Under the pieces are notes generated by a model. It worked only from the letters and a program-made list of their open reading frames with translations. It was not told the origin of the DNA and searched no databases. Source: an uncultured Ruminiclostridium sp. (GTDB taxonomy: Bacteria; Bacillota; Clostridia; Oscillospirales; Ruminococcaceae). Taken from it: a stretch of DNA of 64,000 nucleotides. The stretch covers positions 1 through 64,000 of the forward strand of contig CALXIO010000010.1 in the NCBI GenBank assembly GCA_944388385.1. Direction: 5' to 3'. Below are positions 1-64,000 of the stretch, piece after piece (the first letter of the stretch is position 1; each line of letters starts with the position of its first letter). Both the position numbers and the translations under genes were made by a program.

Positions 1-98
1 TTTTCATCCCCTTGCGGCTCAATAGGGCCGAAGCGGTTGCGTTTAATAGTCATTTTTTCATTTACAGGCAATTTGACTGTGATTACGTCCTCAATCAA
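1..98 (-). CDS. 5' end of an unidentified protein (truncated by window edge)
   Basis: Only about 32 codons are visible. A TTG start at 98 is chosen because GGAGG lies 7 nt upstream (106-110) and no ATG is similarly placed. The peptide begins MIEDVITVKLPVNEK and continues with a basic KRNRFGP stretch. The opening loosely recalls Firmicute succinylglutamate desuccinylase/aspartoacylase-like proteins, but no catalytic motif is in view, so that is a weak guess. It has its own strong promoter and lies downstream of the XRE regulator gene. Confidence 0.5.
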   Translation of the reverse strand, partial: MIEDVITVKLPVNEKMTIKRNRFGPIEPQGDE

Positions 99-131
99 AA
101 TAATACCTCCGTTTCGTGTGCATATAAGTAA

Positions 132-160
132 AGTATACCCTTATATCATAATTTTGTCAA
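132..160 (-). promoter_or_regulatory. Sigma-A promoter of the edge-truncated gene
   Basis: TTGACA (155-160) and TATACT (132-137) are separated by exactly 17 bp. The -10 overlaps an imperfect inverted repeat (122-146) containing the GTAAAGTATA-CCCTTA motif that recurs at 199-223, so it may be an operator for the adjacent XRE protein. Confidence 0.8.
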
Positions 161-198
161 GGTAATTTCACGTATAAAAGTATGATTTTAAAACAAAT

Positions 199-223
199 GC
201 CGTAAAGTATATCCCTTTACGGC
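199..223 (-). terminator. Inverted repeat after the XRE gene: weak terminator and/or operator
   Basis: GCCGTAAAG and CTTTACGGC form a 9-bp stem around a 7-nt loop, 12 bp past the XRE stop codon. The T-rich tail on the minus strand is interrupted, so termination may be weak. The core matches the motif over the next gene's -10 nearly base for base, so a protein-binding role is equally plausible. Confidence 0.5.
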
Positions 224-235
224 AATTATTTTTAA

Positions 236-922
236 TTATACAAGAAATTCCGGCGGGATGCCAAGGGCATCTGATATTTTCATGGCATTAAGTATGGGAA
301 TAGAGGTGAGCTTTGTTCGGCCAAGCTCATAGTTTTCTATTGTCTTAAAGGCAATTTCCGTTTTCTCTGCCAATTCCCTTCTTGATATTGAGGCCTTGCT
401 TCTGAAATGGGTTATTCTGTTGCATACCATATCTACCTTAACGGATTTTATGGTATAGCCGTTTTCCTCCTTTTTGCCCACCACATCTTCAATATATAAA
501 TCCACCGCCTTCATAAGCTGAATAACATTCAGCTTATAGTTTGCCTTTGCAAACTTTTCAAGATTTATATTGCTTTTGAAGTAGTCGGTGTATTTCTTTC
601 CCTCCATTATCCTGCAATGAGTCATATCGTCGTTTAAAAATGCCACATCCACATAAAGCCATTCTATATATTGCTTTATGAATTCCACCGTGTTTGCTAT
701 TTTCCTTTTACAATCTGCACAATAATCCTCAATATAGGATATAAGCTCATTTTCATATATACCCTGACTGAATATTTTTGTATCTGTGTGTCCGCAGGGT
801 CTGTGGCATATCTCAACAGATCCCCCCATAAATACATCATCCTGAAGTCCGAAAAGCTGTAATACATTCACTTCATCATATTCATTGTCAGCGACCTTTT
901 CTTTAAATTCTTTCTTGTCCAT
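236..922 (-). CDS. XRE-family regulator with cysteine/histidine-rich N-terminal region
   Basis: 228 residues. The helix-turn-helix is at the C-terminus (about 170-228, containing SRRELAEKTEIAFKTIENYE), whereas most XRE proteins carry it at the N-terminus. The N-terminal region has C39, H40, C43 and H45 followed by C68 and C71, a spacing that could bind zinc or sense thiols; I do not recognise the domain. The gene lies downstream of marR, and a TTGACT/TATAAT promoter sits at 994-1022. AAGGG-TATA motifs occur at its own -10, at the next gene's -10 and in the hairpin between them, suggesting autoregulation and control of the downstream gene. DNA binding is well supported; the signal sensed is unknown. 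Confidence 0.75.
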   Translation of the reverse strand: MDKKEFKEKVADNEYDEVNVLQLFGLQDDVFMGGSVEICHRPCGHTDTKIFSQGIYENELISYIEDYCADCKRKIANTVEFIKQYIEWLYVDVAFLNDDMTHCRIMEGKKYTDYFKSNINLEKFAKANYKLNVIQLMKAVDLYIEDVVGKKEENGYTIKSVKVDMVCNRITHFRSKASISRRELAEKTEIAFKTIENYELGRTKLTSIPILNAMKISDALGIPPEFLV

Positions 923-957
923 TTATTCTACACACTCCTTAAAAGGAAATAAAAAAA

Positions 958-981
958 GGACGCACAAACAAATGTGCGTCC
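958..981 (-). terminator. Strong intrinsic terminator downstream of marR
   Basis: A perfect 9-bp stem (GGACGCACA/TGTGCGTCC) with a 6-nt loop is followed on the minus strand by seven T. It ends marR transcription, but it also lies just downstream of the XRE promoter at 994-1022, so XRE transcripts must pass through it. Confidence 0.85.
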
Positions 982-993
982 TTGCATAACTTG

Positions 994-1022
994 ATTATAC
1001 CCTTTTTTTGCTGAAAAGTCAA
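994..1022 (-). promoter_or_regulatory. Promoter of the XRE regulator
   Basis: TTGACT (1017-1022), 17-bp spacer, TATAAT (994-999). Expected start is near 987, only a few bases before the terminator hairpin at 958-981. The -10 context AAAGGGTATAAT resembles the operator-like repeats at 122-146 and 199-223. Confidence 0.65.
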
Positions 1023-1057
1023 GACTTTCACCGCAAATAAGATATTGATTTATATTA

Positions 1058-1504
1058 TCAGTCGGGAAGATCCTCGGAAATCTCTGCAAACTTAGTCAAA
1101 AGTGTTGACAGCTGCTTTGTATCCTCTTCACCTAAAATCTCACATATTCTTTCAAATCTTGAACGAATACCCCCATATCTTGATTCAATCATATTTATAC
1201 CCTTTTCTGTAAGACGGATATAAGTAACTCTTCTGTTATCTCTTTTTACCACACGCTCAACATATCCGTTGTCCTCTAACTTATTGATTGTCTGGGAGAG
1301 ATTAGGACGGGTAAAATTAAGATAACTGTTGACAGCGCTTAAAGAGTAGGTGTTATCCTCACTGGGATTTTCTTGTACTAACTGTAAAACAGCCCAGAAT
1401 ATACCGGTCTCGCTTGAATTAAAACCGCGTAGGGGCTGTTTGTTTTTGTGCTGAGTGTTGATTTTGCCCATAGCAGTTATAAGTTTTATAATACTCTGTT
1501 CCAT
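1058..1504 (-). CDS. MarR-family transcriptional regulator
   Basis: 148 residues, the usual MarR size. The winged helix spans about 30-110: recognition-helix region TRPNLSQTINKLEDNGYVER (65-84) and a basic wing with RDNRRV (88-93), then a C-terminal dimerisation helix. AGGAGG lies 10 nt before the ATG. The gene is divergent from an FAD oxidoreductase, and the two promoters overlap within about 45 bp, so it is likely both autoregulated and a regulator of the flavoprotein pair. The ligand cannot be read from the sequence. Confidence 0.9.
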   Translation of the reverse strand: MEQSIIKLITAMGKINTQHKNKQPLRGFNSSETGIFWAVLQLVQENPSEDNTYSLSAVNSYLNFTRPNLSQTINKLEDNGYVERVVKRDNRRVTYIRLTEKGINMIESRYGGIRSRFERICEILGEEDTKQLSTLLTKFAEISEDLPD

Positions 1505-1545
1505 TTTTCATAGTCCTCCTGGAAATTGCGATTGCTAAAAATAGC

Positions 1546-1589
1546 TTGTTTTAATTACAATTATATGTTATACTATCTTTATTAACCAA
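1546..1589. promoter_or_regulatory. Overlapping divergent promoters, marR and FAD oxidoreductase operon
   Basis: Plus strand: TTGTTT (1546-1551), 17 bp, TATACT (1569-1574), for the gene starting at 1628. Minus strand: TTGGTT (1584-1589), 18 bp, TATAAT (1560-1565), for marR. The -10 elements nearly abut, so a single bound MarR dimer could block both. Confidence 0.65.
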
Positions 1590-1627
1590 ATTTTAATAAA
1601 ATCGAAATTTTTCAGAAAGAGGATAAT

Positions 1628-2845
1628 ATGAAAAGGGAAAATTTTGATATTGCAGTTATCGGCGCAGGGGCTTCAGGACTTATGGCGGCTTTGACTGCAA
1701 AACAGCATACAAACGGCTCTGTAATCGCTATTGAGCGACTTTCAAGAGTGGGTAAAAAAATTCTTTCCACCGGTAACGGACGATGCAATCTGTCCAATAT
1801 TTCGGTAAATGAAAATTTTTACGGGGGAGAAAAAAATTTTTTAAATTTTTTAGATAAAAATATATTTTCTGCCGTTGAACTATTCAGCACAATGTCACTT
1901 GCCTGTAAAACCGACTCTGAAGGGAGAATTTATCCTTACAGCAATCAGGCGTCATCTGTGCTTGATGCCCTCAGATTTGCGGTATCAAATGCCGGGGTTG
2001 AGCTATTATGCGATACCCTTATAAAAGATATAAAGAAAACAAAGTCCGGATTTATTCTTGCGGCAGATGATACGGAAATATTTGCCAAAAGAGTAATTAT
2101 AGCCTGCGGCGGCAAGGCCGCCCCCTCCATGGGTACAGACGGAATTGGATATGAGCTTGCAAAAGCCCTGGGTCACAGCGTAACAAGGCTATACCCCTGC
2201 CTTGCCCCACTCAGAACCGATGTAAATTCAGTAAAGGCATTAAAGGGGCTTCGTATTTATGCAAGGGCAAGCCTTATTCAAAACGGCGAAATTAAAGACA
2301 GCCAGACAGGGGATGTTCAGTTTACGGACGGGGCAATTTCCGGTATATGTATATTCAATATGTCCGATATGGCATCCCTTGGCAAAAACGAAATATCCCT
2401 TGATATTGCCCCTGATTATGATAAAAAACAGCTTTTTGATATGATATATAATGCAAGGGCTTTAAGAGAAAATCTTGAAGCCGTAGAACTCCTTACCGGG
2501 CTTTTTCATAAGAGATTTTCTCAGAGTATTCTTAAAGCCTGCAATATTTCCCCGGGGATTATATGCGGCGAAATATCGGATAAGGATATTTCTGTTATCT
2601 GTAAAAAAATCAAGGACTGGAGATTTAATGTTACAGGCCTTTCTGACTGGAGCTTAGCTCAGGTAACAGGCGGCGGTATACCCTTATGCGAAATTAAGGA
2701 CGGACTTCAGTCGGCTATATGCGATGGACTGTATTTCTGCGGAGAAATACTTAATATACAAGGAAAATGCGGAGGTTATAATCTTGACTGGGCATGGAAA
2801 AGCGGATATACCGCCGGTAAAAATGCCGCCCAGTCATTAAACTGA
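1628..2845 (+). CDS. BaiN/HI0933-type FAD-dependent oxidoreductase
   Basis: 405 residues, typical of the HI0933/YhiN flavoprotein family. The Rossmann FAD motif IGAGASGLMAAL is at 11-22, the family block GKKILSTGNGRCNLSN at 42-57, and the C-terminal block with CGGYNLDWAWKSG near 382-394. Family members reduce unsaturated substrates with NAD(P)H (BaiN acts on bile-acid intermediates in Clostridium scindens), but the wider family is of unsettled function, so no substrate is assigned. AGAGG precedes the ATG. It forms a two-gene unit with the next flavoprotein (2-bp gap) and is divergent from marR. Confidence 0.85.
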   Translation: MKRENFDIAVIGAGASGLMAALTAKQHTNGSVIAIERLSRVGKKILSTGNGRCNLSNISVNENFYGGEKNFLNFLDKNIFSAVELFSTMSLACKTDSEGRIYPYSNQASSVLDALRFAVSNAGVELLCDTLIKDIKKTKSGFILAADDTEIFAKRVIIACGGKAAPSMGTDGIGYELAKALGHSVTRLYPCLAPLRTDVNSVKALKGLRIYARASLIQNGEIKDSQTGDVQFTDGAISGICIFNMSDMASLGKNEISLDIAPDYDKKQLFDMIYNARALRENLEAVELLTGLFHKRFSQSILKACNISPGIICGEISDKDISVICKKIKDWRFNVTGLSDWSLAQVTGGGIPLCEIKDGLQSAICDGLYFCGEILNIQGKCGGYNLDWAWKSGYTAGKNAAQSLN

Positions 2846-2847
2846 CT

Positions 2848-4437
2848 ATGATAAGATATTCTGATATAAAAGCGCCCCTTGACTATAACAATGACTGGCT
2901 TTTAAATTATATCTCAGGAAAGCTGAAAATTAAACCCGGGGATATAAAAGAGCTTACTTTACTTAAAAGCTCGGTGGACGCAAGGAAAAAGGACAATATT
3001 GTTTTTGTGCTGACAGTAGCTTTTTCCCATAGGGATGAAATAAATGTCCTTGCACGAAACAGGCATAACAAAAACATAAGCAGTTACACTAAAAAATCCT
3101 ACCGGATTGAAAATAAGGCATTTTTGCCGTACAGACCTGTTGTGGTGGGCTTTGGCCCTGCGGGTATGTTTGCCGCATTGTATCTTGTTAAAAGCGGAGT
3201 ATGTCCCATTGTACTTGAAAGAGGTCTTGATGTGGACAGCCGTACAAAAAAGGTACAGCAATACTGGGATAGCGGCATACTTGATGAGGAATGTAATGTG
3301 CAGTTCGGTGAGGGCGGTGCAGGAACATTTTCTGACGGAAAGCTGAACACCGGAGTAAAGGACCCTATATGCCGTACAGTAATTGAGGAGCTGGCACTTC
3401 ACGGAGCTCCCGAAAAGATACTCTATGAAGCAAAGCCCCATATAGGCACAGATCAGCTTTGCTGTACGGTAAAAAATATCCGTAAGGATATTATTTCCCT
3501 TGGAGGTGAAGTGATTTTCGGTGCTAAGTTTACCGGCTTTACCGAAAAGGAAGGAAAAATCACCTCTGTAAGCTATGTTAAGGATAACGTTACCCAAACT
3601 ATTGATACTAAGGCTGTTATACTTGCCACAGGACACAGCGCAAGGGATGTTTTTGATATTATGCTTGACAGAAATATAGCCATGGAGCATAAAAATTTCT
3701 CTGTTGGGGTAAGAATTGAGCATACTCAAAAAGAGCTTGATATAAGTATGTACGGAAAATTTGCCGATCATCCAAGGCTTCCCCCTGCTGACTATAAGTT
3801 AGCGGTTCATGATGACACCGGCAGAGGAATATACAGCTTTTGTATGTGTCCCGGCGGATTTGTGGTAGCATCCTCCGATAGAAATGACAGCATAGTCACA
3901 AACGGCATGAGCAGGTTTGCAAGGGATGGTATTAACGCCAATAGCGCCCTTCTGGTCAGCGTTACTGAAAATGATCTTGACAAAAATGATATTATGTCAG
4001 GTATCAGGCTTCAGGAAAGGATAGAAAAAACCGCCTTTATAAAAGGCGGAAAAAATCACTATGCACCCTGTTGTCTGGCAGGTGATTTTTTAGAAAGAAA
4101 GGAAAGTAAAGAATTTGGCAATATAATCCCCACATATAAGCCCGGTACCACCTTTGCCCTGCCGGACAGCTATCTTCCGGAATTTGTATGTGAGGGGCTG
4201 AGGTTTGCTATTCCTCAGTTCGGAAAGAAAATAAGCTGTTTTAATAATCCTTATGCTGTTCTTACAGGTCCTGAAACAAGAAGCTCATCCCCTTTAAGAA
4301 TTATAAGGGATAACAGCTTTAATTCCATATCCCTTAAAGGTCTTTACCCCTGCGGTGAGGGGGCAGGCTATGCCGGAGGAATAGTTACTGCTGCGGCAGA
4401 CGGTATAAAGTGCGCCATGGCAGTTTTAGATAAATAA
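2848..4437 (+). CDS. FAD-dependent dehydrogenase, COG2509-like
   Basis: 529 residues. An N-terminal region of about 95 residues precedes the Rossmann motif VVVGFGPAGMFAALYL (98-113); downstream are a glycine-rich FGEGGAGTFSDGKLNTG segment and a C-terminal ATP-type FAD block (PCGEGAGYAGGI). This matches the uncharacterised COG2509 FAD dehydrogenases, for which no reaction is established. Translation is probably coupled to the preceding gene. Its stop codon directly abuts the convergent sigE stop with no gap, so no terminator separates the two. Confidence 0.8.
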   Translation: MIRYSDIKAPLDYNNDWLLNYISGKLKIKPGDIKELTLLKSSVDARKKDNIVFVLTVAFSHRDEINVLARNRHNKNISSYTKKSYRIENKAFLPYRPVVVGFGPAGMFAALYLVKSGVCPIVLERGLDVDSRTKKVQQYWDSGILDEECNVQFGEGGAGTFSDGKLNTGVKDPICRTVIEELALHGAPEKILYEAKPHIGTDQLCCTVKNIRKDIISLGGEVIFGAKFTGFTEKEGKITSVSYVKDNVTQTIDTKAVILATGHSARDVFDIMLDRNIAMEHKNFSVGVRIEHTQKELDISMYGKFADHPRLPPADYKLAVHDDTGRGIYSFCMCPGGFVVASSDRNDSIVTNGMSRFARDGINANSALLVSVTENDLDKNDIMSGIRLQERIEKTAFIKGGKNHYAPCCLAGDFLERKESKEFGNIIPTYKPGTTFALPDSYLPEFVCEGLRFAIPQFGKKISCFNNPYAVLTGPETRSSSPLRIIRDNSFNSISLKGLYPCGEGAGYAGGIVTAAADGIKCAMAVLDK

Positions 4438-5145
4438 TCAACTGCAAAGTCGCTCCATTTCCTTTTTAAGTCGCTTTATGATGCGTTTTTCAAGTCTTGA
4501 AATATAGCTTTGAGAAATGCCTATCATATCAGCGACTTCTTTTTGTGTCTTTTCCGGTCTGCCATTTAATCCAAAACGCATTTCCATTATCATCTTTTCC
4601 CGGTCGTTAAGGCTGTCAACCGCTATTTTAAGCATACTTAGTTCAGCCTCATTTTCTATGTTCTTATTTACCTCGTCATCATCTGTGCCCAGTATATCCG
4701 AAAGCAAAAGCTCGTTTCCGTCCCAGTCCACATTAAGCGGCTCATCTATGGAAATTTCCATTTTCTGATTTACGGTTTTTCTTATATACATAAGTATTTC
4801 ATTTTCAATACATCTTGAGGCATAGGTGGCAAGCTTTATGTTTTTATCTGCGCTGAAGGTATTAACCGCCTTAATAAGCCCTATTGTGCCTATTGAGATA
4901 AGATCCTCAAGGCCTATTTTTGTAGACTCAAATTTCTTTGCTATATAAACCACCAGTCTTAAATTATGAACAATCAGCTTTTCCCTTGCCTTTTCATAGT
5001 CAGTGGACAGCTGTTCTATTGTCAATGCCTCCTCCTCTTTTGATAATGGGGGCGGAAGTGAATCGGTGCCGTTTATGTAGTCTATTCTTTCGGGGGTAAT
5101 TAAACCCAGCCTTTTTATAAGGTCAACAATTATTCTATTAATCAT
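4438..5145 (-). CDS. sigE: RNA polymerase sporulation sigma factor SigE
   Basis: 235 residues, closely matching Bacillus sigma-E. A short amphipathic N-terminal pro-sequence (about 1-25) precedes [10 protein letters not shown] (30-39). Region 2 includes [13 protein letters not shown] and [17 protein letters not shown] (61-97); region 4 includes [19 protein letters not shown] near 200-220. Sigma-E is the early mother-cell sigma factor, made as an inactive precursor and cleaved by SpoIIGA, the adjacent upstream gene (11-bp gap). sigG, usually next in this locus, is absent; the neighbour is a convergent flavoprotein. Confidence 0.97.
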
Positions 5146-5156
5146 AAAACCACCTT

Positions 5157-5999
5157 CTATACCAGTATTTTGGGATTGAATACCGCATCATATTCTTTAA
5201 TATTATGGGGCGAAATTCCGATAAGTGCATTTACTATGTAGCTTTCATGGTCGCTGTTTTCCGATACAATGATTTTATCCGCCTTAAAGGCATATACCAT
5301 TCCCTCACCGCCGACTGTCGAAAATGGTATAATGCGAACCTTATCCTTTATTATTGCTGTATTGTCTGTGGCATTGTATTTAAGTGAATTCGGTAGAATA
5401 TCGTAACAGCTTTCCTTATTGCAAACTATAACCGGAAGTCCGGTTATATAGTCAGTAAGGGAATTTCCCGTATCGCTCATGGCAGTAAGGGATACGGTGG
5501 TATTTCCCTTAAGAATACTGATACAATATTTTTTGTCTGCTGAATGGTTTTTATCAAGGGCTTTTCTTATTACTCTGAGCAGAAAATAAGACAGCACCGT
5601 AGATATAATAAGGGTAAGAATATCAATGTCAAAATAAACCGTTCCGTTATTATAGAGCATATTAAGTGGAGATGCAAAAAGCCACAGACACAGCATAAGT
5701 CCTGCAAAGACAAAGTTAGTACCAAGTAAAAACATAAAGTATGTAACAAGTCTTGATTTTTTGCAGGGATAGAAAAGAACAAAGGAGGTTACAACGCAAA
5801 GTAACACCTTTACCCCGGCTGAAATAAGTCCGTTATCGTCAGGTAAGAAAATAACAAGGGATGACATCCCCCCTATAAGACAGGCTATCAGCTTTCTTAT
5901 AAAGGGTATAGCGGTGTGGGTTAAAACCGATACAGCTAGAATTATAAAGTAGGTAATATAAAAGTTTATAAGTATAAGTACATCAAGGTAAATCACCAT
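5157..5999 (-). CDS. spoIIGA: Sigma-E processing peptidase SpoIIGA
   Basis: 280 residues when started at the ATG at 5999 ([18 protein letters not shown]), which fits the family N-terminus; the reading frame is open 40 codons further upstream, but that stretch covers the promoter. Five hydrophobic segments fill the N-terminal half. The soluble half is an aspartic-protease-like domain with the catalytic SDTGNSLTD motif (Asp about 176; Asp183 in Bacillus). It sits in the septal membrane and cleaves pro-sigma-E after a SpoIIR signal. AGGGG lies 7 nt before the start. Confidence 0.93.
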
Positions 6000-6016
6000 A
6001 GCCTCGCCCCTTATAT

Positions 6017-6090
6017 ATAATAACACATTCTGTTTGCAAAGGTTGTCTTTTAATGTCGAACAGCTAAAAAACTTATCGCAAAATCCGACA
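6017..6090 (-). promoter_or_regulatory. spoIIGA promoter with Spo0A-box-like sites
   Basis: A consensus 0A box, TTCGACA on the minus strand, is at 6054-6060, and a one-mismatch copy (TGTCGGA) at 6084-6090. A -10-like TATTAT is at 6017-6022. In Bacillus subtilis spoIIG is activated by phosphorylated Spo0A from an unusually spaced sigma-A promoter; a canonical -35 is likewise missing here. The assignment rests on motif and context. Confidence 0.65.
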
Positions 6091-6095
6091 AAAAA

Positions 6096-6120
6096 ATTGC
6101 CCGGCTTAAAACCGGGCAAT
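6096..6120 (-). terminator. Intrinsic terminator of the queuosine-salvage-like operon
   Basis: ATTGCCCGG/CCGGGCAAT, a 9-bp stem with a 7-nt loop, followed on the minus strand by a run of T. It separates the transporter gene from the spoIIGA promoter. Confidence 0.9.
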
Positions 6121-6136
6121 ATCGTTATTATTAAGC

Positions 6137-6868
6137 TTAGTTTGTAGCTTCTGTTGTTTTATTGTTTTCAGCCTTTGCTACCTTTTTATCGTGTATCATT
6201 CTTGCAAGGTAAACTATCGGTGTATCAAGCAGGCTTGTGAAGATATAAATTACATAGCTTGATAAGAAAATGGAAATAAGGGTTGCTACATCATAAGTTC
6301 CTGCAAAGGCGAATAAGGTAAACAATGCAGTATTAAGTATCTGGCTTATGAGTGTGGAGCCGTTATTTCTGAGCCACAGGAATTTTCTCTTGTTGCCGAA
6401 CTTCTTTGTGGTAAATTCCCACCACTTATGATAAAGCCATACATCGAATAACTGGCTTATTGCGTATACAACAAGGGATGCGATTATCATTCTGGGGGTG
6501 TTTGAAAATACTGTCTTTATTGATTCCATTGCAAAGTCACCCTCAGCAGGGGCATATAAAAGCCAGCTTTGTGACAATACAAGGAAGAATATTGAGGAAA
6601 ATACACCGGTAAGTACCGCCTTGTTTGCGGCCTTTTTGCCCTCACATTCCGATAAAATATCGGTTATAAGGAATGTTACCGCAAAAAGCACATTGCCTAA
6701 AGTCTGTTCCATGCCAAAGGCATTGATAAGGATAATAACCTCAATGTTTGCAAGCACCGTTGCAAGGGCGGACAGGCAGTAAAGTCCTGTTTTTCCGAAA
6801 AACGCATATCCCACAAGGGACATACCGTAAATAAATACAACTGAACCTATAAGTAATAATTCATTCAT
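6137..6868 (-). CDS. yhhQ: Queuosine precursor transporter, YhhQ/VUT family
   Basis: 243 residues with about six membrane segments. Family features include the acidic cytoplasmic loop TDILSECEGKKAA, the central WLYHKWWEFTTKK segment, and the C-terminal LLDTPIVYL helix followed by a basic tail. E. coli YhhQ imports the queuosine precursors preQ0 and preQ1; chlamydial homologues take queuine, so the exact substrate here is open. It is the second gene of an operon with a radical SAM enzyme (4-bp gap) and is followed by a clear terminator. The annotation VUT family transporter is equivalent. Confidence 0.88.
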   Translation of the reverse strand: MNELLLIGSVVFIYGMSLVGYAFFGKTGLYCLSALATVLANIEVIILINAFGMEQTLGNVLFAVTFLITDILSECEGKKAANKAVLTGVFSSIFFLVLSQSWLLYAPAEGDFAMESIKTVFSNTPRMIIASLVVYAISQLFDVWLYHKWWEFTTKKFGNKRKFLWLRNNGSTLISQILNTALFTLFAFAGTYDVATLISIFLSSYVIYIFTSLLDTPIVYLARMIHDKKVAKAENNKTTEATN

Positions 6869-6872
6869 AATA

Positions 6873-7580
6873 TCAATCTCCTACTCCGAAATCTAAATTG
6901 CTTATCAGTATATCCACTCTTGCGTTGTCCTTATAGATTGGATATAGCTTTTCCATAAAGGTATCAATAACCGCCTTGTCAGGCTTTATCTGTGAGGTAT
7001 TGTCACACATGATATTGATACAGATACGCTCAAACAGTTTAAGTCCCAGCTCAATATCGTTTTTCATGCTTTCGTAGGTCTGACCTGTGACCCCGAATAA
7101 GAAATTGGCTTCATCAAACTGCTTTGCAATAATTTTTGGGTCCTTTTCCTCTATTCCCTTTTTAAGGACATTCTCACGAAAGTCATAGTCAAAGGTTTCA
7201 AGACCCAGCTTCATTTTCAGAATAAAGCCGTCAAATTCTTCTCTCAGCGCCTTTATTCTGTCCTTGTAGAGATAGTGAGCTTCAAAATGAATTATCACTA
7301 TGTTTTTTTCACGGCATATTCTTTTGATTTCCTCTATGGTGTTTTTATCCAGCTCAAAAACCGAGCCTGAATTTATCACCTCAAGGTCGCCGTAAAGACT
7401 TCTGACATGACTTAAAACCTCTTTATTAAGCCTGAAGTTTTCGTCAGCGTCAGAACAGCTGTCTGTATAATAATCACAGAAGGTGCATTTTTTATACACA
7501 CAGCCCTTTCCCCTGAGTAATACTATCTCACGGGGATTTTTTTCCTTGATTACACTGTACCTTTCCATAAATTTCGGCAT
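6873..7580 (-). CDS. Radical SAM enzyme, candidate queuine lyase (QueL-like)
   Basis: 235 residues, a compact radical SAM protein. The cluster-binding cysteines C27, C32 and C35 are spaced CX4CX2C rather than CX3CX2C; C42 is nearby. The protein fits a shortened TIM barrel. Co-transcription with a YhhQ transporter suggests queuosine salvage: a clostridial radical SAM enzyme (QueL) is known to release preQ1 from queuine. Assignment to QueL is inference from size, taxon and neighbour, not a recognised signature. The ribosome binding site AAGGG lies inside the 3' arm of the leader terminator hairpin, so folding would also hide it. Confidence 0.6.
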   Translation of the reverse strand: MPKFMERYSVIKEKNPREIVLLRGKGCVYKKCTFCDYYTDSCSDADENFRLNKEVLSHVRSLYGDLEVINSGSVFELDKNTIEEIKRICREKNIVIIHFEAHYLYKDRIKALREEFDGFILKMKLGLETFDYDFRENVLKKGIEEKDPKIIAKQFDEANFLFGVTGQTYESMKNDIELGLKLFERICINIMCDNTSQIKPDKAVIDTFMEKLYPIYKDNARVDILISNLDFGVGD

Positions 7581-7586
7581 AAAAAA

Positions 7587-7721
7587 TACCCTTACAAAGA
7601 AGGGTAAAAAATTTCATAGGTATCCTTATGCCTTTCCTCCTTAGTTTTGTTTCGGATGACCCAAAAGGGCGGTGTTTTGTTTCACCGTATATCATCCAGG
7701 CAGGATGGTTACGAACTGCCG
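7587..7721 (-). promoter_or_regulatory. Structured attenuator leader, candidate riboswitch (preQ1-I-like in part)
   Basis: Transcript elements in order: a 5'-terminal hairpin GGCAG (7716-7720)/CTGCC (7699-7703) with a 12-nt loop beginning UUC and ending C; a long hairpin closed by GGATGA/TCATCC (7692-7697 with 7654-7659) enclosing a CGGTG/CACCG stem; an A-rich GAAACAAAAC strand (7644-7653) running into CTAAGGAGG (7636-7644); then a terminator TACCCTT/AAGGGTA (7587-7606) with six U ending at the start codon. The first loop length, the A-rich strand and CUAAGG resemble preQ1-I riboswitches, but the expected loop pairing is incomplete and the inserted hairpin is atypical. Confidence 0.55.
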
Positions 7722-7727
7722 AAGGAT

Positions 7728-7756
7728 ATTTTAGCATAAGAATATCGATTTGTCAA
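7728..7756 (-). promoter_or_regulatory. Promoter of the radical SAM-yhhQ operon
   Basis: TTGACA (7751-7756), 17-bp spacer, TAAAAT (7728-7733). The predicted start near 7721 falls immediately before the first leader hairpin. Confidence 0.85.
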
Positions 7757-7770
7757 TATTTATTCTATTT

Positions 7771-10146
7771 TTATCCAAGCTCAGCTACAGTTACACCGGC
7801 TTCACCCTCACCGTATGCACCGTCACGGAAGCTCTTTACATGGGGATTTTTACGAAGGTAATTCTGTACAGCGGTACGCAAAGCACCTGTGCCCTTGCCG
7901 TGGATAATGGTTATAACACTGATACCGCTTACAAGACAGTTATCAATAAATCTGTCCACCTCAAATACACCCTCATCACCCAGCATGCCTCTTATATCAA
8001 GCTCCATTCCTGCCTTACGGGTTATCTTTCCGGAATATGCCTTGCCCTGCTTAGGCGGTTGCTTTTTAGGCTGCTCCTTCTTTTCCACAAGGCGGAGATT
8101 TTCAAGCTTGGTTTTGGTTTTCATGGAGCCTATCTGTACAAAGCAAACATTCTTCGCATCAGGAAGCCTTACAAGTGTACCCTCCTTGTCAAGATCAGCA
8201 AGCCTTACAGTATCTCCCACCTTTAAGGGTCTTGGCAGTACATAATGATCCAGCTTTTTCTGAGCAACAGGGTTTGCGGTTTCATACATACTGTTCACAG
8301 CAGAGTTCACCCGTGAACGAGCACCCTTTACCCTCTGGGAAAAGTCTGCGCTTTCCTTTTCATGGCGGAGCTTTTCAAGATCCTCCATAAGAAGATCTCC
8401 TTGAAAACGCACTTCCTCAATTATACTCTGAGCCTGTTGTCTTACAGCCTGTAATTCCTTTTCCTTATCCTGTTCAAGCTGTGTTCTTTCCTGTTCAAGT
8501 CTTGTTTTAAGCTCTTCTATTTTTCTTTCGTCCGCCTTTGCCTTGTCCTTTAGCCTATCAAGCTCAATACGGGATTTTTCAAGGACTTCAACTACCTCCT
8601 CAAAGCGCTTGTCCTCGTTGCTTACAAGCTCATTTGCTTCATCTATAATTTCAGCAGGAATACCGAGCTTTTGTGAAATCGCAAAGGCATTTGATTTACC
8701 GGGCATACCAACAATAAATCTGTAGGTGGGCTGTAATGTCTTTATATCAAACTCGCAGGAGGCATTTTCAACACCGTCTGTACGAATAGCATACATTTTT
8801 ACCTCCTGGTAATGGGTGGTAGCCATTACCTTACAGCCTCTTATTTGCATTTCATGAAGAATAGCCACCGCTAAGGCAGAGCCCTCCACAGGGTCGGTAC
8901 CTGAGCATAATTCATCAAGGAGTACAAGGGAATTTTCCCCGGCTGTTTTCATTATCCTTACTATGTTTGTAATATGGGATGAAAATGTAGACAGGCTTTG
9001 TTCAATGCTCTGTTCGTCACCTATATCAACATATACCCGGTCAAAAATTCCTATTTCGCTTTCATCCCCTGCAGGTATCATCATACCGCACATGGCCATA
9101 AGCACAAGAAGTCCGGCTGTCTTTAAGGATACAGTCTTACCGCCGGTATTAGGGCCTGTAACTATAAGGGAATTATATTCCTGACCGAGAGAAATTGATA
9201 TTGGTACAACCTTATCCTTATCAATAAGGGGGTGTCTTGCCTTGTTTAATTTAAATCCGGGAGTGTCCTTTATAACAGGGGTTACCGCCCTCATTAACGC
9301 ACCTAAATCCGCCTTTGCAAAGTAGGTTTCTATTATGATTATATTTTCATAGTCGGAAATAAGCTGACCGCTGAAAGCCCCTACGCTTTCGGACATTTCC
9401 TTTATTATTCTTTCTATTTCCTCTATTTCACGGGATTTTAAAAGCCTTATATCGTTGTTTGCTTCCACTACGCTCATAGGCTCAATAAAAAGTGTAGCCC
9501 CCGATGAGGAGGAATCATGCACAAGACCCTTAACCTCACTTCTGTACTCTGTTTTTACAGGCACAACAAATCTGCCGTCACGCATGGTAACGATATTTTC
9601 CTGTAAATACTTCTGGGTGGTTTTGCTTTTTATAAGCCTGTCTAATTCTTCTCTGACAGACATACTTTTTCTTCTTATCGCCCGTCTTATGGAAGCTAAT
9701 TCCGGGCTTGCGCTGTCGGATAATTCATCCTCTGATATAATAGAGTCGGTTATCTGCTTTTCAAGGTGCTTGTTTTCCCTCAGTCGCTCAAAATAAGGGG
9801 TAAGAGTTCCCCCGATATTTGCACACTGGGAAAACCAATCACAAAGTCCTGTTACCTCTCTTAATACCTGTCCGATATCCATAAGCTCACGAAGGGATAA
9901 GGAGGAGCCCTGGGCGGCTCTTTTTGTGCTGTCGGAAATATCCTTTATATCCCCGAATGAGGGTGTACCGAATTTTGCAGATAAGGTAAAGGCATCATCG
10001 GTTTTTTGTATTTCTTCTTTTACTATGTCAATATCAAAGCAGGGCTCGATTTTCAGTATTTCCTCCTTGCAGGCCTTTGAATGTGCCCTTGCCGCAAGTA
10101 AGGAAAGCACCTTATCAAGCTCTAATTTTCTATATTCTTTTTTCAT
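7771..10146 (-). CDS. mutS2: MutS2 endonuclease/ATPase
   Basis: 791 residues, the family's usual length. It lacks the MutS mismatch-recognition domain and starts with the core/clamp region. The Walker A motif GPNTGGKT is at 331-338, followed by the Walker B/signature region (LVLLDELCSGTDP). A long charged coiled coil covers about 520-610, and an Smr nuclease domain ends the protein (LDIRGM near 713, IHGKGTGALR near 750). Roles reported for MutS2 are suppression of homologous recombination and rescue of collided ribosomes. It is the last gene of the recO-era unit; GGAGG of its ribosome binding site lies within the end of recO. Confidence 0.96.
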   Translation of the reverse strand: MKKEYRKLELDKVLSLLAARAHSKACKEEILKIEPCFDIDIVKEEIQKTDDAFTLSAKFGTPSFGDIKDISDSTKRAAQGSSLSLRELMDIGQVLREVTGLCDWFSQCANIGGTLTPYFERLRENKHLEKQITDSIISEDELSDSASPELASIRRAIRRKSMSVREELDRLIKSKTTQKYLQENIVTMRDGRFVVPVKTEYRSEVKGLVHDSSSSGATLFIEPMSVVEANNDIRLLKSREIEEIERIIKEMSESVGAFSGQLISDYENIIIIETYFAKADLGALMRAVTPVIKDTPGFKLNKARHPLIDKDKVVPISISLGQEYNSLIVTGPNTGGKTVSLKTAGLLVLMAMCGMMIPAGDESEIGIFDRVYVDIGDEQSIEQSLSTFSSHITNIVRIMKTAGENSLVLLDELCSGTDPVEGSALAVAILHEMQIRGCKVMATTHYQEVKMYAIRTDGVENASCEFDIKTLQPTYRFIVGMPGKSNAFAISQKLGIPAEIIDEANELVSNEDKRFEEVVEVLEKSRIELDRLKDKAKADERKIEELKTRLEQERTQLEQDKEKELQAVRQQAQSIIEEVRFQGDLLMEDLEKLRHEKESADFSQRVKGARSRVNSAVNSMYETANPVAQKKLDHYVLPRPLKVGDTVRLADLDKEGTLVRLPDAKNVCFVQIGSMKTKTKLENLRLVEKKEQPKKQPPKQGKAYSGKITRKAGMELDIRGMLGDEGVFEVDRFIDNCLVSGISVITIIHGKGTGALRTAVQNYLRKNPHVKSFRDGAYGEGEAGVTVAELG

Positions 10147-10934
10147 TTTTCCTCCGGAGTAAATGCAGTTATGCTTTTATAATAGGTAAGTGTGTCAAAG
10201 CCTCTGCCTAACTGTGTAAGTAAATAATATTCACTTATGGCGCCGAATACATTAAGGGACTGCTGTGAAATGGTGAAGGAATACATTTTATTGACATCCG
10301 AATATGCCACATAGCGAAGGGTGTGTAAAACAGTAGGTGTCATTAAAAAGATATAGTCCTCATAGGATGAGGGGGATTCCTCATAGCAGTCTGAGCATAT
10401 AATAGAGCCTGTTTTAGGAAGAAAGTACATTTCATCACTTTGATAACAGGCACATTCTCTGCAGGCCCTCAGATCCGGCATAAAGCCTATATGGGTAATA
10501 AAGCGAAATTCAAATACCGCCTTGATAAAATCAAGAGCCAGCTTGCCCTTAGCAAGCTGAAAAAAGGTCATACATACAAAGCGTAATATATCGCTGTGAT
10601 CCTCCTCAGATGTGGTACAGTAGCGTATAACCTCAGAAAAATAAACCGCCAAGGATAAGGCTTCTATTGAGGAAGACAGATTATGAAAGGAGCAGATAGG
10701 CTCACCGCTGTTTATGGTATATCTGCCCTTGTTTTTACTTAAGGTGAACTGTGAATAGGTATATAATGAGGATATGCCGGCATTTTTACTGCCTAATTTT
10801 TTAGCACCGTGGGAGGTAACCTCTATAAGCCCCAGCTTATCTGTAAGTATATCAAGAAAGCAGTTATTTTCCCCTACAGTTCTTTGACCTATCACAACGC
10901 CATTAAGGGTAATAAGATGTGAGGTACCGGTCAT
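10143..10934 (-). CDS. recO: DNA repair protein RecO
   Basis: 263 residues. An N-terminal OB-fold segment precedes a helical domain with four zinc-ligand cysteines (CRECAC near 158-163 and CSDC near 180-183). RecO loads RecA onto SSB-coated single strands in the RecFOR pathway. It overlaps mutS2 by 4 bp and follows era by overlap, the standard Firmicute order. Confidence 0.93.
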   Translation of the reverse strand: MTGTSHLITLNGVVIGQRTVGENNCFLDILTDKLGLIEVTSHGAKKLGSKNAGISSLYTYSQFTLSKNKGRYTINSGEPICSFHNLSSSIEALSLAVYFSEVIRYCTTSEEDHSDILRFVCMTFFQLAKGKLALDFIKAVFEFRFITHIGFMPDLRACRECACYQSDEMYFLPKTGSIICSDCYEESPSSYEDYIFLMTPTVLHTLRYVAYSDVNKMYSFTISQQSLNVFGAISEYYLLTQLGRGFDTLTYYKSITAFTPEEK

Positions 10935-11836
10935 TATTCTGCCTTCAGTCCGAAATCTGCAATAGCGGATTCCTTATTGCGCCAGTCTTCCTTTACCTTT
11001 ACCCATATCTGAAGATTTACCTTGCAATCAAAATAATCCTCAATATCCGCCCTTGCCATAGAGCCTATTTTTTTAAGCATAGCACCCTGCTTTCCTATAA
11101 TCATGCCCTTGTGGGTGGCCTTTTCGCAGACTATTACCACACCGAGATCCACTATCTCTGTGCCGTCGGATTTTTTCCTTGTTTCCATGGATTCCACATA
11201 AACCGCAACACCATGGGGAATTTCCTCCTGCATTGTGCGTAATATCTTTTCTCTCACAAGCTCAGACAGCCAAACCTTTTCGGTCTGGTCGGTGGGTAGG
11301 TCATCATCAAAATAATGGGGAGATTCCTTTGCGTATCCGCTTAAAGCAGGCATAATCATTTCTGTATTTATGCGGTTTTTAACGCTTATGGGAATTATCT
11401 CCTTGAAATTATATATGTCATTATACTCTGTTATTATCTTTAAAACAGAGGACTTGTCCTTTAATAAATCCACCTTGTTTATTAAAAGAATAACATCGGT
11501 TTTGCTGTTCTTAAAGTTCTCTATAAGGTTTAATTCTATAGGGGAAATTTTCTTTGTGGCATCCACCATAAGAATAATAACATCCACATCGGTAATGCTT
11601 TCACGAATAGACTTTACCATCTGATCCGAAAGCTTATTTCTTGCTTTGTGCATACCGGGGGTATCTATGAACACATACTGAGTTTCCCCTTGTGTCAGCA
11701 CACCGTTTATTCTTGTACGGGTGGTCTGGGGCTTTTCGCTGACTATTGCTACCTTTTCCCCCACAAGTAAATTAGTAAGGGAGGATTTTCCTGCATTGGG
11801 TCTGCCTGTTATGGCAATAAAAGCTGATTTTGTCAT
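10934..11836 (-). CDS. era: GTPase Era
   Basis: 300 residues. G1 is GRPNAGKSS (11-19), G3 DTPG near 59, G4 NKVD near 120; the C-terminal KH domain contains the GMIIGKQGAMLKKIG signature. Era binds the 3' end of 16S rRNA and aids small-subunit maturation, a function shared with ybeY two genes upstream. It is tightly packed between dgkA and recO. Confidence 0.97.
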   Translation of the reverse strand: MTKSAFIAITGRPNAGKSSLTNLLVGEKVAIVSEKPQTTRTRINGVLTQGETQYVFIDTPGMHKARNKLSDQMVKSIRESITDVDVIILMVDATKKISPIELNLIENFKNSKTDVILLINKVDLLKDKSSVLKIITEYNDIYNFKEIIPISVKNRINTEMIMPALSGYAKESPHYFDDDLPTDQTEKVWLSELVREKILRTMQEEIPHGVAVYVESMETRKKSDGTEIVDLGVVIVCEKATHKGMIIGKQGAMLKKIGSMARADIEDYFDCKVNLQIWVKVKEDWRNKESAIADFGLKAE

Positions 11837-12319
11837 TTATTTCATCTTTCCTTTTATATTTCTCTTTTTTCCTTTGGTAATAAACAGATAGGACAGCACT
11901 ATATAGGTTAAAAGAAGTGCAAGATTTCCTATATCATAGAAAAAGAATTTAAATATCTCATACAGCACATCAGGGTCACCAAAAAGTATAACCGCTATTA
12001 CAACAGATGATATAGCAGATAAGAATACCGCACCGGCGGCCACATCCTTGCCTATTTTGGCAAGGGGCGAATATCCCGGGGACAGCTTATCTATAACCAC
12101 CTCAATAGCGGTATTCAGCATTTCGGTACATATAACCATAAGGCAGGTAAGTATAAGCAAAATATACTCTGCCTTTGTAAGCTCATAAAATTGTGCTATA
12201 AAAAGAACAAACAAGGTGGCTACTATGTGTATACGCATATTGGTTTCATGAATTACACAGAACTTAATGCCCCTTGCGGCAAACTTAAAGCTGTTTGCCA
12301 GCTTTTTAAGCAGTTTCAT
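11837..12319 (-). CDS. dgkA: Diacylglycerol/undecaprenol kinase family membrane protein
   Basis: 160 residues, slightly longer than typical DgkA because of an extra C-terminal membrane segment and basic tail. The core has the ARGIKFCVIHETNMRIH N-terminal block and the EMLNTAIEVVID catalytic helix, with three membrane helices. In Firmicutes this enzyme phosphorylates undecaprenol for cell-wall lipid recycling. Its position between ybeY and era is the conserved one. Confidence 0.93.
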   Translation of the reverse strand: MKLLKKLANSFKFAARGIKFCVIHETNMRIHIVATLFVLFIAQFYELTKAEYILLILTCLMVICTEMLNTAIEVVIDKLSPGYSPLAKIGKDVAAGAVFLSAISSVVIAVILFGDPDVLYEIFKFFFYDIGNLALLLTYIVLSYLFITKGKKRNIKGKMK

Positions 12320-12321
12320 AA

Positions 12322-12801
12322 TTACTCCCTTGTGATATTGAGCTTTCCTAAAATTCTGTCCTGAAGCTCAAGCATTACCTTTTCACCTCTGGGGTCATCC
12401 TCATGGTCATAGCCAAGTAAATGAAGGGATGAGTGGGTTGCTAAAAATCCCACCTCACGCATAAGTGAATGACCGTACTCTATAGCCTGGGCATGAGCCT
12501 TTTCCATGGAAATTACTATATCCCCCAGCATATAAGCGCCGTTTTCAGGGTTTATATCATAATCATCATAAGCCCCTAAGGGGAAGGAAATTACATCGGT
12601 TACCTTGTTTTTATCCCTATATTCCTTATTAAGTCTTTTTATACGCTCGTTGTCCACAAGGGTAACAGATACCTCTGCCTTATCCCCGTCAAACTCTGTT
12701 TCAATGAGTGTTTGCTGAACGCACTTGCGTATAATAGTACGAAGTCCCTTAGGTACTTCTATAGCCTTCTGATTATTTCTGAAAGACATATAAACTCTCA
12801 T
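12322..12801 (-). CDS. ybeY: Endoribonuclease YbeY
   Basis: 159 residues. The zinc-binding motif HSSLHLLGYDH puts the three histidines at 123, 127 and 133. The DNERIKRLNKEYRDKNKVTDV block is also typical. YbeY takes part in rRNA 3'-end maturation and ribosome quality control. It lies directly after phoH (12-bp gap). Confidence 0.97.
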   Translation of the reverse strand: MRVYMSFRNNQKAIEVPKGLRTIIRKCVQQTLIETEFDGDKAEVSVTLVDNERIKRLNKEYRDKNKVTDVISFPLGAYDDYDINPENGAYMLGDIVISMEKAHAQAIEYGHSLMREVGFLATHSSLHLLGYDHEDDPRGEKVMLELQDRILGKLNITRE

Positions 12802-12813
12802 ATTTATTCTCCC

Positions 12814-13776
12814 TTAGCCCTTTGAATTATTCCTGTAATTTTCGTACGCCTTAACTATATCCTGTACAAGTCTGTGACGCACAACATCCTTTTCCGAAAA
12901 ACGGTTTATAGCAATACCGTCAATGTTTTTAAGTATCCTTGTGGCTTCCACAAGTCCTGAACGCTTTGAATCCGGCAGGTCTATCTGGGTAACGTCGCCG
13001 GTAATAACCATTTTACTGTTAAAGCCAAGTCGGGTAAGAAACATCTTCATCTGCTCAGGCGTGGTATTCTGTGCCTCATCAAGGATTATAAAGCTGTCAT
13101 CAAGGGTTCGTCCTCTCATGTAAGCAAGAGGTGCCACCTCAATAACCCCTCTTTCCATGTTCCTCTGAAACATTTCTGAGCCCATCATATCAAAAAGTGC
13201 ATCGTAAAGAGGTCTTAAATAGGGGTCAACCTTGTTCTGAAGATCACCGGGTAAAAATCCCAGCTTTTCTCCTGCCTCAACAGCAGGACGGGTAAGAATT
13301 ATCCTTTGTACCTCGTGATTTTTAAATGCCCTTACCGCAAGAGCCACCGCAAGGTAGGTTTTACCTGTACCGGCAGGACCTACACCGAAGGTAATGGTAT
13401 TTTTCTTTATGCTTTCGCAGTATTTACTCTGACCTACGGTTTTGGGCTTTATGGGCTTTCCTGTGTGGCTTACACAGATACAGGCATTACTGAGGCTGTC
13501 TAATTCCTTCCCCTCGCCGTCATTGGCCATTGAAATAGCATATCTTACATTCTGGTCGGTTATCTGCTCACCCTTGGCAAGCATACCCTTTAAAAGCTCC
13601 ATAACCTCAGATGCCTTATCCACAGCAGTTTCCTCGCCTTTTATCTTTATAAGTCCGTCACGGCTGTATATGGATACCTTATATTCCTTCTGGATTATGT
13701 TTATATTCTCGTCGAAATCTCCGAACAAAGCATGAAGATCACTCAGTTCGGCAACAGATATTGCTTTTTCTGTCAT
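12814..13776 (-). CDS. phoH: PhoH family ATPase
   Basis: 320 residues. An N-terminal KH-like region (about 20-70) precedes the nucleotide-binding domain: Walker A GPAGTGKT (133-140), RPAVEAGE, and Walker B FIILDEAQN near 229. PhoH proteins are predicted RNA-linked ATPases/helicases, fitting the ybeY-era neighbourhood. It is first in its transcription unit, with its own promoter. Confidence 0.95.
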   Translation of the reverse strand: MTEKAISVAELSDLHALFGDFDENINIIQKEYKVSIYSRDGLIKIKGEETAVDKASEVMELLKGMLAKGEQITDQNVRYAISMANDGEGKELDSLSNACICVSHTGKPIKPKTVGQSKYCESIKKNTITFGVGPAGTGKTYLAVALAVRAFKNHEVQRIILTRPAVEAGEKLGFLPGDLQNKVDPYLRPLYDALFDMMGSEMFQRNMERGVIEVAPLAYMRGRTLDDSFIILDEAQNTTPEQMKMFLTRLGFNSKMVITGDVTQIDLPDSKRSGLVEATRILKNIDGIAINRFSEKDVVRHRLVQDIVKAYENYRNNSKG

Positions 13777-13824
13777 TTAGCGTTTCCTTTCAGATTTATG
13801 TGCTATACGCAATTATTCTATTTT

Positions 13825-13853
13825 AGTATAACACAAAAATCTGTTATTTTCAA
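13825..13853 (-). promoter_or_regulatory. Promoter of the phoH-ybeY-dgkA-era-recO-mutS2 operon
   Basis: TTGAAA (13848-13853), 17-bp spacer, TATACT (13825-13830). It lies right at the 3' end of yqfD and would uncouple housekeeping expression from the sporulation genes upstream. Confidence 0.75.
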
Positions 13854-13857
13854 TATG

Positions 13858-15057
13858 TCAGGAAAAATAAGTTACCGGTTCTTTAACTCCTATTTGCTTT
13901 TGAACGGTAAATTTTACTTCGGCGGTGATTTTATCGTCATCACTTGAAATTTTTGGGGTTACTTCTATTATTTTACAGTCAGATAAAAAATTATCCTTAT
14001 AGTCGGTTATCTGTTTATTAAGCTGATTTATAAGGTCATGTTCTGTATAGGTAATTGTTCTTTCCTCACAGACTGTATATATTCCCTCTTTATATGAAAA
14101 CGGGGTATCAAGACCGAAAAGCTTTATAGGATAAATATCCTCCCTGTAGGTAAAATCAGGAATACTGTCGCTGTCAAAGTTATCCCCCGGTAGGGGTAAT
14201 GAATATCCGCTTAGCATAAAATATGTGCTTTTATATATTTTATCTGTTGGGATTGTTTTAGTCTGTGTTTTATAGGCGGTGAATATCTCGGTAATTTCGC
14301 ATTGGGCGGTAATTTCCGCATTGGAATGAACATAAATAATATGTCCCCCGTTATCGTCTATTGCACCTCCCACTAAAAGCTGACCCTTATGTATGCCGTT
14401 TCCCACAGCAGAATAAAATGTACCTCTCTTTATTTTCGCATCAACTATAAAGCCGTCCACATCCGATACTATATTGCAGGGCTCATCATAGGCTATAGGC
14501 TCATTTATTTCAGGGGCGGATATTTCGGACACCTCTATTCTTACTGTACTTCCGTGACGCTGTACAGAAGCCCATGATAAGCTATCCAGCTCCTGCATAA
14601 GTATATACTTTGCGCCGTTTGTATCAAATCCGAAACGATATGCCCCCGGCATTATGCCATAGTCCGCCATTATTCTGAGAATTTCTCCGTCTGATATTGT
14701 TGTATTTCCTATTATCTCAATATTCCATATAAACTGGGATAATATAAGAAAAACAAGGGCACAGGCAAAGCCTCCTGTAATAAGTCCTATTCTGTGACTT
14801 AATTCCCTTGCTTTAAAATATATTCCTTCCCTTTTTATTATCCTCATGGATACTCCGTATTTTTTAGCTTCCCTTCTTACATGGGGATAATAAAATACTC
14901 CCACCTTGGCTGTTATAAGGGATTTTTCACTTCTTATATCATATACCCTGATACCCTCATCATACAGCCTTGATACCAGCTCTTCAAAAAATCCACCGAA
15001 GGCCTTGAATTTTACAGCCCCTGCTAAATTTCTTTTACCTGTACGCCTTTTCTTCAT
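13858..15057 (-). CDS. yqfD: Sporulation protein YqfD
   Basis: 399 residues. A cytoplasmic basic N-terminus is followed by one membrane helix (about 94-115) and a large extracytoplasmic domain with GNTTISDGEILRI and the SWASVQRHGSTVRIEV block typical of the YqfD/stage IV family. It is a sigma-E-controlled sporulation protein in Bacillus whose precise function is undefined. The start overlaps the yqfC stop by 1 bp. Confidence 0.93.
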   Translation of the reverse strand: MKKRRTGKRNLAGAVKFKAFGGFFEELVSRLYDEGIRVYDIRSEKSLITAKVGVFYYPHVRREAKKYGVSMRIIKREGIYFKARELSHRIGLITGGFACALVFLILSQFIWNIEIIGNTTISDGEILRIMADYGIMPGAYRFGFDTNGAKYILMQELDSLSWASVQRHGSTVRIEVSEISAPEINEPIAYDEPCNIVSDVDGFIVDAKIKRGTFYSAVGNGIHKGQLLVGGAIDDNGGHIIYVHSNAEITAQCEITEIFTAYKTQTKTIPTDKIYKSTYFMLSGYSLPLPGDNFDSDSIPDFTYREDIYPIKLFGLDTPFSYKEGIYTVCEERTITYTEHDLINQLNKQITDYKDNFLSDCKIIEVTPKISSDDDKITAEVKFTVQKQIGVKEPVTYFS

Positions 15058-15326
15058 TATTCTTCCCTTTCCTCAAATGTTACAGAATGAATTTTGCCGT
15101 ATATCATTACGCTGTCATAGGCATAGTTTTTCATACTGAGTTCAAGGCCTGTTATCACAATATTGTTTTTGGCAAGCACAAGCTCAATTAGATCATCCTC
15201 AAACCGCTTAACCTTAATACAATGCTCCACAGACAGCCTTGTATCATCATCTACGCTTATATATGAATGGCGCCGTACAAATGACCTTGATCTTTCAAAA
15301 AGACTTGCAAGCTTATTTACATTCAT
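15057..15326 (-). CDS. yqfC: Sporulation protein YqfC (YabP/YqfC family)
   Basis: 89 residues, the family size. It has the conserved LSVEHCIKVKRFEDDLIEL segment and the C-terminal block with ITGLELSMKNYAYDSVMIYG. It forms a two-gene sporulation unit with yqfD and is divergent from ylbJ, another sigma-E-type gene. Confidence 0.92.
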   Translation of the reverse strand: MNVNKLASLFERSRSFVRRHSYISVDDDTRLSVEHCIKVKRFEDDLIELVLAKNNIVITGLELSMKNYAYDSVMIYGKIHSVTFEEREE

Positions 15327-15342
15327 TTTTTCTCACTCCCTT

Positions 15343-15350
15343 CATATAAT
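15343..15350 (+). promoter_or_regulatory. Possible sigma-E-type -10 element for ylbJ
   Basis: CATATAAT resembles the sigma-E -10 consensus CATACAAT, about 40 bp before the ylbJ start; a poor TTCATTT lies about 14 bp further upstream. ylbJ is a sigma-E gene in Bacillus, so the match is plausible but weak. Confidence 0.35.
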
Positions 15351-15389
15351 CTATATGCAAGTACATTTACGATTAGAAAAGAGAAATTT

Positions 15390-16466
15390 ATGAAATATGC
15401 AGTAAAACGAACAGTAAAACAGCTTATTGCCCTTTTAATTTGCTTTATGGCAGGGTATCTTCTGATTATAGAAAATAAATCCGTTTCCGATACAGTAAAA
15501 AGCTCCATAGAGGTATGCCTTGAGGTGCTTATACCCTCCATGTGCGGATTTATGATATTATCCACCTTTATTTTAAAAAGCAAAATTATAACCTGTCTTT
15601 TAAAGCCTTTGGAAAAATTCCTTATAAAGACAGGACTTAACAGCGAAATTCTGACGGCATTTATTTTAAGCCAGATCGGAGGTTATCCTGTTGGGGTAAA
15701 GCTATGTAATGAGCTTATATTATCAGGATATAAGGAAAGCTACATAAAAAGGCTGCTATACCCCATGTATGCCTCCGGTCCTGCCTTTGTAACCGGTATT
15801 GCAGGTATGCTTATATATAACAGCACAATGGCAGGAATGATAATATTTATGTCCTATCTTATTTCAAATGTGATTATAATGCTTTTGTTTTCACTTAAAT
15901 ATAAAAATGAATGTAAGCCTTTGGGAATAGCAATTAAAAGCGATTTGTCCCCGGCGGTAGTAAATTACAGTGTCATATCCTCATTTAAAGCACTTTTTGT
16001 GGTGTGCAGTTATGTTATAGCCTTTAATATAGGAATAAGGCTTGTGTGTTCGGTTTTACCTCATGATATAGTAAACGCTCAATGGATGGGATATTTAAAG
16101 GCATTTGTTGAAATAAGCAACGTTAAGGCCTTTTTACCGGGAACGCCTCTTTTTGTTACCGCATTTTTTATATCCTTTGGGGGGATTTGTGTAATATTTC
16201 AGATTTTTTCATTAGCGAAGTTAAGACTTAACATTAAGAAATTTATAGGTATGAGAATATTCACATCCTTATTATCAACCTTGATATGTTATATAGCTGA
16301 AATAATAACCGGCTTTGAATATTCCGCCCAGACAGCGGTAATGTATCCGGCTTTTGTACCACAGAATATTCCTGTTTTGCTATGTCTTACCATAATGTCG
16401 GGGTTTCTAATGAAAGAATCTGAAAAAATTTATAAAAATAATAAAAATTTTTTCAAAAAAGTATAG
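15390..16466 (+). CDS. ylbJ: Sporulation integral membrane protein YlbJ-like
   Basis: 358 residues with about nine hydrophobic segments. It resembles the YlbJ/spore-maturation family with gate-like repeats (SQIGGYPVGVKLCNEL near 98-113 and the related SFGGICVIFQI in the second half). In Bacillus YlbJ is a sigma-E product needed for spore formation; its transport substrate is not established. The ribosome binding site is weak (AGAAAAGAG). Divergent from yqfC-yqfD, so sporulation genes flank the intergenic region on both sides. Confidence 0.85.
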   Translation: MKYAVKRTVKQLIALLICFMAGYLLIIENKSVSDTVKSSIEVCLEVLIPSMCGFMILSTFILKSKIITCLLKPLEKFLIKTGLNSEILTAFILSQIGGYPVGVKLCNELILSGYKESYIKRLLYPMYASGPAFVTGIAGMLIYNSTMAGMIIFMSYLISNVIIMLLFSLKYKNECKPLGIAIKSDLSPAVVNYSVISSFKALFVVCSYVIAFNIGIRLVCSVLPHDIVNAQWMGYLKAFVEISNVKAFLPGTPLFVTAFFISFGGICVIFQIFSLAKLRLNIKKFIGMRIFTSLLSTLICYIAEIITGFEYSAQTAVMYPAFVPQNIPVLLCLTIMSGFLMKESEKIYKNNKNFFKKV

Positions 16467-16486
16467 ATTTTATGAAAATAATATGC

Positions 16487-16492
16487 TATAAT
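16487..16492 (+). promoter_or_regulatory. Extended -10 promoter for the four-cysteine mini-protein
   Basis: TATAAT preceded by TGC, an extended -10, 66 bp before the start codon. No good -35 is present. Confidence 0.5.
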
Positions 16493-16557
16493 GAATATGC
16501 AAAAGCGAAATTTATGACAATCGCTTATGAGGTAATATAATTTGGTGGTGAATTACA

Positions 16558-16770
16558 ATGAAGAAAAAGTTATTTGGTAATAATATCAAGCCCTCATGTA
16601 AATATTGTGAGCTTGGCAAGCCTTTAGGTGAAGATAAGATCGAATGTTCAAAGTTTGGAGTAGTTAAAACCTACGACTCCTGCAAGAAGTTTGTTTATTC
16701 TCCTCTTAAGAGAATTCCCAAGAAGGAAATTCAGCTTGCTAATTCTGATGTAAATAATATTGATTTCTGA
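16558..16770 (+). CDS. Four-cysteine mini-protein of unknown function
   Basis: 70 residues, basic. Cysteines are at 14, 17, 30 and 42 (CKYC, then IEC and DSC), which could form a small zinc ribbon. A basic patch PLKRIPKK follows. GGTGGTGA precedes the ATG; a strong terminator lies about 50 bp after the stop, so it is a single-gene unit. I do not recognise a named family. RBS, promoter and terminator all support a real gene. Confidence 0.75.
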   Translation: MKKKLFGNNIKPSCKYCELGKPLGEDKIECSKFGVVKTYDSCKKFVYSPLKRIPKKEIQLANSDVNNIDF

Positions 16771-16820
16771 TGAATTAAGTTAATTTTGTTGTATCAAGCA
16801 TGAAAATTATGTTATTTCTT

Positions 16821-16849
16821 AACCGTAGCAATTATTTATTGCTACGGTT
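16821..16849 (+). terminator. Intrinsic terminator after the mini-protein gene
   Basis: AACCGTAGCAA/TTGCTACGGTT, an 11-bp perfect stem with a 7-nt loop, followed by TTGTTTATT. Confidence 0.9.
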
Positions 16850-16898
16850 TTGTTTATTATAACTAAAAACAAAGGTTAGTTTTTGGAATAAAAGATAA

Positions 16899-16953
16899 TT
16901 GAATAAAATAATCGATTATGATAAAATTAGTTAAGGATGTGTAAACGATTGCA
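16899..16953 (+). promoter_or_regulatory. Promoter with LacI/CRE-like operator for the solute-binding protein
   Basis: TTGAAT (16899-16904), 17-bp spacer, TAAAAT (16922-16927). Just downstream, TGTAAACGATTGCA (16940-16953) is a near-palindrome with a central CG and fits the catabolite-responsive-element consensus at all but one fixed position. Its place over the start of the transcript suits repression by CcpA or a LacI-family regulator. Confidence 0.65.
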
Positions 16954-16978
16954 ACATCAAATTAAACGGAGGTAAACT

Positions 16979-18415
16979 ATGACAAAGCTAAAGCGCATAC
17001 TTGCCGGTTTACTTGCCGGAGCTTCTATTGTTACTATGAGTGCTTGCAGTGACAACACTGCAACATCAGGTGCAAGCTCCCAAGGCGGCCAGGTACAGCA
17101 AACAACAGAATCTACTATCGATGATGACATCGAAAACCCTGTAAGTATCGGTGATATCAGCATCGACGCAGGCGATGAGGTTGAACCTGCCGAGCTTGAA
17201 TATCTCGGTAGCTACAACATTACAACAGCAGGTGACGTTAAGCCTGCGTACAAGTATTTCCAGGAAAACTATGATTGCTCTATCAAGGTTACAATGGTAG
17301 GCTCTCTTCAGATCCAGGAAAGACTTACAGCACTTATTTCCAGCGATGAATCCCCTGACCTTGTAGACTATGCACAGAATTCATTCCCTCTGCTTATGTC
17401 TAAGAATATGTACTCACCTCTTGATGAGTATATGGATCTTACAGCTCCCCAGTGGGAAGGTCTTGAGGACTATATCAACAAGTACAGATGGAATGGTAAG
17501 AACTATTACTATCCCTGGGCTTACAATGCTAACCCCTACTTCCTCATTTATAACAGAGGTATATTTGAGCAGTTAGGTCTTGATGATCCTAAGGAGCTTT
17601 ATGATGACGGCGACTGGACATGGGATACATTCAAGGATTGCGTAAAGTCATTTATCGAGTCCGATCCTAACGGCGGCAGAACAGGTCTTTACGGTATGGT
17701 TGGTACTTCATTTATCGATTCAACCGGTACTCCCTTTATTTCTATCGGAGATGACGGCAAGCTGGTTTCAAATGTAGTAAACCCTGATGTTGAAAGAGCT
17801 GCTATGTTCATGCAGGATTTAAAGAAGGAAGGCCTTGCTCAGTTCCCCGAAGGCTTCATAGATGTATCTGAAGATCCTATCGTTCAGGGTACAGCAGCAT
17901 TCCAGTCAATGGGTGAATGGATAATCACAAACTATTCAAAGAAAATGACAAAGGATGAGAGCCTTGATATCTTCTTTGTTCCCTACCCCAGAGATCCTAA
18001 TGCCGATGAATATTATGTAGGTATGACAACCTTTGGTTATCTTGTTCCTGCAGGTTCTGAGTATACTGAACAGGCTTGCGTATTTATTAACTGCTGCCGT
18101 CTCAGTAACACAGATGAGGACCTTGCCGCAACAACCAAGGAAAGTATCATGAAGAACAAGAAGTACACAGAAGAACAGTATGAATTCATTATGGAATTCC
18201 ATAAGGTAAACGACTTCAACTGTGTAGTTGATGAGCCTTACGGTCTTGATGAAAACACATCCGAAATCATCTCCAAGATTCTTAACAACACAGTATTCAA
18301 TGCTGATGAGGACTATGGCAATATGACATGGGCTCAGATGCGTGATGCTAACAGCGAGATAATCCAGTCACAGATAGACTACTATAACGGTCTTATTGAA
18401 AGTGGCAACGCTTAA
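16979..18415 (+). CDS. Extracellular solute-binding lipoprotein (ABC sugar type)
   Basis: 478 residues. A basic N-terminus and hydrophobic stretch end in lipobox TMSAC with the lipidated Cys at 23, followed by a Ser/Thr/Asp-rich linker to about 60. The rest resembles family 1 carbohydrate-binding proteins (SDESPDLVDYAQNSFP; WDTFKDCVKSFIE; mobile-domain tryptophans). GGAGG lies 7 nt before the ATG. Lysine is mostly AAG and codon use is strongly biased, suggesting high expression. No permease or ATPase gene is adjacent; a terminator follows at once, so it is an orphan binding protein. The ligand is unknown; sugar is likeliest from family and operator. Confidence 0.85.
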   Translation: MTKLKRILAGLLAGASIVTMSACSDNTATSGASSQGGQVQQTTESTIDDDIENPVSIGDISIDAGDEVEPAELEYLGSYNITTAGDVKPAYKYFQENYDCSIKVTMVGSLQIQERLTALISSDESPDLVDYAQNSFPLLMSKNMYSPLDEYMDLTAPQWEGLEDYINKYRWNGKNYYYPWAYNANPYFLIYNRGIFEQLGLDDPKELYDDGDWTWDTFKDCVKSFIESDPNGGRTGLYGMVGTSFIDSTGTPFISIGDDGKLVSNVVNPDVERAAMFMQDLKKEGLAQFPEGFIDVSEDPIVQGTAAFQSMGEWIITNYSKKMTKDESLDIFFVPYPRDPNADEYYVGMTTFGYLVPAGSEYTEQACVFINCCRLSNTDEDLAATTKESIMKNKKYTEEQYEFIMEFHKVNDFNCVVDEPYGLDENTSEIISKILNNTVFNADEDYGNMTWAQMRDANSEIIQSQIDYYNGLIESGNA

Positions 18416-18425
18416 ATAAAAATTA

Positions 18426-18449
18426 AAGCCGCACAGAAATGTGCGGCTT
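18426..18449 (+). terminator. Intrinsic terminator of the solute-binding protein
   Basis: AAGCCGCACA/TGTGCGGCTT, a 10-bp stem with GAAA loop, followed by GTTTTTT. Confidence 0.95.
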
Positions 18450-18468
18450 GTTTTTTACTGTAAATAAA

Positions 18469-18506
18469 AATCCCTCAGAAGCGCTTTACAGCATTTCTGA
18501 GGGATT
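18469..18506 (-). terminator. Intrinsic terminator of thrS
   Basis: AATCCCTCAGAA/TTCTGAGGGATT, a 12-bp stem with a 14-nt loop and T-rich tail on the minus strand, 11 bp past the thrS stop. It is back to back with the plus-strand terminator. Confidence 0.9.
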
Positions 18507-18517
18507 GTGTTTTATTA

Positions 18518-20473
18518 TCAGTCCTTGATAACTGTCTTTTCAGCGATTTCCTTTAATACCATCATAGTAAAGTCATCTTCTGTCATAGCACCAAGGTCGC
18601 CTCTCTTACGGCAACGAACTGAAACCTCTCCGGATTCAACCTCCTTGTCGCCGATGATAAGCATATAGGGTATCTTCTGAAGCTGTGCTTCTCTTATCTT
18701 AAAGCCGATCTTTTCGTTACGGTTATCAACAGATACACGAACGTTCATAGCATCCAGCTTTGAAGCAAGATTTTCTGCATATTCCTTAGCTCTGTCTGTT
18801 ACAGGAAGAAGTCTTACCTGCTCGGGTGCGATCCATAAAGGAAGTGCGCCGGCATACTTTTCAAGCAGATATGCAAGAGTACGCTCATAGCAACCAAGGC
18901 TTGTACGGTGGATAATGTAGGGAGTCTTCTTTGTGCCGTCAACATCCACATATTCCATACCGAACTTTTCAGCAAGAAGCATATCTATCTGAATTGTTAC
19001 AAGGGTATCCTCCTTGCCGTATACATTACGGTACTGAATATCCAGCTTAGGACCGTAGAATGCGGCTTCGTCGATACCGATTGTATAATCAACGTCTAAG
19101 TCCTTGAGAATTTTTTCCATAGCAGCCTGTGCGTGATCCCACTGCTGGGCTGTACCCTCATACTTATTGTTGGGGTTAGCAGGATCCCACTGGGAAAATC
19201 TGAAGGTACAATCCTCTAAAAGTCCCACAGTTTCAAGGCAATACTTAGCAAGATCAAGACAGCCCTTGAATTCCTCCTCAAGCTGTTCGGGACGGATAAT
19301 AAGATGTCCCTCGGAAATTGTAAACTGTCTTACTCTGATAAGGCCGTGCATTTCACCGCTGTCCTCATTACGGAAAAGTGTTGAGGTTTCGCCAAGACGC
19401 ATGGGAAGGTCACGGTAGGAACGCTGTCTGTTTAAGAATACCTGATACTGGAAGGGGCAGGTCATGGGACGAAGTGCAAAGCATTCCTTTGTTTCGTCAT
19501 AAGGGTCACCCAGTACAAACATACCGTCAAGGTAGTGATCCCAGTGGCCGGAGATTTTATAAAGATCTCTCTTAGCAACATAGGGAGTCTTTGTAAGGAG
19601 GTATCCCCTCTTCTGCTCTGTATCCTCTACCCATCTTTGGAGTACCTGAACTGTTCTTGCACCCTTGGGAAGAAGAATAGGAAGACCCTGACCGATATAA
19701 TCAACTGTTGTGAAGTATTCAAGCTCTCTGCCTATCTTGTTATGATCTCTCAGCTTAGCCTCCTCAAGCATCTTAAGGTGAGCCTCAAGCTCAGAAGCCT
19801 TGGGGAATGCTGTACCATATACTCTGCAAAGCTGCTTGCCCTTTGAGTCGCCTCTCCAGTAAGCACCTGTACAGCTTGTAAGCTTGAATGCCTTAACTGC
19901 GCCTGTGCTCATAAGGTGAGGACCTGCGCAAAGGTCTGTAAAGTCGCCCTGTGAGTAGAAGGAAATAGGCTCGTTCTTGCCTGCGTGTTCCTCGCATAAT
20001 TCTACCTTGTAAGGCTCATCAATGCTCTTTAAGTATTCAATAGCCTTATCGGGAGCAAGCTCATACTGCTTAATCTCGATATTTTCCTTAACTATCTTCT
20101 TCATCTCCGCTTCAATAGCGGTTATATCATCAGCTGTAAAAGGCTTTTCAACATCAAAGTCATAGTAAAAGCCGTTTTCAATAGCAGGACCTATTGCAAG
20201 CTTTGCTGCGGGGTAAAGTCTTTTTACCGCCTGGGCTAAGATGTGGGATGCTGTGTGACGGAAAGCCTTTCTGCCGTCATCGTCTGCGAATGTGAGAATT
20301 TCAAGAGTGCAATCTGTATAAATTACAGTACGAAGATCCTTAACCTCTCCGTTTACCTTTGCGGCGCAAGCTACTCTTGCAAGTCCCTGACTGATCTGTG
20401 ATGCAATGTCTATTACTGAAGCTGCTGCTTCGATTTCCTTGACACTGCCGTCCTTTAGTGTGATTTTTATCAT
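18518..20473 (-). CDS. thrS: Threonyl-tRNA synthetase
   Basis: 651 residues. Domains in order: TGS (1-60), editing domain with HTASHILAQ (H73, H77), class II catalytic core (FALRPMTCPFQYQVF, RVRQFTISEGH, TSLGCYERTLAYLLE) and a C-terminal anticodon-binding domain. It charges tRNA-Thr and hydrolyses Ser-tRNA-Thr. Single-gene unit with a near-perfect promoter and its own terminator. There is no T-box upstream; instead the leader holds a hairpin resembling the tRNA-Thr anticodon arm next to the ribosome binding site. Confidence 0.98.
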   Translation of the reverse strand: MIKITLKDGSVKEIEAAASVIDIASQISQGLARVACAAKVNGEVKDLRTVIYTDCTLEILTFADDDGRKAFRHTASHILAQAVKRLYPAAKLAIGPAIENGFYYDFDVEKPFTADDITAIEAEMKKIVKENIEIKQYELAPDKAIEYLKSIDEPYKVELCEEHAGKNEPISFYSQGDFTDLCAGPHLMSTGAVKAFKLTSCTGAYWRGDSKGKQLCRVYGTAFPKASELEAHLKMLEEAKLRDHNKIGRELEYFTTVDYIGQGLPILLPKGARTVQVLQRWVEDTEQKRGYLLTKTPYVAKRDLYKISGHWDHYLDGMFVLGDPYDETKECFALRPMTCPFQYQVFLNRQRSYRDLPMRLGETSTLFRNEDSGEMHGLIRVRQFTISEGHLIIRPEQLEEEFKGCLDLAKYCLETVGLLEDCTFRFSQWDPANPNNKYEGTAQQWDHAQAAMEKILKDLDVDYTIGIDEAAFYGPKLDIQYRNVYGKEDTLVTIQIDMLLAEKFGMEYVDVDGTKKTPYIIHRTSLGCYERTLAYLLEKYAGALPLWIAPEQVRLLPVTDRAKEYAENLASKLDAMNVRVSVDNRNEKIGFKIREAQLQKIPYMLIIGDKEVESGEVSVRCRKRGDLGAMTEDDFTMMVLKEIAEKTVIKD

Positions 20474-20489
20474 TTTTTATTCCTCCATT

Positions 20490-20515
20490 AAAGCCGCCAT
20501 ACAAGAGCGGACTTT
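20490..20515 (-). promoter_or_regulatory. thrS leader hairpin mimicking the tRNA-Thr(UGU) anticodon arm
   Basis: A 5-bp stem CCGCU/GGCGG closes a 7-nt loop CUUGUAU (20499-20505): C32-U33, UGU at anticodon positions 34-36 (20501-20503), A37. The stem continues as AAAG/CUUU with one bulged U. The ribosome binding site GGAGG (20482-20486) begins 3 nt after the hairpin, so bound ThrRS would block initiation. In E. coli the thrS operator works this way. A second 6-bp hairpin (20521-20536) caps the transcript's 5' end. Confidence 0.6.
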
Positions 20516-20542
20516 TAATTTGTGCATTTATGCACACCTGTA

Positions 20543-20571
20543 ATTATACCACTTACAGCTGTAAATGTCAA
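20543..20571 (-). promoter_or_regulatory. thrS promoter
   Basis: Consensus TTGACA (20566-20571), 17-bp spacer, consensus TATAAT (20543-20548). Transcription should start near 20536, giving a leader of about 63 nt. The -10 and spacer lie in the ligA-thrS gap and the -35 sits next to the ligA stop codon. Confidence 0.93.
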
Positions 20572-20574
20572 CAT

Positions 20575-23261
<2,687 letters not shown>

Positions 23262-23268
23262 AAATACA

Positions 23269-23305
23269 CCCGCTTTGCTCTTTTTGAAAGATTATTCAAA
23301 GCGGG
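23269..23305. repeat. Inverted repeat between the aminopeptidase gene and yunB
   Basis: CCCGCTTTG/CAAAGCGGG, a 9-bp stem around 19 nt. No T run follows on the minus strand, so it is not a standard terminator; it covers the region where the yunB ribosome binding site would be. Confidence 0.5.
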
Positions 23306-23318
23306 GTATAATTATTCT

Positions 23319-24743
23319 TTAACAATGATTATAGAATGAGTAGAATGCCTTATATGCCATATATACGTCATTCTTTGCTGTTACCTCATAGGGAGCGTGC
23401 ATTGAAAGAACGGGAACACCCACATCAATGGTATCAATGTCAAGGTTAGCTATATAAGCAGCAACAGTTCCGCCGCCGCCGAAATCTACCTTGCCAAGCT
23501 CACCTGTCTGCCAGATAACCTCATTCTTATCAAGCATAGCATGAATTTCGCCTACAAATTCCGCATTGGCATCACTTGTACCACTCTTACCTCTTGCACC
23601 TGTGTACTTAGTTACAACAATACCCTTATTTACAAAGGCGCAGTTGCGCTTTTCATACCCCTCAGGGAAGGTGGGGTCAAATGCTGCATTAACATCCGCA
23701 GAAAGGCACTTTGAGTTGGTCATAAGAGTTCTGCCGTTTGTACCAAGGCACTCTGCTAAATCGCTAAGGAAATATTTAAGGTAGGATGAGCAAAGTCCGG
23801 TGTTACCGTCACTGCCTGTTTCCTCCTTGTCGGTAAGAACGCATACAGATGTTCTATGTGGAACATTTTTAAGATTCATCATGGCCATAAATGCAGTATA
23901 AGCGCAAACTCTGTCGTCCTGACCGTATGCACCTACCATGCTTCTGTCAAGTCCTATGTCACGAGCCTTGAAGGCAGGAACACATTCAAGCTCAGCACTT
24001 AAAAAGTCCTTTTCAACAACGCCGTATTTTTCAAAAAGGATATTAAGAAGATTTAATTTAACCGCTTCACTTACCTTATCATCCTTAAAGGGGCGTGAGC
24101 CGATAAGAACATTAAGCTCTTCACCGGTAATGAGCTTGGGAGCAGGTCTTTTATACTGCTCCTCAGCTAAATGAGGAAGAAGGTCGGTAACTACAAATAC
24201 AGGGTCGTTTTCATCCTCGCCTATGCAAACATCAATGGTTGAGCCGTCAGCCCTTACAATTACACCATGTATAGCAAGGGGTACTGTGGGCCACTGGTAC
24301 TTTTTAATACCGCCGTAGTAGTGGGTCTTTAAAAGGCCTAATTCATCGGCCTCATAGAAGGGGCTTTGCTTTAAGTCAAGTCTTGGTGAATCGATATGTG
24401 CCGCAGTAAGGTTTACACCCTTTTCAGCCTTTTCTGTGCCGATAACAGCAAAGATAACAGCCTTGTGTCTGTTCCATACATATACCTTATCGCCGGGCTT
24501 GTATTTGCCGTTTTTCTCAAAGGGAACAAAGCCCTCATTTTCAGCAATTCTTACAGCCTCTGCTGATGCTTCTCTTTCAGTTTTGCCGTTGTCAAGGAAC
24601 TTCTTATAGCCCTCGCAGAATTTATCTGCCTTCTTCTGTTCCTTATCGGTCATAATAAGTGTGGAATGCTTTTTAGTGTAAAAAAGCTTTTCCTTTAATT
24701 CTTCTGCCTGTGATTTTGTTTTTTCTTTTGACATTTTTATCAT
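23319..24743 (-). CDS. apeB: M18 family aminopeptidase
   Basis: 474 residues. Metal-ligand and catalytic motifs of the aspartyl/M18 group are visible: AAHIDSPRLDLK near 114-125, the TDKEETGSDGNTG segment carrying the glutamates, and the C-terminal MHAPYE block. These zinc enzymes remove N-terminal residues from peptides in the cytosol. It follows a lytic transglycosylase gene. Confidence 0.92.
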   Translation of the reverse strand: MIKMSKEKTKSQAEELKEKLFYTKKHSTLIMTDKEQKKADKFCEGYKKFLDNGKTEREASAEAVRIAENEGFVPFEKNGKYKPGDKVYVWNRHKAVIFAVIGTEKAEKGVNLTAAHIDSPRLDLKQSPFYEADELGLLKTHYYGGIKKYQWPTVPLAIHGVIVRADGSTIDVCIGEDENDPVFVVTDLLPHLAEEQYKRPAPKLITGEELNVLIGSRPFKDDKVSEAVKLNLLNILFEKYGVVEKDFLSAELECVPAFKARDIGLDRSMVGAYGQDDRVCAYTAFMAMMNLKNVPHRTSVCVLTDKEETGSDGNTGLCSSYLKYFLSDLAECLGTNGRTLMTNSKCLSADVNAAFDPTFPEGYEKRNCAFVNKGIVVTKYTGARGKSGTSDANAEFVGEIHAMLDKNEVIWQTGELGKVDFGGGGTVAAYIANLDIDTIDVGVPVLSMHAPYEVTAKNDVYMAYKAFYSFYNHC

Positions 24744-24755
24744 CCTTTCATGGCC

Positions 24756-25346
24756 TCAGCCGTATAATTTACAGTACATATTGTAAGCACCTTGTATCTT
24801 ATCAACATAGTGCGCTGTATCGGAAATAGGTATATTTATAAGTCTGCCCTCTGAATAATATTCCGGGTTTTCTATCCACTCGCTGACATTTCCTGCACCG
24901 GCATGATAAGCCGCCGCAATAACCGAAATATCATCTCCGAACTGCTCTTTAAGATAGGACAAAAGATAACAGCCGTATCTTATATTTGTTTCCGGGGAAT
25001 ACATAGCGTCAAAATCCATATCCGGGTTTTCTTCTTCATCTAATCTGTATCTTATCCACTCAAAGGTTTCCGGCATTATCTGCATAAGTCCCCTTGCACC
25101 GAGATAGGATTCAGACTCAGGGTCAAAACCGCTTTCGGTACGGATAAAGGAATATACCATAAGGCTGTCAAGATCATATTCGGCGCTGTATTTTGCCACA
25201 TATTCCTTATAGTCCTGTGGGTATGAGCTATGCAGGAATTTATCTGCACCGTACATAAGCCCTACACCTAAGCCGACTATAATTATAAGCACAACGAATA
25301 TGATTATCAATGCTTTTAAGGGATTTGCTTTTTTCTTATATCTCAT
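24756..25346 (-). CDS. Membrane-anchored lytic transglycosylase (SLT family)
   Basis: 196 residues. An N-terminal membrane helix (about 11-33) anchors a lysozyme-like domain: catalytic E71 in RTESGFDPES, then GLMQIMPETF (86-95) and the AAYHAGAGNVSEW motif. It cleaves peptidoglycan glycan strands to 1,6-anhydro ends at the outer face of the membrane. It overlaps coaE by 4 bp, so the two are probably cotranscribed. Confidence 0.92.
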   Translation of the reverse strand: MRYKKKANPLKALIIIFVVLIIIVGLGVGLMYGADKFLHSSYPQDYKEYVAKYSAEYDLDSLMVYSFIRTESGFDPESESYLGARGLMQIMPETFEWIRYRLDEEENPDMDFDAMYSPETNIRYGCYLLSYLKEQFGDDISVIAAAYHAGAGNVSEWIENPEYYSEGRLINIPISDTAHYVDKIQGAYNMYCKLYG

Positions 25347-25945
25347 TTTTTCACCATATCAAGTAATTTATCAGCCACAGCTTCTGCCTTTTTAATAAGC
25401 ATATCAAGGCTTTCATTATTTTCTATGCAGTAAAGACTTCTTTTTTTGTAATAGTCTTCATCATGCTGAGAATCAAGGCGATCCATGGCGGTTTTTATAT
25501 CTATATTATCACGCAGGGTAATTCGATTTAAGGATGCCTCTCTGTTGCATATTACACTTATAACACCGTCGCAGATAAAGTCTATACCGCTTTCAAACAG
25601 GGTGGGTGCATCAAGTATAACAATACCCTTTTCATTTTCCAGCTTTTTAAGGATATTGTATGTAATATAGGGATATATGGTATCATTTAAAAGCTGTAGC
25701 TTTTCCTTATTGGAAAAGACAATTCCCCCAAGCAGTCTTCTGTCAAGCTCACCGCTTTGGGTAATAATATCCTTTGAGAAAACCTCAGACAGCTTTTTAA
25801 GGCATTTGCTGTCCTTTTTTGTTACCTCTCTTGATACCTTGTCACAATCTATTATGTTTAAGCCCTTATCGGCAAAAACCTTACATACTGTGCTTTTGCC
25901 TGCACCGGACATTCCGGTAAGGCCGTATATAAATACTTTTCCCAT
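25343..25945 (-). CDS. coaE: Dephospho-CoA kinase
   Basis: 200 residues. The P-loop GMSGAGKSTVCKVF is at 11-24, followed by the DCDKVSREV block and the VILDAPTLFESG segment typical of CoaE. It catalyses the last step of coenzyme A synthesis. It lies between the Sua5-type gene and the lytic transglycosylase gene. Confidence 0.96.
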   Translation of the reverse strand: MGKVFIYGLTGMSGAGKSTVCKVFADKGLNIIDCDKVSREVTKKDSKCLKKLSEVFSKDIITQSGELDRRLLGGIVFSNKEKLQLLNDTIYPYITYNILKKLENEKGIVILDAPTLFESGIDFICDGVISVICNREASLNRITLRDNIDIKTAMDRLDSQHDEDYYKKRSLYCIENNESLDMLIKKAEAVADKLLDMVKK

Positions 25946-25954
25946 AATCAGTCC

Positions 25955-26968
25955 TTATAATTCAATCACCCTGAATGCCGCCGCACGAATAAGCCTGTTA
26001 TAAACCGCAGTGCCTACTCCGGTGGTATGGGGACATCTGACATAAGCCCTTTTATAGCCCCTGTCATCCGTTTCTCTTAAAGCCCCGAAAAGGTTATGCG
26101 CCTGTGCGTCATCACATTCCCCGTAAACTATAACCGGGATATTTATATCCTTTTCGCAGCCGAATATAACAGCGCAGGTATCACTGTCGCTGTTATTATT
26201 CACATATTCAGAAAAGCTGTCATCACTGTCTGTCTTTATTATTATTATTTCAGCCCTTGGGGAATAATGCTTATATTTTACTCCCGGAGATATAACCTTT
26301 TCATTTTCCGCCGGCTTATTGAATACATTCTTGTCAAGCCGGGTCGGAGCAAATTCCGACAGCATTTCAAGAGTAATTGCCCCCGGACGAAGTATCTTTA
26401 TTTTCTCCCCGTTATCGGTAAAGCATATTACTGTACTTTCTACCCCTGTCTTACATTCTCCCCCGTCGATTATAAGAGGAATTCTGCCGTTCATATCATC
26501 ATAAACGTGCTGTGCAGTTGTGGGACTGGGACTGCCTGAACGGTTTGCTGAGGGGGCTGCTAAAGGCACATTACAAGCGGATATAAGCTTTAAGGTGTAG
26601 GGATTATCCGGCATTCTTACAGCTACCGTATCAAGTCCGCCGCTTGTTTGTGTGGGAACTATATCCTTTTTCTTAAAAATCATTGTAAGGGGTCCCGGCC
26701 AGAATTTTTCAGCCAGCCTTAAAGCAAGGGGCGGTACATTTTCAACGCTGTTATAAAGCATATTCATATTGCTGATATGGATTATAAGGGGGTTATCCAT
26801 AGGTCTGCCCTTTGCCTTGAATATTTTAGCGCAGGCATTACCGTCATAGCCGTTTGCCGCAAGGCCGTATACCGTTTCGGTGGGAATAGCCACCACTTCC
26901 CCGGATAAAATAAGCCCTGCTCCATATTCAATTATATCATCTGTCGGCTTTTCTACCTTTGTAACCAA
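25955..26968 (-). CDS. Threonylcarbamoyl-AMP synthase (Sua5/YwlC type)
   Basis: 337 residues, the longer Sua5 form: an N-terminal YrdC domain (GGEVVAIPTETVYGLAAN region near 17-34, KAKGRPMDNPL, SANRSGSPSPT) plus a linker and a C-terminal Rossmann-like Sua5 domain. It makes threonylcarbamoyl-AMP for the t6A37 modification of ANN-decoding tRNAs. prfA lies directly upstream. Confidence 0.95.
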   Translation of the reverse strand: MVTKVEKPTDDIIEYGAGLILSGEVVAIPTETVYGLAANGYDGNACAKIFKAKGRPMDNPLIIHISNMNMLYNSVENVPPLALRLAEKFWPGPLTMIFKKKDIVPTQTSGGLDTVAVRMPDNPYTLKLISACNVPLAAPSANRSGSPSPTTAQHVYDDMNGRIPLIIDGGECKTGVESTVICFTDNGEKIKILRPGAITLEMLSEFAPTRLDKNVFNKPAENEKVISPGVKYKHYSPRAEIIIIKTDSDDSFSEYVNNNSDSDTCAVIFGCEKDINIPVIVYGECDDAQAHNLFGALRETDDRGYKRAYVRCPHTTGVGTAVYNRLIRAAAFRVIEL

Positions 26969-26980
26969 AATATCATCCCT

Positions 26981-28057
26981 TTATTCTTCGCTGCCTGCGG
27001 CGAGCTTTGCTGTTCTGTCGGCTATTGCAAGGGCATCAAATACCTCATCGCAATCTCCGTTCATAAACTGCTCTAATTTGTACAGAGTAAGTCCTATTCT
27101 GTGGTCGGTAACACGGCTCTGAGGATAGTTATAGGTTCTTATTCTCTCAGAACGGTCTCCCGTGCCTACCTGTATCTTTCTTTCCTGAGCTATCTTGCTG
27201 TTCTGTTCGTTGAGTTTTGCTTCGTAGAGCTTGCTGTACAGCATTTTCATAGCCTTGTCTTTGTTTTTATACTGGCTTCTTTCCTCCTGGCATTCTACTA
27301 CCACACCTGTGGGGTGATGGATAATACGAATGGCGGATTCTGTCTTATTGATATGCTGACCTCCCGCCCCGCTTGAACGGTAGGTCTGGAACTCAAGGTC
27401 TGCCGGGTTTATCTCTACATCCACCTCTTCCACCTGGGGAAGTACCGCTACTGTAATAGTGGAGGTGTGTATTCTGCCCTGGGCTTCGGTTTCGGGAACT
27501 CTTTGTACTCTGTGTACACCGCTTTCATATTTAAGCTTTGCATAAGCCCCCTCCCCTTCAACTGAAAAGCTGATTTCCTTATAGCCTCCAAGCTCGGTGG
27601 GGTTTGCGTTTATTACCTCTATTTTCCAGCCCTTAGTCTGGGCATACATGGAATACATACGGTAAAGGGAGTTTGCAAAAAGTGCCGCCTCATCTCCTCC
27701 GGCGCCGCCGCGTATTTCGATAATAACGCTTTTATCATCGTCCGGATCCTTAGGTAACAATAGCACCTTCAGTTCTTCGGTATATTTTTCAATAAGCTCC
27801 TTGTTGGTTTCGTACTGCTCCTGGACTATCTCCTTAAACTCCTTGTCAAGTCCGCCGTCCGCAAGCATCTGCTCTGCTTCTTTAAAGTCACTTTCCGCTG
27901 ATTTATACTCCCTGAACTTTTCTACTATGGGAGTAAGGTTTTTAAGCTCCTTCATCAGCTTTTTATACTGCTCCTGATCGTTTATTATATTTATATCGGT
28001 GAGCATCTCGTTTATTTCATTAAAGCGATTTTCCATCGCCTGCAATTTTTCTGTCAT
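26981..28057 (-). CDS. prfA: Peptide chain release factor 1
   Basis: 358 residues. The codon-recognition tripeptide is in [15 protein letters not shown] (PET at 188-190, also seen in Bacillus RF1) and the hydrolysis motif GGQ is at 232-234. It terminates translation at UAA and UAG. Confidence 0.98.
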
Positions 28058-28068
28058 ACTATTCTCCG

Positions 28069-28263
28069 TTATATAATTATTTGTCCGTCACGGGTAACAT
28101 TCTTTATCTTTTTCTCACATTTTGAACGGGGTGTCATAAATTCCCTGCCACAGCCGTTACACCTTAGCTTAAAATCAGCGCCTATTCGTAAAACAAGCAT
28201 TTCCTTGCTTCCGCAGGGATGCTCTTTTTTCATTTTCAGAATATCTCCTACCTGAATATCCAT
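28069..28263 (-). CDS. DUF951 family small protein
   Basis: 64 residues. The N-terminal [18 protein letters not shown] and the central [14 protein letters not shown] segment with cysteine ligands are the family pattern. It looks like an SH3-like/zinc-binding fold, possibly nucleic-acid binding, but the function is unknown. It lies upstream of prfA with an 11-bp gap. Confidence 0.88.
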
Positions 28264-28407
28264 AGTGCCACCTCCGATTTTTACTAATAATATATTTTAC
28301 CACATTTCAAGAATTTTTTCAATCAAATTATCACAATATGTGTAATTTTTTACTCAAATATTCCGAATTTCTACGGGAAATATAATAAAAAAGAAAGAAG
28401 GCGAACT

Positions 28408-28731
28408 ATGAAACAGACAATTAACGCATATTTTTCAAACGGCGACAATGCAGATAAGGCAATATCGCAGATAACAAGACTATATCCCGGGGCAAAGCTT
28501 GACAATGAATGGTATCAGAGTATAGCCGGGGCTTACAGCTATTCCTGTGTATTGCCGGATACAAATAACGCAATAGCCCAGACGGGGCTGTTTTTTCCTC
28601 TTTACCCGGAAAATTCCTCCCTTGATGAGATAAAAAGAAATAATGCCGTAAAAATGCAGATTAAATCCGACCGGGATTCAATAAAGGGCATTACAAAGAT
28701 AATCCTGTCGTGTGACGGCAGGATCGGATAG
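28408..28731 (+). CDS. Orphan hypothetical protein
   Basis: 107 residues with no membrane segment and one internal cysteine plus one near the C-terminus. The N-terminus (INAYFSNGDNADKAISQI) suggests a beta-alpha unit such as stress-protein or ferredoxin-like folds, but no family is recognised. GAAGG lies 6-7 nt before the ATG and TATAAT is at 28381-28386 without a good -35. It is the only plus-strand gene in this stretch, and its stop lies 2 bp from the convergent phosphoesterase stop. Confidence 0.65.
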   Translation: MKQTINAYFSNGDNADKAISQITRLYPGAKLDNEWYQSIAGAYSYSCVLPDTNNAIAQTGLFFPLYPENSSLDEIKRNNAVKMQIKSDRDSIKGITKIILSCDGRIG

Positions 28732-28733
28732 TA

Positions 28734-29573
28734 TCAGATTTTAAGAATCCGGGCGGCCTTCTGCCATAATTCCTCACAAGAAAAAGGCAGGCCTGTTTCC
28801 TTACTCATCTGCTTTACAAGGCTTACGCACTGTGAATTATAGTGAATTCCGGTTTTAAGTATGGCGATCATTGTCCTTGACCACACATTTGAATAATCAT
28901 ATAAGCCGCTGTCATAAAATTCTCTGATGGCGGCTTCATAGTCAAATGGCAAGGTAATAAGCTCAGGGATAAATTTATTGTCCTTATATTCCGCTGTTGC
29001 CATTTGTGTGCATCCTTTGGTATCAATAGGAACACCCACCGAGCCGGGATTTATAAGTACCTTTCCTTTTTCCTCAAGTATAAATCTCCTGTGGGAATGT
29101 CCAAGGGCATGAAGTGTATAGGGCTGATTTAAAAGAAATCCCCGGGCTGTGCCGTCATCTATATAATAAAGCACTCTTGAATTATCAATGCCGGAATGAC
29201 TTACAGAAAACAAAGGACACTCCCCGGTATCTATTTCAAGGTAAATAGGTAGCTTATTAAGCTCTGTTATTGCCTCTTTTGTCATATTTTCAAAGGTATA
29301 TAAAAGGGAGCCCTGCTGTGAGCCTTTTTGAAAGGCGGTTTTATTTTTAAGGCTGTCAAAAAGATATTCCTCCCTGTTGCCCTTTATGAAGTATGATTTA
29401 TGGCATAAGGAAAACTGTCTTATCATTTCAAGGGTTTTCATGGGATAGGGAAAATCCGATACATAATCCCCCATAAAAACAGTTATATCAATATTATTCT
29501 TTTCTATATAATCAAAGCATACCTCAAGGGCATGGTGATTGCTGTGTATATCCGATAAAAACGCAATTTTCAT
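28734..29573 (-). CDS. Metallophosphoesterase (calcineurin-like)
   Basis: 279 residues from the ATG at 29573, preceded by AAGGAG at 6 nt; the frame is open ten codons further upstream but that start overlaps the promoter. Metal motifs are FLSDIHSNHHALE near the N-terminus, MGDYVSD, IKGNREEYL and LGHSHRRF. Relatives hydrolyse diverse phosphoesters; the substrate is unknown. It is a single-gene unit with its own promoter. Confidence 0.85.
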   Translation of the reverse strand: MKIAFLSDIHSNHHALEVCFDYIEKNNIDITVFMGDYVSDFPYPMKTLEMIRQFSLCHKSYFIKGNREEYLFDSLKNKTAFQKGSQQGSLLYTFENMTKEAITELNKLPIYLEIDTGECPLFSVSHSGIDNSRVLYYIDDGTARGFLLNQPYTLHALGHSHRRFILEEKGKVLINPGSVGVPIDTKGCTQMATAEYKDNKFIPELITLPFDYEAAIREFYDSGLYDYSNVWSRTMIAILKTGIHYNSQCVSLVKQMSKETGLPFSCEELWQKAARILKI

Positions 29574-29593
29574 ATAATACTCCTTTCCCTTAC

Positions 29594-29622
29594 AGTATAA
29601 CATATATGAAATTGCGGGTCAA
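29594..29622 (-). promoter_or_regulatory. Promoter of the phosphoesterase gene
   Basis: TTGACC (29617-29622), 17-bp spacer, TATACT (29594-29599). Confidence 0.8.
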
Positions 29623-29626
29623 TAAA

Positions 29627-29652
29627 AAACCGGAGCCTAATGACTCCGGTTT
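29627..29652 (-). terminator. Intrinsic terminator of leuA
   Basis: AAACCGGAG/CTCCGGTTT with an 8-nt loop and a T-rich tail on the minus strand, 5 bp after the leuA stop. It slightly overlaps the region just upstream of the next promoter. Confidence 0.92.
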
Positions 29653-29656
29653 TGAA

Positions 29657-31339
29657 TTACTTAACTAAGGATGAATTGTTGATAGCTGAAATAAGAGCGC
29701 TTACAGATGAACGGATAATGTCTGTGTGAAGTCCTGCGCCCCAGTAGGAAACACCGGTTTCATCGGTAATCTCAACATAGGCTATTGCCTTTGACTTAGT
29801 ACCTACTTCAAGAGCGTGCTCGTTGTAGTTCTGGAGTGTGTAGTGAAGACCCAGACCGTTCTTTATAGCCGCACTTACAGCATCAAGTCTGCCGTTACCT
29901 CTGCCGCTTATTTCATAATCCTTGCCCTTGTAGATAACAGTAACATTTGCAACTATCTGCTCCCCGTTGTTTTCCTGTACATAGTGAGCTTCCTTAACAA
30001 CAAGCTCTGTTTCCTTGTTTACAAACTGCTCACGGAATACGTTGTAAACCTCATCGGGAGATAATTCCTTGTGCATATGGTCGGAAACTGACTTTACGGC
30101 ATAGCCAACCTTTTCTCTGAATTTAGCAGGCAGGTCAACACCGAATTTCTGCTGTAACAGATAACCGATACCGCCCTTACCACTCTGGCTGTTGATACGG
30201 ATAACGTCACCGTCATACTGTCTTCCCAGATCCATGGGGTCAATAGGCAGATAAGGTACTGTCCAATGCTCGGGATTTTTTTCCTCTCTCCACTTCATAC
30301 CCTTTGCAATAGCATCCTGGTGTGAGCCGGAGAATGCGGCAAATACCAGTGCACCGCTGTAGGGCTGTCTTTCGTAAACCTTCATGCAGGTCATTCTCTC
30401 GTATACCTTGGTGATAGACTGAATATCAGAGAAGTCAAGCTTGGGGTCTACTCCGTGGGTGTACATATTAAGAGCAAGTGTAACAATATCAACATTACCT
30501 GTTCTTTCGCCGTTACCGAATAAAGTACCCTCAATTCTGTCTGCACCTGCAAGCAGTCCCAGCTCGCAGTCTGCAACTGCACAGCCTCTGTCGTTGTGGG
30601 GGTGAAGTGATACAATAACATTTTCTCTGTACTTCAGATTTTCGCACATATATTCAACCTGGCTTGCGTATACGTGGGGAGATGACATTTCAACTGTAAC
30701 AGGCAGATTTATTATAACCTTGTTATCAGCTGTGGGCTGCCAAATATCCAGTACCGCATTACAGATTTCAAGACTGAACTCAGGCTCAGTACCTGTAAAG
30801 CTTTCGGGAGAATACTCAAATCTGAAATCACCGGGTGTTGACTGCTTGTATTCGTTAAGGAGCTTTGCGCCGGTAACCGCAATTTCGATTATCTCTTCCT
30901 TTGACTTTCTGAATACCTGTTCTCTCTGTGCTACTGATGTAGAATTATAGAGGTGAACTATGGCGTGCTTAGCACCTGTAAGTGCTTCAAAGGTTTTCTT
31001 TATAATGTGCTCTCTTGACTGGGTCAATACCTGGATTGTTACATCATCGGGAATGAGATTTTGTTCAATAAGTGCACGGCAGAATTCATATTCTGTTTCA
31101 CTTGCAGCAGGAAATCCTATTTCAATCTCCTTAAAGCCTATATCAACCAGCACCTTGAAGAATTCCAGCTTTTCCTCTAAACTCATAGGTACTATAAGTG
31201 CCTGGTTACCGTCTCTCAGGTCAACGCTGCACCAATCGGGAGCCTTATCTACATACTCCTTTTCTGCCCATTTCAGGCACTTTACGGGAGGCATAAAATA
31301 GCCTCTTGTGTACTTGCTTGTGTCCATTTTTCCTTTCAT
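29657..31339 (-). CDS. leuA: 2-isopropylmalate synthase
   Basis: 560 residues from the ATG at 31339, chosen for AAAGGAAG at 7 nt; the frame is open upstream into the T-box terminator region. The long form has the catalytic TIM barrel starting WCSVDLRDGNQAL, metal ligands in SLHPHNDRG, and a C-terminal LeuA allosteric domain (about 440-560) for leucine feedback. It condenses acetyl-CoA with 2-ketoisovalerate, the first committed step to leucine. It is a monocistronic unit controlled by a T-box. Confidence 0.96.
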   Translation of the reverse strand: MKGKMDTSKYTRGYFMPPVKCLKWAEKEYVDKAPDWCSVDLRDGNQALIVPMSLEEKLEFFKVLVDIGFKEIEIGFPAASETEYEFCRALIEQNLIPDDVTIQVLTQSREHIIKKTFEALTGAKHAIVHLYNSTSVAQREQVFRKSKEEIIEIAVTGAKLLNEYKQSTPGDFRFEYSPESFTGTEPEFSLEICNAVLDIWQPTADNKVIINLPVTVEMSSPHVYASQVEYMCENLKYRENVIVSLHPHNDRGCAVADCELGLLAGADRIEGTLFGNGERTGNVDIVTLALNMYTHGVDPKLDFSDIQSITKVYERMTCMKVYERQPYSGALVFAAFSGSHQDAIAKGMKWREEKNPEHWTVPYLPIDPMDLGRQYDGDVIRINSQSGKGGIGYLLQQKFGVDLPAKFREKVGYAVKSVSDHMHKELSPDEVYNVFREQFVNKETELVVKEAHYVQENNGEQIVANVTVIYKGKDYEISGRGNGRLDAVSAAIKNGLGLHYTLQNYNEHALEVGTKSKAIAYVEITDETGVSYWGAGLHTDIIRSSVSALISAINNSSLVK

Positions 31340-31402
31340 GTGAATACTTCCTTTCTCACTGTACAATTCTTGATGTAGGCAAGAGCGTGGAGCGTTCAAA
31401 TA

Positions 31403-31668
31403 ATAAATAAACCCCGTCTCAATAAAGAGACGGGGTAATAACCTCGTGGTACCACTCTTCTTGACAGATAAATCTGTCCGCTTTAAGCCACATCTATCAA
31501 TGTGTTACTCTGTAACGGGAGCGCCCGTCATAACCTACTGCCAAAGGGTTCGGCCATGCTGCTCTTGGGTGAGTTATAACTGCCTTCAGATATTGCCTTG
31601 CACCAACCGGCAACTCTCTGTGAAAATCCAACAGGTTTTTTCCCAATCATCGCTTTTTCACTATTTAC
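31403..31668 (-). promoter_or_regulatory. T-box leader of leuA, probable leucine specifier CUC
   Basis: The T-box core AAGAGTGGTACCACGAGG is at 31442-31459 (minus strand), immediately before a strong terminator. Stem I occupies the 5' part; a CUC triplet at 31571-31573 in the context AUAACUCACC sits where a specifier loop is expected and matches leucine. Uncharged tRNA-Leu should favour the antiterminator. The 380-bp gap between leuA and hisS is thus fully explained by this element, its promoter and the hisS terminator. Confidence 0.88.
31412..31435 (-). terminator. T-box terminator hairpin
   Basis: CCCCGTCTC/GAGACGGGG, a 9-bp stem with a 6-nt loop, followed by TTTATTTATTA on the minus strand. 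Its 5' arm lies directly next to the T-box core, as needed for mutually exclusive folding. Confidence 0.92.
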
Positions 31669-31674
31669 AATAAG

Positions 31675-31703
31675 ATTATACACTACTTAATGCAATTTGT
31701 CAA
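31675..31703 (-). promoter_or_regulatory. leuA promoter
   Basis: Consensus TTGACA (31698-31703), 17-bp spacer, consensus TATAAT (31675-31680). Confidence 0.92.
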
Positions 31704-31740
31704 TAGCGAAATGAAAAATTTTTATAATCCGCCAAAGAAA

Positions 31741-31765
31741 ACCGCTGTAACAATGCTACAGCGGT
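31741..31765 (-). terminator. Intrinsic terminator of hisS
   Basis: ACCGCTGTA/TACAGCGGT with a 7-nt loop, followed by TTTTCTTT on the minus strand, 16 bp after the hisS stop. Confidence 0.9.
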
Positions 31766-31781
31766 AAAATTCTTGTTTTTA

Positions 31782-33062
31782 TCAGACTATTTCCATAATA
31801 AGGGTGTTAAGGCGCTGTACAAAGCTGTCATCCAGCTTTACAGGGGTTTCCTCCCCGTCTGACATTCTTTTCAGCTTAGCCTGGGAGCTTGCCATTTCCT
31901 CTCCGCCTATAACCATACAGTAGGTGGCATTTATCTTATTTGCATACTTCATCTGAGCCTTGAAGCTTCTGCCGGTAACATCACATTCAGCCCAGAAGCC
32001 ATAGTCACGAAGCTGTTTTACCAGCTTCATAGCATATTTATTGCTCTCATCATCAAAGGATGCAATATATAAATCGCACTTCTTATCAGGCATAAAGTCT
32101 TTGTTCTGGTTTTCCATAACCATGATCATTCTTTCAAGTCCCATGGCAAAACCAAGACCTGCGGTGGCATTACCCCCCACCTCTTCTACAAGTCCGTTAT
32201 ATCTGCCTCCTGCACAAACAGCACCCTGGGAGCCTATATCGTTTGAAATAAACTCAAATACTGTGTTTGTGTAGTAGTCAAGACCTCTTACAATAAGGGG
32301 ATTTACTGTATATTTTATTCCGAGAAGATCAAGTCTTTCCTTAACCTCTGTAAAGTGCTTGTCGCAGTCCTCACAAAGATAATCTGTAATAAGGGGAGCA
32401 TCCTTTTTAAAGCTCTTGCATATTTCACTCTTACAGTCAAGAAGCCTCATGGGATTGCGTTCAAGTCTTTCAAGACAGGTACCGCAAAGCTGATCCTTAA
32501 ACTGTGAATAATATTCCTTAAGAGCCTTGTGATATTCTGCTCTGCACTTAGGACAGCCTATGCTGTTTATTTCCAGGGAAATATTTTCCACTCCAAGGCG
32601 CTCAATAACATCATAGGCAATAGAAATTACCTCCGCATCGGATGCAGGAGAATATGTGCCGAACACCTCAACACCAAACTGATTAAATTCCCTTAAACGG
32701 CCGCTCTGGGGTGCTTCATATCTGAAACAACGGGTAAAATAATAGGTCTTTAAAGGAAGTGCGTCATTTAAAAGACCGTTTTCAATGGCGGCTCTTACTG
32801 CCCCTGCCGTGCCCTCAGGCTTTAAGGTGATGCTTCTTCCCTTCTTGTCGTTAAATGTGTACATCTCCTTTTGTACAACATCGGTGGTATCACCTACACC
32901 ACGCTGAAAAAGCTCGGTGTGTTCAAAGGTGGGAGTGCGGATTTCCTTACAGCCATAGCACTGTGCCACATCTCCGGCAATTTTTTCTATTGTATGCCAT
33001 TTATAAATATCCTTCGGTAATTTATCCTCTGTACCTCTGGGGCGTTTTGTTATAAGTTCCAT
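31782..33062 (-). CDS. hisS: Histidyl-tRNA synthetase
   Basis: 426 residues. Class II motifs are visible: KPRGTEDKLP at the N-terminus, LKPEGTAGAVRA (motif 2 region), the histidine-specific VRGLDYYTNTVFE block and GGRYNGLVEEVGG; the C-terminal domain binds the anticodon. AAAGGAAA precedes the start. The only obvious upstream signals are the mgsA terminator and a poor promoter, so expression may partly depend on read-through. Confidence 0.97.
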   Translation of the reverse strand: MELITKRPRGTEDKLPKDIYKWHTIEKIAGDVAQCYGCKEIRTPTFEHTELFQRGVGDTTDVVQKEMYTFNDKKGRSITLKPEGTAGAVRAAIENGLLNDALPLKTYYFTRCFRYEAPQSGRLREFNQFGVEVFGTYSPASDAEVISIAYDVIERLGVENISLEINSIGCPKCRAEYHKALKEYYSQFKDQLCGTCLERLERNPMRLLDCKSEICKSFKKDAPLITDYLCEDCDKHFTEVKERLDLLGIKYTVNPLIVRGLDYYTNTVFEFISNDIGSQGAVCAGGRYNGLVEEVGGNATAGLGFAMGLERMIMVMENQNKDFMPDKKCDLYIASFDDESNKYAMKLVKQLRDYGFWAECDVTGRSFKAQMKYANKINATYCMVIGGEEMASSQAKLKRMSDGEETPVKLDDSFVQRLNTLIMEIV

Positions 33063-33094
33063 TTCTTTTGTTTCCTTTCAATATCATAAAAAAG

Positions 33095-33114
33095 GGGCGT
33101 ACCAAGGTACGCCC
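33095..33114 (-). terminator. Intrinsic terminator after the mgsA-like gene
   Basis: GGGCGTACC/GGTACGCCC stem with a 2-nt centre (the effective loop uses inner base pairs), followed by CTTTTTT on the minus strand. Confidence 0.88.
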
Positions 33115-33126
33115 GCAAATATCATC

Positions 33127-33525
33127 TTAACCCTTAACGTATTCTCTCCAGTCAAGGTCGCCTCTTTCAAGTGCATGAATGAGTGCTTCTGCTGTAGCAA
33201 TATTTGTTGCAAGCGGAATGTTGTGAACATCACAAAGACGAAGAAGATCCATTTCATTGGGTTCATAAGACTTTGCATTAAGCGGATCACGGAAGAAAAT
33301 AAGTACGTCGATTTCGTTGCAGGAAATACGCGCAGATATCTGCTGATCTCCGCCCTGTGAACCGCTGAGATAGCGCTGAATATGAAGTCCGGTAGCTTCA
33401 GAAACAAGCTTGCCGGTGGTGCCGGTTGCACACAGGCTATGTCGGCTCAGTATACCGCAATATGCAATACAAAACTGAACCATAAGCTCTTTTTTGGAGT
33501 CATGAGCTATAATCGCAATATTCAT
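33127..33525 (-). CDS. mgsA: Methylglyoxal synthase-like protein with altered active site
   Basis: 132 residues from the ATG at 33525 (GGAGG at 7 nt). [13 protein letters not shown], the phosphate-binding [13 protein letters not shown] with the catalytic Asp, and FFRDPL are present. Where Bacillus and E. coli enzymes have PHEPD/PHDPD, this one has SYEPN: the active-site His is Tyr and the second Asp is Asn. The family converts dihydroxyacetone phosphate to methylglyoxal; whether this variant does so is uncertain. It follows the minD-like gene with a 28-bp gap. Confidence 0.85.
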
Positions 33526-33553
33526 TGTATTTCCTCCCGATTTAATCAATCCG

Positions 33554-34291
33554 TTAGTTGATGTTGATTGTCAGCGGAACATCATCTCCGAGAATTCTCT
33601 TTGCAACTGCCATATATGCCTTAGCACCTGCACAGTTGGGGGGTAAAGGAAGACCCTTTGCACCGCAAATCTTAATATTGTTATCCTCAGGCACAACGCC
33701 TAAAAGCTGAATACCTACCGAATCCATAACCTCATCAAGGTCATAAAGGATATCCTCATCCTTAAAGTTCTGGCTTACCTTATTGATAATAAGACGCTGG
33801 TTTGTACAATTCTTAACATATAAGAAGTCAGAAAGTATAGCACCGTCACGTACACATACAGTATCAGGTGTGGTTACCATAAGAATAAGCTCTGCTGCCT
33901 TGATAACGCTGAATACTGAGCTACCTACGCCGGCGGTATCTATAATGATATAATCAAAATGCTGACGCATCTCTTCGCAAACTGCCATGATCTTTTCCGG
34001 GTTAATGTCGATAAAGGGGTTACGTGTTGCGCAGACAAGGTAAAGATTTTCTACTGTTTCTACCTTTGTTGTAGCTGTGAGAATATCAATCTTACCTTCA
34101 AGATATTCACCTATATCGTGCTTAACCTTATCCTTGATACCAAGCATAATGTCAAGGCATCTGAGACCGAAGTCAAGTTCAACAAGAAGTGTTCTCTTTC
34201 CGAGCGTTGCGAGGGAACGTGCAACATTTGCTGATGTAGTTGATTTACCTGTTCCGCCCTTACCTGCCGTTACGGCAATAATCTGTGACAT
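33554..34291 (-). CDS. MinD-like ParA-family ATPase
   Basis: 245 residues. Deviant Walker [15 protein letters not shown] (11-24), switch [11 protein letters not shown] and Walker [13 protein letters not shown] match MinD. The C-terminus ends soon after AKRILGDD and shows no clear amphipathic basic helix, which in MinD is the membrane-targeting sequence. No minC or minE gene is adjacent. It lies after mreB-mreCD-PBP2, as MinD does in many Firmicutes, so a role in division-site or envelope positioning is likely but partner use may differ. Confidence 0.85.
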
Positions 34292-34428
34292 AATAATATC
34301 GCTCCTTACTTCATGATGAATGTCAATTTAACATAATCATTTTAACACAAAATTTAATGTAAATAAAGTGTTTTTTTGCATACGGGAAAAATTTTGTTAA
34401 ATAACTATGAAAATGAGATAAAAATTTG

Positions 34429-34463
34429 TGCAGATTGCCCATTACCTACCCCTTTAATCTGCA
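34429..34463 (-). terminator. Terminator after the PBP2 gene
   Basis: TGCAGATT/AATCTGCA, an 8-bp stem with a 19-nt loop, followed by CAAATTTTTATC on the minus strand. Confidence 0.65.
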
Positions 34464-34465
34464 TT

Positions 34466-36544
34466 TTAGCCTGATACAGCCTCGCCTCTGGCAGGTCTTC
34501 CGGGGGTATTTGTGGATTTTCCGCCCCAGGGAAGTATAATATCACCCTTTTCATTGGTAATAGGCTGATAATTATCATAGAAATATGACTCTATTATATT
34601 TCTTATCATAAGACGGGAAAATTCCCCCTTTTCAAGAACTATACCAAAGCATATCTGTGGATCCTCCGCAGGATAATATCCGAGGATAGTTGAATTGAAG
34701 GTGTTTTCCGTAACCTGGGGAGTACCTGTCTTTATAGCTACCCCGTAAGGAAGATCCTTAAGCTGATATTTTCCTGAGCCCATGGGCCATTGAACATCAT
34801 CAGCTACCATTATCATACCTTCCCTTATTGCACGGAAGATAGATACATCCGCATCTATTTTATAATCTACTATAGGCTCGGTTTCTTTGACTACCTTTTC
34901 ACCGTTATAGTCCATAACCGCATCTATAAGATAGGGACGATAACGCACACCGTCATTTGCAAGGGTAAGTGCAATGGTGGCTAAATGAAGGGGTGTTACT
35001 GTGGTTTCCATCTGACCGATACCCGCCTGGATAGTGGCACCGGGGGTCCAGGTCTGGCCTAATTCCTCCAGATATTCAGGGGTGCTCATGTGACCTGTGC
35101 TGCCGCCGATTTCAAGGTTTAAGTCCTGGCCTACTCCAAACCAGCCTGCAACCGTGGCAAGATAATCAATACCCGTGCGCCTTGCCATATCATAAAAGTA
35201 AATATTGCAGGAATGACGAAGGGCGGTCTTTACATTTACATTTCCCACAAAGCCCATAATACATCCGGGACGGTAGTCGCTGTAATAGGTATATATACCT
35301 CCGCAGTAAACTGTGGTATCAGCTGTTGCAATACCTGAAATAAGGGATGCCGCCGCAGTTACAGTTTTAAATGCCGAGCCGGGTCTGTAAAGTCCGTAGA
35401 TACAGCGGTTATAGGTGGGGTTAGGCTCAACAGGATTGCTGATAAGCTCAAGATAATCATCTATATTATAGTTAGGGGCATTTGCCATAGCCAGTACAGC
35501 GCCGGTCTTTGCATCCAGTACCACTACTCCCCCGGCATCCACCTTATTACCTCTGTTGGGGTCGTTATTATAATGAAGCCATTTTATGTGATTTTCAAGT
35601 ATAGCCTGAACATCATTCTGAAAATCATAGTCAATAGTCAGCCTTACTGAATTTCCTGCCTGTACCTTTGTTGTTATCTCATCGGATATAACAACGCCGT
35701 TTGCATCACGGGTTATTGTTCTTATACCGTTCTTGCCTCTTAAAATGGATTCTGCCGCACTTTCAATACCCCATTTACCGGTGGTATCGTTAAGTGCATA
35801 GCCCTCATCCTTTAATTCCTCATATTCCTCAGGGGAAATAGCACCTATCTTACCTACCACATGGGGCACAAAGGAACCGCCCACATAGGTTCTCATAGGC
35901 TCTTCTACTATATCCACACCTTTAAGCATGAAGTTCTGTTCTTTAAGCTCGATTACGGTCTGCTTTTTAATATCTTCAGCCATCATATAGCGGTTTTGGT
36001 ACGAAAAGTCCTTTATCAGCATTTCATATCTTACACCGGCTATATATCTTCTGAATTCCTGGCCGTATACATCGGAAATCTTGTACTTTTCATAAAGGGC
36101 ATTCATGCAGTTTTCCGCAGTAGCATAAACACCAAGCTCCAGCTTTTCACGAAGATAATCTATTTCGTCATCATCCCCGGTAAATTCATAGGGAACGGTT
36201 TTGGTTATGGGCAGAGTATCTATCCATTCCTCATTGTTGTTTTGTAAAATTTTAAGGGTTTTATAAAGAACATCGTTTTCGGTTTCCGATTCAAAAAAAG
36301 CCTTCTGAATAGTAACCTTATATACAAGCTCATTTGTATTGAGCAAAACTCCGTCCTTTGTAAAAATCTGACCTCTTGCAGCCTGTACCGATTGTTCGGT
36401 ATCGTAGGTGTCGGTTATCTGTCCCTGGTAATAATCCACGTCTACTATCTGCATCTGAAGAAGTTCTATTGTACAGGCAAAGGAAAGAACCGCCACCATT
36501 AAAACAAAGATCAGATTTCTTATATGCTTACGAATCTTTTCCAA
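34466..36544 (-). CDS. mrdA: Penicillin-binding protein 2 (class B transpeptidase)
   Basis: 692 residues. A short cytoplasmic tail and membrane helix (about 9-29) are followed by the PBP dimerisation domain and the transpeptidase domain, with SAFK in GLYRPGSAFKTV (active-site serine), SCN in LRHSCNIYF and KTG in VAIKTGTPQ. It cross-links peptidoglycan during elongation. It is last in the mreB-mreC-mreD-PBP2 cluster; no rodA is adjacent. Confidence 0.94.
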   Translation of the reverse strand: MEKIRKHIRNLIFVLMVAVLSFACTIELLQMQIVDVDYYQGQITDTYDTEQSVQAARGQIFTKDGVLLNTNELVYKVTIQKAFFESETENDVLYKTLKILQNNNEEWIDTLPITKTVPYEFTGDDDEIDYLREKLELGVYATAENCMNALYEKYKISDVYGQEFRRYIAGVRYEMLIKDFSYQNRYMMAEDIKKQTVIELKEQNFMLKGVDIVEEPMRTYVGGSFVPHVVGKIGAISPEEYEELKDEGYALNDTTGKWGIESAAESILRGKNGIRTITRDANGVVISDEITTKVQAGNSVRLTIDYDFQNDVQAILENHIKWLHYNNDPNRGNKVDAGGVVVLDAKTGAVLAMANAPNYNIDDYLELISNPVEPNPTYNRCIYGLYRPGSAFKTVTAAASLISGIATADTTVYCGGIYTYYSDYRPGCIMGFVGNVNVKTALRHSCNIYFYDMARRTGIDYLATVAGWFGVGQDLNLEIGGSTGHMSTPEYLEELGQTWTPGATIQAGIGQMETTVTPLHLATIALTLANDGVRYRPYLIDAVMDYNGEKVVKETEPIVDYKIDADVSIFRAIREGMIMVADDVQWPMGSGKYQLKDLPYGVAIKTGTPQVTENTFNSTILGYYPAEDPQICFGIVLEKGEFSRLMIRNIIESYFYDNYQPITNEKGDIILPWGGKSTNTPGRPARGEAVSG

Positions 36545-36561
36545 AGGCTCCTCCTGTTATA

Positions 36562-37152
36562 TTAAGCTTCTTTCTCTTCACTTTCACTTAAGTTGCCTAT
36601 AATGTCATTTTCATTTCTGGAATTACCTAAAGCCCTTATCAGCTTCTTTACCAGAAGATAAATAAGAGGAGAAATTACAATAGCGCATACAGTAGCAGGA
36701 AGGATATATTCCAACACTATTATATCTATATGCTCATTTCTCCATATTACATACTTAAACAGCAATTCCATTAAATCTATAACCACTAAAACAGCGGCAT
36801 TCAGCCACAGGTAATTTAATAAATTCCTGTGCATGAGATTTTCGACTAAAAGCGATATAAGTAGACAGCAGGGTGCTAACCATATTGAGGTAAAGCCGAA
36901 TAATCCTCCGGTGGCAAAATCCTGGAACAATCCGCAGAAAAGTGCAAAAATAAAGGATGCCATTTCTGTTTCATAGATAGCTACCCCGCAGGCAAGGGTT
37001 ACACATAAATATGGCTGCCATTTTATAAAGGGTAATGTGGCTTCAATGGAATAGAGAATAATAAGAATAAGAAACAACAATACCCACTTGATTATATTTT
37101 TTATAACATCTCTTCTGGTCATGGCGCCCAGTCTGATAATACGAAAATTCAT
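36562..37152 (-). CDS. mreD: Rod shape-determining protein MreD
   Basis: 196 residues with about five membrane helices and a charged C-terminal tail. Sequence is divergent, as MreD usually is, and identity rests on size, topology and position between mreC and PBP2. The start overlaps the mreC stop by 1 bp; an internal Met 11 is a possible alternative start. Confidence 0.85.
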   Translation of the reverse strand: MNFRIIRLGAMTRRDVIKNIIKWVLLFLILIILYSIEATLPFIKWQPYLCVTLACGVAIYETEMASFIFALFCGLFQDFATGGLFGFTSIWLAPCCLLISLLVENLMHRNLLNYLWLNAAVLVVIDLMELLFKYVIWRNEHIDIIVLEYILPATVCAIVISPLIYLLVKKLIRALGNSRNENDIIGNLSESEEKEA

Positions 37153-38000
37153 CAGTCCACCACTCCCTGTCCTTTAAAGCTTGTTATAACAACACAGTCT
37201 GTTATACTAAGCACATCCAAAGCAGGCTCAATTACAGCATGAACCGAAAGTCCGTTTTCATCCTGGTAAACCTCTTTTATAGTGCCTATGAGAAGATCTC
37301 CCGGGAATACAACTCCGGCGCTGGATTTAACCAGCTCCCCTTCCTTTATCTTGCTGTCCTTGCTGATAAAGCTCATAAGACAAAGTCCCTTGTTTGCGTG
37401 CTCGGTATCATTATCAAGAATACCTATTACCTTGCTTTCAAAGGAAATTACACCCACATTCACATGATCTGAAAGTATGGTGGTTACCCTTGCATAGTCA
37501 GGGCCTATTTCACTTACCATACCAATAAGTCCGTTTGAGTTCATTACAGGATCATAAAGGGAAATACCGTCCTCAGAGCCTCTGTCTATTGTAAATCCGG
37601 CATATAAATCATTGGAATTTCTGGCTATTATGTTACAGGGAGGAGAAAACTCAAAATCCTCATGCTCTTCCTTTATTTTAAGGATTTCCCTTAGCTGTTC
37701 GTTTTCCTTCTTTATCTTTTCAAGGTCTATTATCTGCTTATACTGTTCATTCAGCTTGTCTTTCAGCTCCTCATTTTCTGCCTTGTATTTATCCGCATTA
37801 ACAACCTTGTCAATGGTTTGCTCCACCCAGGTGGAAACAGCATTAGAGGCAGTAACAAAGGGCTTTGTAATAAAGCTGAATACATTTTCGGGCACGGAAG
37901 AAAAGCCCCCCGAAACAGCGGCATATATAACTATTCCGAGAAGTAATGCAAAGATACATATTATGATTTTAAATTTAAAACCGCTGAAAAAGTCCCGCAT
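37152..38000 (-). CDS. mreC: Rod shape-determining protein MreC
   Basis: 282 residues. One membrane helix (about 10-30), a coiled coil (about 65-115) and the extracytoplasmic beta-domains with LIGMVSEIGPDYARVTTI, the conserved MreC block. It links MreB filaments to peptidoglycan synthases outside the membrane. A 128-bp gap with an inverted repeat separates it from mreB. Confidence 0.93.
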   Translation of the reverse strand: MRDFFSGFKFKIIICIFALLLGIVIYAAVSGGFSSVPENVFSFITKPFVTASNAVSTWVEQTIDKVVNADKYKAENEELKDKLNEQYKQIIDLEKIKKENEQLREILKIKEEHEDFEFSPPCNIIARNSNDLYAGFTIDRGSEDGISLYDPVMNSNGLIGMVSEIGPDYARVTTILSDHVNVGVISFESKVIGILDNDTEHANKGLCLMSFISKDSKIKEGELVKSSAGVVFPGDLLIGTIKEVYQDENGLSVHAVIEPALDVLSITDCVVITSFKGQGVVD

Positions 38001-38088
38001 AATTTTACCTTTCGATTATTTTTATATAAATGGGCTTTAATTTACGCCCCATAAGACTGATTTAAAAGAATAAATCGTCAAATACACA

Positions 38089-38116
38089 TTATGACTAACC
38101 ACAGGGTTAGTCATAA
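38089..38116. repeat. Perfect 12-bp inverted repeat between mreB and mreC
   Basis: TTATGACTAACC/GGTTAGTCATAA with a 4-nt loop. There is no T run on the minus strand, so it may be an RNA processing or partial-termination hairpin that sets the mreB to mreCD ratio. Confidence 0.6.
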
Positions 38117-38128
38117 GAAATTTATTTA

Positions 38129-39154
38129 TCAATAATATTTGCTGTCGTCGTCTGTAAGTACATCCACCAGCTTATCAATATTTTCAAGTACCTTACCTGT
38201 ACCGTCTGCAACACAGTCAAGAGGTCTTTCTGCAACCTTTACAGGCATACCTGTTTCTTCATGGATAAGAAGATCAAGACCCTTTAAAAGTGCGCCGCCG
38301 CCTGCAAGCATAATGCCCTGGTCAATAATATCTGCCGCAAGCTCAGGGGGTGTCTTTTCAAGTGTTACCTTTATTGCCTCAATTACATGGCTTAAAGGCT
38401 CTGATAAAGCCTCTCTTACCTCCTCAGAGGAAATGGTGATATTCTCAGGAAGTCCGTTTAAAAGGTTACGGCCCTTAATATCCATAGAAGGCTCATTATC
38501 TGAATAGGGATGTGCTGAGCCGATATTTATCTTGACATTCTCCGCTGTTCTTTCACCGATAAGAAGATTATACTTTTTCTTTATATAGTTTATAATTGCA
38601 GAATCAAATTCATCTCCTGCAACTCTTACCGAACGAGAGGTTACAATACCGCCAAGTGAAATAACCGCTACTTCACTTGTACCGCCGCCTATATCAACTA
38701 TCATACTGCCGGTAGGCTCTGCAACAGGAAGTCCTGCACCGATAGCAGCCGCCATAGGCTCTTCTATAATGGATACTCTCTTAGCGCCTGCATTCTGAGC
38801 CGCTTCCTTAACTGCTCTTCTTTCTACCGCTGTAACACCGGAAGGAATACAGATAATTACTCTTACACTTTTGAACATGCTTCTTCCCTTAAGTGCTTTT
38901 CTTATAAATTCCTGAAGCATACCGGTGGTCATATCAAAGTCAGCAATAACGCCGTCCTTAAGAGGTCTTACCGCCTTTATTGAGCCGGGAGTTCTGCCGA
39001 TTACGTCCTTTGCCTCCTGACCTACATATCTTACTCTGTCCTGCTTTATATCCACAGCAACTACGCTGGGCTCTCTTATAATAATGCCCTTACCTCTCAT
39101 ATATACGAGAGTGTTGGCTGTACCTAAATCTATACCAATATCCTTTGCAAACAT
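38129..39154 (-). CDS. mreB: Rod shape-determining actin homologue MreB
   Basis: 341 residues. Phosphate-1 [13 protein letters not shown] near the N-terminus, phosphate-2 [14 protein letters not shown] and the adenosine motif [13 protein letters not shown] are all visible. It forms membrane-bound filaments that organise lateral wall synthesis. It has its own promoter and lies upstream of mreC-mreD-PBP2. Confidence 0.97.
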
Positions 39155-39209
39155 TGTTATCCTCCGTTAATTTATATAAATTTTGTTATAAACCTTTTTA
39201 TGCTTTATT

Positions 39210-39238
39210 ATTATACCACTTTTTAAACAGCCATACAA
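39210..39238 (-). promoter_or_regulatory. mreB promoter
   Basis: TTGTAT (39233-39238), 17-bp spacer, TATAAT (39210-39215). The rest of the 192-bp dut-mreB gap is AT-rich, with a short weak hairpin (GGCAT/ATGCC) past the dut stop. Confidence 0.7.
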
Positions 39239-39346
39239 TAACATTTTGAAATTTAAAACAGACAAAAATACAAACGCTATTATTAAAATTTTATGCAAAA
39301 TTACTCAATAAGGCATTATTATGCCAAAAAGGATATATTTTAAGGC

Positions 39347-39781
39347 TTAATATCCGGTGGAACCAAAGCCTCCTTCTCCCCTGTCGGTTTTAGTAAGCTC
39401 CTCACATATAGAAAAGCTGCAAAGCTCCACGGGAATAATTACAAGCTGGGCTACTCTGTCGCCGTTATTTATAGTAAATTCAGTATCAGACTGATTTATC
39501 ATGGCTATCTTTACTTCCCCTGTGTAGTCGCTGTCAATAACTCCTACGCCGTTTGACATGGTAATACCGAATTTTGATGCAAGTCCGCTTCTTGCAAATA
39601 CAAATCCACCATAACCCTTTGGTATGGCCATTGCAAGCCCGGTGGGAATAAGGGCTCTTTGTCCCGGCTTTAATACAACAGGCTCATCACAGCAAGCATA
39701 AAGGTCAGCCCCTGCGCTAAGCTCCGTTGCCCTTACCGGCATTTTTGCCTTATGATTTAATATTTTTATTTTAACATCCAT
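39347..39781 (-). CDS. dut: dUTP diphosphatase
   Basis: 144 residues. The trimeric dUTPase motifs appear in order: AGADLYA, RSGLASK, the GVIDSDYTGEVKI block, DRVAQLVI and the C-terminal GEGGFGSTG arm. It removes dUTP and supplies dUMP. The start overlaps the upstream U32 peptidase stop by 1 bp. Confidence 0.97.
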   Translation of the reverse strand: MDVKIKILNHKAKMPVRATELSAGADLYACCDEPVVLKPGQRALIPTGLAMAIPKGYGGFVFARSGLASKFGITMSNGVGVIDSDYTGEVKIAMINQSDTEFTINNGDRVAQLVIIPVELCSFSICEELTKTDRGEGGFGSTGY

Positions 39782-41823
39782 TACTGTACTCCTCTGTAAT
39801 ATAAGCCCCTTGTCAGCTTTCCTTCGGACTTTATATCGTTCTTATACATTCTCAGAATTTCTCCGGTGTTCTTTTCATAGGTGAATTTAAGTATAACAAA
39901 ATCAAAGCTGTTTATATCCCTTTGTCTGTCGCTTAAAACAAGCACATCCGGATTTAATATTTCCACAGTATTTATACCGCATATAACCGGGATATTATTC
40001 CCCTGTCTGTCCTTTATAAAGCCCTTACAATCCTTACGCTTATTTTTGCCGCAGGGCTTACCGTCATTTATGGGACATCTTCTTGTAAGCATTAAAGGAA
40101 GTCTGCCGTAAGCGATAATTCCGCACTTTGCCGGGGTTTTCTTAGCTATATCAATAGCATCCTGCATTAAAAGCTCCGGGGATAAAGAAATATCCTGAAG
40201 GCCTGTTTTTATATGCTCTGATGCGGAAATGCTGTTTGTTATATTCTGTCTTATCGTACCGTGAGGAATAAGACCGAGCTCCTTTATAAGCAGGGTATGA
40301 CCTACGGTATATGAGCCTATATGGGTATAACCGCTCTCTTTTAGCCAAAGAAGTTTTTTCTTTACCTCATTTTCGCAGTCGGCTAAGAATACAGGCGGCA
40401 AGGCAATAATTCTGAATTTATCCGGGGTATTTTCCGAAAGTAAATCATAGGGTGCATAGATAAATTCATAGTCATCCTCAGATAGTGCTTCTTTCAGTTG
40501 TTGTTGGTTTGATACCTCACAGCGGTATGCCATACGGGGATTTTTCCTTATATCAGAAGTAAATTCCCTATAAGGATTTATCCTATAATTATGGGAATTT
40601 TTAATAAGCATATTTTCGCTAAGGTGGGCAATAAGTCTGCGTCTTAGCTCATTTAAGCCCGAGGCGGAAATAATAAGTCCCTCATCAAGGGTAACATTTA
40701 CATCCCCTGCCCTATAGACAGTGCCACCTAGCTTTGATAACTGACTTTTAACATAGTCTGTTGTCATAGGCTTATTTACCGCGATTTCAGGTATATCCCC
40801 TGTTATTTCTGCATTTACGGTACCGGACTTTGCTGTCAGCTTTACCGATTTTCCCTTAAGGATTTCTGCATTTATATCAACAATATGTCTTACAAAGTGG
40901 CGGTGATAAATCTGCTTCATGGCATTAAGTGCCCTTGGTGCGGATACTACATCCTCCTTTGTTCTTATACCCTGCATATTTTTAAAGCTGTCGGTATAAT
41001 AACCGTCTGTAAATCCGCTTCTTGAAAACACCTTACCAAGGGTATCTATATCAAATTCCTTGTTTGCAAGAGCCTTTCTGCAGGCATCCACAGCACCTGC
41101 AACATATTCGGGTCTTTTCATTCTGCCCTCGATTTTAAAGGAGTTAACACCGATATTCTCTAACTCCTTTAAATGCTTTATAAGTGAAATATCCTTAAGG
41201 GAAAGTATATTATGCCTGTCACCATAGGTAAAATCCAGTCGGCAGGGCTGGGCGCAAAGTCCTCTGTTACCGCTTCTGCCACCTAATACAGAGCTCATAT
41301 AGCATTGTCCGCTTACACATACGCACAATGCACCGTGAACGAAAATTTCGGTTTCTATATTGCAGTTTTGTGTGATATATTTTATCTGTTCAAAAGAAAG
41401 CTCTCTGCCGAGAACTACCCTTGAAAAACCAAGTTTTTCAGCCGCAATCGCTCCATACAGAGAGTTTACTGTCATCTGTGTAGATGCGTGAACAGGAACT
41501 TCCGGAACCATATCCTTAACAAGCCTTACAACTCCCAAATCCTGTATTATAAACGCATCAATTTCTGCCCTTGCACAGGCTTCTATTGCCTTTGCAAGCT
41601 CTGACATTTCCTTATCAAATATCAAAGTATTAAGTGTAACATATACCTTTACACCTGAATAATGGCACAGCTTTACGGCTTCTTTAAGGGTGTTTTCGTT
41701 GAAGTTTTCCGCATTTCTTCTGGCGGAAAAATGCTCCTCCCCAAGATATACCGCATCTGCCCCGGAATTAACAGCGGCAATAAGGCTTTCCATACCGCCG
41801 CAGGGCGCTAATATTTCGCTCAT
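39781..41823 (-). CDS. U32 family peptidase
   Basis: 680 residues, the long two-part form with a C-terminal DUF3656-like region. The N-terminal TIM-barrel-like domain starts ILAPCGGMESLIAAVNSGADAV; the U32 signature lies in SFKIEGRMKRPEYVAGAVDACR, and conserved cysteines occur in GNRGLCAQPCRL. Relatives act in tRNA/rRNA hydroxylation (TrhP, RlhA) or are called collagenase-like, so a tRNA hydroxylation role is possible. It overlaps the ZapA-like gene by 4 bp. Confidence 0.9.
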   Translation of the reverse strand: MSEILAPCGGMESLIAAVNSGADAVYLGEEHFSARRNAENFNENTLKEAVKLCHYSGVKVYVTLNTLIFDKEMSELAKAIEACARAEIDAFIIQDLGVVRLVKDMVPEVPVHASTQMTVNSLYGAIAAEKLGFSRVVLGRELSFEQIKYITQNCNIETEIFVHGALCVCVSGQCYMSSVLGGRSGNRGLCAQPCRLDFTYGDRHNILSLKDISLIKHLKELENIGVNSFKIEGRMKRPEYVAGAVDACRKALANKEFDIDTLGKVFSRSGFTDGYYTDSFKNMQGIRTKEDVVSAPRALNAMKQIYHRHFVRHIVDINAEILKGKSVKLTAKSGTVNAEITGDIPEIAVNKPMTTDYVKSQLSKLGGTVYRAGDVNVTLDEGLIISASGLNELRRRLIAHLSENMLIKNSHNYRINPYREFTSDIRKNPRMAYRCEVSNQQQLKEALSEDDYEFIYAPYDLLSENTPDKFRIIALPPVFLADCENEVKKKLLWLKESGYTHIGSYTVGHTLLIKELGLIPHGTIRQNITNSISASEHIKTGLQDISLSPELLMQDAIDIAKKTPAKCGIIAYGRLPLMLTRRCPINDGKPCGKNKRKDCKGFIKDRQGNNIPVICGINTVEILNPDVLVLSDRQRDINSFDFVILKFTYEKNTGEILRMYKNDIKSEGKLTRGLYYRGVQ

Positions 41824-43280
41824 AGGGTCATTTGTCCCTCATCAATTATTGAATTCATCTGCTCACATAATTCAGAATAACGCTTTTTAAGTACGGATAA
41901 TTCTTCATTAAGTGCTTCTATTTCCTCATTTTTCTGTATAGAATATTCATCAAAGGACTGCTCATAGGTAGCTACTGTATTTTTAAGCTCTGCTAATTCT
42001 ATAAGTATTTCATCATTTGCCTTTGTGCTTGTATCTGAATTTTCCTTGTTATTATCAAGCTTTTCATTATAGTCCACCGCCTGCTTTTCAGCATCGGAAA
42101 GACGCATTTTAAGCTCGTTATTAACATAGAGAAGTCTTTCTTTCTCCACAGTTTTATCAAGCAATTCCTCTTCAAGGGAAGAAATCTTTTTCTCAAGCTC
42201 ACCTATCTTGGAATTATCCCCTTCAAGCTGTGCTATTCTGCCGTTATCCGCCTTCAGCTTTTCGTTCTCGTTTTCAAGAGCCGCTATTCTTTCTGCCTGC
42301 TGTTTAAGCTCTGAAATTTCAGCTTCAAGGGCTGTTATTTGCTCAATCCTTGCTTTAAGCTCATTTTCCGCATTAGTAAGCTTATCGGCATTTGATTTAC
42401 TGTTACTCTCTACAGAGGAAAGTCTTTCAACCTTTGATTTAAGCTGAGCTATCTCATTTTCAAGGGAATTTATTCTGTTTGTTTTGGTCTTGCTTTCGTT
42501 TTCTAAAACAGTAATTCTGTTTATTCTCTGCTTGCTTTCGTTTTCTAAGGCGGTTACTCTATTGGTTTTAGCCTTAAGCTCATTTTCGGCAGAAGTAAGT
42601 CTGTCAGACTTTTTCTTAAGGTCGCTTTCAAGGGATGCTAGCTTGCTTATATTATCCTTAGAACTCTTTTCGCCGGCAGAAATAATATCAGCCTTTGCTT
42701 TAATATCCTTTTCCATGGATATAAGCTTTTCGCTCTTTTCTTTAAGCTCACTCTGAACAGCAGAAAGCTTATCGGAATATTCCTTATTCTGCTTTTCCAA
42801 AGCTTCAAGCTTTTTGGATTTTTCCGCAAGTATGCCCTCATTTTCTGAGAGCCTTTTATTAGCCTCGTTAAGGTTACTTTCAAGGGATGTAAGCTTTTGT
42901 GTTCTTTCGCTTAATGCAATTTCAACAGAAGAAAGCTTTTGGGATAGTGTCTTATTTTCATTTTCGGCGGTTATCAGCCTTTCAGCCTTTGCCTTAAGCT
43001 CTGTGCTTTCCTCTTCAAGAGCCTTTATGTAGCCTTTAAGCTCGGATACTTCCTTAGCATTATTTGAAAGCTCCTCAATCTGATTTACAAGATCATAGCT
43101 TTCATCGGCGCAGGCTATTGCAGCAAGAATAACAATATCGGTAATAGACATAGAGGGCGCCATTTCCCTTATATTGCCGACTCTCTTTTCAAACATCGCT
43201 ATGACCTTAAGTAATCTGTCGGGATCTTCACTTGTAAGATTGAAGTCACGACCGCATATTCTGACTTTGATCTTCTGCAT
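41820..43280 (-). CDS. ZapA-like protein with very long coiled-coil extension
   Basis: 486 residues, against about 85-110 for normal ZapA. Residues 1-70 match ZapA (VRICGRDFNLTSED, MAPSMSITDIVILAAIACADE). From about 70 to 480 the protein is an almost unbroken coiled coil of heptads rich in Leu, Glu, Lys, Ser and Asn, with imperfect repeats of the form LExELKxKxxRxTxLENE. ZapA bundles FtsZ filaments; the extension could span tens of nanometres as a scaffold. The lack of a frameshift and the smooth transition argue for a real long protein. Confidence 0.8.
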   Translation of the reverse strand: MQKIKVRICGRDFNLTSEDPDRLLKVIAMFEKRVGNIREMAPSMSITDIVILAAIACADESYDLVNQIEELSNNAKEVSELKGYIKALEEESTELKAKAERLITAENENKTLSQKLSSVEIALSERTQKLTSLESNLNEANKRLSENEGILAEKSKKLEALEKQNKEYSDKLSAVQSELKEKSEKLISMEKDIKAKADIISAGEKSSKDNISKLASLESDLKKKSDRLTSAENELKAKTNRVTALENESKQRINRITVLENESKTKTNRINSLENEIAQLKSKVERLSSVESNSKSNADKLTNAENELKARIEQITALEAEISELKQQAERIAALENENEKLKADNGRIAQLEGDNSKIGELEKKISSLEEELLDKTVEKERLLYVNNELKMRLSDAEKQAVDYNEKLDNNKENSDTSTKANDEILIELAELKNTVATYEQSFDEYSIQKNEEIEALNEELSVLKKRYSELCEQMNSIIDEGQMTL

Positions 43281-43290
43281 ACTGCCTCCG

Positions 43291-44238
43291 TTATTTATAG
43301 AACTTATTCTTGGTTATAATAATCGCCACAATTATGGCAAGAACCACCGACAGCGCCAAGGGAAACCAAGTATAGGGTATCGGCAGATCCTGTACATTCA
43401 TTCCGTAAAAGCTGAACACCATTGTGGGTACAGACATGATAATGGTTATAATGGTAAGCATTTTCATTACTATGTTAAGGTTATTTGAAATAACGCTTGC
43501 AAATGCGTCCATTGTGCCGGAAAGAATGTTTGAGTAAATATTACTCATCTCAATAGCCTGCTTTACTTCGGTGAGTACATCCTCAAGTAATTCCTGATCC
43601 TCATCGTAAAGCTTGATTACTCTGCCTCTTAAAATCTTTTCAAGCACATTTTCTGTGGATTTTAATGAGGTGGAGAAATATACAAGGGATTTTTCAAGGC
43701 CTAAAAGCTGTATCAGCTCCTTATTCTTCATGGACTTATGAAGCTGGGTTTCCACATGGTTTGAAAGCTTATCTATCTGCTTTAAGTAAAGAAGATATTT
43801 ACTTGCAATTCTCAGCAGCATATGGAAAATAAAGCGTGTCTTGAACTGGGTCTGTACGCCCTTTACTATTCCCTTTGAAAATTCATCAATAATTATATTT
43901 TCCTTAAGACATACGGTAATAACATGGCTGTCTGTAAGGATAATACCCATAGGCATTGTGTAATAGCTTATGGTTTCGTCCTTGTCCTTGCTGTTGCTAT
44001 TGTTCTTTTCAGCCACAGGATAGTCAAGGACTATAAGTGTCTGACCGTCATCACTTTCAATACGGGAGGATTCTTCCTCGTCCAGTGCGGAACGTATAAA
44101 GTCACGGTCTACATTGAGCTTTGTTTCAATAGCGGAAATTTCTGTTTCGGTGGGAGCAACCGCTGATACCCAGCAGCCCGGCTCCATTTCCTCAAGCTCT
44201 ACCATTGTGCTGTTTACTGTCTTATAAAATTTTAACAT
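43291..44238 (-). CDS. corA: CorA-type magnesium/divalent cation transporter
   Basis: 315 residues. A large cytoplasmic domain is followed by two C-terminal membrane helices; the channel signature GMN is at 279-281 in FYGMNVQ, and a basic tail ends the protein. It forms pentameric channels for Mg2+. A candidate 28-codon upstream ORF ends 3 nt before its ATG, and the corA ribosome binding site AAGAGG is inside that ORF, implying translational coupling. Confidence 0.95.
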   Translation of the reverse strand: MLKFYKTVNSTMVELEEMEPGCWVSAVAPTETEISAIETKLNVDRDFIRSALDEEESSRIESDDGQTLIVLDYPVAEKNNSNSKDKDETISYYTMPMGIILTDSHVITVCLKENIIIDEFSKGIVKGVQTQFKTRFIFHMLLRIASKYLLYLKQIDKLSNHVETQLHKSMKNKELIQLLGLEKSLVYFSTSLKSTENVLEKILRGRVIKLYDEDQELLEDVLTEVKQAIEMSNIYSNILSGTMDAFASVISNNLNIVMKMLTIITIIMSVPTMVFSFYGMNVQDLPIPYTWFPLALSVVLAIIVAIIITKNKFYK

Positions 44239-44241
44239 CAG

Positions 44242-44328
44242 TTACCTCTTTTCCAATGCAGAAAAGACAAAAGACAATTTCTGCATTATTAAATTGTTTC
44301 GCTTATTCCCACTGGGGTCCGCAGTCAT
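44242..44328 (-). CDS. Candidate corA leader peptide (28 residues)
   Basis: ATG at 44328 is preceded by GAGGTG with 7-nt spacing, the best ribosome binding site in the leader. The peptide starts MTADPSGNKRNN and ends SALEKR before TAA at 44242-44244; corA begins 3 nt later. Inside it are two overlapping, mutually exclusive hairpins (44256-44286 and 44274-44297), so ribosome position could set folding. Leader peptides are known for Salmonella corA and mgtA. No homology is claimed. Confidence 0.55.
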   Translation of the reverse strand: MTADPSGNKRNNLIMQKLSFVFSALEKR

Positions 44329-44376
44329 TGTCTATCACCTCATTAAAATTTTATTTGCATTTTTGCATACATTTTT

Positions 44377-44405
44377 ATTTTAGCATAAAAATCTTGTTTT
44401 GACAA
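44377..44405 (-). promoter_or_regulatory. corA promoter
   Basis: TTGTCA (44400-44405), 17-bp spacer, TAAAAT (44377-44382). Transcription should start near 44370, giving a leader of about 130 nt that includes the upstream ORF. Confidence 0.78.
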
Positions 44406-44427
44406 CATATTTTTATGAAATTTATAA

Positions 44428-45036
44428 TTATTTTTCAGCAGCTTTTTTGCTGAACACACATCCACAGTAATTCTGACGGTATAAATTATACTCCCCTGAC
44501 AGCTCAATAGACCTTTTATAGCCATTTCTTTTCTTGAAATCAGAGGGCAAAAAGGCTATATCATACTGCTTTGAAAGGGTATTTCCTATTTCGTTTATCC
44601 AGTCTGCATTTTTATGGGGGCTTACTGAAAGTGTGGTGCAAAAATAATCAAAATTATTTTCCTTTGCTGTTTTAGCGGCACTTTCCATACGGATTTTATA
44701 ACAGTCATAGCACCTGGCACCACGCTCAGGCAGGTCCTCCCTGCCCCTTGCCATATCAAAGAATATTTCCGGGGAATAGTCCCCGTCTATTACGGAAATG
44801 GGATTTTTAAATTCCTTTTCCGAAATAAAACGGTGAAGCTCATTTTTACGCTTTATATATTCCGGCTCTTCTGTGATATTGGGATTATAAAAATACAGGG
44901 TTATCTTAAAATACTCAGACAGATATTCTGTAACATAGCTGCTGCAAGGAGCACAGCAGGCGTGTAAAAGAAGTGTGGGAGTGTTAGTGAGATTTTTTAT
45001 TATCCTGTCTGTTTCTATCTGATAATTATTGCTCAT
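44428..45036 (-). CDS. queH: Epoxyqueuosine reductase QueH
   Basis: 202 residues. The DUF208/QueH cysteine pattern is complete: HACCAPCSSY (C27, C28, C31), RCYDCYKIRM in the middle, and the C-terminal YCGCVFS. QueH reduces epoxyqueuosine in tRNA to queuosine, the last step of the pathway, as an iron-sulfur alternative to QueG. It overlaps the upstream YcxB-like gene by 11 bp. A queuosine-salvage-like operon lies at 6.1-7.8 kb. Confidence 0.95.
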   Translation of the reverse strand: MSNNYQIETDRIIKNLTNTPTLLLHACCAPCSSYVTEYLSEYFKITLYFYNPNITEEPEYIKRKNELHRFISEKEFKNPISVIDGDYSPEIFFDMARGREDLPERGARCYDCYKIRMESAAKTAKENNFDYFCTTLSVSPHKNADWINEIGNTLSKQYDIAFLPSDFKKRNGYKRSIELSGEYNLYRQNYCGCVFSKKAAEK

Positions 45037-45547
45037 TTTCTGCCACCAGCTTTTCCTTTACTATCTGCTGTAATTCATCAATACTGCCGTAGGTCATATT
45101 CTTCTTTTCGATTATAAAAAGAAGTCCGTCATGGGTGGTAAAATACACGCTGTCCTTGTTGAAATCCGCAGATAACATTCTGTCCCAGCCTATAAACCCA
45201 TAGGGCTTGCTGCTTGTAAAAAGAACAAAGCCCTGAGCTGTTATTTCAACAAAATCGATTATATTATCGTCGTTTAGCTTTACTATATCATTTGTGTATT
45301 TATTAAGCGCCACTAAAAGCACAGCCGTAAAGCAGGCAAAAAGCGTTACAAGGGTAGCCCCCAATATAACCGGGAGAGTAACCGACTGAGTCAGTACCCC
45401 CACAATTACGCTTATACCCACAATGGCAAGCAGACCTATAAAATACAAGGCCATATATAACTTAGTTTTTTTATCCTTTTCAAGGATCATGTAACGGACA
45501 TATCTTTTTATTGTGTCCTTATCCCAGAAAACCTTAGCCTTTATCAT
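45026..45547 (-). CDS. YcxB-like two-helix membrane protein
   Basis: 173 residues. A polar N-terminus is followed by two adjacent membrane helices (about 32-55 and 58-82) and a soluble C-terminal domain with SKPYGFIGWDRML and the KDSVYFTTHDGLLFIIEK strand, the pattern of YcxB-like C-terminal domains. Function unknown. It sits between tex and queH in one tightly packed unit. Confidence 0.75.
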   Translation of the reverse strand: MIKAKVFWDKDTIKRYVRYMILEKDKKTKLYMALYFIGLLAIVGISVIVGVLTQSVTLPVILGATLVTLFACFTAVLLVALNKYTNDIVKLNDDNIIDFVEITAQGFVLFTSSKPYGFIGWDRMLSADFNKDSVYFTTHDGLLFIIEKKNMTYGSIDELQQIVKEKLVAENEQ

Positions 45548-45548
45548 T

Positions 45549-47687
45549 TTAAATTCCTTTCATGGATAAAGAAATTCTTTTTCCGGACTTGTCCACTTCC
45601 AAAACCTTTACCTTAACTATCTGTCCCACCTTAACCACATCAAGGGGATGCTTTACATATCTGTCAGCAAGCTGGGAAATATGTACAAGTCCGTCCTGGT
45701 GAACGCCTATATCAATAAATGCTCCGAAGTCGGTAATATTTCTTACTGTGCCGTCAAGCACCATGCCGGGCTTTAAGGAGGTGGCATCCACTATATCTTC
45801 TCTCAGCATTGCGGCAGGAAGCTCATCTCTCGGATCTCTTCCGGGCTTTGCAAGCTCATTTACAATATCGGTAAGGGTGGGAATTCCTATATCAAGCTCT
45901 GAAACAAGCTTTGATTTACCGTAATTCTCCACTGCTTTTATAATACCCGGGATACCCCCTGCAACTTCAACCATGGCGTATCCGCATTTTTTTAAAAGCT
46001 CCTCGGCCGCCTTATAGCTTTCGGGGTGTACCGCTGTATTATCAAGGGGATTTACACCGTCATGTATTCTCATAAAGCCGGCGCACTGTTCGTATGCCTT
46101 TTTACCCAGCTTCGGAACCTTAAGAAGCTCGTTTCTCTTTTTAAAGCTGCCGTTTTCCTCACGGTAGGCTACTATATTTCCTGCTACCGCTGTATTTATT
46201 CCGGCAACATAGTTTAAAAGTGATGGAGATGCTGTATTAAGATCCACTCCTACGCTGTTTACACAGTCCTCAACCACTCCGCCTAAGGCATCGGAAAGTC
46301 TTGCCGGAGGCATATCATGCTGATACTGGCCTACACCTATTGCTTTAGGGTCGATCTTTACAAGCTCTGCTAAGGGGTCCTGAAGTCGTCTTGCAATAGA
46401 TACCGCACTACGAAGAGATACATCATAATCCGGAAATTCCTTTGCCGCAAGTTCACTTGCCGAATATACGCTTGCCCCCGATTCGGAAACCACCATATAG
46501 CTTACCTTTGTGTCAAGCTCCTTTATAAGCCCTGCCACAAAAACCTCACTTTCATGGCTTGCAGTACCGTTACCTATGGCAATTACCGTAACCTTGTGCT
46601 TCTTTATAAGTACCTTTAGCTTTGCCTTTGCTTCTTCTATCTTGTTATGGGGCGGTGTGGGATAAATTACCGTGGTGTCAAGCACCTTTCCGGTATCGTC
46701 AACAACCGCTATTTTACAGCCTGTTCTGTAAGCCGGGTCAAGTCCTAAGGTGACCGCATTTTTTACAGGAGGCTGCATTAAAAGCTGTCTTAAATTGTCG
46801 GAAAATACCTCAATAGAGCTTTCACAGGCCTTTTCTGTAAGCTCTGTACGAAGCCTTCTTTCAAGGGAGGGGTGAATAAGCCTTTTAAAAGAATCCTCAA
46901 TGGCGGTATTTATAATATCTGCACAGCTGTTATTTTTGTTTATGTACATTCTTCTTATAACAGAAAGTACCTTGTCATTGTCAACATCCACAGTTACCTT
47001 AAGGGCCTTTTCCCTTTCTCCCCTGTCTATTGCAAGTATTCTGTGGGGAAGTAATTTCTTTGCGCCCTCGCTGTATTTATAATAATTCTTATATGGGGTA
47101 TCTGCCTCGCTGTCGGTGGCGAGGGTGGAAATAACCGCTTCCTTAAGACAAATATCGTATAGCTTTTTTCTTACATCCGCATCGTCGGAAATTTTTTCCG
47201 CTATAATATCCGAAGCCCCGGCAATAGCCTCCTCAGAGGTTGTAACCCCCTTTTCTTCATCTATAAATTCCTCTGCCTTTGCTGTAACATTTTTGCAATT
47301 ACCCTCGAGAATAAGCTCAGCTAAGGGCAAAAGTCCCTTTTCTATAGCCGCTGTGGCTCTTGTCTTACGCTTTTGCTTATAGGGGCGGTAAATATCCTCA
47401 ACCTCAGCTAAGGTATCCGCCTTTTCAAGGGCGGATACTATTTCGTCAGTCAGCTTTCCCTGACCCTCAATGGAGGATATAACCTCCTGCTTTCTGGTAT
47501 CAAGATTGCGAAGGTAATTAAGGCGGTCATTAAGATGTCTTAACACCTGATCGTCAAGTCCGCCGGTGGCCTCCTTACGGTATCTTGAAATAAAGGGGAT
47601 TGTATTTCCCTCGTCTATCAGCTTTACTGCGTTTTCTATCTGCTTTTCGCTTATATTAAGCTCGTGTGAAAGTTTCTTTATAATCAT
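45549..47687 (-). CDS. tex: Tex family RNA-binding transcription accessory protein
   Basis: 712 residues. N-terminal Tex domain (IPFISRYRKEATGGLDD), YqgF-like nuclease fold (LGLDPAYRTGCKIAVVD), helix-hairpin-helix repeats, and a C-terminal S1 domain (about 645-712, GTVRNITDFGAFIDIGVHQ). Tex binds nucleic acid and is linked to transcription and translation fidelity. AAGGAG lies 5 nt before the ATG. Confidence 0.96.
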   Translation of the reverse strand: MIIKKLSHELNISEKQIENAVKLIDEGNTIPFISRYRKEATGGLDDQVLRHLNDRLNYLRNLDTRKQEVISSIEGQGKLTDEIVSALEKADTLAEVEDIYRPYKQKRKTRATAAIEKGLLPLAELILEGNCKNVTAKAEEFIDEEKGVTTSEEAIAGASDIIAEKISDDADVRKKLYDICLKEAVISTLATDSEADTPYKNYYKYSEGAKKLLPHRILAIDRGEREKALKVTVDVDNDKVLSVIRRMYINKNNSCADIINTAIEDSFKRLIHPSLERRLRTELTEKACESSIEVFSDNLRQLLMQPPVKNAVTLGLDPAYRTGCKIAVVDDTGKVLDTTVIYPTPPHNKIEEAKAKLKVLIKKHKVTVIAIGNGTASHESEVFVAGLIKELDTKVSYMVVSESGASVYSASELAAKEFPDYDVSLRSAVSIARRLQDPLAELVKIDPKAIGVGQYQHDMPPARLSDALGGVVEDCVNSVGVDLNTASPSLLNYVAGINTAVAGNIVAYREENGSFKKRNELLKVPKLGKKAYEQCAGFMRIHDGVNPLDNTAVHPESYKAAEELLKKCGYAMVEVAGGIPGIIKAVENYGKSKLVSELDIGIPTLTDIVNELAKPGRDPRDELPAAMLREDIVDATSLKPGMVLDGTVRNITDFGAFIDIGVHQDGLVHISQLADRYVKHPLDVVKVGQIVKVKVLEVDKSGKRISLSMKGI

Positions 47688-47696
47688 AACTGCTCC

Positions 47697-48305
47697 TTAA
47701 AATATTGTGCCTTTGATTTCAAATACCGGGCCGTGGTGCCATAAGAATGTACTTAAATGTATCTCAAAGCCGTGACCCTGCTCACAGGCAAAATCTATGG
47801 GCTTCATTTTAGGAAGTCCGTAGCCTGCAAGTAAATTCATAATAACCCCTGAATGGGTAATTACCGCCGCTGTTGTAATATCGTTTTCCATCATATCCTT
47901 GAAAATTTCTTCAAGTCCGTCAAGGCATCTTAATGTAAAATGCCCGAAGCTCTCCCCGTTTGGCGGTGCGCTGTCATATCCGCCCTTAAGCCAGTTTGCA
48001 TACTGCTCGTCATTTTGCAATTCTGCCTGGGTCTTATTTTCATAATCTCCGAAATCACATTCGCTTATATTGTCAATTCTGCGAAGTAGCTTACCGGGAT
48101 AAATAATTTCCGCTGTCTGTAAACAACGCTTTAAGGGGCTTGAATAAACCTTTTCCACAAAGGGATATACATCAAGAGCTTTAAGGGACATAATAGCGCC
48201 CTCCCCCTCCTCACATAAAGGCAGGTCGGTGGTGCCTATATATCTACCCTCAAGGTTGCCCTTTGTTATACCGTGTCTGATAAGATAAAGCTTATAATTC
48301 TTCAT
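47697..48305 (-). CDS. Histidine phosphatase (phosphoglycerate mutase-like)
   Basis: 202 residues from the ATG at 48305, preceded by AAAGGA at 8 nt. The catalytic motif LYLIRHGITKGNLEG is near the N-terminus, and the second histidine is in VITHSGVIMNLL. Homologues include CobC/alpha-ribazole phosphatase and GpmB; no cobalamin genes are nearby, so the substrate is left open. Confidence 0.88.
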   Translation of the reverse strand: MKNYKLYLIRHGITKGNLEGRYIGTTDLPLCEEGEGAIMSLKALDVYPFVEKVYSSPLKRCLQTAEIIYPGKLLRRIDNISECDFGDYENKTQAELQNDEQYANWLKGGYDSAPPNGESFGHFTLRCLDGLEEIFKDMMENDITTAAVITHSGVIMNLLAGYGLPKMKPIDFACEQGHGFEIHLSTFLWHHGPVFEIKGTIF

Positions 48306-48407
48306 TTTTCTTATCCTTTCTGTCAAAATTTTAAAAAAACAATGCCGTTTTTTGACTGATTAGAGTATATGTAAAAAAAATAACAGATTTTTTGTATAAA
48401 ATACCGC

Positions 48408-48436
48408 TTTACATTCGGGAATATTTACTATATAAT
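48408..48436 (+). promoter_or_regulatory. Promoter of the XRE-mini-protein unit
   Basis: TTTACA (48408-48413), 17-bp spacer, TATAAT (48431-48436), about 39 bp before the XRE start. Confidence 0.75.
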
Positions 48437-48474
48437 ATACTGTGCGACTATCTTTAATCAGAGAGGATTATATA

Positions 48475-49143
48475 ATGAATATGGACTTCCCGCGAATCCT
48501 TTCCCTTCTGCGTAAGGAAAGGGGTTTGACGCAAAAGCAGGCCGCTGAGGACTTAGGCGTGGCTCAGGCTCTGCTATCACACTATGAAAAGGGTAAAAGA
48601 GAATGCGGTCTTGATTTTCTTGTTAAGGCGGCAGATTATTATAACGTTTCCACCGACTATCTCCTTGGCCGTTCGCCTGTTTCAGACGGTCGGATAATCA
48701 CCGAAAGCGACATTCCCGAAACCAGTCAGAATGACAAGGCCGGTATCGGCACGGATATTTCTCTTACTCTTAATAAAAAGCTCATAACAAACAGTATTGA
48801 TGTTATCTTTTCCATGCTCGGCAAGATAAAGTCATCAAAGCTGAGCTCTTCTATTTCATCAATGCTTATGTTAAGCGTATATAAGGCTTTCAGAATTACC
48901 TACTTTACAAACCGCAAAAATGAGCAGGGTATGTTTACCGTTTCTCATCGTACCGCCAGCTTCCTTGTAAATTCGGCTGAAAATATAGATGAATGTAACG
49001 CTCTTGATGCTTCAGAAGAAATCACCCAGGAGCTGTCAATTACCACAAACTACATTGAGGAAAACTACGGCAAGCAGGGTACTGCCCTTTTAAGCCTTGT
49101 TAAGAATACCGAAAAAAGGCTTGATAAATTAAGCGGAAAATAA
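48475..49143 (+). CDS. XRE-family transcriptional regulator
   Basis: 222 residues from the ATG at 48475, which has AGAGAGG at 8 nt; an in-frame GTG 33 bp upstream lacks such a site. The N-terminal helix-turn-helix is clear (LRKERGLTQKQAAEDLGVAQALLSHYEKGKRE). The C-terminal 140 residues are helical with a serine-rich stretch (SSKLSSSISSM) and no known domain. Downstream by 15 bp is a 37-residue membrane peptide, probably cotranscribed. No toxin gene is adjacent. Confidence 0.88.
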   Translation: MNMDFPRILSLLRKERGLTQKQAAEDLGVAQALLSHYEKGKRECGLDFLVKAADYYNVSTDYLLGRSPVSDGRIITESDIPETSQNDKAGIGTDISLTLNKKLITNSIDVIFSMLGKIKSSKLSSSISSMLMLSVYKAFRITYFTNRKNEQGMFTVSHRTASFLVNSAENIDECNALDASEEITQELSITTNYIEENYGKQGTALLSLVKNTEKRLDKLSGK

Positions 49144-49158
49144 ACGGAGAATTTATAT

Positions 49159-49272
49159 ATGAGCAAATTTTTTATGTTACTTGGTTTTCTTACTGCCACA
49201 GCAATTACTCTTATACTTGCTGTGGAAATTCTTTACAGACAGGCTATCAACGCTGCTGACGAAGGTTTTTAA
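49159..49272 (+). CDS. 37-residue single-helix membrane peptide
   Basis: The sequence begins MSKFFMLLGFLTATAITLIL and ends INAADEGF: one membrane helix with a short acidic C-terminus. GGAG lies 10-11 nt before the ATG, 15 bp after the XRE stop. Its 3' end overlaps the convergent tadA gene by 26 bp. It is too short for ordinary gene callers; the ribosome binding site, hydrophobicity and operon position support it. Confidence 0.6.
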   Translation: MSKFFMLLGFLTATAITLILAVEILYRQAINAADEGF

Positions 49273-49705
49273 AAAACTCTGTGAGCAGTGAGGAACATTC
49301 CTCTTGTAATATCCTGCTTCTGACTAAGGGTGTATGATTAAAGGGATATTCAAACAGGTTCATAACCGAGGCACAAGCCCCTCCCTTTTCGTCAAAGGCA
49401 CCGTACACAAGCCTTTTAAGTCTTGAATTGATTATAGCCCCTGCGCACATGGGACAGGGCTCTAAGGTTACATATAAGGTACAATCACTAAGCCGCCAGG
49501 AATTTTTATTTCTTGCGGCTTCTTCTATTGCCAGAATTTCCGCATGGGCGGTGGGTGAATTATCACATTCTCGTCTGTTATAGCCTCTGCCGATTATATT
49601 GTCGTTCTCGTCCACCACGATTGCCCCCACCGGGCATTCCCCTATCTCCATTGCCCTTTTGGCAAGGTCAATGCACACAGTCATAAATTCTTCATCCCGG
49701 GTCAT
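49247..49705 (-). CDS. tadA: tRNA-specific adenosine deaminase TadA
   Basis: 152 residues. The deaminase motifs are HAEILAIEEAAR (zinc His and catalytic Glu) and PCPMCAGAI (zinc Cys pair). It converts A34 to inosine in tRNA-Arg(ACG). GGAGG lies near the start. The 3' end overlaps the convergent small ORF. Confidence 0.95.
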   Translation of the reverse strand: MTRDEEFMTVCIDLAKRAMEIGECPVGAIVVDENDNIIGRGYNRRECDNSPTAHAEILAIEEAARNKNSWRLSDCTLYVTLEPCPMCAGAIINSRLKRLVYGAFDEKGGACASVMNLFEYPFNHTPLVRSRILQEECSSLLTEFFKNLRQQR

Positions 49706-49778
49706 ATAACCCCTCCTTCAAGCACAACTTTTATTATACTATATTTCTTAAATAAAATCAATATTTTAATAAAAAATA

Positions 49779-49842
49779 ACCCTTTTCCATTTTAAGAAAA
49801 AGGGTATCAAAAACAAAAAAGCCCACCCTTAGAGTGGGCTTT
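49779..49842 (-). terminator. Tandem terminators after pnp
   Basis: The first hairpin on the minus strand (49818-49842) is a GCCCAC/GTGGGC stem flanked by A and T runs, so it can act in both directions. The second (49779-49805) is ACCCTTTTTC/GAAAAGGGT followed by TATTTTTTATT. Two strong stops in series are consistent with a highly expressed gene. Confidence 0.88.
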
Positions 49843-49848
49843 TTATTA

Positions 49849-51978
49849 TCAGTTGTTGCCTTCCTGGCTTCTCTTCTTAGCTTCGATATCAGCAAGAGCT
49901 GCCTTTCTTGAAAGACGAATCTTGCCCTGGTTGTCGATTTCAAGTACCTTAACGATGATTTCATCACCGATAGTAACTACATCCTCAACCTTCTCTACTC
50001 TTCTGTTTTCAAGCTCGGAAATGTGCACCATACCATCCTTGCCGGGAGCGATTTCTACAAATGCGCCGAAGTTCATGATACGAACAACCTTGCCCTTGTA
50101 AATAGCGCCAACCTCCGGAGGAGATGTGATAGCCTTAATCATGGCTACGCAGGCATTAGCCTTGTCAAGATCCTGACCGCAGATGAATACATTACCCTCT
50201 TCATCAATGTCAATCTTAACCTCATAATCAGCACAGAGCTTCTGGATAACCTTACCGCCTGTACCGATAACCTCACGAATCTTGTCAACGGGTACCTTAT
50301 ATGTGAGCATCTTGGGAGCGTACTTATTAACTGTGGGTCTGGGCTCAGGAATAGCCTTCAGCATAATCTCATCAAGGATGTAGTTTCTTGCCTTGTGAGT
50401 CTTTGCAAATGCGTCCTTGATGATTTCAGGTGTAAGACCGTCAATCTTGAGGTCCATCTGGATAGCTGTGATACCCTTGTGAGTACCGCCTACCTTAAAG
50501 TCCATATCGCCGAAGAAGTCTTCAAGACCCTGGATATCTACCATGGTCATCCATCTGTCGCCCTCTGTGATAAGGCCGCAGGAAATACCTGCAACGGGCG
50601 CCTTAATGGGAACACCGGCATCCATAAGTGAAAGTGTAGAACCACAGATAGAAGCCTGTGATGTGGAGCCGTTTGAAGAAAGAACTTCAGATACAAGTCT
50701 TATAGCATAGGGGAATTCCTCGACCGAAGGAATAACAGGCTCAAGTGCTCTTTCTGCAAGTGCACCGTGACCGATTTCACGTCTGCCGGGGCCTCTGCTG
50801 GACTTTGTTTCACCTACTGAGTATGCAGGGAAATTGTAGTGGTGCATATATCTCTTGCTTTCCTCTTCGTCAATGCCGTCAAGCTTCTGGCTGTCACTTA
50901 CAGGGCCTAATGTGGTAACTGTAAGTACCTGTGTCTGACCACGGGTAAATAAGCCGGAACCGTGAACTCTGGGAAGAAGATTTACTTCTGCTGCAAGAGG
51001 TCTCATTTCGTCCATGCCTCTGCCGTCTACTCTCTTCTGTTCATCAAGTAACCAACGTCTTACAATGAACTTCTGGAGCTTGTAGATACACTCATCTATC
51101 ATAGCACCCTGCTCAGGATACTGCTCGTCAAATTCAGCGTGGATTTCATCCTTGATGGGCTGCAAACGCTCCTCACGGATGTTCTTGTCATCTGTATCAA
51201 GGGCAAACTTAACCTTGTCTGTGTACTTAGCCTGGATAGCTTCAAATAAGTCATGGTCAACATCCATTGAGGGAAATGAGAACTTGGGCTTGCCAATCTC
51301 AGCCTGGATTTCCTTGATAAAGGGAATAATGGACTTGTTGATTTCTTCATGACCTGCCATGATAGCAGCAAGCATAGTGTCATCGTCAACTTCATTTGCG
51401 CCTGCTTCAATCATAACTACCTTCTTTTCGCTGGAAGCAACGGTAAGCTGAAGGTCTGACTTAGCTCTCTGCTCAGCATTGGGCATAAGTACAATCTCAC
51501 CGTCAACAAGACCTACGGAAATACCGCCGATAGGTCCGTTCCAGGGAATATCGGAAATAGATACTGCAATAGATGCACCGATCATAGCAATAATTTCAGG
51601 CTGTGTTTCGGGATCTACAGCAAGAACTGTCATAACAATAGCTACGTCATTTCTCATATCCTTGGGGAAAAGAGGACGCATGGGACGGTCAACCACTCTT
51701 GAGTAAAGGATAGCCTTTTCACTGGGTCTGCCCTCTCTCTTTAAGTAGCCGCCGGGAATCTTACCTACAGAATATAACTTTTCTTCATAGTCTACTGCAA
51801 GAGGGAAAAAGTCTACACCCTCTCTGGGCTTGGGGCTTGCAGTTACATTTACCATAACTACTGTCTCGCCGTAGTGTACCCAGCAAGAGCCGTTAGCAAG
51901 TCCGCAAACCTTACCGGTTTCAACCATAAGCTCTCTGCCGGCAAATGTGGTTTTGAATGTTTTGTAATTCTCGAACAT
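49849..51978 (-). CDS. pnp: Polyribonucleotide nucleotidyltransferase (PNPase)
   Basis: 709 residues. Two RNase PH domains separated by a helical domain are followed by KH (PVDKIREVIGTGGKVIQKL) and S1 (GKVVRIMNFGAFVEIAPG) domains. It degrades RNA 3' to 5' by phosphorolysis. The rpsO-pnp order is conserved. AAGGAGG lies 9 nt before the ATG, and a 77-nt hairpin fills much of the leader. Confidence 0.98.
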   Translation of the reverse strand: MFENYKTFKTTFAGRELMVETGKVCGLANGSCWVHYGETVVMVNVTASPKPREGVDFFPLAVDYEEKLYSVGKIPGGYLKREGRPSEKAILYSRVVDRPMRPLFPKDMRNDVAIVMTVLAVDPETQPEIIAMIGASIAVSISDIPWNGPIGGISVGLVDGEIVLMPNAEQRAKSDLQLTVASSEKKVVMIEAGANEVDDDTMLAAIMAGHEEINKSIIPFIKEIQAEIGKPKFSFPSMDVDHDLFEAIQAKYTDKVKFALDTDDKNIREERLQPIKDEIHAEFDEQYPEQGAMIDECIYKLQKFIVRRWLLDEQKRVDGRGMDEMRPLAAEVNLLPRVHGSGLFTRGQTQVLTVTTLGPVSDSQKLDGIDEEESKRYMHHYNFPAYSVGETKSSRGPGRREIGHGALAERALEPVIPSVEEFPYAIRLVSEVLSSNGSTSQASICGSTLSLMDAGVPIKAPVAGISCGLITEGDRWMTMVDIQGLEDFFGDMDFKVGGTHKGITAIQMDLKIDGLTPEIIKDAFAKTHKARNYILDEIMLKAIPEPRPTVNKYAPKMLTYKVPVDKIREVIGTGGKVIQKLCADYEVKIDIDEEGNVFICGQDLDKANACVAMIKAITSPPEVGAIYKGKVVRIMNFGAFVEIAPGKDGMVHISELENRRVEKVEDVVTIGDEIIVKVLEIDNQGKIRLSRKAALADIEAKKRSQEGNN

Positions 51979-52005
51979 TTTCTGTTCCTCCTTTGATATT
52001 TTTTA

Positions 52006-52082
52006 AGAGAAACAGCGTTAGCAATAAATTCAGCGGACTTGTAAAAAATCCGTTCAATTTAATGCTATACTACTGCTTCTCT
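52006..52082 (-). promoter_or_regulatory. Long hairpin in the pnp leader
   Basis: Complementary arms pair in register: AGAGAA/TTCTCT, CAG/CTG, TAGCA/TGCTA, TTAAATT/AATTTAT and CGGA/TCCG, with small interior loops and a 9-10 nt apical loop. It resembles the E. coli pnp leader, which RNase III cleaves and PNPase then degrades to limit its own synthesis. That mechanism here is inference. Confidence 0.6.
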
Positions 52083-52111
52083 ATAATTTCCTACGGTATG
52101 AAATAAGGGTT

Positions 52112-52143
52112 AAAGGGCGGAACAAAAATTGCCCCACCCTTTT
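52112..52143 (-). terminator. Hairpin after rpsO, weak terminator
   Basis: AAAGGG..GG/CC..CCCTTT stem 9 bp past the rpsO stop, without a clean T run. Probably allows read-through into pnp. Confidence 0.5.
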
Positions 52144-52151
52144 TAAAACTC

Positions 52152-52418
52152 TTACTTACGGATACCGAGCTTAGCAATGATTGCACGGTAACGTTCAATA
52201 TCCTTCTTCATAAGGTAGTTGAGAAGGTTACGTCTGTGACCAACCATCTTAAGAAGACCACGACGTGAGTGGTGATCCTTCTTGTGAGTCTTTAAGTGCT
52301 CAGTAAGATCATTGATTCTCTTTGTGAGAATAGCGATCTGAACCTCAGGAGAACCTGTGTCGTTCTCGTGTGTGCGGTTAGCTTCGATAACCGCTGTCTT
52401 TTCTTCCTTTAAAAGCAT
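52152..52418 (-). CDS. rpsO: 30S ribosomal protein S15
   Basis: 88 residues, full length. [24 protein letters not shown] and the [23 protein letters not shown] helix are characteristic. It binds 16S rRNA and the S6/S18 platform. It lies immediately upstream of pnp. Confidence 0.98.
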
Positions 52419-52540
52419 GGGTTACACCTCTTTCATAATATTTCTTATTCATAGCCAAGGGTAATGGTGTTTCTCAAAAGAGCATATGCCGCAAAGCCAA
52501 GAACAAGCTGAATTTATGTTGTGCACAGCACAACGCAAAT

Positions 52541-52569
52541 ATTATACCATACAAAAACGGATTTGTAAA
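52541..52569 (-). promoter_or_regulatory. rpsO promoter
   Basis: TTTACA (52564-52569), 17-bp spacer, TATAAT (52541-52546). The leader of about 115 nt begins with a TTGTGC/GCACAA hairpin; S15 proteins often autoregulate through such leaders. Confidence 0.82.
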
Positions 52570-52591
52570 GGCTTTTTTGAAAAATTTTTAC

Positions 52592-53851
52592 TTATTTTTG
52601 CTTTTTTCCGTTACGGATAATAAGGGGCTTTTCCTCCCCTGTTATACATTTTCCGTTTACAACTATCTTTGAGATAAGAGGATCGCTGGGAGCTTCAAAC
52701 ATAACCCCGGTAAGCACATCCTCAACAACGGTACGAAGTCCTCTTGCACCTGTCTTTCTCTCAACAGTTTTTCTTGCAATAGCAGTTAAGGCATCATCTG
52801 TTACCTCAAGCTCAATTCCGTCAAGACCTAAAAGATACTGATACTGCTTTATTATAGCGTTCTTAGGCTCAACAAGGATCTTTTTAAGAGCCTCCTCGTC
52901 CAGGTCATCAAGAACTGCAATAACAGGAAGTCTGCCCACAAGCTCAGGAATAATACCGAATTTTACTATATCCTCCGGCTCCACATTGTGAAGGGTTTCA
53001 GTAAGGCTTACATCCTTCTTGCTCTTTACATCAGCGCCAAAGCCAAGGGTGGATGAGCTTGTTCTTGCGGTGATAGTCTTGTCAATGCCTTCAAAGGCAC
53101 CGCCGCAGATAAAGAGGATATTCTTTGTATTTATCTGGATAAATTCCTGGTTGGGGTGCTTTCTTCCTCCCTGGGGAGGAACATTTGAAAAAGTTCCCTC
53201 AACTATCTTTAAAAGCGCCTGCTGAACACCTTCACCGCTTACATCACGGGTAATGGAGGTATTCTCGGACTTTCTTGAAATCTTGTCAATTTCATCTATA
53301 TAAATAATGCCGTGCTCTGCCGCCTGTATATCAAAATCAGCAGCCTGAATAAGACGGAGAAGGACATTTTCAACGTCCTCGCCTACATAACCTGCCTGGG
53401 TAAGTGTGGTAGCATCAGCAATAGCAAAGGGTACATTAAGCACATTTGCAAGGGTCTGGGCTATCATGGTCTTACCTACACCGGTAGGGCCTATAAGAAG
53501 TACATTACTTTTCTGAAGCTCGATTTCATCCGCCTGCTTATCATCACCGGAGAAATTCTTCTTGTAGTGGTTATAAACCGCTACACAGATAGTCTTCTTA
53601 GCCTCATCCTGACCGATAATGTACTTGTCAAGGACTTCCTTTAATTCAGCAGGCTTTATGATCTCCTTGGTATTTTTGTTCCCATTAGCGCCATTTTGTG
53701 AACGCTTCTTGCCTTTGGGACTGATAGCACCATTGTCAATCAGCATCTGAAAGGATGCTTCTACACATTCATTACAAATACAAGCCTTGTCGCTGTAAAG
53801 AATGCGGTCAACCTGATCTTCTGTTCTTCCGCAGAAGCTACATCTTAACAT
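52592..53851 (-). CDS. clpX: ClpX, ATPase subunit of Clp protease
   Basis: 419 residues. The N-terminal zinc-binding domain has C4, C7 and the CICNEC pair ([10 protein letters not shown] start). The AAA+ core has [15 protein letters not shown] and IIYIDEIDK, and the IGF-type loop for ClpP contact appears as TLGFGAD. It unfolds substrates for ClpP, encoded directly upstream. Confidence 0.98.
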
Positions 53852-53872
53852 ATAAGCTCTGATCCTTTCAAA

Positions 53873-54460
53873 TTATCTGTTTGTGATTACCTTATCAACA
53901 AGGCCGTATTCAAAGGCTTCCTGTGCAGAAAGGAAATTATCTCTCTCACAGTCCTTGTGAAGCTGTTCGTAGGTCTTGCCGCAGTTGTCAGCCATAATTC
54001 TTTCCAGCTTTTCACGGGTCTTTTCAAGATTCTTTGCATAGATAGAAATATCCGTCTGCTGACCGCTGAGTCCACCGCCGATAAGGGGCTGATGAATCAT
54101 TATCTCAGCATTGGGAAGTGCAAATCTCTTACCCTTAGCACCGCTTGAAAGTAAGAATGCACCCATGGATGCCGCCATACCTACACAGATTGTAGATACA
54201 TCGCACTTGATATAATTCATTGTGTCATAAATAGCCATGCCGGCTGTAACACTACCGCCGGGGCTGTTGATATAAAGGCTTATGTCCTTATCAGGATCCT
54301 GACCCTCAAGGAAAAGAAGCTGAGCTACTACAAGTCCTGCTGTGGTGTTGTTTACTTCTTCATTAAGCATGATAATTCTGTCATTAAGCAGTCTTGAAAA
54401 AATGTCGTATGCTCTTTCGCCTCGGCTGGTTTGTTCAATGACGGTAGGTACTAAACTCAT
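53873..54460 (-). CDS. clpP: ClpP protease subunit
   Basis: 195 residues starting [20 protein letters not shown] at 54460, the family N-terminus with AAGGA at 8 nt; two earlier in-frame ATGs are less well placed. The catalytic triad is in [10 protein letters not shown] (Ser), [10 protein letters not shown] (His) and a later Asp. It forms the tetradecameric chamber used with ClpX. A partial inverted repeat (54494-54523) separates it from the tig stop side. Confidence 0.97.
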
Positions 54461-54493
54461 AATACTCATCCTTTCCGGCTTTTTAGCCAATAA

Positions 54494-54523
54494 GGAGCCT
54501 TCCGTATAAATACAGAAAGCTCC
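54494..54523. repeat. Imperfect hairpin in the tig-clpP spacer
   Basis: GGAGC/GCTCC with further partial pairing around an AT-rich loop. No T run on the minus strand; likely an RNA processing or partial attenuation hairpin. Confidence 0.4.
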
Positions 54524-54538
54524 CCATAAATCAAATAA

Positions 54539-55831
54539 TTATTCCTTGGATTCTGTTACTTCAGCTGAATCACGTACTAAATCGAATGCCTTTTCAACCT
54601 GAAGATCCTTATTGAGAGCATCAGCTGCTACAAGTGTCTTTACCTTGTCAAGCTCCATCTTGTAGTTTTCAGCCATTTCAGCGTATTCCTTTTCAACCTC
54701 TTCATCAGTTACTTCGATATTTTCAAGCTCAGCAATCTTTTCAAGAGCAAGTCTGAAGTTTACCTGCATTTCAGCAATACTCTTCATGCTTTCTCTCATC
54801 TGCTCAATGGTAGAGCCTGTGAACTTAAGATAGTCAGCAAGTGAAAGACCCTGGCTTCTGAATCTGTAATCCTGCTCACGGATAAGATCATCAATACGGC
54901 TATCATACATAGCCTGGGGAACCTCAGCCTTCATAAGGGATACTACCTGGTTAGTAAGGTCTGTGTCCATGTTGTTCATAGCTGTATTGTTAGCATTTTC
55001 TTCAAGCTTTGCTCTGATATCAGCCTTAAGCTCAGCAAGTGTATCAAATTCACTTACATCCTTTGCAAACTCATCATCAACCTCAGCATATTCCTTGGTC
55101 TTGATTTCGTGAAGCTTGCACTTGAATACTGCGGGCTTGCCCTTAAGCTCTTCAGCGTGATAATCATCAGGGAATGTAACATTAACATCAAATTCCTCGT
55201 CAATCTTCTTACCGATCATCTGATCCTCAAAGCCGGGGATAAACTGACCGCTGCCTATTTCAAGTGAGAAGTTGTCAGCCTTACCGCCTTCAAATGCAAC
55301 ATCATCAACAAAGCCCTCAAAGTCAAATACTGCTGTATCGCCCTTTTCAAGTGCTCTGTCTGTAACGTCTACGATTCTTGCATCTCTTTCAAGTAACTTC
55401 TTGATTTCAGCGTCAATATCTTCATCAGTTACAGTCTTGACATCCTTAACTGTTTTTAATCCCTTATAGCCGGAAATTTCTACTTCGGGCTTTGTTGTAA
55501 ATGTAGCCTTGAAGGAAACACCGGTTTCCTTGTTTACATCAGTTACCTCAATGTTGGGAACATCCACAACATCAAGCTTTAACTCGTCGATTACTTCTGA
55601 AAGTACCTTCTGGTACATATTGTTTACTGCGTCCTGGTAGAATACGCCTTCGCCGTACTGTGTTTCAATAACCTTACGGGGTGCCTTACCCTTTCTGAAG
55701 CCGGGAACTGTAATGTTCTTCTTTTCCTTTAAGTAAACAGCCTGTACCTCAGCCTCAAACTGCTCGGCAGATGCCTTGAATTCAACCTCTACTGTATTTA
55801 CAGCAGTCTTGTTGTTAGAAATAATTTCCAT
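54539..55831 (-). CDS. tig: Trigger factor
   Basis: 430 residues. The ribosome-binding signature VPGFRKGKAPRKVIE is near the N-terminus (about 39-53), followed by the FKBP-type domain (GDTAVFDFEGFVDDVAFEGG) and the helical arm region. It is the ribosome-associated chaperone. The tig-clpP-clpX order is classic. Confidence 0.97.
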   Translation of the reverse strand: MEIISNNKTAVNTVEVEFKASAEQFEAEVQAVYLKEKKNITVPGFRKGKAPRKVIETQYGEGVFYQDAVNNMYQKVLSEVIDELKLDVVDVPNIEVTDVNKETGVSFKATFTTKPEVEISGYKGLKTVKDVKTVTDEDIDAEIKKLLERDARIVDVTDRALEKGDTAVFDFEGFVDDVAFEGGKADNFSLEIGSGQFIPGFEDQMIGKKIDEEFDVNVTFPDDYHAEELKGKPAVFKCKLHEIKTKEYAEVDDEFAKDVSEFDTLAELKADIRAKLEENANNTAMNNMDTDLTNQVVSLMKAEVPQAMYDSRIDDLIREQDYRFRSQGLSLADYLKFTGSTIEQMRESMKSIAEMQVNFRLALEKIAELENIEVTDEEVEKEYAEMAENYKMELDKVKTLVAADALNKDLQVEKAFDLVRDSAEVTESKE

Positions 55832-55870
55832 TTTTGAAAATCCTCCGTTTTGTATTTGGAATAATATTTT

Positions 55871-56566
55871 TTAGTCCTGCACAAGTACAGGCGTAAATTT
55901 AACATAGTCCGCAGAAACCAATTTATAGGTTACTGAGTCACGCTCTCCCTGAAACGCCTTTCCGAAAAAGGCGGAGCCGTGAATATGTCCGTAATAACAA
56001 CGCTTCACATTATATTTATGCAGTACCTCAAGAATATAGTAATTCTCTTCGGTGCCGTATATGGGCGGATAGTGGATAAATACCACCGGTTCAAGACCTG
56101 TTTTTTCAGCATCTTTAAGTGAAGCATCCAGTCTGCCGGCCTCCCTTGCAAGTAGCTTTGCATCCTGTGGCTCACCGTCGTCATTTATCCAGCCTCTTGT
56201 ACCGCATACAGCAATACTGCCTGCCGCAAAGGCATTGTTATTGAGAATTTTTATATTAGTGTAGCCCCTCTCACTAAGAAATGAATTCATCTTAGTCATT
56301 GTGGTCCACCAATAGTCATGATTTCCTTTAAGTATAATTTTTGATCCCTTTAATCTGCGACTTACAAACTCAAAATCCGGAATTGCCTGGTTTAAGGACA
56401 TAGCCCAGCATAAATCCCCGGGAATTACCACAGTATCCTCATCGGATACTATTTCATTCCAGTTCTGCTCCAGCTTTTCGGTGTAGTTATCCCAACCTCC
56501 GAAAATATCCATAGGCTTATTTACTCCGAAGGGTAAATGCAGATCTCCAATGGTAAATACCTTCAA
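55871..56566 (-). CDS. Metallophosphoesterase
   Basis: 231 residues. Metal motifs: IGDLHLPFG, VIPGDLCWAM, LKGNHDYWW and the late YYGHIHG. This is a stand-alone calcineurin-like phosphoesterase of unassigned substrate, distinct from the one at 28.7 kb. It lies 15 bp after thrC. Confidence 0.88.
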   Translation of the reverse strand: MKVFTIGDLHLPFGVNKPMDIFGGWDNYTEKLEQNWNEIVSDEDTVVIPGDLCWAMSLNQAIPDFEFVSRRLKGSKIILKGNHDYWWTTMTKMNSFLSERGYTNIKILNNNAFAAGSIAVCGTRGWINDDGEPQDAKLLAREAGRLDASLKDAEKTGLEPVVFIHYPPIYGTEENYYILEVLHKYNVKRCYYGHIHGSAFFGKAFQGERDSVTYKLVSADYVKFTPVLVQD

Positions 56567-56581
56567 AAATTATCTCCTGTC

Positions 56582-58078
56582 TTACTGCTTGCTGATAAAG
56601 TCAAGTACAACCTGTGACATTTCCTCAGGCTTTACACAACCTGTGAAACGTACCTGCTTATCCTTTGTATCGGCTAAAGCCTTGGGGCAGGCGGTATTTG
56701 TCAGCTTTTCAAGCTTGCCGATAAGCTCAAACTCATCAATTCCTTCACATTCGCCGCCTAAAGCATCATATACTGCAAAGCCGAACTTATAGGGGTTAGC
56801 TGTGGAGGCGATAAGAGTCTTTGTTTCATCGCCGGTAGCCTTCTTATAGTCCTCATATACCTTGTATGCAACAGCGGTATGAGTATCCATAAGGTAGCTG
56901 TAGGAATCAAATACTTCCTTGATAGTAGCCTTGGTTTCCTCATCGTTGCAGCAGCCTGCATAGAAGCTATCCTTGATTGCAGCCTTTACGCTGTCATTTA
57001 CTTCATATCTGCCTGTCTGCTTAAGTGCTGTAAACCACTCATTGATGAGCTTGTCATCCTCACCTGTAAGGTGATATAAAAGACGTTCAAGGTTACTTGA
57101 AATAAGAATATCCATTGAGGGAGAAACAGTTGTGTAGAAGGGTCTGTTTCTGTCATAGATACCTGTATTTATAAAGTCGGTAAGAATATTGTTTGCGTTG
57201 GATGCGCATATTAGCTTGCCTATGGGAACACCCATCTGCTTTGCATAATATGCCGCAAGAATATTACCGAAATTACCTGTGGGAACTACTACGTTAAGCT
57301 TATCACCGAATTCAAGCTCGCCGTCCTTAACAAGCTCAACATAGGATGATACATAGTAGATTATCTGAGGTGCAAGACGACCCCAGTTAATAGAGTTTGC
57401 GCTGGAGAATACTGTGTTTGCCTTCTTCAGCTCCTCTATCATCCTTTCATCTGTAAAGATTGCCTTTACACCGTTCTGGCAGTCATCAAAGTTACCTACA
57501 ACTGCGCAGACATTTACATTGTTACCCTCCTGTGTAGTCATCTGACGCTTCTGCATCTTGCTTACACCATCTTCGGGATAGAATACAGTAATTGAAGTGC
57601 CATCAACATTCTTGAAGCCCTCAAGTGCTGCTTTACCTGTGTCACCGCTGGTAGCAACAAGAATAGAAATCTTCTTGCCGTCTATTGTCTTCTTAGCGGA
57701 GGTTGTCAGTAAGAATGGTAATATCTGAAGTGCCATATCCTTAAAAGCACAGGTAGGACCGTGCCAGAGCTCAAGTACATAAGTACCTGTAAGGAGATGT
57801 GATATTTCAGCTATATTATCTGTAGCAAAGTTCTTATCATTGTAAGCACTTTCTACACAATGGCGAATTTCATCACCTGTAAAATCTGTAAGGAAAAGCC
57901 TGAATATCTCATAGGCTCTCTGTGCGTAGGTCATATCGCACATTTCCATCAGCTTTTCTTTTGATAATGCCGGGAGATTTTCAGGAACGAAAAGTCCGCC
58001 GTCGGATGAAAGTCCCTGAGAAATTGCGGCAGCCGCCGTAACGTTTACATTTACATTTCTTGTGCTTTTGTAAATCAT
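56582..58078 (-). CDS. thrC: Threonine synthase
   Basis: 498 residues, the long form with an N-terminal extension. The pyridoxal-phosphate lysine is in GPTCAFKDMALQ, and the phosphate-binding loop in VATSGDTGKAALEGF. It converts O-phosphohomoserine to threonine. No other threonine-pathway gene is adjacent. Confidence 0.96.
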   Translation of the reverse strand: MIYKSTRNVNVNVTAAAAISQGLSSDGGLFVPENLPALSKEKLMEMCDMTYAQRAYEIFRLFLTDFTGDEIRHCVESAYNDKNFATDNIAEISHLLTGTYVLELWHGPTCAFKDMALQILPFLLTTSAKKTIDGKKISILVATSGDTGKAALEGFKNVDGTSITVFYPEDGVSKMQKRQMTTQEGNNVNVCAVVGNFDDCQNGVKAIFTDERMIEELKKANTVFSSANSINWGRLAPQIIYYVSSYVELVKDGELEFGDKLNVVVPTGNFGNILAAYYAKQMGVPIGKLICASNANNILTDFINTGIYDRNRPFYTTVSPSMDILISSNLERLLYHLTGEDDKLINEWFTALKQTGRYEVNDSVKAAIKDSFYAGCCNDEETKATIKEVFDSYSYLMDTHTAVAYKVYEDYKKATGDETKTLIASTANPYKFGFAVYDALGGECEGIDEFELIGKLEKLTNTACPKALADTKDKQVRFTGCVKPEEMSQVVLDFISKQ

Positions 58079-58091
58079 AATAACTTACCTC

Positions 58092-58481
58092 TCAGAATTG
58101 TGTTTCATAGCCTGTGGTATCAAAGGCATCCTCGTAATAGCAAAAATCCGTAATAACGGGGTTTTTACTGCTTGTTACTGTTACCTCCGCTATATCATAG
58201 CGAGGCTGGAGCTCCATACCGTTTTCAGCTAAAAACCAATCGGCAGTAGCAATTATTCTGCCTTTCTTTTTATAATTGACCGCTTCTACCCCACTTACAA
58301 GACTTCCCTTTTTACGGGTCTTAACCTCCACAAAAACAATGTATTCATTGTTTCGTGCGATTATATCTATCTCACCGCAGGGCTTGCGGTAATTTCTTAT
58401 TACTATCTCATACCCGTTATCAACAAGATATTTACAGGTATGCTCTTCACCCAGATTTCCTTTTTTAACCTTGTCCGTCAT
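58092..58481 (-). CDS. yraN: YraN family putative nuclease (UPF0102)
   Basis: 129 residues. The nuclease-like signature [19 protein letters not shown] is present, preceded by [17 protein letters not shown]. The family has a restriction-endonuclease-like fold; its cellular role is unclear. It overlaps rnhB, the usual neighbour. Confidence 0.93.
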
Positions 58482-59118
58482 TTTCCTGCTTTTTCTTTAA
58501 ATACTTAACTAAAAATGACCTTCTGTGCACATCGGAAATACCATATTCATCAAGCATCTGTGTATGTAGCTTTGTACCGTATCCCTTGTGCTTTGAAAAC
58601 TGATATTGGGGATACTGTTTATCAAGCTCCGCCATATATCTGTCCCTTGATACCTTAGCAAGAATTGAAGCCGCTGCTATGGATGCACTGTTGGCATCTC
58701 CGCTTACCACCGTCATTTCCGGTATATCAAGGCCGGGAGCCTTGTTTCCGTCAATAAGAGCGCCTGCAGGTTTTACTGAAAGACCTTCATAGGCTCTTTT
58801 CATAGCAAGCATTGTGGCATTGAGAATGTTAAGGGAGTCTATTTCCTCTACCGATGCGGTAGCTATGCTGTATGAAACAGCACAGGCACATATAACATCA
58901 AAAAGCTCTTCCCTTCTTTTTTCGGTCAGCTTTTTACTGTCATTAAGCCCGTCTATTATAAGCTCCGGCGGAAGAATAACAGCCGCCGCATAAACATCAC
59001 CTGCAAAGGGTCCTCTGCCGGCTTCATCTATGCCGCATATCTGTCCGCCGAAATACTCACGCTGCTGCTTATCAAATTCTGAAAGCTCAGCAGGGCTTTT
59101 CGAGGGAGATTTTGCCAA
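58465..59118 (-). CDS. rnhB: Ribonuclease HII
   Basis: 217 residues if started at TTG (59118), which has AGGAG at 8 nt; an ATG seven codons upstream (59139) has no comparable site, so the TTG start is preferred. The catalytic motif [12 protein letters not shown] and later Glu/Asp residues are intact. It nicks RNA-DNA hybrids and misincorporated ribonucleotides. The start lies inside the rbgA 3' end. Confidence 0.93.
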
Positions 59119-59935
59119 GTTTACCACTCCTGAATTCATCTAATACCGTAGCCGCCGCCCTGTCAAGATCAGGCTCACCGCCGGACACCAGCATACCACG
59201 TTTTTTAGCTATTGCTTCTAAGGTTATATCATCCTCTTGGTTCAGCTTATAACGCTGACAAAGATTTTCACGATAGTTTTCCTTAAGAAAATCAACAAGG
59301 CTTTCAGCAAGCTCGTACACGTCCATTACATCATCCTTAATGGCACCTGTAAAGCCAAGCTTTATAGCCACCTGCTGATCATCGAACTTAGGCCAGAGAA
59401 TACCGGGAGTATCAAGCAATTCAAGCTCCTTATCAAGAGCCACCCACTGCTGTCCCCTTGTTACACCGGGTCTGTCCTCAACCTTTGTCTTACCGGTTTT
59501 TGCCATACGATTTATAAAGGAGGACTTTCCTACATTAGGTATACCTACTACCATTACCCTGAGGGATCTTCCTATAAAGCCCTTGGCCTTACGCTTTGCA
59601 AGTAAATCCGCAAGTACGCTTTTTACATTGGGTATAAAGTATTTTACTCCCTTACCGCTTCTGCAATCGCATACCATTACCTTATATCCCATAGCTGTAT
59701 AATGCTTTTGCCATAATGCGGTAATTTTATCATCCGCATAATCGCACTTGTTAAGTATCATAACTGTGGGCTTGCTTCCTGCCAGCTCCTGAATAATGGG
59801 GTTTCGGCTGGATAGAGGCACTCTGGCATCCACTATCTCAACAATAGCATCAACCATCTTAAGACTGGCTTCAATCTGGCGGCGTGTTTTGGTCATATGA
59901 CCGGGAAACCATTGTATATTGGAAATTTCCTTCAT
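59087..59935 (-). CDS. rbgA: Ribosome biogenesis GTPase RbgA/YlqF
   Basis: 282 residues. It is a circularly permuted GTPase: G4 NKCD (about 58-61) precedes G1 [10 protein letters not shown] (about 132-141) and G3 DTPG. The N-terminal [11 protein letters not shown] and C-terminal RNA-binding domain complete the family pattern. It acts late in 50S assembly. Adjacent to lepB and rplS, as in Bacillus. Confidence 0.96.
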
Positions 59936-59944
59936 ATATGCTCC

Positions 59945-60550
59945 TTACACCATGCCGAATTTTGAAAAAGGCCACATTCTTAAAATTGCCTTACCTATTA
60001 TATATCTCTGGTCGATCTGACCTATGTCACTACTTCTGCTGTCCTTTGAACCGTTGCGATTATCTCCCAGTACAAATACCTTTCCGTCATCTATTGTGAC
60101 GTCGGTATTATCGGGGAAATTCTCCGGCAGATTTGTGGGGGTATAGGTGTAGTCCTCTTCAAGAGCCTCACCATTGCGATATACAACACCCTCGGTAAAA
60201 TCTATTCGGATTTTATCCCCGGGAAGACCTATAACTCTTTTTACTATAGGCTTGCCGTATTCTTCGGTAGCAGAATTGTAAAGCTTATCTGCGTATAAAA
60301 TGACAATATCGCCGTATTGCGGTGTATAGAGAAAATCGGAAACAATAAGACGCTCTCCGTTATGAAGAGTATCAAGCATTGAATCCCCGTCAACCATTAC
60401 TATACGTGCAAACAGCGTAAATACTATTATGAAACACAATACCGCAGAAAAAACACTTGAAAGCCAGTCAAACATTTCTGTGAAAAATGAAGTTGAGTTT
60501 ACTGAATCACCCTTTAAAGTAAAGGTCTTTCTGTTTTTTTCTTCGTTCAT
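59945..60550 (-). CDS. lepB: Signal peptidase I
   Basis: 201 residues from the ATG at 60550 (AGAAGGGA at 7 nt), the family-like start; the frame is open upstream through a hairpin. One membrane helix (about 34-53), then the catalytic Ser in VDGDSMLDTL and Lys in KPIVKRVIGLPGDKI, and GDNRNGSKDSR. It removes signal peptides at the outer face of the membrane. Confidence 0.95.
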   Translation of the reverse strand: MNEEKNRKTFTLKGDSVNSTSFFTEMFDWLSSVFSAVLCFIIVFTLFARIVMVDGDSMLDTLHNGERLIVSDFLYTPQYGDIVILYADKLYNSATEEYGKPIVKRVIGLPGDKIRIDFTEGVVYRNGEALEEDYTYTPTNLPENFPDNTDVTIDDGKVFVLGDNRNGSKDSRSSDIGQIDQRYIIGKAILRMWPFSKFGMV

Positions 60551-60582
60551 CTCTGTGTCCCTTCTGAAAAAATTTGAATTGG

Positions 60583-60609
60583 GCAATAACGAAATAAATT
60601 CGTTATTGC
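60583..60609 (-). terminator. Hairpin between rplS and lepB
   Basis: GCAATAACGAA/TTCGTTATTGC, a perfect 11-bp stem with a 5-nt loop, followed some bases later by AATTTTTTC on the minus strand. Probably partial termination, lowering lepB relative to rplS. Confidence 0.65.
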
Positions 60610-60640
60610 ACGACAATTCGATGTGAGGATAAACCGCAGG

Positions 60641-60985
60641 TTACTGAATCTTGGACTTAACCTTTGCAGCCTTACCAACTCTGTCACGGAGGTAATAGAG
60701 CTTAGCTCTGCGTACCTTACCTTCTCTGACAACCTCTACCTTTTCAACTGTGGGTGAGTGAAGAGGGAATACTCTTTCAACACCGCAGCCGTGAGCAACT
60801 CTGCGAACTGTGAAGGTTTCGCTGATGCCGCCGTGCTTCTTAGCGATAACTGTACCCTCAAAAATCTGGATACGGAACTTATCACCTTCGGGGATTCTTA
60901 CGTGAACCTTAACGGTGTCACCTACGTTGAACTGGGGAGCAGCTTCCTTAAGGCTGTCCTGCGCAATCATCTTTAATGCGTCCAT
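60641..60985 (-). CDS. rplS: 50S ribosomal protein L19
   Basis: 114 residues, full length. The [19 protein letters not shown] and [19 protein letters not shown] blocks are characteristic. It sits at the 30S-50S interface. A structured leader of about 200 nt precedes it. Confidence 0.98.
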
Positions 60986-61004
60986 GTTTTTTCCTCCTGG
61001 TTTT

Positions 61005-61090
61005 CGGATATTCTTGCACCGAACCTTTTCCCGCGATAATAATCAAGCGGTCGGTGATACTTTTACCACCGAAATGCAGCGGACTATCCG
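61005..61090 (-). promoter_or_regulatory. Structured rplS leader, candidate L19 autoregulatory element
   Basis: An outer stem CGGATA/TATCCG (61085-61090 with 61005-61010) encloses a CGGTG/CACCG hairpin and a CCGC/GCGG hairpin, a multi-branched shape next to the ribosome binding site. Further hairpins lie upstream to about 61180. Ribosomal protein leaders upstream of rplS are known in Firmicutes; I cannot confirm the class. Confidence 0.5.
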
Positions 61091-61189
61091 TTTTAATGTC
61101 CTTGTGCCGTAGCACTAATGGCATTACACACGCTGAAAGTATGCCTTAAAAAAGGGCATAACTCTCCTGCGGATATCAAATGCTTTAAT

Positions 61190-61218
61190 ATTATAGCATC
61201 TTTAACGAAATAATGCAA
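61190..61218 (-). promoter_or_regulatory. rplS promoter
   Basis: TTGCAT (61213-61218), 17-bp spacer, TATAAT (61190-61195). It defines a leader of about 200 nt before rplS. Confidence 0.78.
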
Positions 61219-61271
61219 GTGTTTTTTGCAAATTTCCGAATTTTTATTAAAAAATATCAGATTTTTTTAAA

Positions 61272-61910
61272 CTATTCAAAGCTTGAGCCGTCTTTACACA
61301 AAATATCGGTCCTTATTATATCTATATGTGTGATTTTATCTCCGGTGTAGCCTTCATAAGCATCAAACAACAAGGAAGGATTTAAGGTAAACTCACAACC
61401 GGAGGGCATTTTCAGTTTAAAGCTACCCTCTTTATAGTCATATACCGTTATGTAGGGCTTAATATCAAGCTCGGTAATTCCCTTCTTGGTCTTCTTTTCG
61501 GTGATTATGCTGTCCCTGTTTAAAAACTCTCTCAGCTTATCATAGTCGCACACTATTTTAATGTCATATACAGATTCGGTTATTTCAGTATGCTTTTTTA
61601 CCGGATATAAAACTGAGCTTATCCTTATATCCGGAGGCAATACCCTGTTCAGTTTATCCTTTACCTCATCTAAGGGCATATTTTGTGTGAGCTTTATATC
61701 CATAGATTCCTTTATTCCCTCTGTGCCTAAGGACAAGGGGAGATTAACATTAACATAGGTATGGGGATTAAAGCCCTGGGTATGCCATATAGGTATATCG
61801 GTTCTTCTTATTGCCCTTTGAAAGCAATTTATCAGATCAAGGGCGGAAATATATTTTGCTCTGCCGGTTTTTGAAAAAAACAGCCGTATGGCAATATTAT
61901 TCTCATTCAT
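61272..61910 (-). CDS. DUF2344 / TIGR03936 radical SAM-linked protein
   Basis: 212 residues from the ATG at 61910, which overlaps the upstream radical SAM stop region; GGAAAGG lies 12 nt before it. The AIRLFFSKTGRAKYISALDL start and PIWHTQGFNPHTYV block mark the family, which is always coupled to a TIGR03960-type radical SAM gene, sometimes fused to it. Function unknown; neighbours in other Firmicutes are ribonuclease G and rplU, suggesting an RNA or ribosome link. Confidence 0.9.
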   Translation of the reverse strand: MNENNIAIRLFFSKTGRAKYISALDLINCFQRAIRRTDIPIWHTQGFNPHTYVNVNLPLSLGTEGIKESMDIKLTQNMPLDEVKDKLNRVLPPDIRISSVLYPVKKHTEITESVYDIKIVCDYDKLREFLNRDSIITEKKTKKGITELDIKPYITVYDYKEGSFKLKMPSGCEFTLNPSLLFDAYEGYTGDKITHIDIIRTDILCKDGSSFE

Positions 61911-63756
61911 AATTAAAGCAAGCCTTTCCAAGGCACTTGTTTATACCACAGCCTGCACACTTTTCACGACAATTTGCTGTAGTAATACCCTCATGTGCCT
62001 TTTTATTCTCTCTCACAAGGAAATCCCTCGAAAACAGCATATCCATATGCTCCCAGGGGGCAATTTCCTCATAGGGTCTTTGGCGGTTTGCATAAAATGC
62101 GGTATCTATGCCGTTTTTGTCAAGGGCCTTTTTCCATAGGTCAAATCTGAAATATTCATTCCAGCCGTCCAGCTTACAGCCGCTTTTCCATGCGTCATAG
62201 ATAACATTACAAAGCCTTCTGTCACCCCTTGCAAGCACAGCCTCCAGAATGGTGGTATCATAATGGCTCCAGCTTACATCAATCCTTCTTCTTCCTTTTG
62301 AGCCGATAAGCTCCAGCAGATATTTCTGTCTTTCCTCTATTTGTTCCTTTGTGGCCTGGGGCTCATACTCAAAGGGAGTAAAGGGCTTAGGTATAAAGGT
62401 GGAAAGAGAAATAGAAATGGTTATGGGCTTTTTGCTTCGGTTTTCGGTGTTGTAATAAAGATCTATAATCTTATCCGCAAGATCCTTTATTGCCGCTATA
62501 TCCTCTAAAGTTTCAGTAGGAAGTCCCAGCATAAAGTACAGCTTTACTGAGCTGTAACCGCCCTCAAAGGCAATTCGGCAGCTTTTCATTATGTCCTCTT
62601 CGGTAATGTTCTTATTTATAACATTCCTCAGTCTTTGTGAGCCTGCCTCAGGGGCAAAGGTAAGACCGCTGCTTCTTACACTCTTTATCTTCTTTACAAC
62701 CTCATCGCTGAATTTGTCTATTCTGAGAGATGGCAAGGAAAGATTTACTCCCTTTTTATCTGTGTAGTCGGTTATATCGGTAAGCAGTCCCTCAATGTCG
62801 CTGTAGTCACTTGTGGAAAGTGAGCATAAGGATACCTCATCATATCCGGTGGATTCTATAAGGGATTTTATCTGATCTACAATAGCGCCCTTGGATTTTT
62901 CTCTGAAGGGGCGGTATATAAATCCTGCCTGGCAAAAACGACAGCCTCTTATACAGCCTCTTAATACCTCAACCACTGCCCTGTCATGGACTATCTGGGT
63001 AAAGGGTACAACAAATTCTGAGGGAGAGAACACCTTATCAAAATCAGAAATTATGCGTTTTTTAACCTTTTCGGGAGCACCCTTTAACGGGGTAATTGCC
63101 TTTATGGTGTTATCCTCGTTATAGCTTATATCATAAAGGGAGGGCACATAAATTCCCTCTATCTTTGCCGCTTCTATAAGAAATTCTTCCTTACTGCCGC
63201 TATTTTCCTTATACCTTTCTGCAAGTCGCATAAGCTCAAGGTTTACCTCTTCCCCTTCGCCAAGCACAAAAAGGTCAATAAAATCAGCAATAGGTTCTGC
63301 ATTACATACACAGGGTCCTCCTGCCATAACTATCGGGAAAAGATTTTTCCTGTCCCTTGAAAAAACCGGCAATCCTGCAAGATCTAGCATAGCAAGAATA
63401 TTAGTATAGCAAAGCTCATACTGGAGAGTAAAGCCTATAAAATCAAAATCCTTAATTGGGTCAAGGCTTTCAAGTCCGTATAAGGGAATATCGTTTTCCC
63501 TCATAAGCTGTTCCATATCGGCAAGGGGCATGAACACACGCTCACACCAGTATTCCGGCACCGCATTTTTAAGGGAATAAAGTATCTTCATGCCAAGGTG
63601 GGACATTCCTATATCATAGGTGTCGGGAAAGCAAAAGGCATAACGCATTTTCACCTTGTCCTTATCCTTGATAACAGAATTAAGCTCTCCCCCTATATAG
63701 CGGGAGGGCTTTTGTACCTTTGGCAATATCATATCAAGCTTATCTTTAAGTTCCAT
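61903..63756 (-). CDS. TIGR03960-type B12-binding-like radical SAM protein
   Basis: 617 residues. The N-terminal cobalamin-binding-like domain begins KPSRYIGGELNSV; the radical SAM motif is CIRGCRFCQAG (CX3CX2C) near 275-285, and the cysteine-rich C-terminus has CREKCAGCGINKC. It forms an overlapping pair with the DUF2344 gene. The modification catalysed is not established. Confidence 0.92.
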   Translation of the reverse strand: MELKDKLDMILPKVQKPSRYIGGELNSVIKDKDKVKMRYAFCFPDTYDIGMSHLGMKILYSLKNAVPEYWCERVFMPLADMEQLMRENDIPLYGLESLDPIKDFDFIGFTLQYELCYTNILAMLDLAGLPVFSRDRKNLFPIVMAGGPCVCNAEPIADFIDLFVLGEGEEVNLELMRLAERYKENSGSKEEFLIEAAKIEGIYVPSLYDISYNEDNTIKAITPLKGAPEKVKKRIISDFDKVFSPSEFVVPFTQIVHDRAVVEVLRGCIRGCRFCQAGFIYRPFREKSKGAIVDQIKSLIESTGYDEVSLCSLSTSDYSDIEGLLTDITDYTDKKGVNLSLPSLRIDKFSDEVVKKIKSVRSSGLTFAPEAGSQRLRNVINKNITEEDIMKSCRIAFEGGYSSVKLYFMLGLPTETLEDIAAIKDLADKIIDLYYNTENRSKKPITISISLSTFIPKPFTPFEYEPQATKEQIEERQKYLLELIGSKGRRRIDVSWSHYDTTILEAVLARGDRRLCNVIYDAWKSGCKLDGWNEYFRFDLWKKALDKNGIDTAFYANRQRPYEEIAPWEHMDMLFSRDFLVRENKKAHEGITTANCREKCAGCGINKCLGKACFNYE

Positions 63757-63810
63757 ATTTAACTTCCTTTTAGTATTCTTATAATATTCTACTACAAATA
63801 ACCGATTTTT

Positions 63811-64000
63811 TCAACAAGCTTTTATTATCTGGGCTATAAGCATATATAAAAGGGCTATCCCAAGGGAAATATTTATCACCCTTTGATTATAAATACAGTA
63901 TATTAAAACAATTATAAAAAGAGCCCCGGTCATTAAAACGGCTATTATCTTTCCTGTAACAGCGGCATATCGGGGCTTTAACAGGCTTTCAAGAATTGCG
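63811..64000 (-). CDS. C-terminal end of a membrane protein (truncated by window edge)
   Basis: About 62 residues are visible, with two hydrophobic helices and the ending IAQIIKAC before TGA. Upstream of TIGR03960 genes in Firmicutes there is often an M50 site-2 protease (SpoIVFB-like); the visible RYAAVTGKIIAVLMTG stretch would not contradict that, but no catalytic motif is in view, so identity stays open. Confidence 0.5.
   Translation of the reverse strand, partial: AILESLLKPRYAAVTGKIIAVLMTGALFIIVLIYCIYNQRVINISLGIALLYMLIAQIIKAC

Follow-up and report, generated by a model that had tools for sequence, protein, structure and literature searches.

An extra hairpin at the P1/L3 junction of a probable type I preQ1-I riboswitch before a queuosine-salvage operon in Ruminiclostridium

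The preQ1-I aptamer is among the smallest natural aptamers known. In the type I structure from Carnobacterium antarcticum, two stacked preQ1 molecules are contacted by U6, U7, U16, C17, A30 and C31 below a C8-A12-U32 ceiling, above which lie G9-A33 and a proposed C10-G34 pair, and P2 is mostly non-canonical (PMC8752633). Type I members can be recognised by a conserved C in the tail and by UU and UC at the two ends of the loop, next to the 5' and 3' strands of P1, respectively (PMC11625349). In Clostridioides difficile, a preQ1-I riboswitch lies upstream of queK-qrtT-queL (PMC11477304). The preQ1-II and preQ1-III classes (RF01054 and RF02680) also sense preQ1 and carry an embedded hairpin, but they have another fold and another binding mode.

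Here, we analysed a leader in a 64,000-nt stretch of DNA from an uncultured Ruminiclostridium sp., the whole of which is called the window. It is encoded by the minus strand and is flanked by mutS2 (7771-10146) and the two-gene unit queL-yhhQ; the features of the locus are as follows.

7728..7756, minus strand: sigma-70 type promoter TTGACA-N17-TAAAAT with an extended -10 (11 of 12 consensus matches)
7699..7720, minus strand: aptamer P1 GGCAG/CUGCC with a 12-nt loop UUCGUAACCAUC (bases 6-17 in the Can structure numbering)
7653..7698, minus strand: inserted closed hairpin at the P1/L3 junction (z -3.6 alone, folding against shuffles)
7642..7652, minus strand: A-rich L3 and P2 strand AAACAAAACUA, with A30, C31, U32 and A33 of the type I pocket
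7636..7642, minus strand: AAGGAGG, aptamer 3' end and predicted antiterminator 5' strand (from sequence)
7581..7606, minus strand: intrinsic terminator UACCCUU/AAGGGUA with U6; CCUUCUU (7603-7597) is the putative antiterminator partner
6873..7580, minus strand: queL, radical SAM queuine lyase, 235 aa (PDB 6p78 match)
6137..6868, minus strand: yhhQ/QPTR queuosine precursor transporter (TIGR00697 above cut-off; PF02592)
44443-44973, minus strand: QueH, epoxyqueuosine reductase family PF02677, a further queuosine gene in the window

The original prediction had described a promoter, a hairpin with a 12-nt loop, an inserted hairpin, an A-rich strand and a terminator bearing the SD, and this layout is accurate on the minus strand. 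A TG precedes the -10 box of the promoter. Since promoter-like sites were not commoner in the region than in shuffles (9 versus 11.8), support for this promoter comes from its position and the quality of the match; because it stops at 7728, transcription would be expected to start near 7721, nearly at the first P1 base (7720). The P1 strands (7720-7716 and 7703-7699) enclose the loop at 7715-7704, and the 46-nt insert has an outer stem GGAUGA/UCAUCC with two inner hairpins. The tail 3' of the insert is AAACAAAACUAAGGAGG; on the minus strand, AAACAAAAC (7652-7644) leads into CUAAGGAGG (7644-7636). The terminator UACCCUU-CUUUGU-AAGGGUA (7606-7587) is followed by UUUUUU (7586-7581), which abuts the queL AUG at 7580, and the queL SD is the AAGGG within the terminator 3' arm. 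The 146-nt leader folded at -39.9 kcal/mol (z -2.4 versus dinucleotide shuffles). QueL matched PDB 6p78, 'Queuine lyase', at E 2.5e-54 and also gave a weak RaSEA match, and its homologues start at a later AUG (MERYS). Elsewhere in the window, a T-box leader was found at 31423-31659 on the minus strand (124 bits), and a plasmid search gave no match.

We then compared the leader with the published type I aptamer. U6, U7, C8, G9, A11, A12, U16, C17, A30, C31, U32 and A33 (PMC8752633) are all in the window, including every contact base of the alpha and beta sites. P1 is short, the 12-nt loop starts with UU and ends with UC, and an A-rich L3 followed by CUA is provided by AAACAAAACUAAGG (7652-7639). 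Bases 10 and 34 are U and A, which still form a pair, while the other type I marks are identical. The loop-tail pseudoknot had been judged unconvincing, and its weak look probably reflects the mostly non-canonical P2 of the type I structure (PMC8752633) and not its absence; a weak P2 is usual in type I. The leader departs from textbook type I in one respect: L3 is usually, perhaps not obligatorily, directly continuous with P1, and here the 46-nt closed hairpin intervenes. This hairpin is real and is atypical, as first noticed. The assigned class and the control of a queL salvage operon are shared with the C. difficile case, compared here by description; the transporter there is QrtT and in the window YhhQ, and that report mentions no insert (PMC11477304).

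To collect homologous leaders, as the original prediction had proposed, we gathered 32 queL loci by QueL protein similarity alone, and the leader was not used for the choice. P1, loop and tail of the window type precede queL in 25 of these 32 loci, with the common hairpin NNCAG-UUCG[N]AACCAUC-CUGNN and the tail AAAACUANGG; because the loci were chosen by protein, this conservation is independent evidence. In one locus (L036), the hairpin and tail precede a divergent yhhQ, not queL, and the gap from P1 to the A-rich strand is just 5 to 8 nt in L003, L004, L025, L027-L029 and L036. We also searched a sample of 391 Clostridia genomes with a 16-mer for the loop alone, AGTTCGNAACCATCCT, which matched 69 of them; 10 of 71 genomes of the window's genus were also matched, and the reversed pattern used as control matched 1. 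The AAAACUA tail, which is absent from the search pattern, was present at 69 of 71 class-wide places, and the two pattern matches lacking it (L089 and L118) fall in coding sequence and are probably fortuitous. Tail positions A27-A33 are invariant in about 103 copies, and this is independent of the search pattern; the invariance of the loop is partly built in by the pattern in the class-wide set and is independent only in the protein-selected set. Base 10 can pair with base 34 in 61 of 98 distinct copies versus 45 +/- 4 when shuffled, a comparison not corrected for relatedness, and the two are unpaired in many copies. P1 covaries: 138 of 138 cells are paired, three pairs are changed on both sides, and 21 cells are changed on both sides versus 5.1 in shuffles, with nothing comparable when the partner was slid. 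Furthermore, a covariance model (R1) built from 23 insert-free relatives only found the P1 and loop of the window at E 1e-6. The genes downstream of the core encode QueT, QueL, YhhQ or QueC or form a queD-queE-folE-queC operon, i.e. queuosine synthesis, salvage or transport genes, and the insert-free core is spread across Clostridia before all of these. Taken together, the type I hallmark bases, the genes that follow and the homologues point the same way: the window element is very probably a type I member of preQ1 class I in which a peripheral hairpin separates P1 from the A-rich L3, in line with the first proposal of a variant preQ1-I riboswitch on a queuosine-salvage operon.

The Rfam models did not report this element. 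The preQ1-I model RF00522 gave the window 16.3 bits, below its gathering cut-off of 39 bits, and placed the stem wrongly inside the insert with the tail matched; since the threshold is a detection rule and not a structural property, we did not take this miss as disproof. No preQ1 match appeared at gathering score in the window and 20 homologous loci, and neither RF01054 nor RF02680 matched the window even at E 10. The consensus of RF00522 is aGuGG-UUCGuAAaCcUC-CCaCu-AUAAAAAACUAAGg, and its loop UUCGuAAaCcUC is of the same type as that of the window; unlike RF00522, which prefers GG/CC at the top of P1, the window has AG/CU. Insert-free copies scored 23.9-36.4 bits with RF00522, including L038 and L039 before queT-type genes, and these low scores are likely due to the AG/CU top of P1 and to the greater length of the strand that joins P1 to CUA. 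Even at E 2 the model failed to find the sampled copies that have an insert, and it thus misses both forms. Weak matches to Ysr49, RyhB, a CRISPR repeat and other families (E 0.01-7) were set aside as chance, the first two falling on the terminator.

To describe the inserted hairpin, we scored 105 places with the same core. An insert was scored at 37 of them, with one more in L103 on inspection, and about two thirds are without one. Each of the 35 distinct inserts is more stable than its dinucleotide shuffles are on average (mean z -3.1). In 33, the hairpin closes the whole segment, leaving 0 to 3 nt on its 5' side and 4 to 6 nt on its 3' side, and lengths range from 17 to about 230 nt. All 10 copies in the window's genus bear an insert, before queL and queT alike (L043-L045). 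Because separate families (f35, f43, f52 and f76 of the class sample) also bear inserts and insert-free related genomes exist within f35, f43 and f76, the P1/L3 junction has been opened repeatedly, an insert having arisen in at least four lineages. Most simply, the insertion is tolerated because it sits below P1 and does not disturb the pocket; a role in timing or stability is possible. It is unlikely, in our view, that the insert is a working module that docks on or stacks under P1 and tunes cooperativity or co-transcriptional timing, making a distinct preQ1-I architecture. The presence of the insert in all genus copies, like the embedded hairpins of preQ1-II and preQ1-III, might instead suggest a separate preQ1-sensing class, HL(out)-like in fold, in which the insert forms part of the pocket; this is hardly credible, given that the inserts differ in sequence and length, vary among close relatives and are absent in most copies, and that the models of those two classes do not match. 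The element thus varies a known type of control modestly and is not a new class. The novelty of the insert is judged within the literature searched; McCown et al. 2014, which reportedly defines the preQ1-I types, may already mention inserts.

Several further observations concern the inserts. Between 7690 and 7660 on the minus strand, the loop of an inner hairpin of the window's insert contains GAAACAAAAC, which exactly repeats the bases just ahead of the CUA tail of the aptamer itself. Very long inserts occur at the same junction in L012 (182 nt), L111 (about 226 nt) and L080 (97 nt), and are possibly small mobile or repeated elements. An apical motif, CCRAUAGG, is confined to L005, L008-L010, L014, L016, L018, L024 and near variants; since it occurs in one group only and is absent elsewhere, we treated it as shared ancestry and not as a functional element.

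We infer that the ligand is preQ1, that two molecules are bound and that the switch is OFF, through the following mechanism. Two preQ1 would stack between P1 and P2, read by C17 and C31, and would draw CUAAGG into the pseudoknot. Its capture would block the antiterminator AAGGAGG:CCUUCUU, and the terminator before queL would form; transcription would then halt in the U tract, and the SD within the terminator would be masked too. At low preQ1, the antiterminator would form and queL-yhhQ would be expressed. We examined the antiterminator in the insert-bearing queL leaders (n=23). In 14 of 23, the tail CUAAGGAG shows more complementarity to the terminator 5' arm than composition would give (p<0.05), and the pooled p of about 2e-12 is inflated by relatedness, which was left uncorrected. 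The complementarity is clearest in L009 (CUAAGGA against UCCUUAG), and in the window AAGGAGG (7642-7636) against CCUUCUU (7603-7597) gives -8.6 kcal/mol, with p about 0.1 alone. In a sister clade (L012, L020 and L022), another antiterminator is apparently used: AUGGUUAC, in the loop of the terminator, is complementary to GUAACCAU of the aptamer loop. Such complementarity to the aptamer loop, not the tail, is partly seen in L017 and L021 as well. With a tail- or loop-based antiterminator alike, ligand binding should free the terminator, giving an OFF switch.

In front of queT, the scan showed no terminator for many copies, which have AAGGAG adjoining the start codon and would therefore control translation. 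The same copies speak against a plain attenuator or a protein-binding leader without small-molecule sensing, a reading to which the existence of a terminator and alternative pairings does lend some colour. As the type I pocket bases are also invariant where simple base pairing does not demand it, we regard such a leader as very improbable.

Further, we surveyed the queuosine genes of the window's genome. The genes tgt and queA adjoin each other and queH is present too, while no queC, queG or queF was found over cut-off; because of this, the genome is read as capable of queuosine salvage only, and preQ1 must come from salvage. YhhQ would import queuosine precursors and QueL would make preQ1 from queuine, and because preQ1 must come from salvage, its feedback on queL-yhhQ makes sense as feedback by the product. 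Given that QueL and YhhQ handle queuine and related precursors and that the element is tied to salvage genes, the aptamer of queL leaders could in principle have shifted to queuine, the QueL substrate, perhaps as an ON switch on the type I scaffold. However, the core before queL is identical to that before queT and queC, both published preQ1 sites are intact, and terminator and antiterminator are arranged as in an OFF switch, which makes a shift to queuine very unlikely. Because of the shared core we rejected a queuine-specific class, and with the published sites also intact, the earlier suggestion of a new queuine/preQ1-sensing class is not supported.

These results point to an annotation gap: the Rfam cut-off excludes clostridial type I preQ1 switches that have this loop, whether or not they carry the insert, and most of the regulation of queuosine salvage therefore goes unannotated in gut Ruminococcaceae and their relatives. 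Moreover, a tiny aptamer that accepts a large insertion at one precise junction, gained several times, is useful for engineering.

One side observation concerns queuosine synthesis. In L119-L128, L135, L136, L138, L139, L141, L143 and L144, we observed a PF06050 gene together with a BadF-type activase; the former resembles 2-hydroxyglutaryl-CoA dehydratase component D and weakly matches the double-cubane reductase NF040772. Many of these Clostridia have the pair at the head of a queD-queE-(folE)-queC operon, and 11 genomes have it under an insert-free riboswitch of the preQ1-I type I kind. We predict that an ATP-dependent iron-sulphur reductase replaces QueF (preQ0 to preQ1), the PF06050-activase pair being probably the missing enzyme of queuosine synthesis; no paper in the literature searched links a PF06050-type reductase to the QueF step. 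QueF was found in 38 of the 391 sample genomes and in 0 of the 26 with a PF06050-type gene (overlap 0, p 0.06). In the genera g124 and g144, genomes have either QueF or the PF06050-type gene.

Follow-up and report, generated by a model that had tools for sequence, protein, structure and literature searches.

In Escherichia coli, threonyl-tRNA synthetase (ThrRS) represses its own mRNA through an operator in the thrS leader, the mechanism and anticodon specificity of which have been established experimentally (PMC9976931, PMC7373986, PMC3858243). This operator is a textbook case of molecular mimicry and the bacterial example cited in the open literature that was searched. A related principle operates in yeast, where HisRS binds an anticodon-like loop of its own mRNA and represses it, and tRNA relieves this repression (PMC6542539). 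Control of thrS in Firmicutes is usually exerted by a T-box (at least 29 of 34; PMC2494555). No description of a mimicry operator of the E. coli kind in Clostridia was found in the open-access literature searched or in Rfam 15.

The DNA analysed here (the window) is a stretch of 64,000 nucleotides from an uncultured Ruminiclostridium sp. A preliminary description had proposed that its thrS leader imitates the anticodon arm of tRNA-Thr and so permits autoregulation by ThrRS. Comparison with related loci was used to assess this proposal.

Architecture of the thrS leader

Read along the minus strand, the interval between ligA and thrS contains, in order, a promoter, a 5' hairpin, the anticodon-like arm, GGAGG and the ATG. 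The individual features are as follows.

20543..20571, minus strand: consensus sigma-A promoter of thrS, TTGACA-N17-TATAAT, matching at 12 of 12 positions, with TG before the -10 (extended -10)
20521..20536, minus strand: 5' hairpin UGUGCA-UAAA-UGCACA, where the transcript is predicted to begin, loop without NGU
20490..20515, minus strand: arm plus lower-stem extension AAAG (20515-20512)/CUUU (20493-20490), U20511 unpaired
20494..20510, minus strand: putative Thr anticodon-arm mimic CCGCU-CUUGUAU-GGCGG, with conserved loop and covarying stem
20505-20499, minus strand: loop of the mimic, C32 U33 U34 G35 U36 A37 U38, with the anticodon-like UGU at 20503-20501, U33 at 20504 and A37 at 20500
20482..20486, minus strand: Shine-Dalgarno sequence GGAGG of thrS, 7 nt past the arm and 3 nt past the extended stem
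20473-20471, minus strand: thrS start codon ATG, read from the sequence
18518..20473, minus strand: thrS, encoding a 651-residue ThrRS with TGS, SAD, class II core and HGTP anticodon-binding domains

Both hairpins of the preliminary description, one just before the Shine-Dalgarno sequence (20510-20494) and the other at the 5' end of the leader (20536-20521), were recovered. Transcription is predicted to start near 20536, which would give a leader of ∼62 nt. The folding energy of the 68-nt leader was -16 kcal/mol (z = -2.53). The arm is a hairpin with a 7-nt U33-NGU loop, with the nuance that for the window sequence RNAfold slightly favours a fold in which U31 is bulged and C32 pairs with G39; relatives with the loop CUCGUAA fold with a plain 7-nt loop.

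The 5' hairpin is probably a stabiliser of the mRNA end. It is retained with altered sequence in several relatives of group A, defined below (e.g. GUGUACAAGUGUAC in L025), and inspection by eye revealed no counterpart in the shorter leaders of L026-L030. That it forms a second anticodon arm was rejected on account of its loop, which lacks NGU.

Neither Rfam nor the leader sequence itself gave any indication of a T-box at the window thrS, and no terminator, stem I or Thr specifier codon is present in the leader; a T-box at this position, which the preliminary description had already considered absent, was thus rejected. The only T-box that Rfam places in the window lies at 31423-31659, upstream of an open reading frame (29657-31399) that reads as 2-isopropylmalate synthase, and the genome therefore uses T-boxes, though not for thrS. 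In 20 related loci no Rfam 15 family was found at the gathering threshold, a threshold that also missed the visible T-box sequence of L159. By motif, a T-box was present at 67 of 103 thrS loci in the order sample and at 25 of 66 in the family sample.

Control of thrS by a reduced or derived T-box, or by another tRNA-sensing riboswitch, would agree with the usual regulation of this gene in Firmicutes (PMC2494555) and with the frequency of T-boxes in the sampled order. It nevertheless has next to no probability, given that the ∼62-nt leader lacks T-box sequence, stem I and terminator and that its loop bears the anticodon, where a specifier would carry a Thr codon.

Conservation of the anticodon-like arm

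Regions upstream of 324 thrS loci were sampled, 157 of which lack a T-box motif. A hairpin whose loop contains U33-(U/C)34-G35-U36 precedes thrS in 27 sampled species belonging to at least four lineages. Applied to the E. coli leader as a positive control, the same search rule recovered the known operator as GUGAUCU-UUCGUGU-GGGUCAC, 24 nt before the ATG.

The exact 17-mer of group A, CCGCTCTYGTAWGGCGG, occurs only immediately before thrS among the matches listed in 71 congeneric genomes. Together with the thrS loci that were read, these matches define group A, 15 species including the window genome, the leaders of which are ∼44-63 nt long and share the promoter layout of the window in 15 of 15 cases. 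By LigA comparison the window genome groups with exactly the 14 other group A genomes (71-76% identity), group B (G004, G021 and G075) being next (67 and 64%). Arms of group B have stems NCCG/UCUG with U.U at 31.39. Group D, which consists of six genomes of genus g32 together with L098 and L032, carries arms such as GACAGGC-G-UUUGUAU-A-GCUUGUC, GAUAGGC.../...GCUUAUC and GGCAGGC.../...GCUUGCC, and a further arm with another stem is present in L063. The arm stands beside the ribosome binding site in groups A and D and in L063, its end lying 15-22 nt (group A) or 17-21 nt (group D and L063) before the ATG; in group B this distance is 44-48 nt.

Among 15 distinct arms, the sole invariant columns are U33, G35 and U36. 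Position 34 is only ever U or C, so that the triplet is always a Thr anticodon, UGU or CGU, and A37 is present in 13 of the 15. The loop conservation looked for among relatives was found, with U33, G35 and U36 invariant, position 34 restricted to two letters and A37 usual. An earlier, redundant set had GU at 35-36 in 26 of 30 U33 hairpins.

The loop is held by its sequence and the stem by compensatory change. Standard pairs occupied 77.8% of stem cells compared with 51.7% after shuffling, and 36 cells were changed on both sides compared with 13.7. The covariation score was 0.694, as against 0.216 for shuffled alignments (none of 500 shuffles scored as high), and it fell to 0.363 when the partner was slid by one column. 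The stem covariation anticipated among relatives was thereby borne out. All group A arms share one and the same five-pair stem, so the signal arises mainly between groups, within groups B and D and from flanking pairs. The 31-39 pair is unconserved, with mismatches at 31.39 in groups B and D and in L063, indicating a looser arm.

In the 157 leaders free of the T-box motif, 10 distinct U33-xGU arms were counted, compared with 0.37 ± 0.61 (maximum of 3 in 300) when leaders were resampled with base-to-base transitions preserved. Control pieces of the same length from further upstream yielded 4 such arms in 608. These data bear on the notion that the hairpin has a purely structural role at the ribosome binding site, as an mRNA stabiliser or standby-site spacer in which UGU is incidental. 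Several congeners do have only a small hairpin without an NGU loop at the same place, and the window leader carries its 5' hairpin too. However, the letters of the loop persist while the stems are rewritten, and U33-NGU arms are ∼27 times as frequent as in resampled leaders, with no enrichment further upstream, which makes this explanation distinctly unlikely.

Recognition by another regulator, such as a small RNA, an RNA-binding protein or a ribonuclease, is less probable still. Conserved hairpins preceding genes can bind many factors, and contact with ThrRS is here a proposal based on the leader, but the exact motif is confined to thrS among the matches listed, and another regulator would not explain why variation at position 34 always leaves a Thr anticodon. 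Mimicry of tRNA-Thr directed at ThrRS is accordingly the preferred reading of the arm.

Several other leaders were noted among the relatives. In the congeners L004-L006, L144-L150, L158, L161 and L163, the thrS leader contains neither a T-box nor an anticodon arm and mostly has a small pre-Shine-Dalgarno hairpin only, implying that control through the arm is dispensable. Thirteen congeners with an N-terminally truncated ThrRS cluster on the ThrRS tree. Twelve of their leaders (L168, L170, L172-L177, L179, L180, L182 and L183), when aligned, share the pattern GAU-G-CCYGC-CGGUW-GCGGG-...-AUCAAAU, in which the CCGGUWG-loop element is enclosed by an outer helix reaching as far as the Shine-Dalgarno sequence. 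The loop can be drawn either with a GGU anticodon and C33 or as a 5-nt loop. The truncated ThrRS proteins accompanying these leaders lack the TGS domain, and in two that were checked the anticodon-reading residues at 575, 577, 583 and 609 are changed. A similar loop, in GUGUGC-CGGUU-GCGCAC, precedes the Shine-Dalgarno sequence in L290 and L396, which belong to another family. The CCGGUWG leader may represent a second class of mimic. A broader scenario, in which the family repeatedly exchanged the thrS T-box for one-arm mimics independent of that of E. coli and in which a CCGGUWG class co-evolved with truncated ThrRS, is put forward tentatively, with the odds somewhat against it. No leader resembling an anticodon stem-loop was seen upstream of hisS in the window.

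ThrRS and the proposed mechanism of autorepression

One ThrRS gene was found in the window genome. Inspection of its product reveals the N-terminal domains and, at the positions aligned with N575, K577, R583, E600 and R609 of E. coli ThrRS, the same residues; we take these five to be the anticodon contacts of the E. coli enzyme. Structural relatives of the window ThrRS include both 1KOG (the operator complex) and 1QF6 (the tRNA complex).

A tree of whole ThrRS sequences parts the window from the other group A genomes. This split is explained by a mosaic ThrRS: in windowed comparisons with the rest of group A, identity is mostly 55-90% over residues 1-250 and 570-650 and 17-59% over residues 270-560. 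Replacement of the whole of thrS beneath a resident operator, as the tree had suggested, was rejected, given that only the catalytic core differs. ThrRS genes of the genus are mosaic, and two types of catalytic core (approximately residues 250-560) that are only 20-50% identical were observed when the window thrS was compared with L025, L144, L158 and L159. Comparison of L158 with L144 shows a swap with sharp borders (88-98%, 18-60% and 82-98% identity in succession), and the second core resembles that of L159 ThrRS (62-78%), a gene with a T-box motif upstream. As judged by these alignments, the leader, N-terminus and anticodon-binding domain of group A are inherited together and the catalytic core is exchanged, a co-inheritance consistent with an operator that is read by the anticodon-binding domain.

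Three tRNA-Thr genes (GGU, CGU and UGU) are present in the genome, all with loops of the form UU-NGU-AA. With these the leader loop, CU-UGU-AU, shares U33, the anticodon and A37. The stem of the arm is unlike all three genomic Thr anticodon stems, and the idea that the arm arose from a duplicated tRNA-Thr gene was rejected on that ground.

The conserved loop, the covarying stem, the lack of a T-box and the retained residues of the anticodon-binding domain together favour the proposal of ThrRS mimicry made in the preliminary description. The leader is thus read, with a probability of roughly 85%, as a translational operator through which ThrRS would repress its own synthesis. We infer ThrRS binding, repression and tRNA competition from the anatomy of the leader and from the E. 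coli case. Free ThrRS would bind the hairpin loop via its C-terminal anticodon-binding domain, as it would the anticodon arm of tRNA-Thr, and the enzyme, placed a few nucleotides from the Shine-Dalgarno sequence, would block loading of the 30S subunit. Uncharged tRNA-Thr would compete for ThrRS and so lift repression. In groups A and D and in L063, an arm ending 15-22 nt before the ATG would fall inside the usual ribosome footprint. At 44-48 nt, the arm of group B appears too far away for simple occlusion of the ribosome, and a longer reach or another step would be needed. With a single arm, one ThrRS subunit might suffice, or a dimer might be shared by two mRNAs.

Comparison with known operators

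The T-box systems of Firmicutes, exemplified by thrS and thrZ of Bacillus subtilis, act on the same gene and respond to the same signal, the status of tRNA-Thr. The window leader differs from them in having no T-box, terminator or specifier codon and appears to imitate the anticodon rather than to read it. In the HisRS system of yeast (PMC6542539) an aminoacyl-tRNA synthetase likewise recognises an anticodon mimic carried by its own message, but the system is eukaryotic, involves another synthetase and has its hairpin inside the mRNA, not in a bacterial leader at the ribosome binding site.

The closest counterpart is the E. coli thrS operator (1KOG). In both cases a mimic of the Thr anticodon arm lies in the 5' UTR of thrS, upstream of the Shine-Dalgarno sequence and close to it, with a U31-G39 closing pair, and the cognate ThrRS has TGS, editing and anticodon domains with the same aligned anticodon-domain residues. 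The differences concern layout and host. E. coli presents two arms, linked by a single strand, to the ThrRS dimer, one for each subunit, whereas the window leader has one; the leaders of group A are short, with the arm nearer to a strong Shine-Dalgarno sequence; and no sequence similarity was seen between the two operators, the present host being a member of the Clostridia, where T-boxes normally control thrS.

In the order and family samples, the arms are confined to a few clades nested among lineages that have T-boxes or unmarked leaders. This nested distribution, the single arm, the short leader and the absence of visible similarity to E. coli favour an independent origin, which is the simpler reading of samples drawn from this order and family. 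Of the two origins left open by the preliminary description, convergent or ancestral, the convergent one is favoured.

A second, much smaller and apparently independent version in Clostridia would show that tRNA mimicry can readily evolve in place of a T-box. The leader would serve binding and structural studies as a minimal operator provided by nature, and would open to direct test why two arms are needed in enterobacteria where one is found here.
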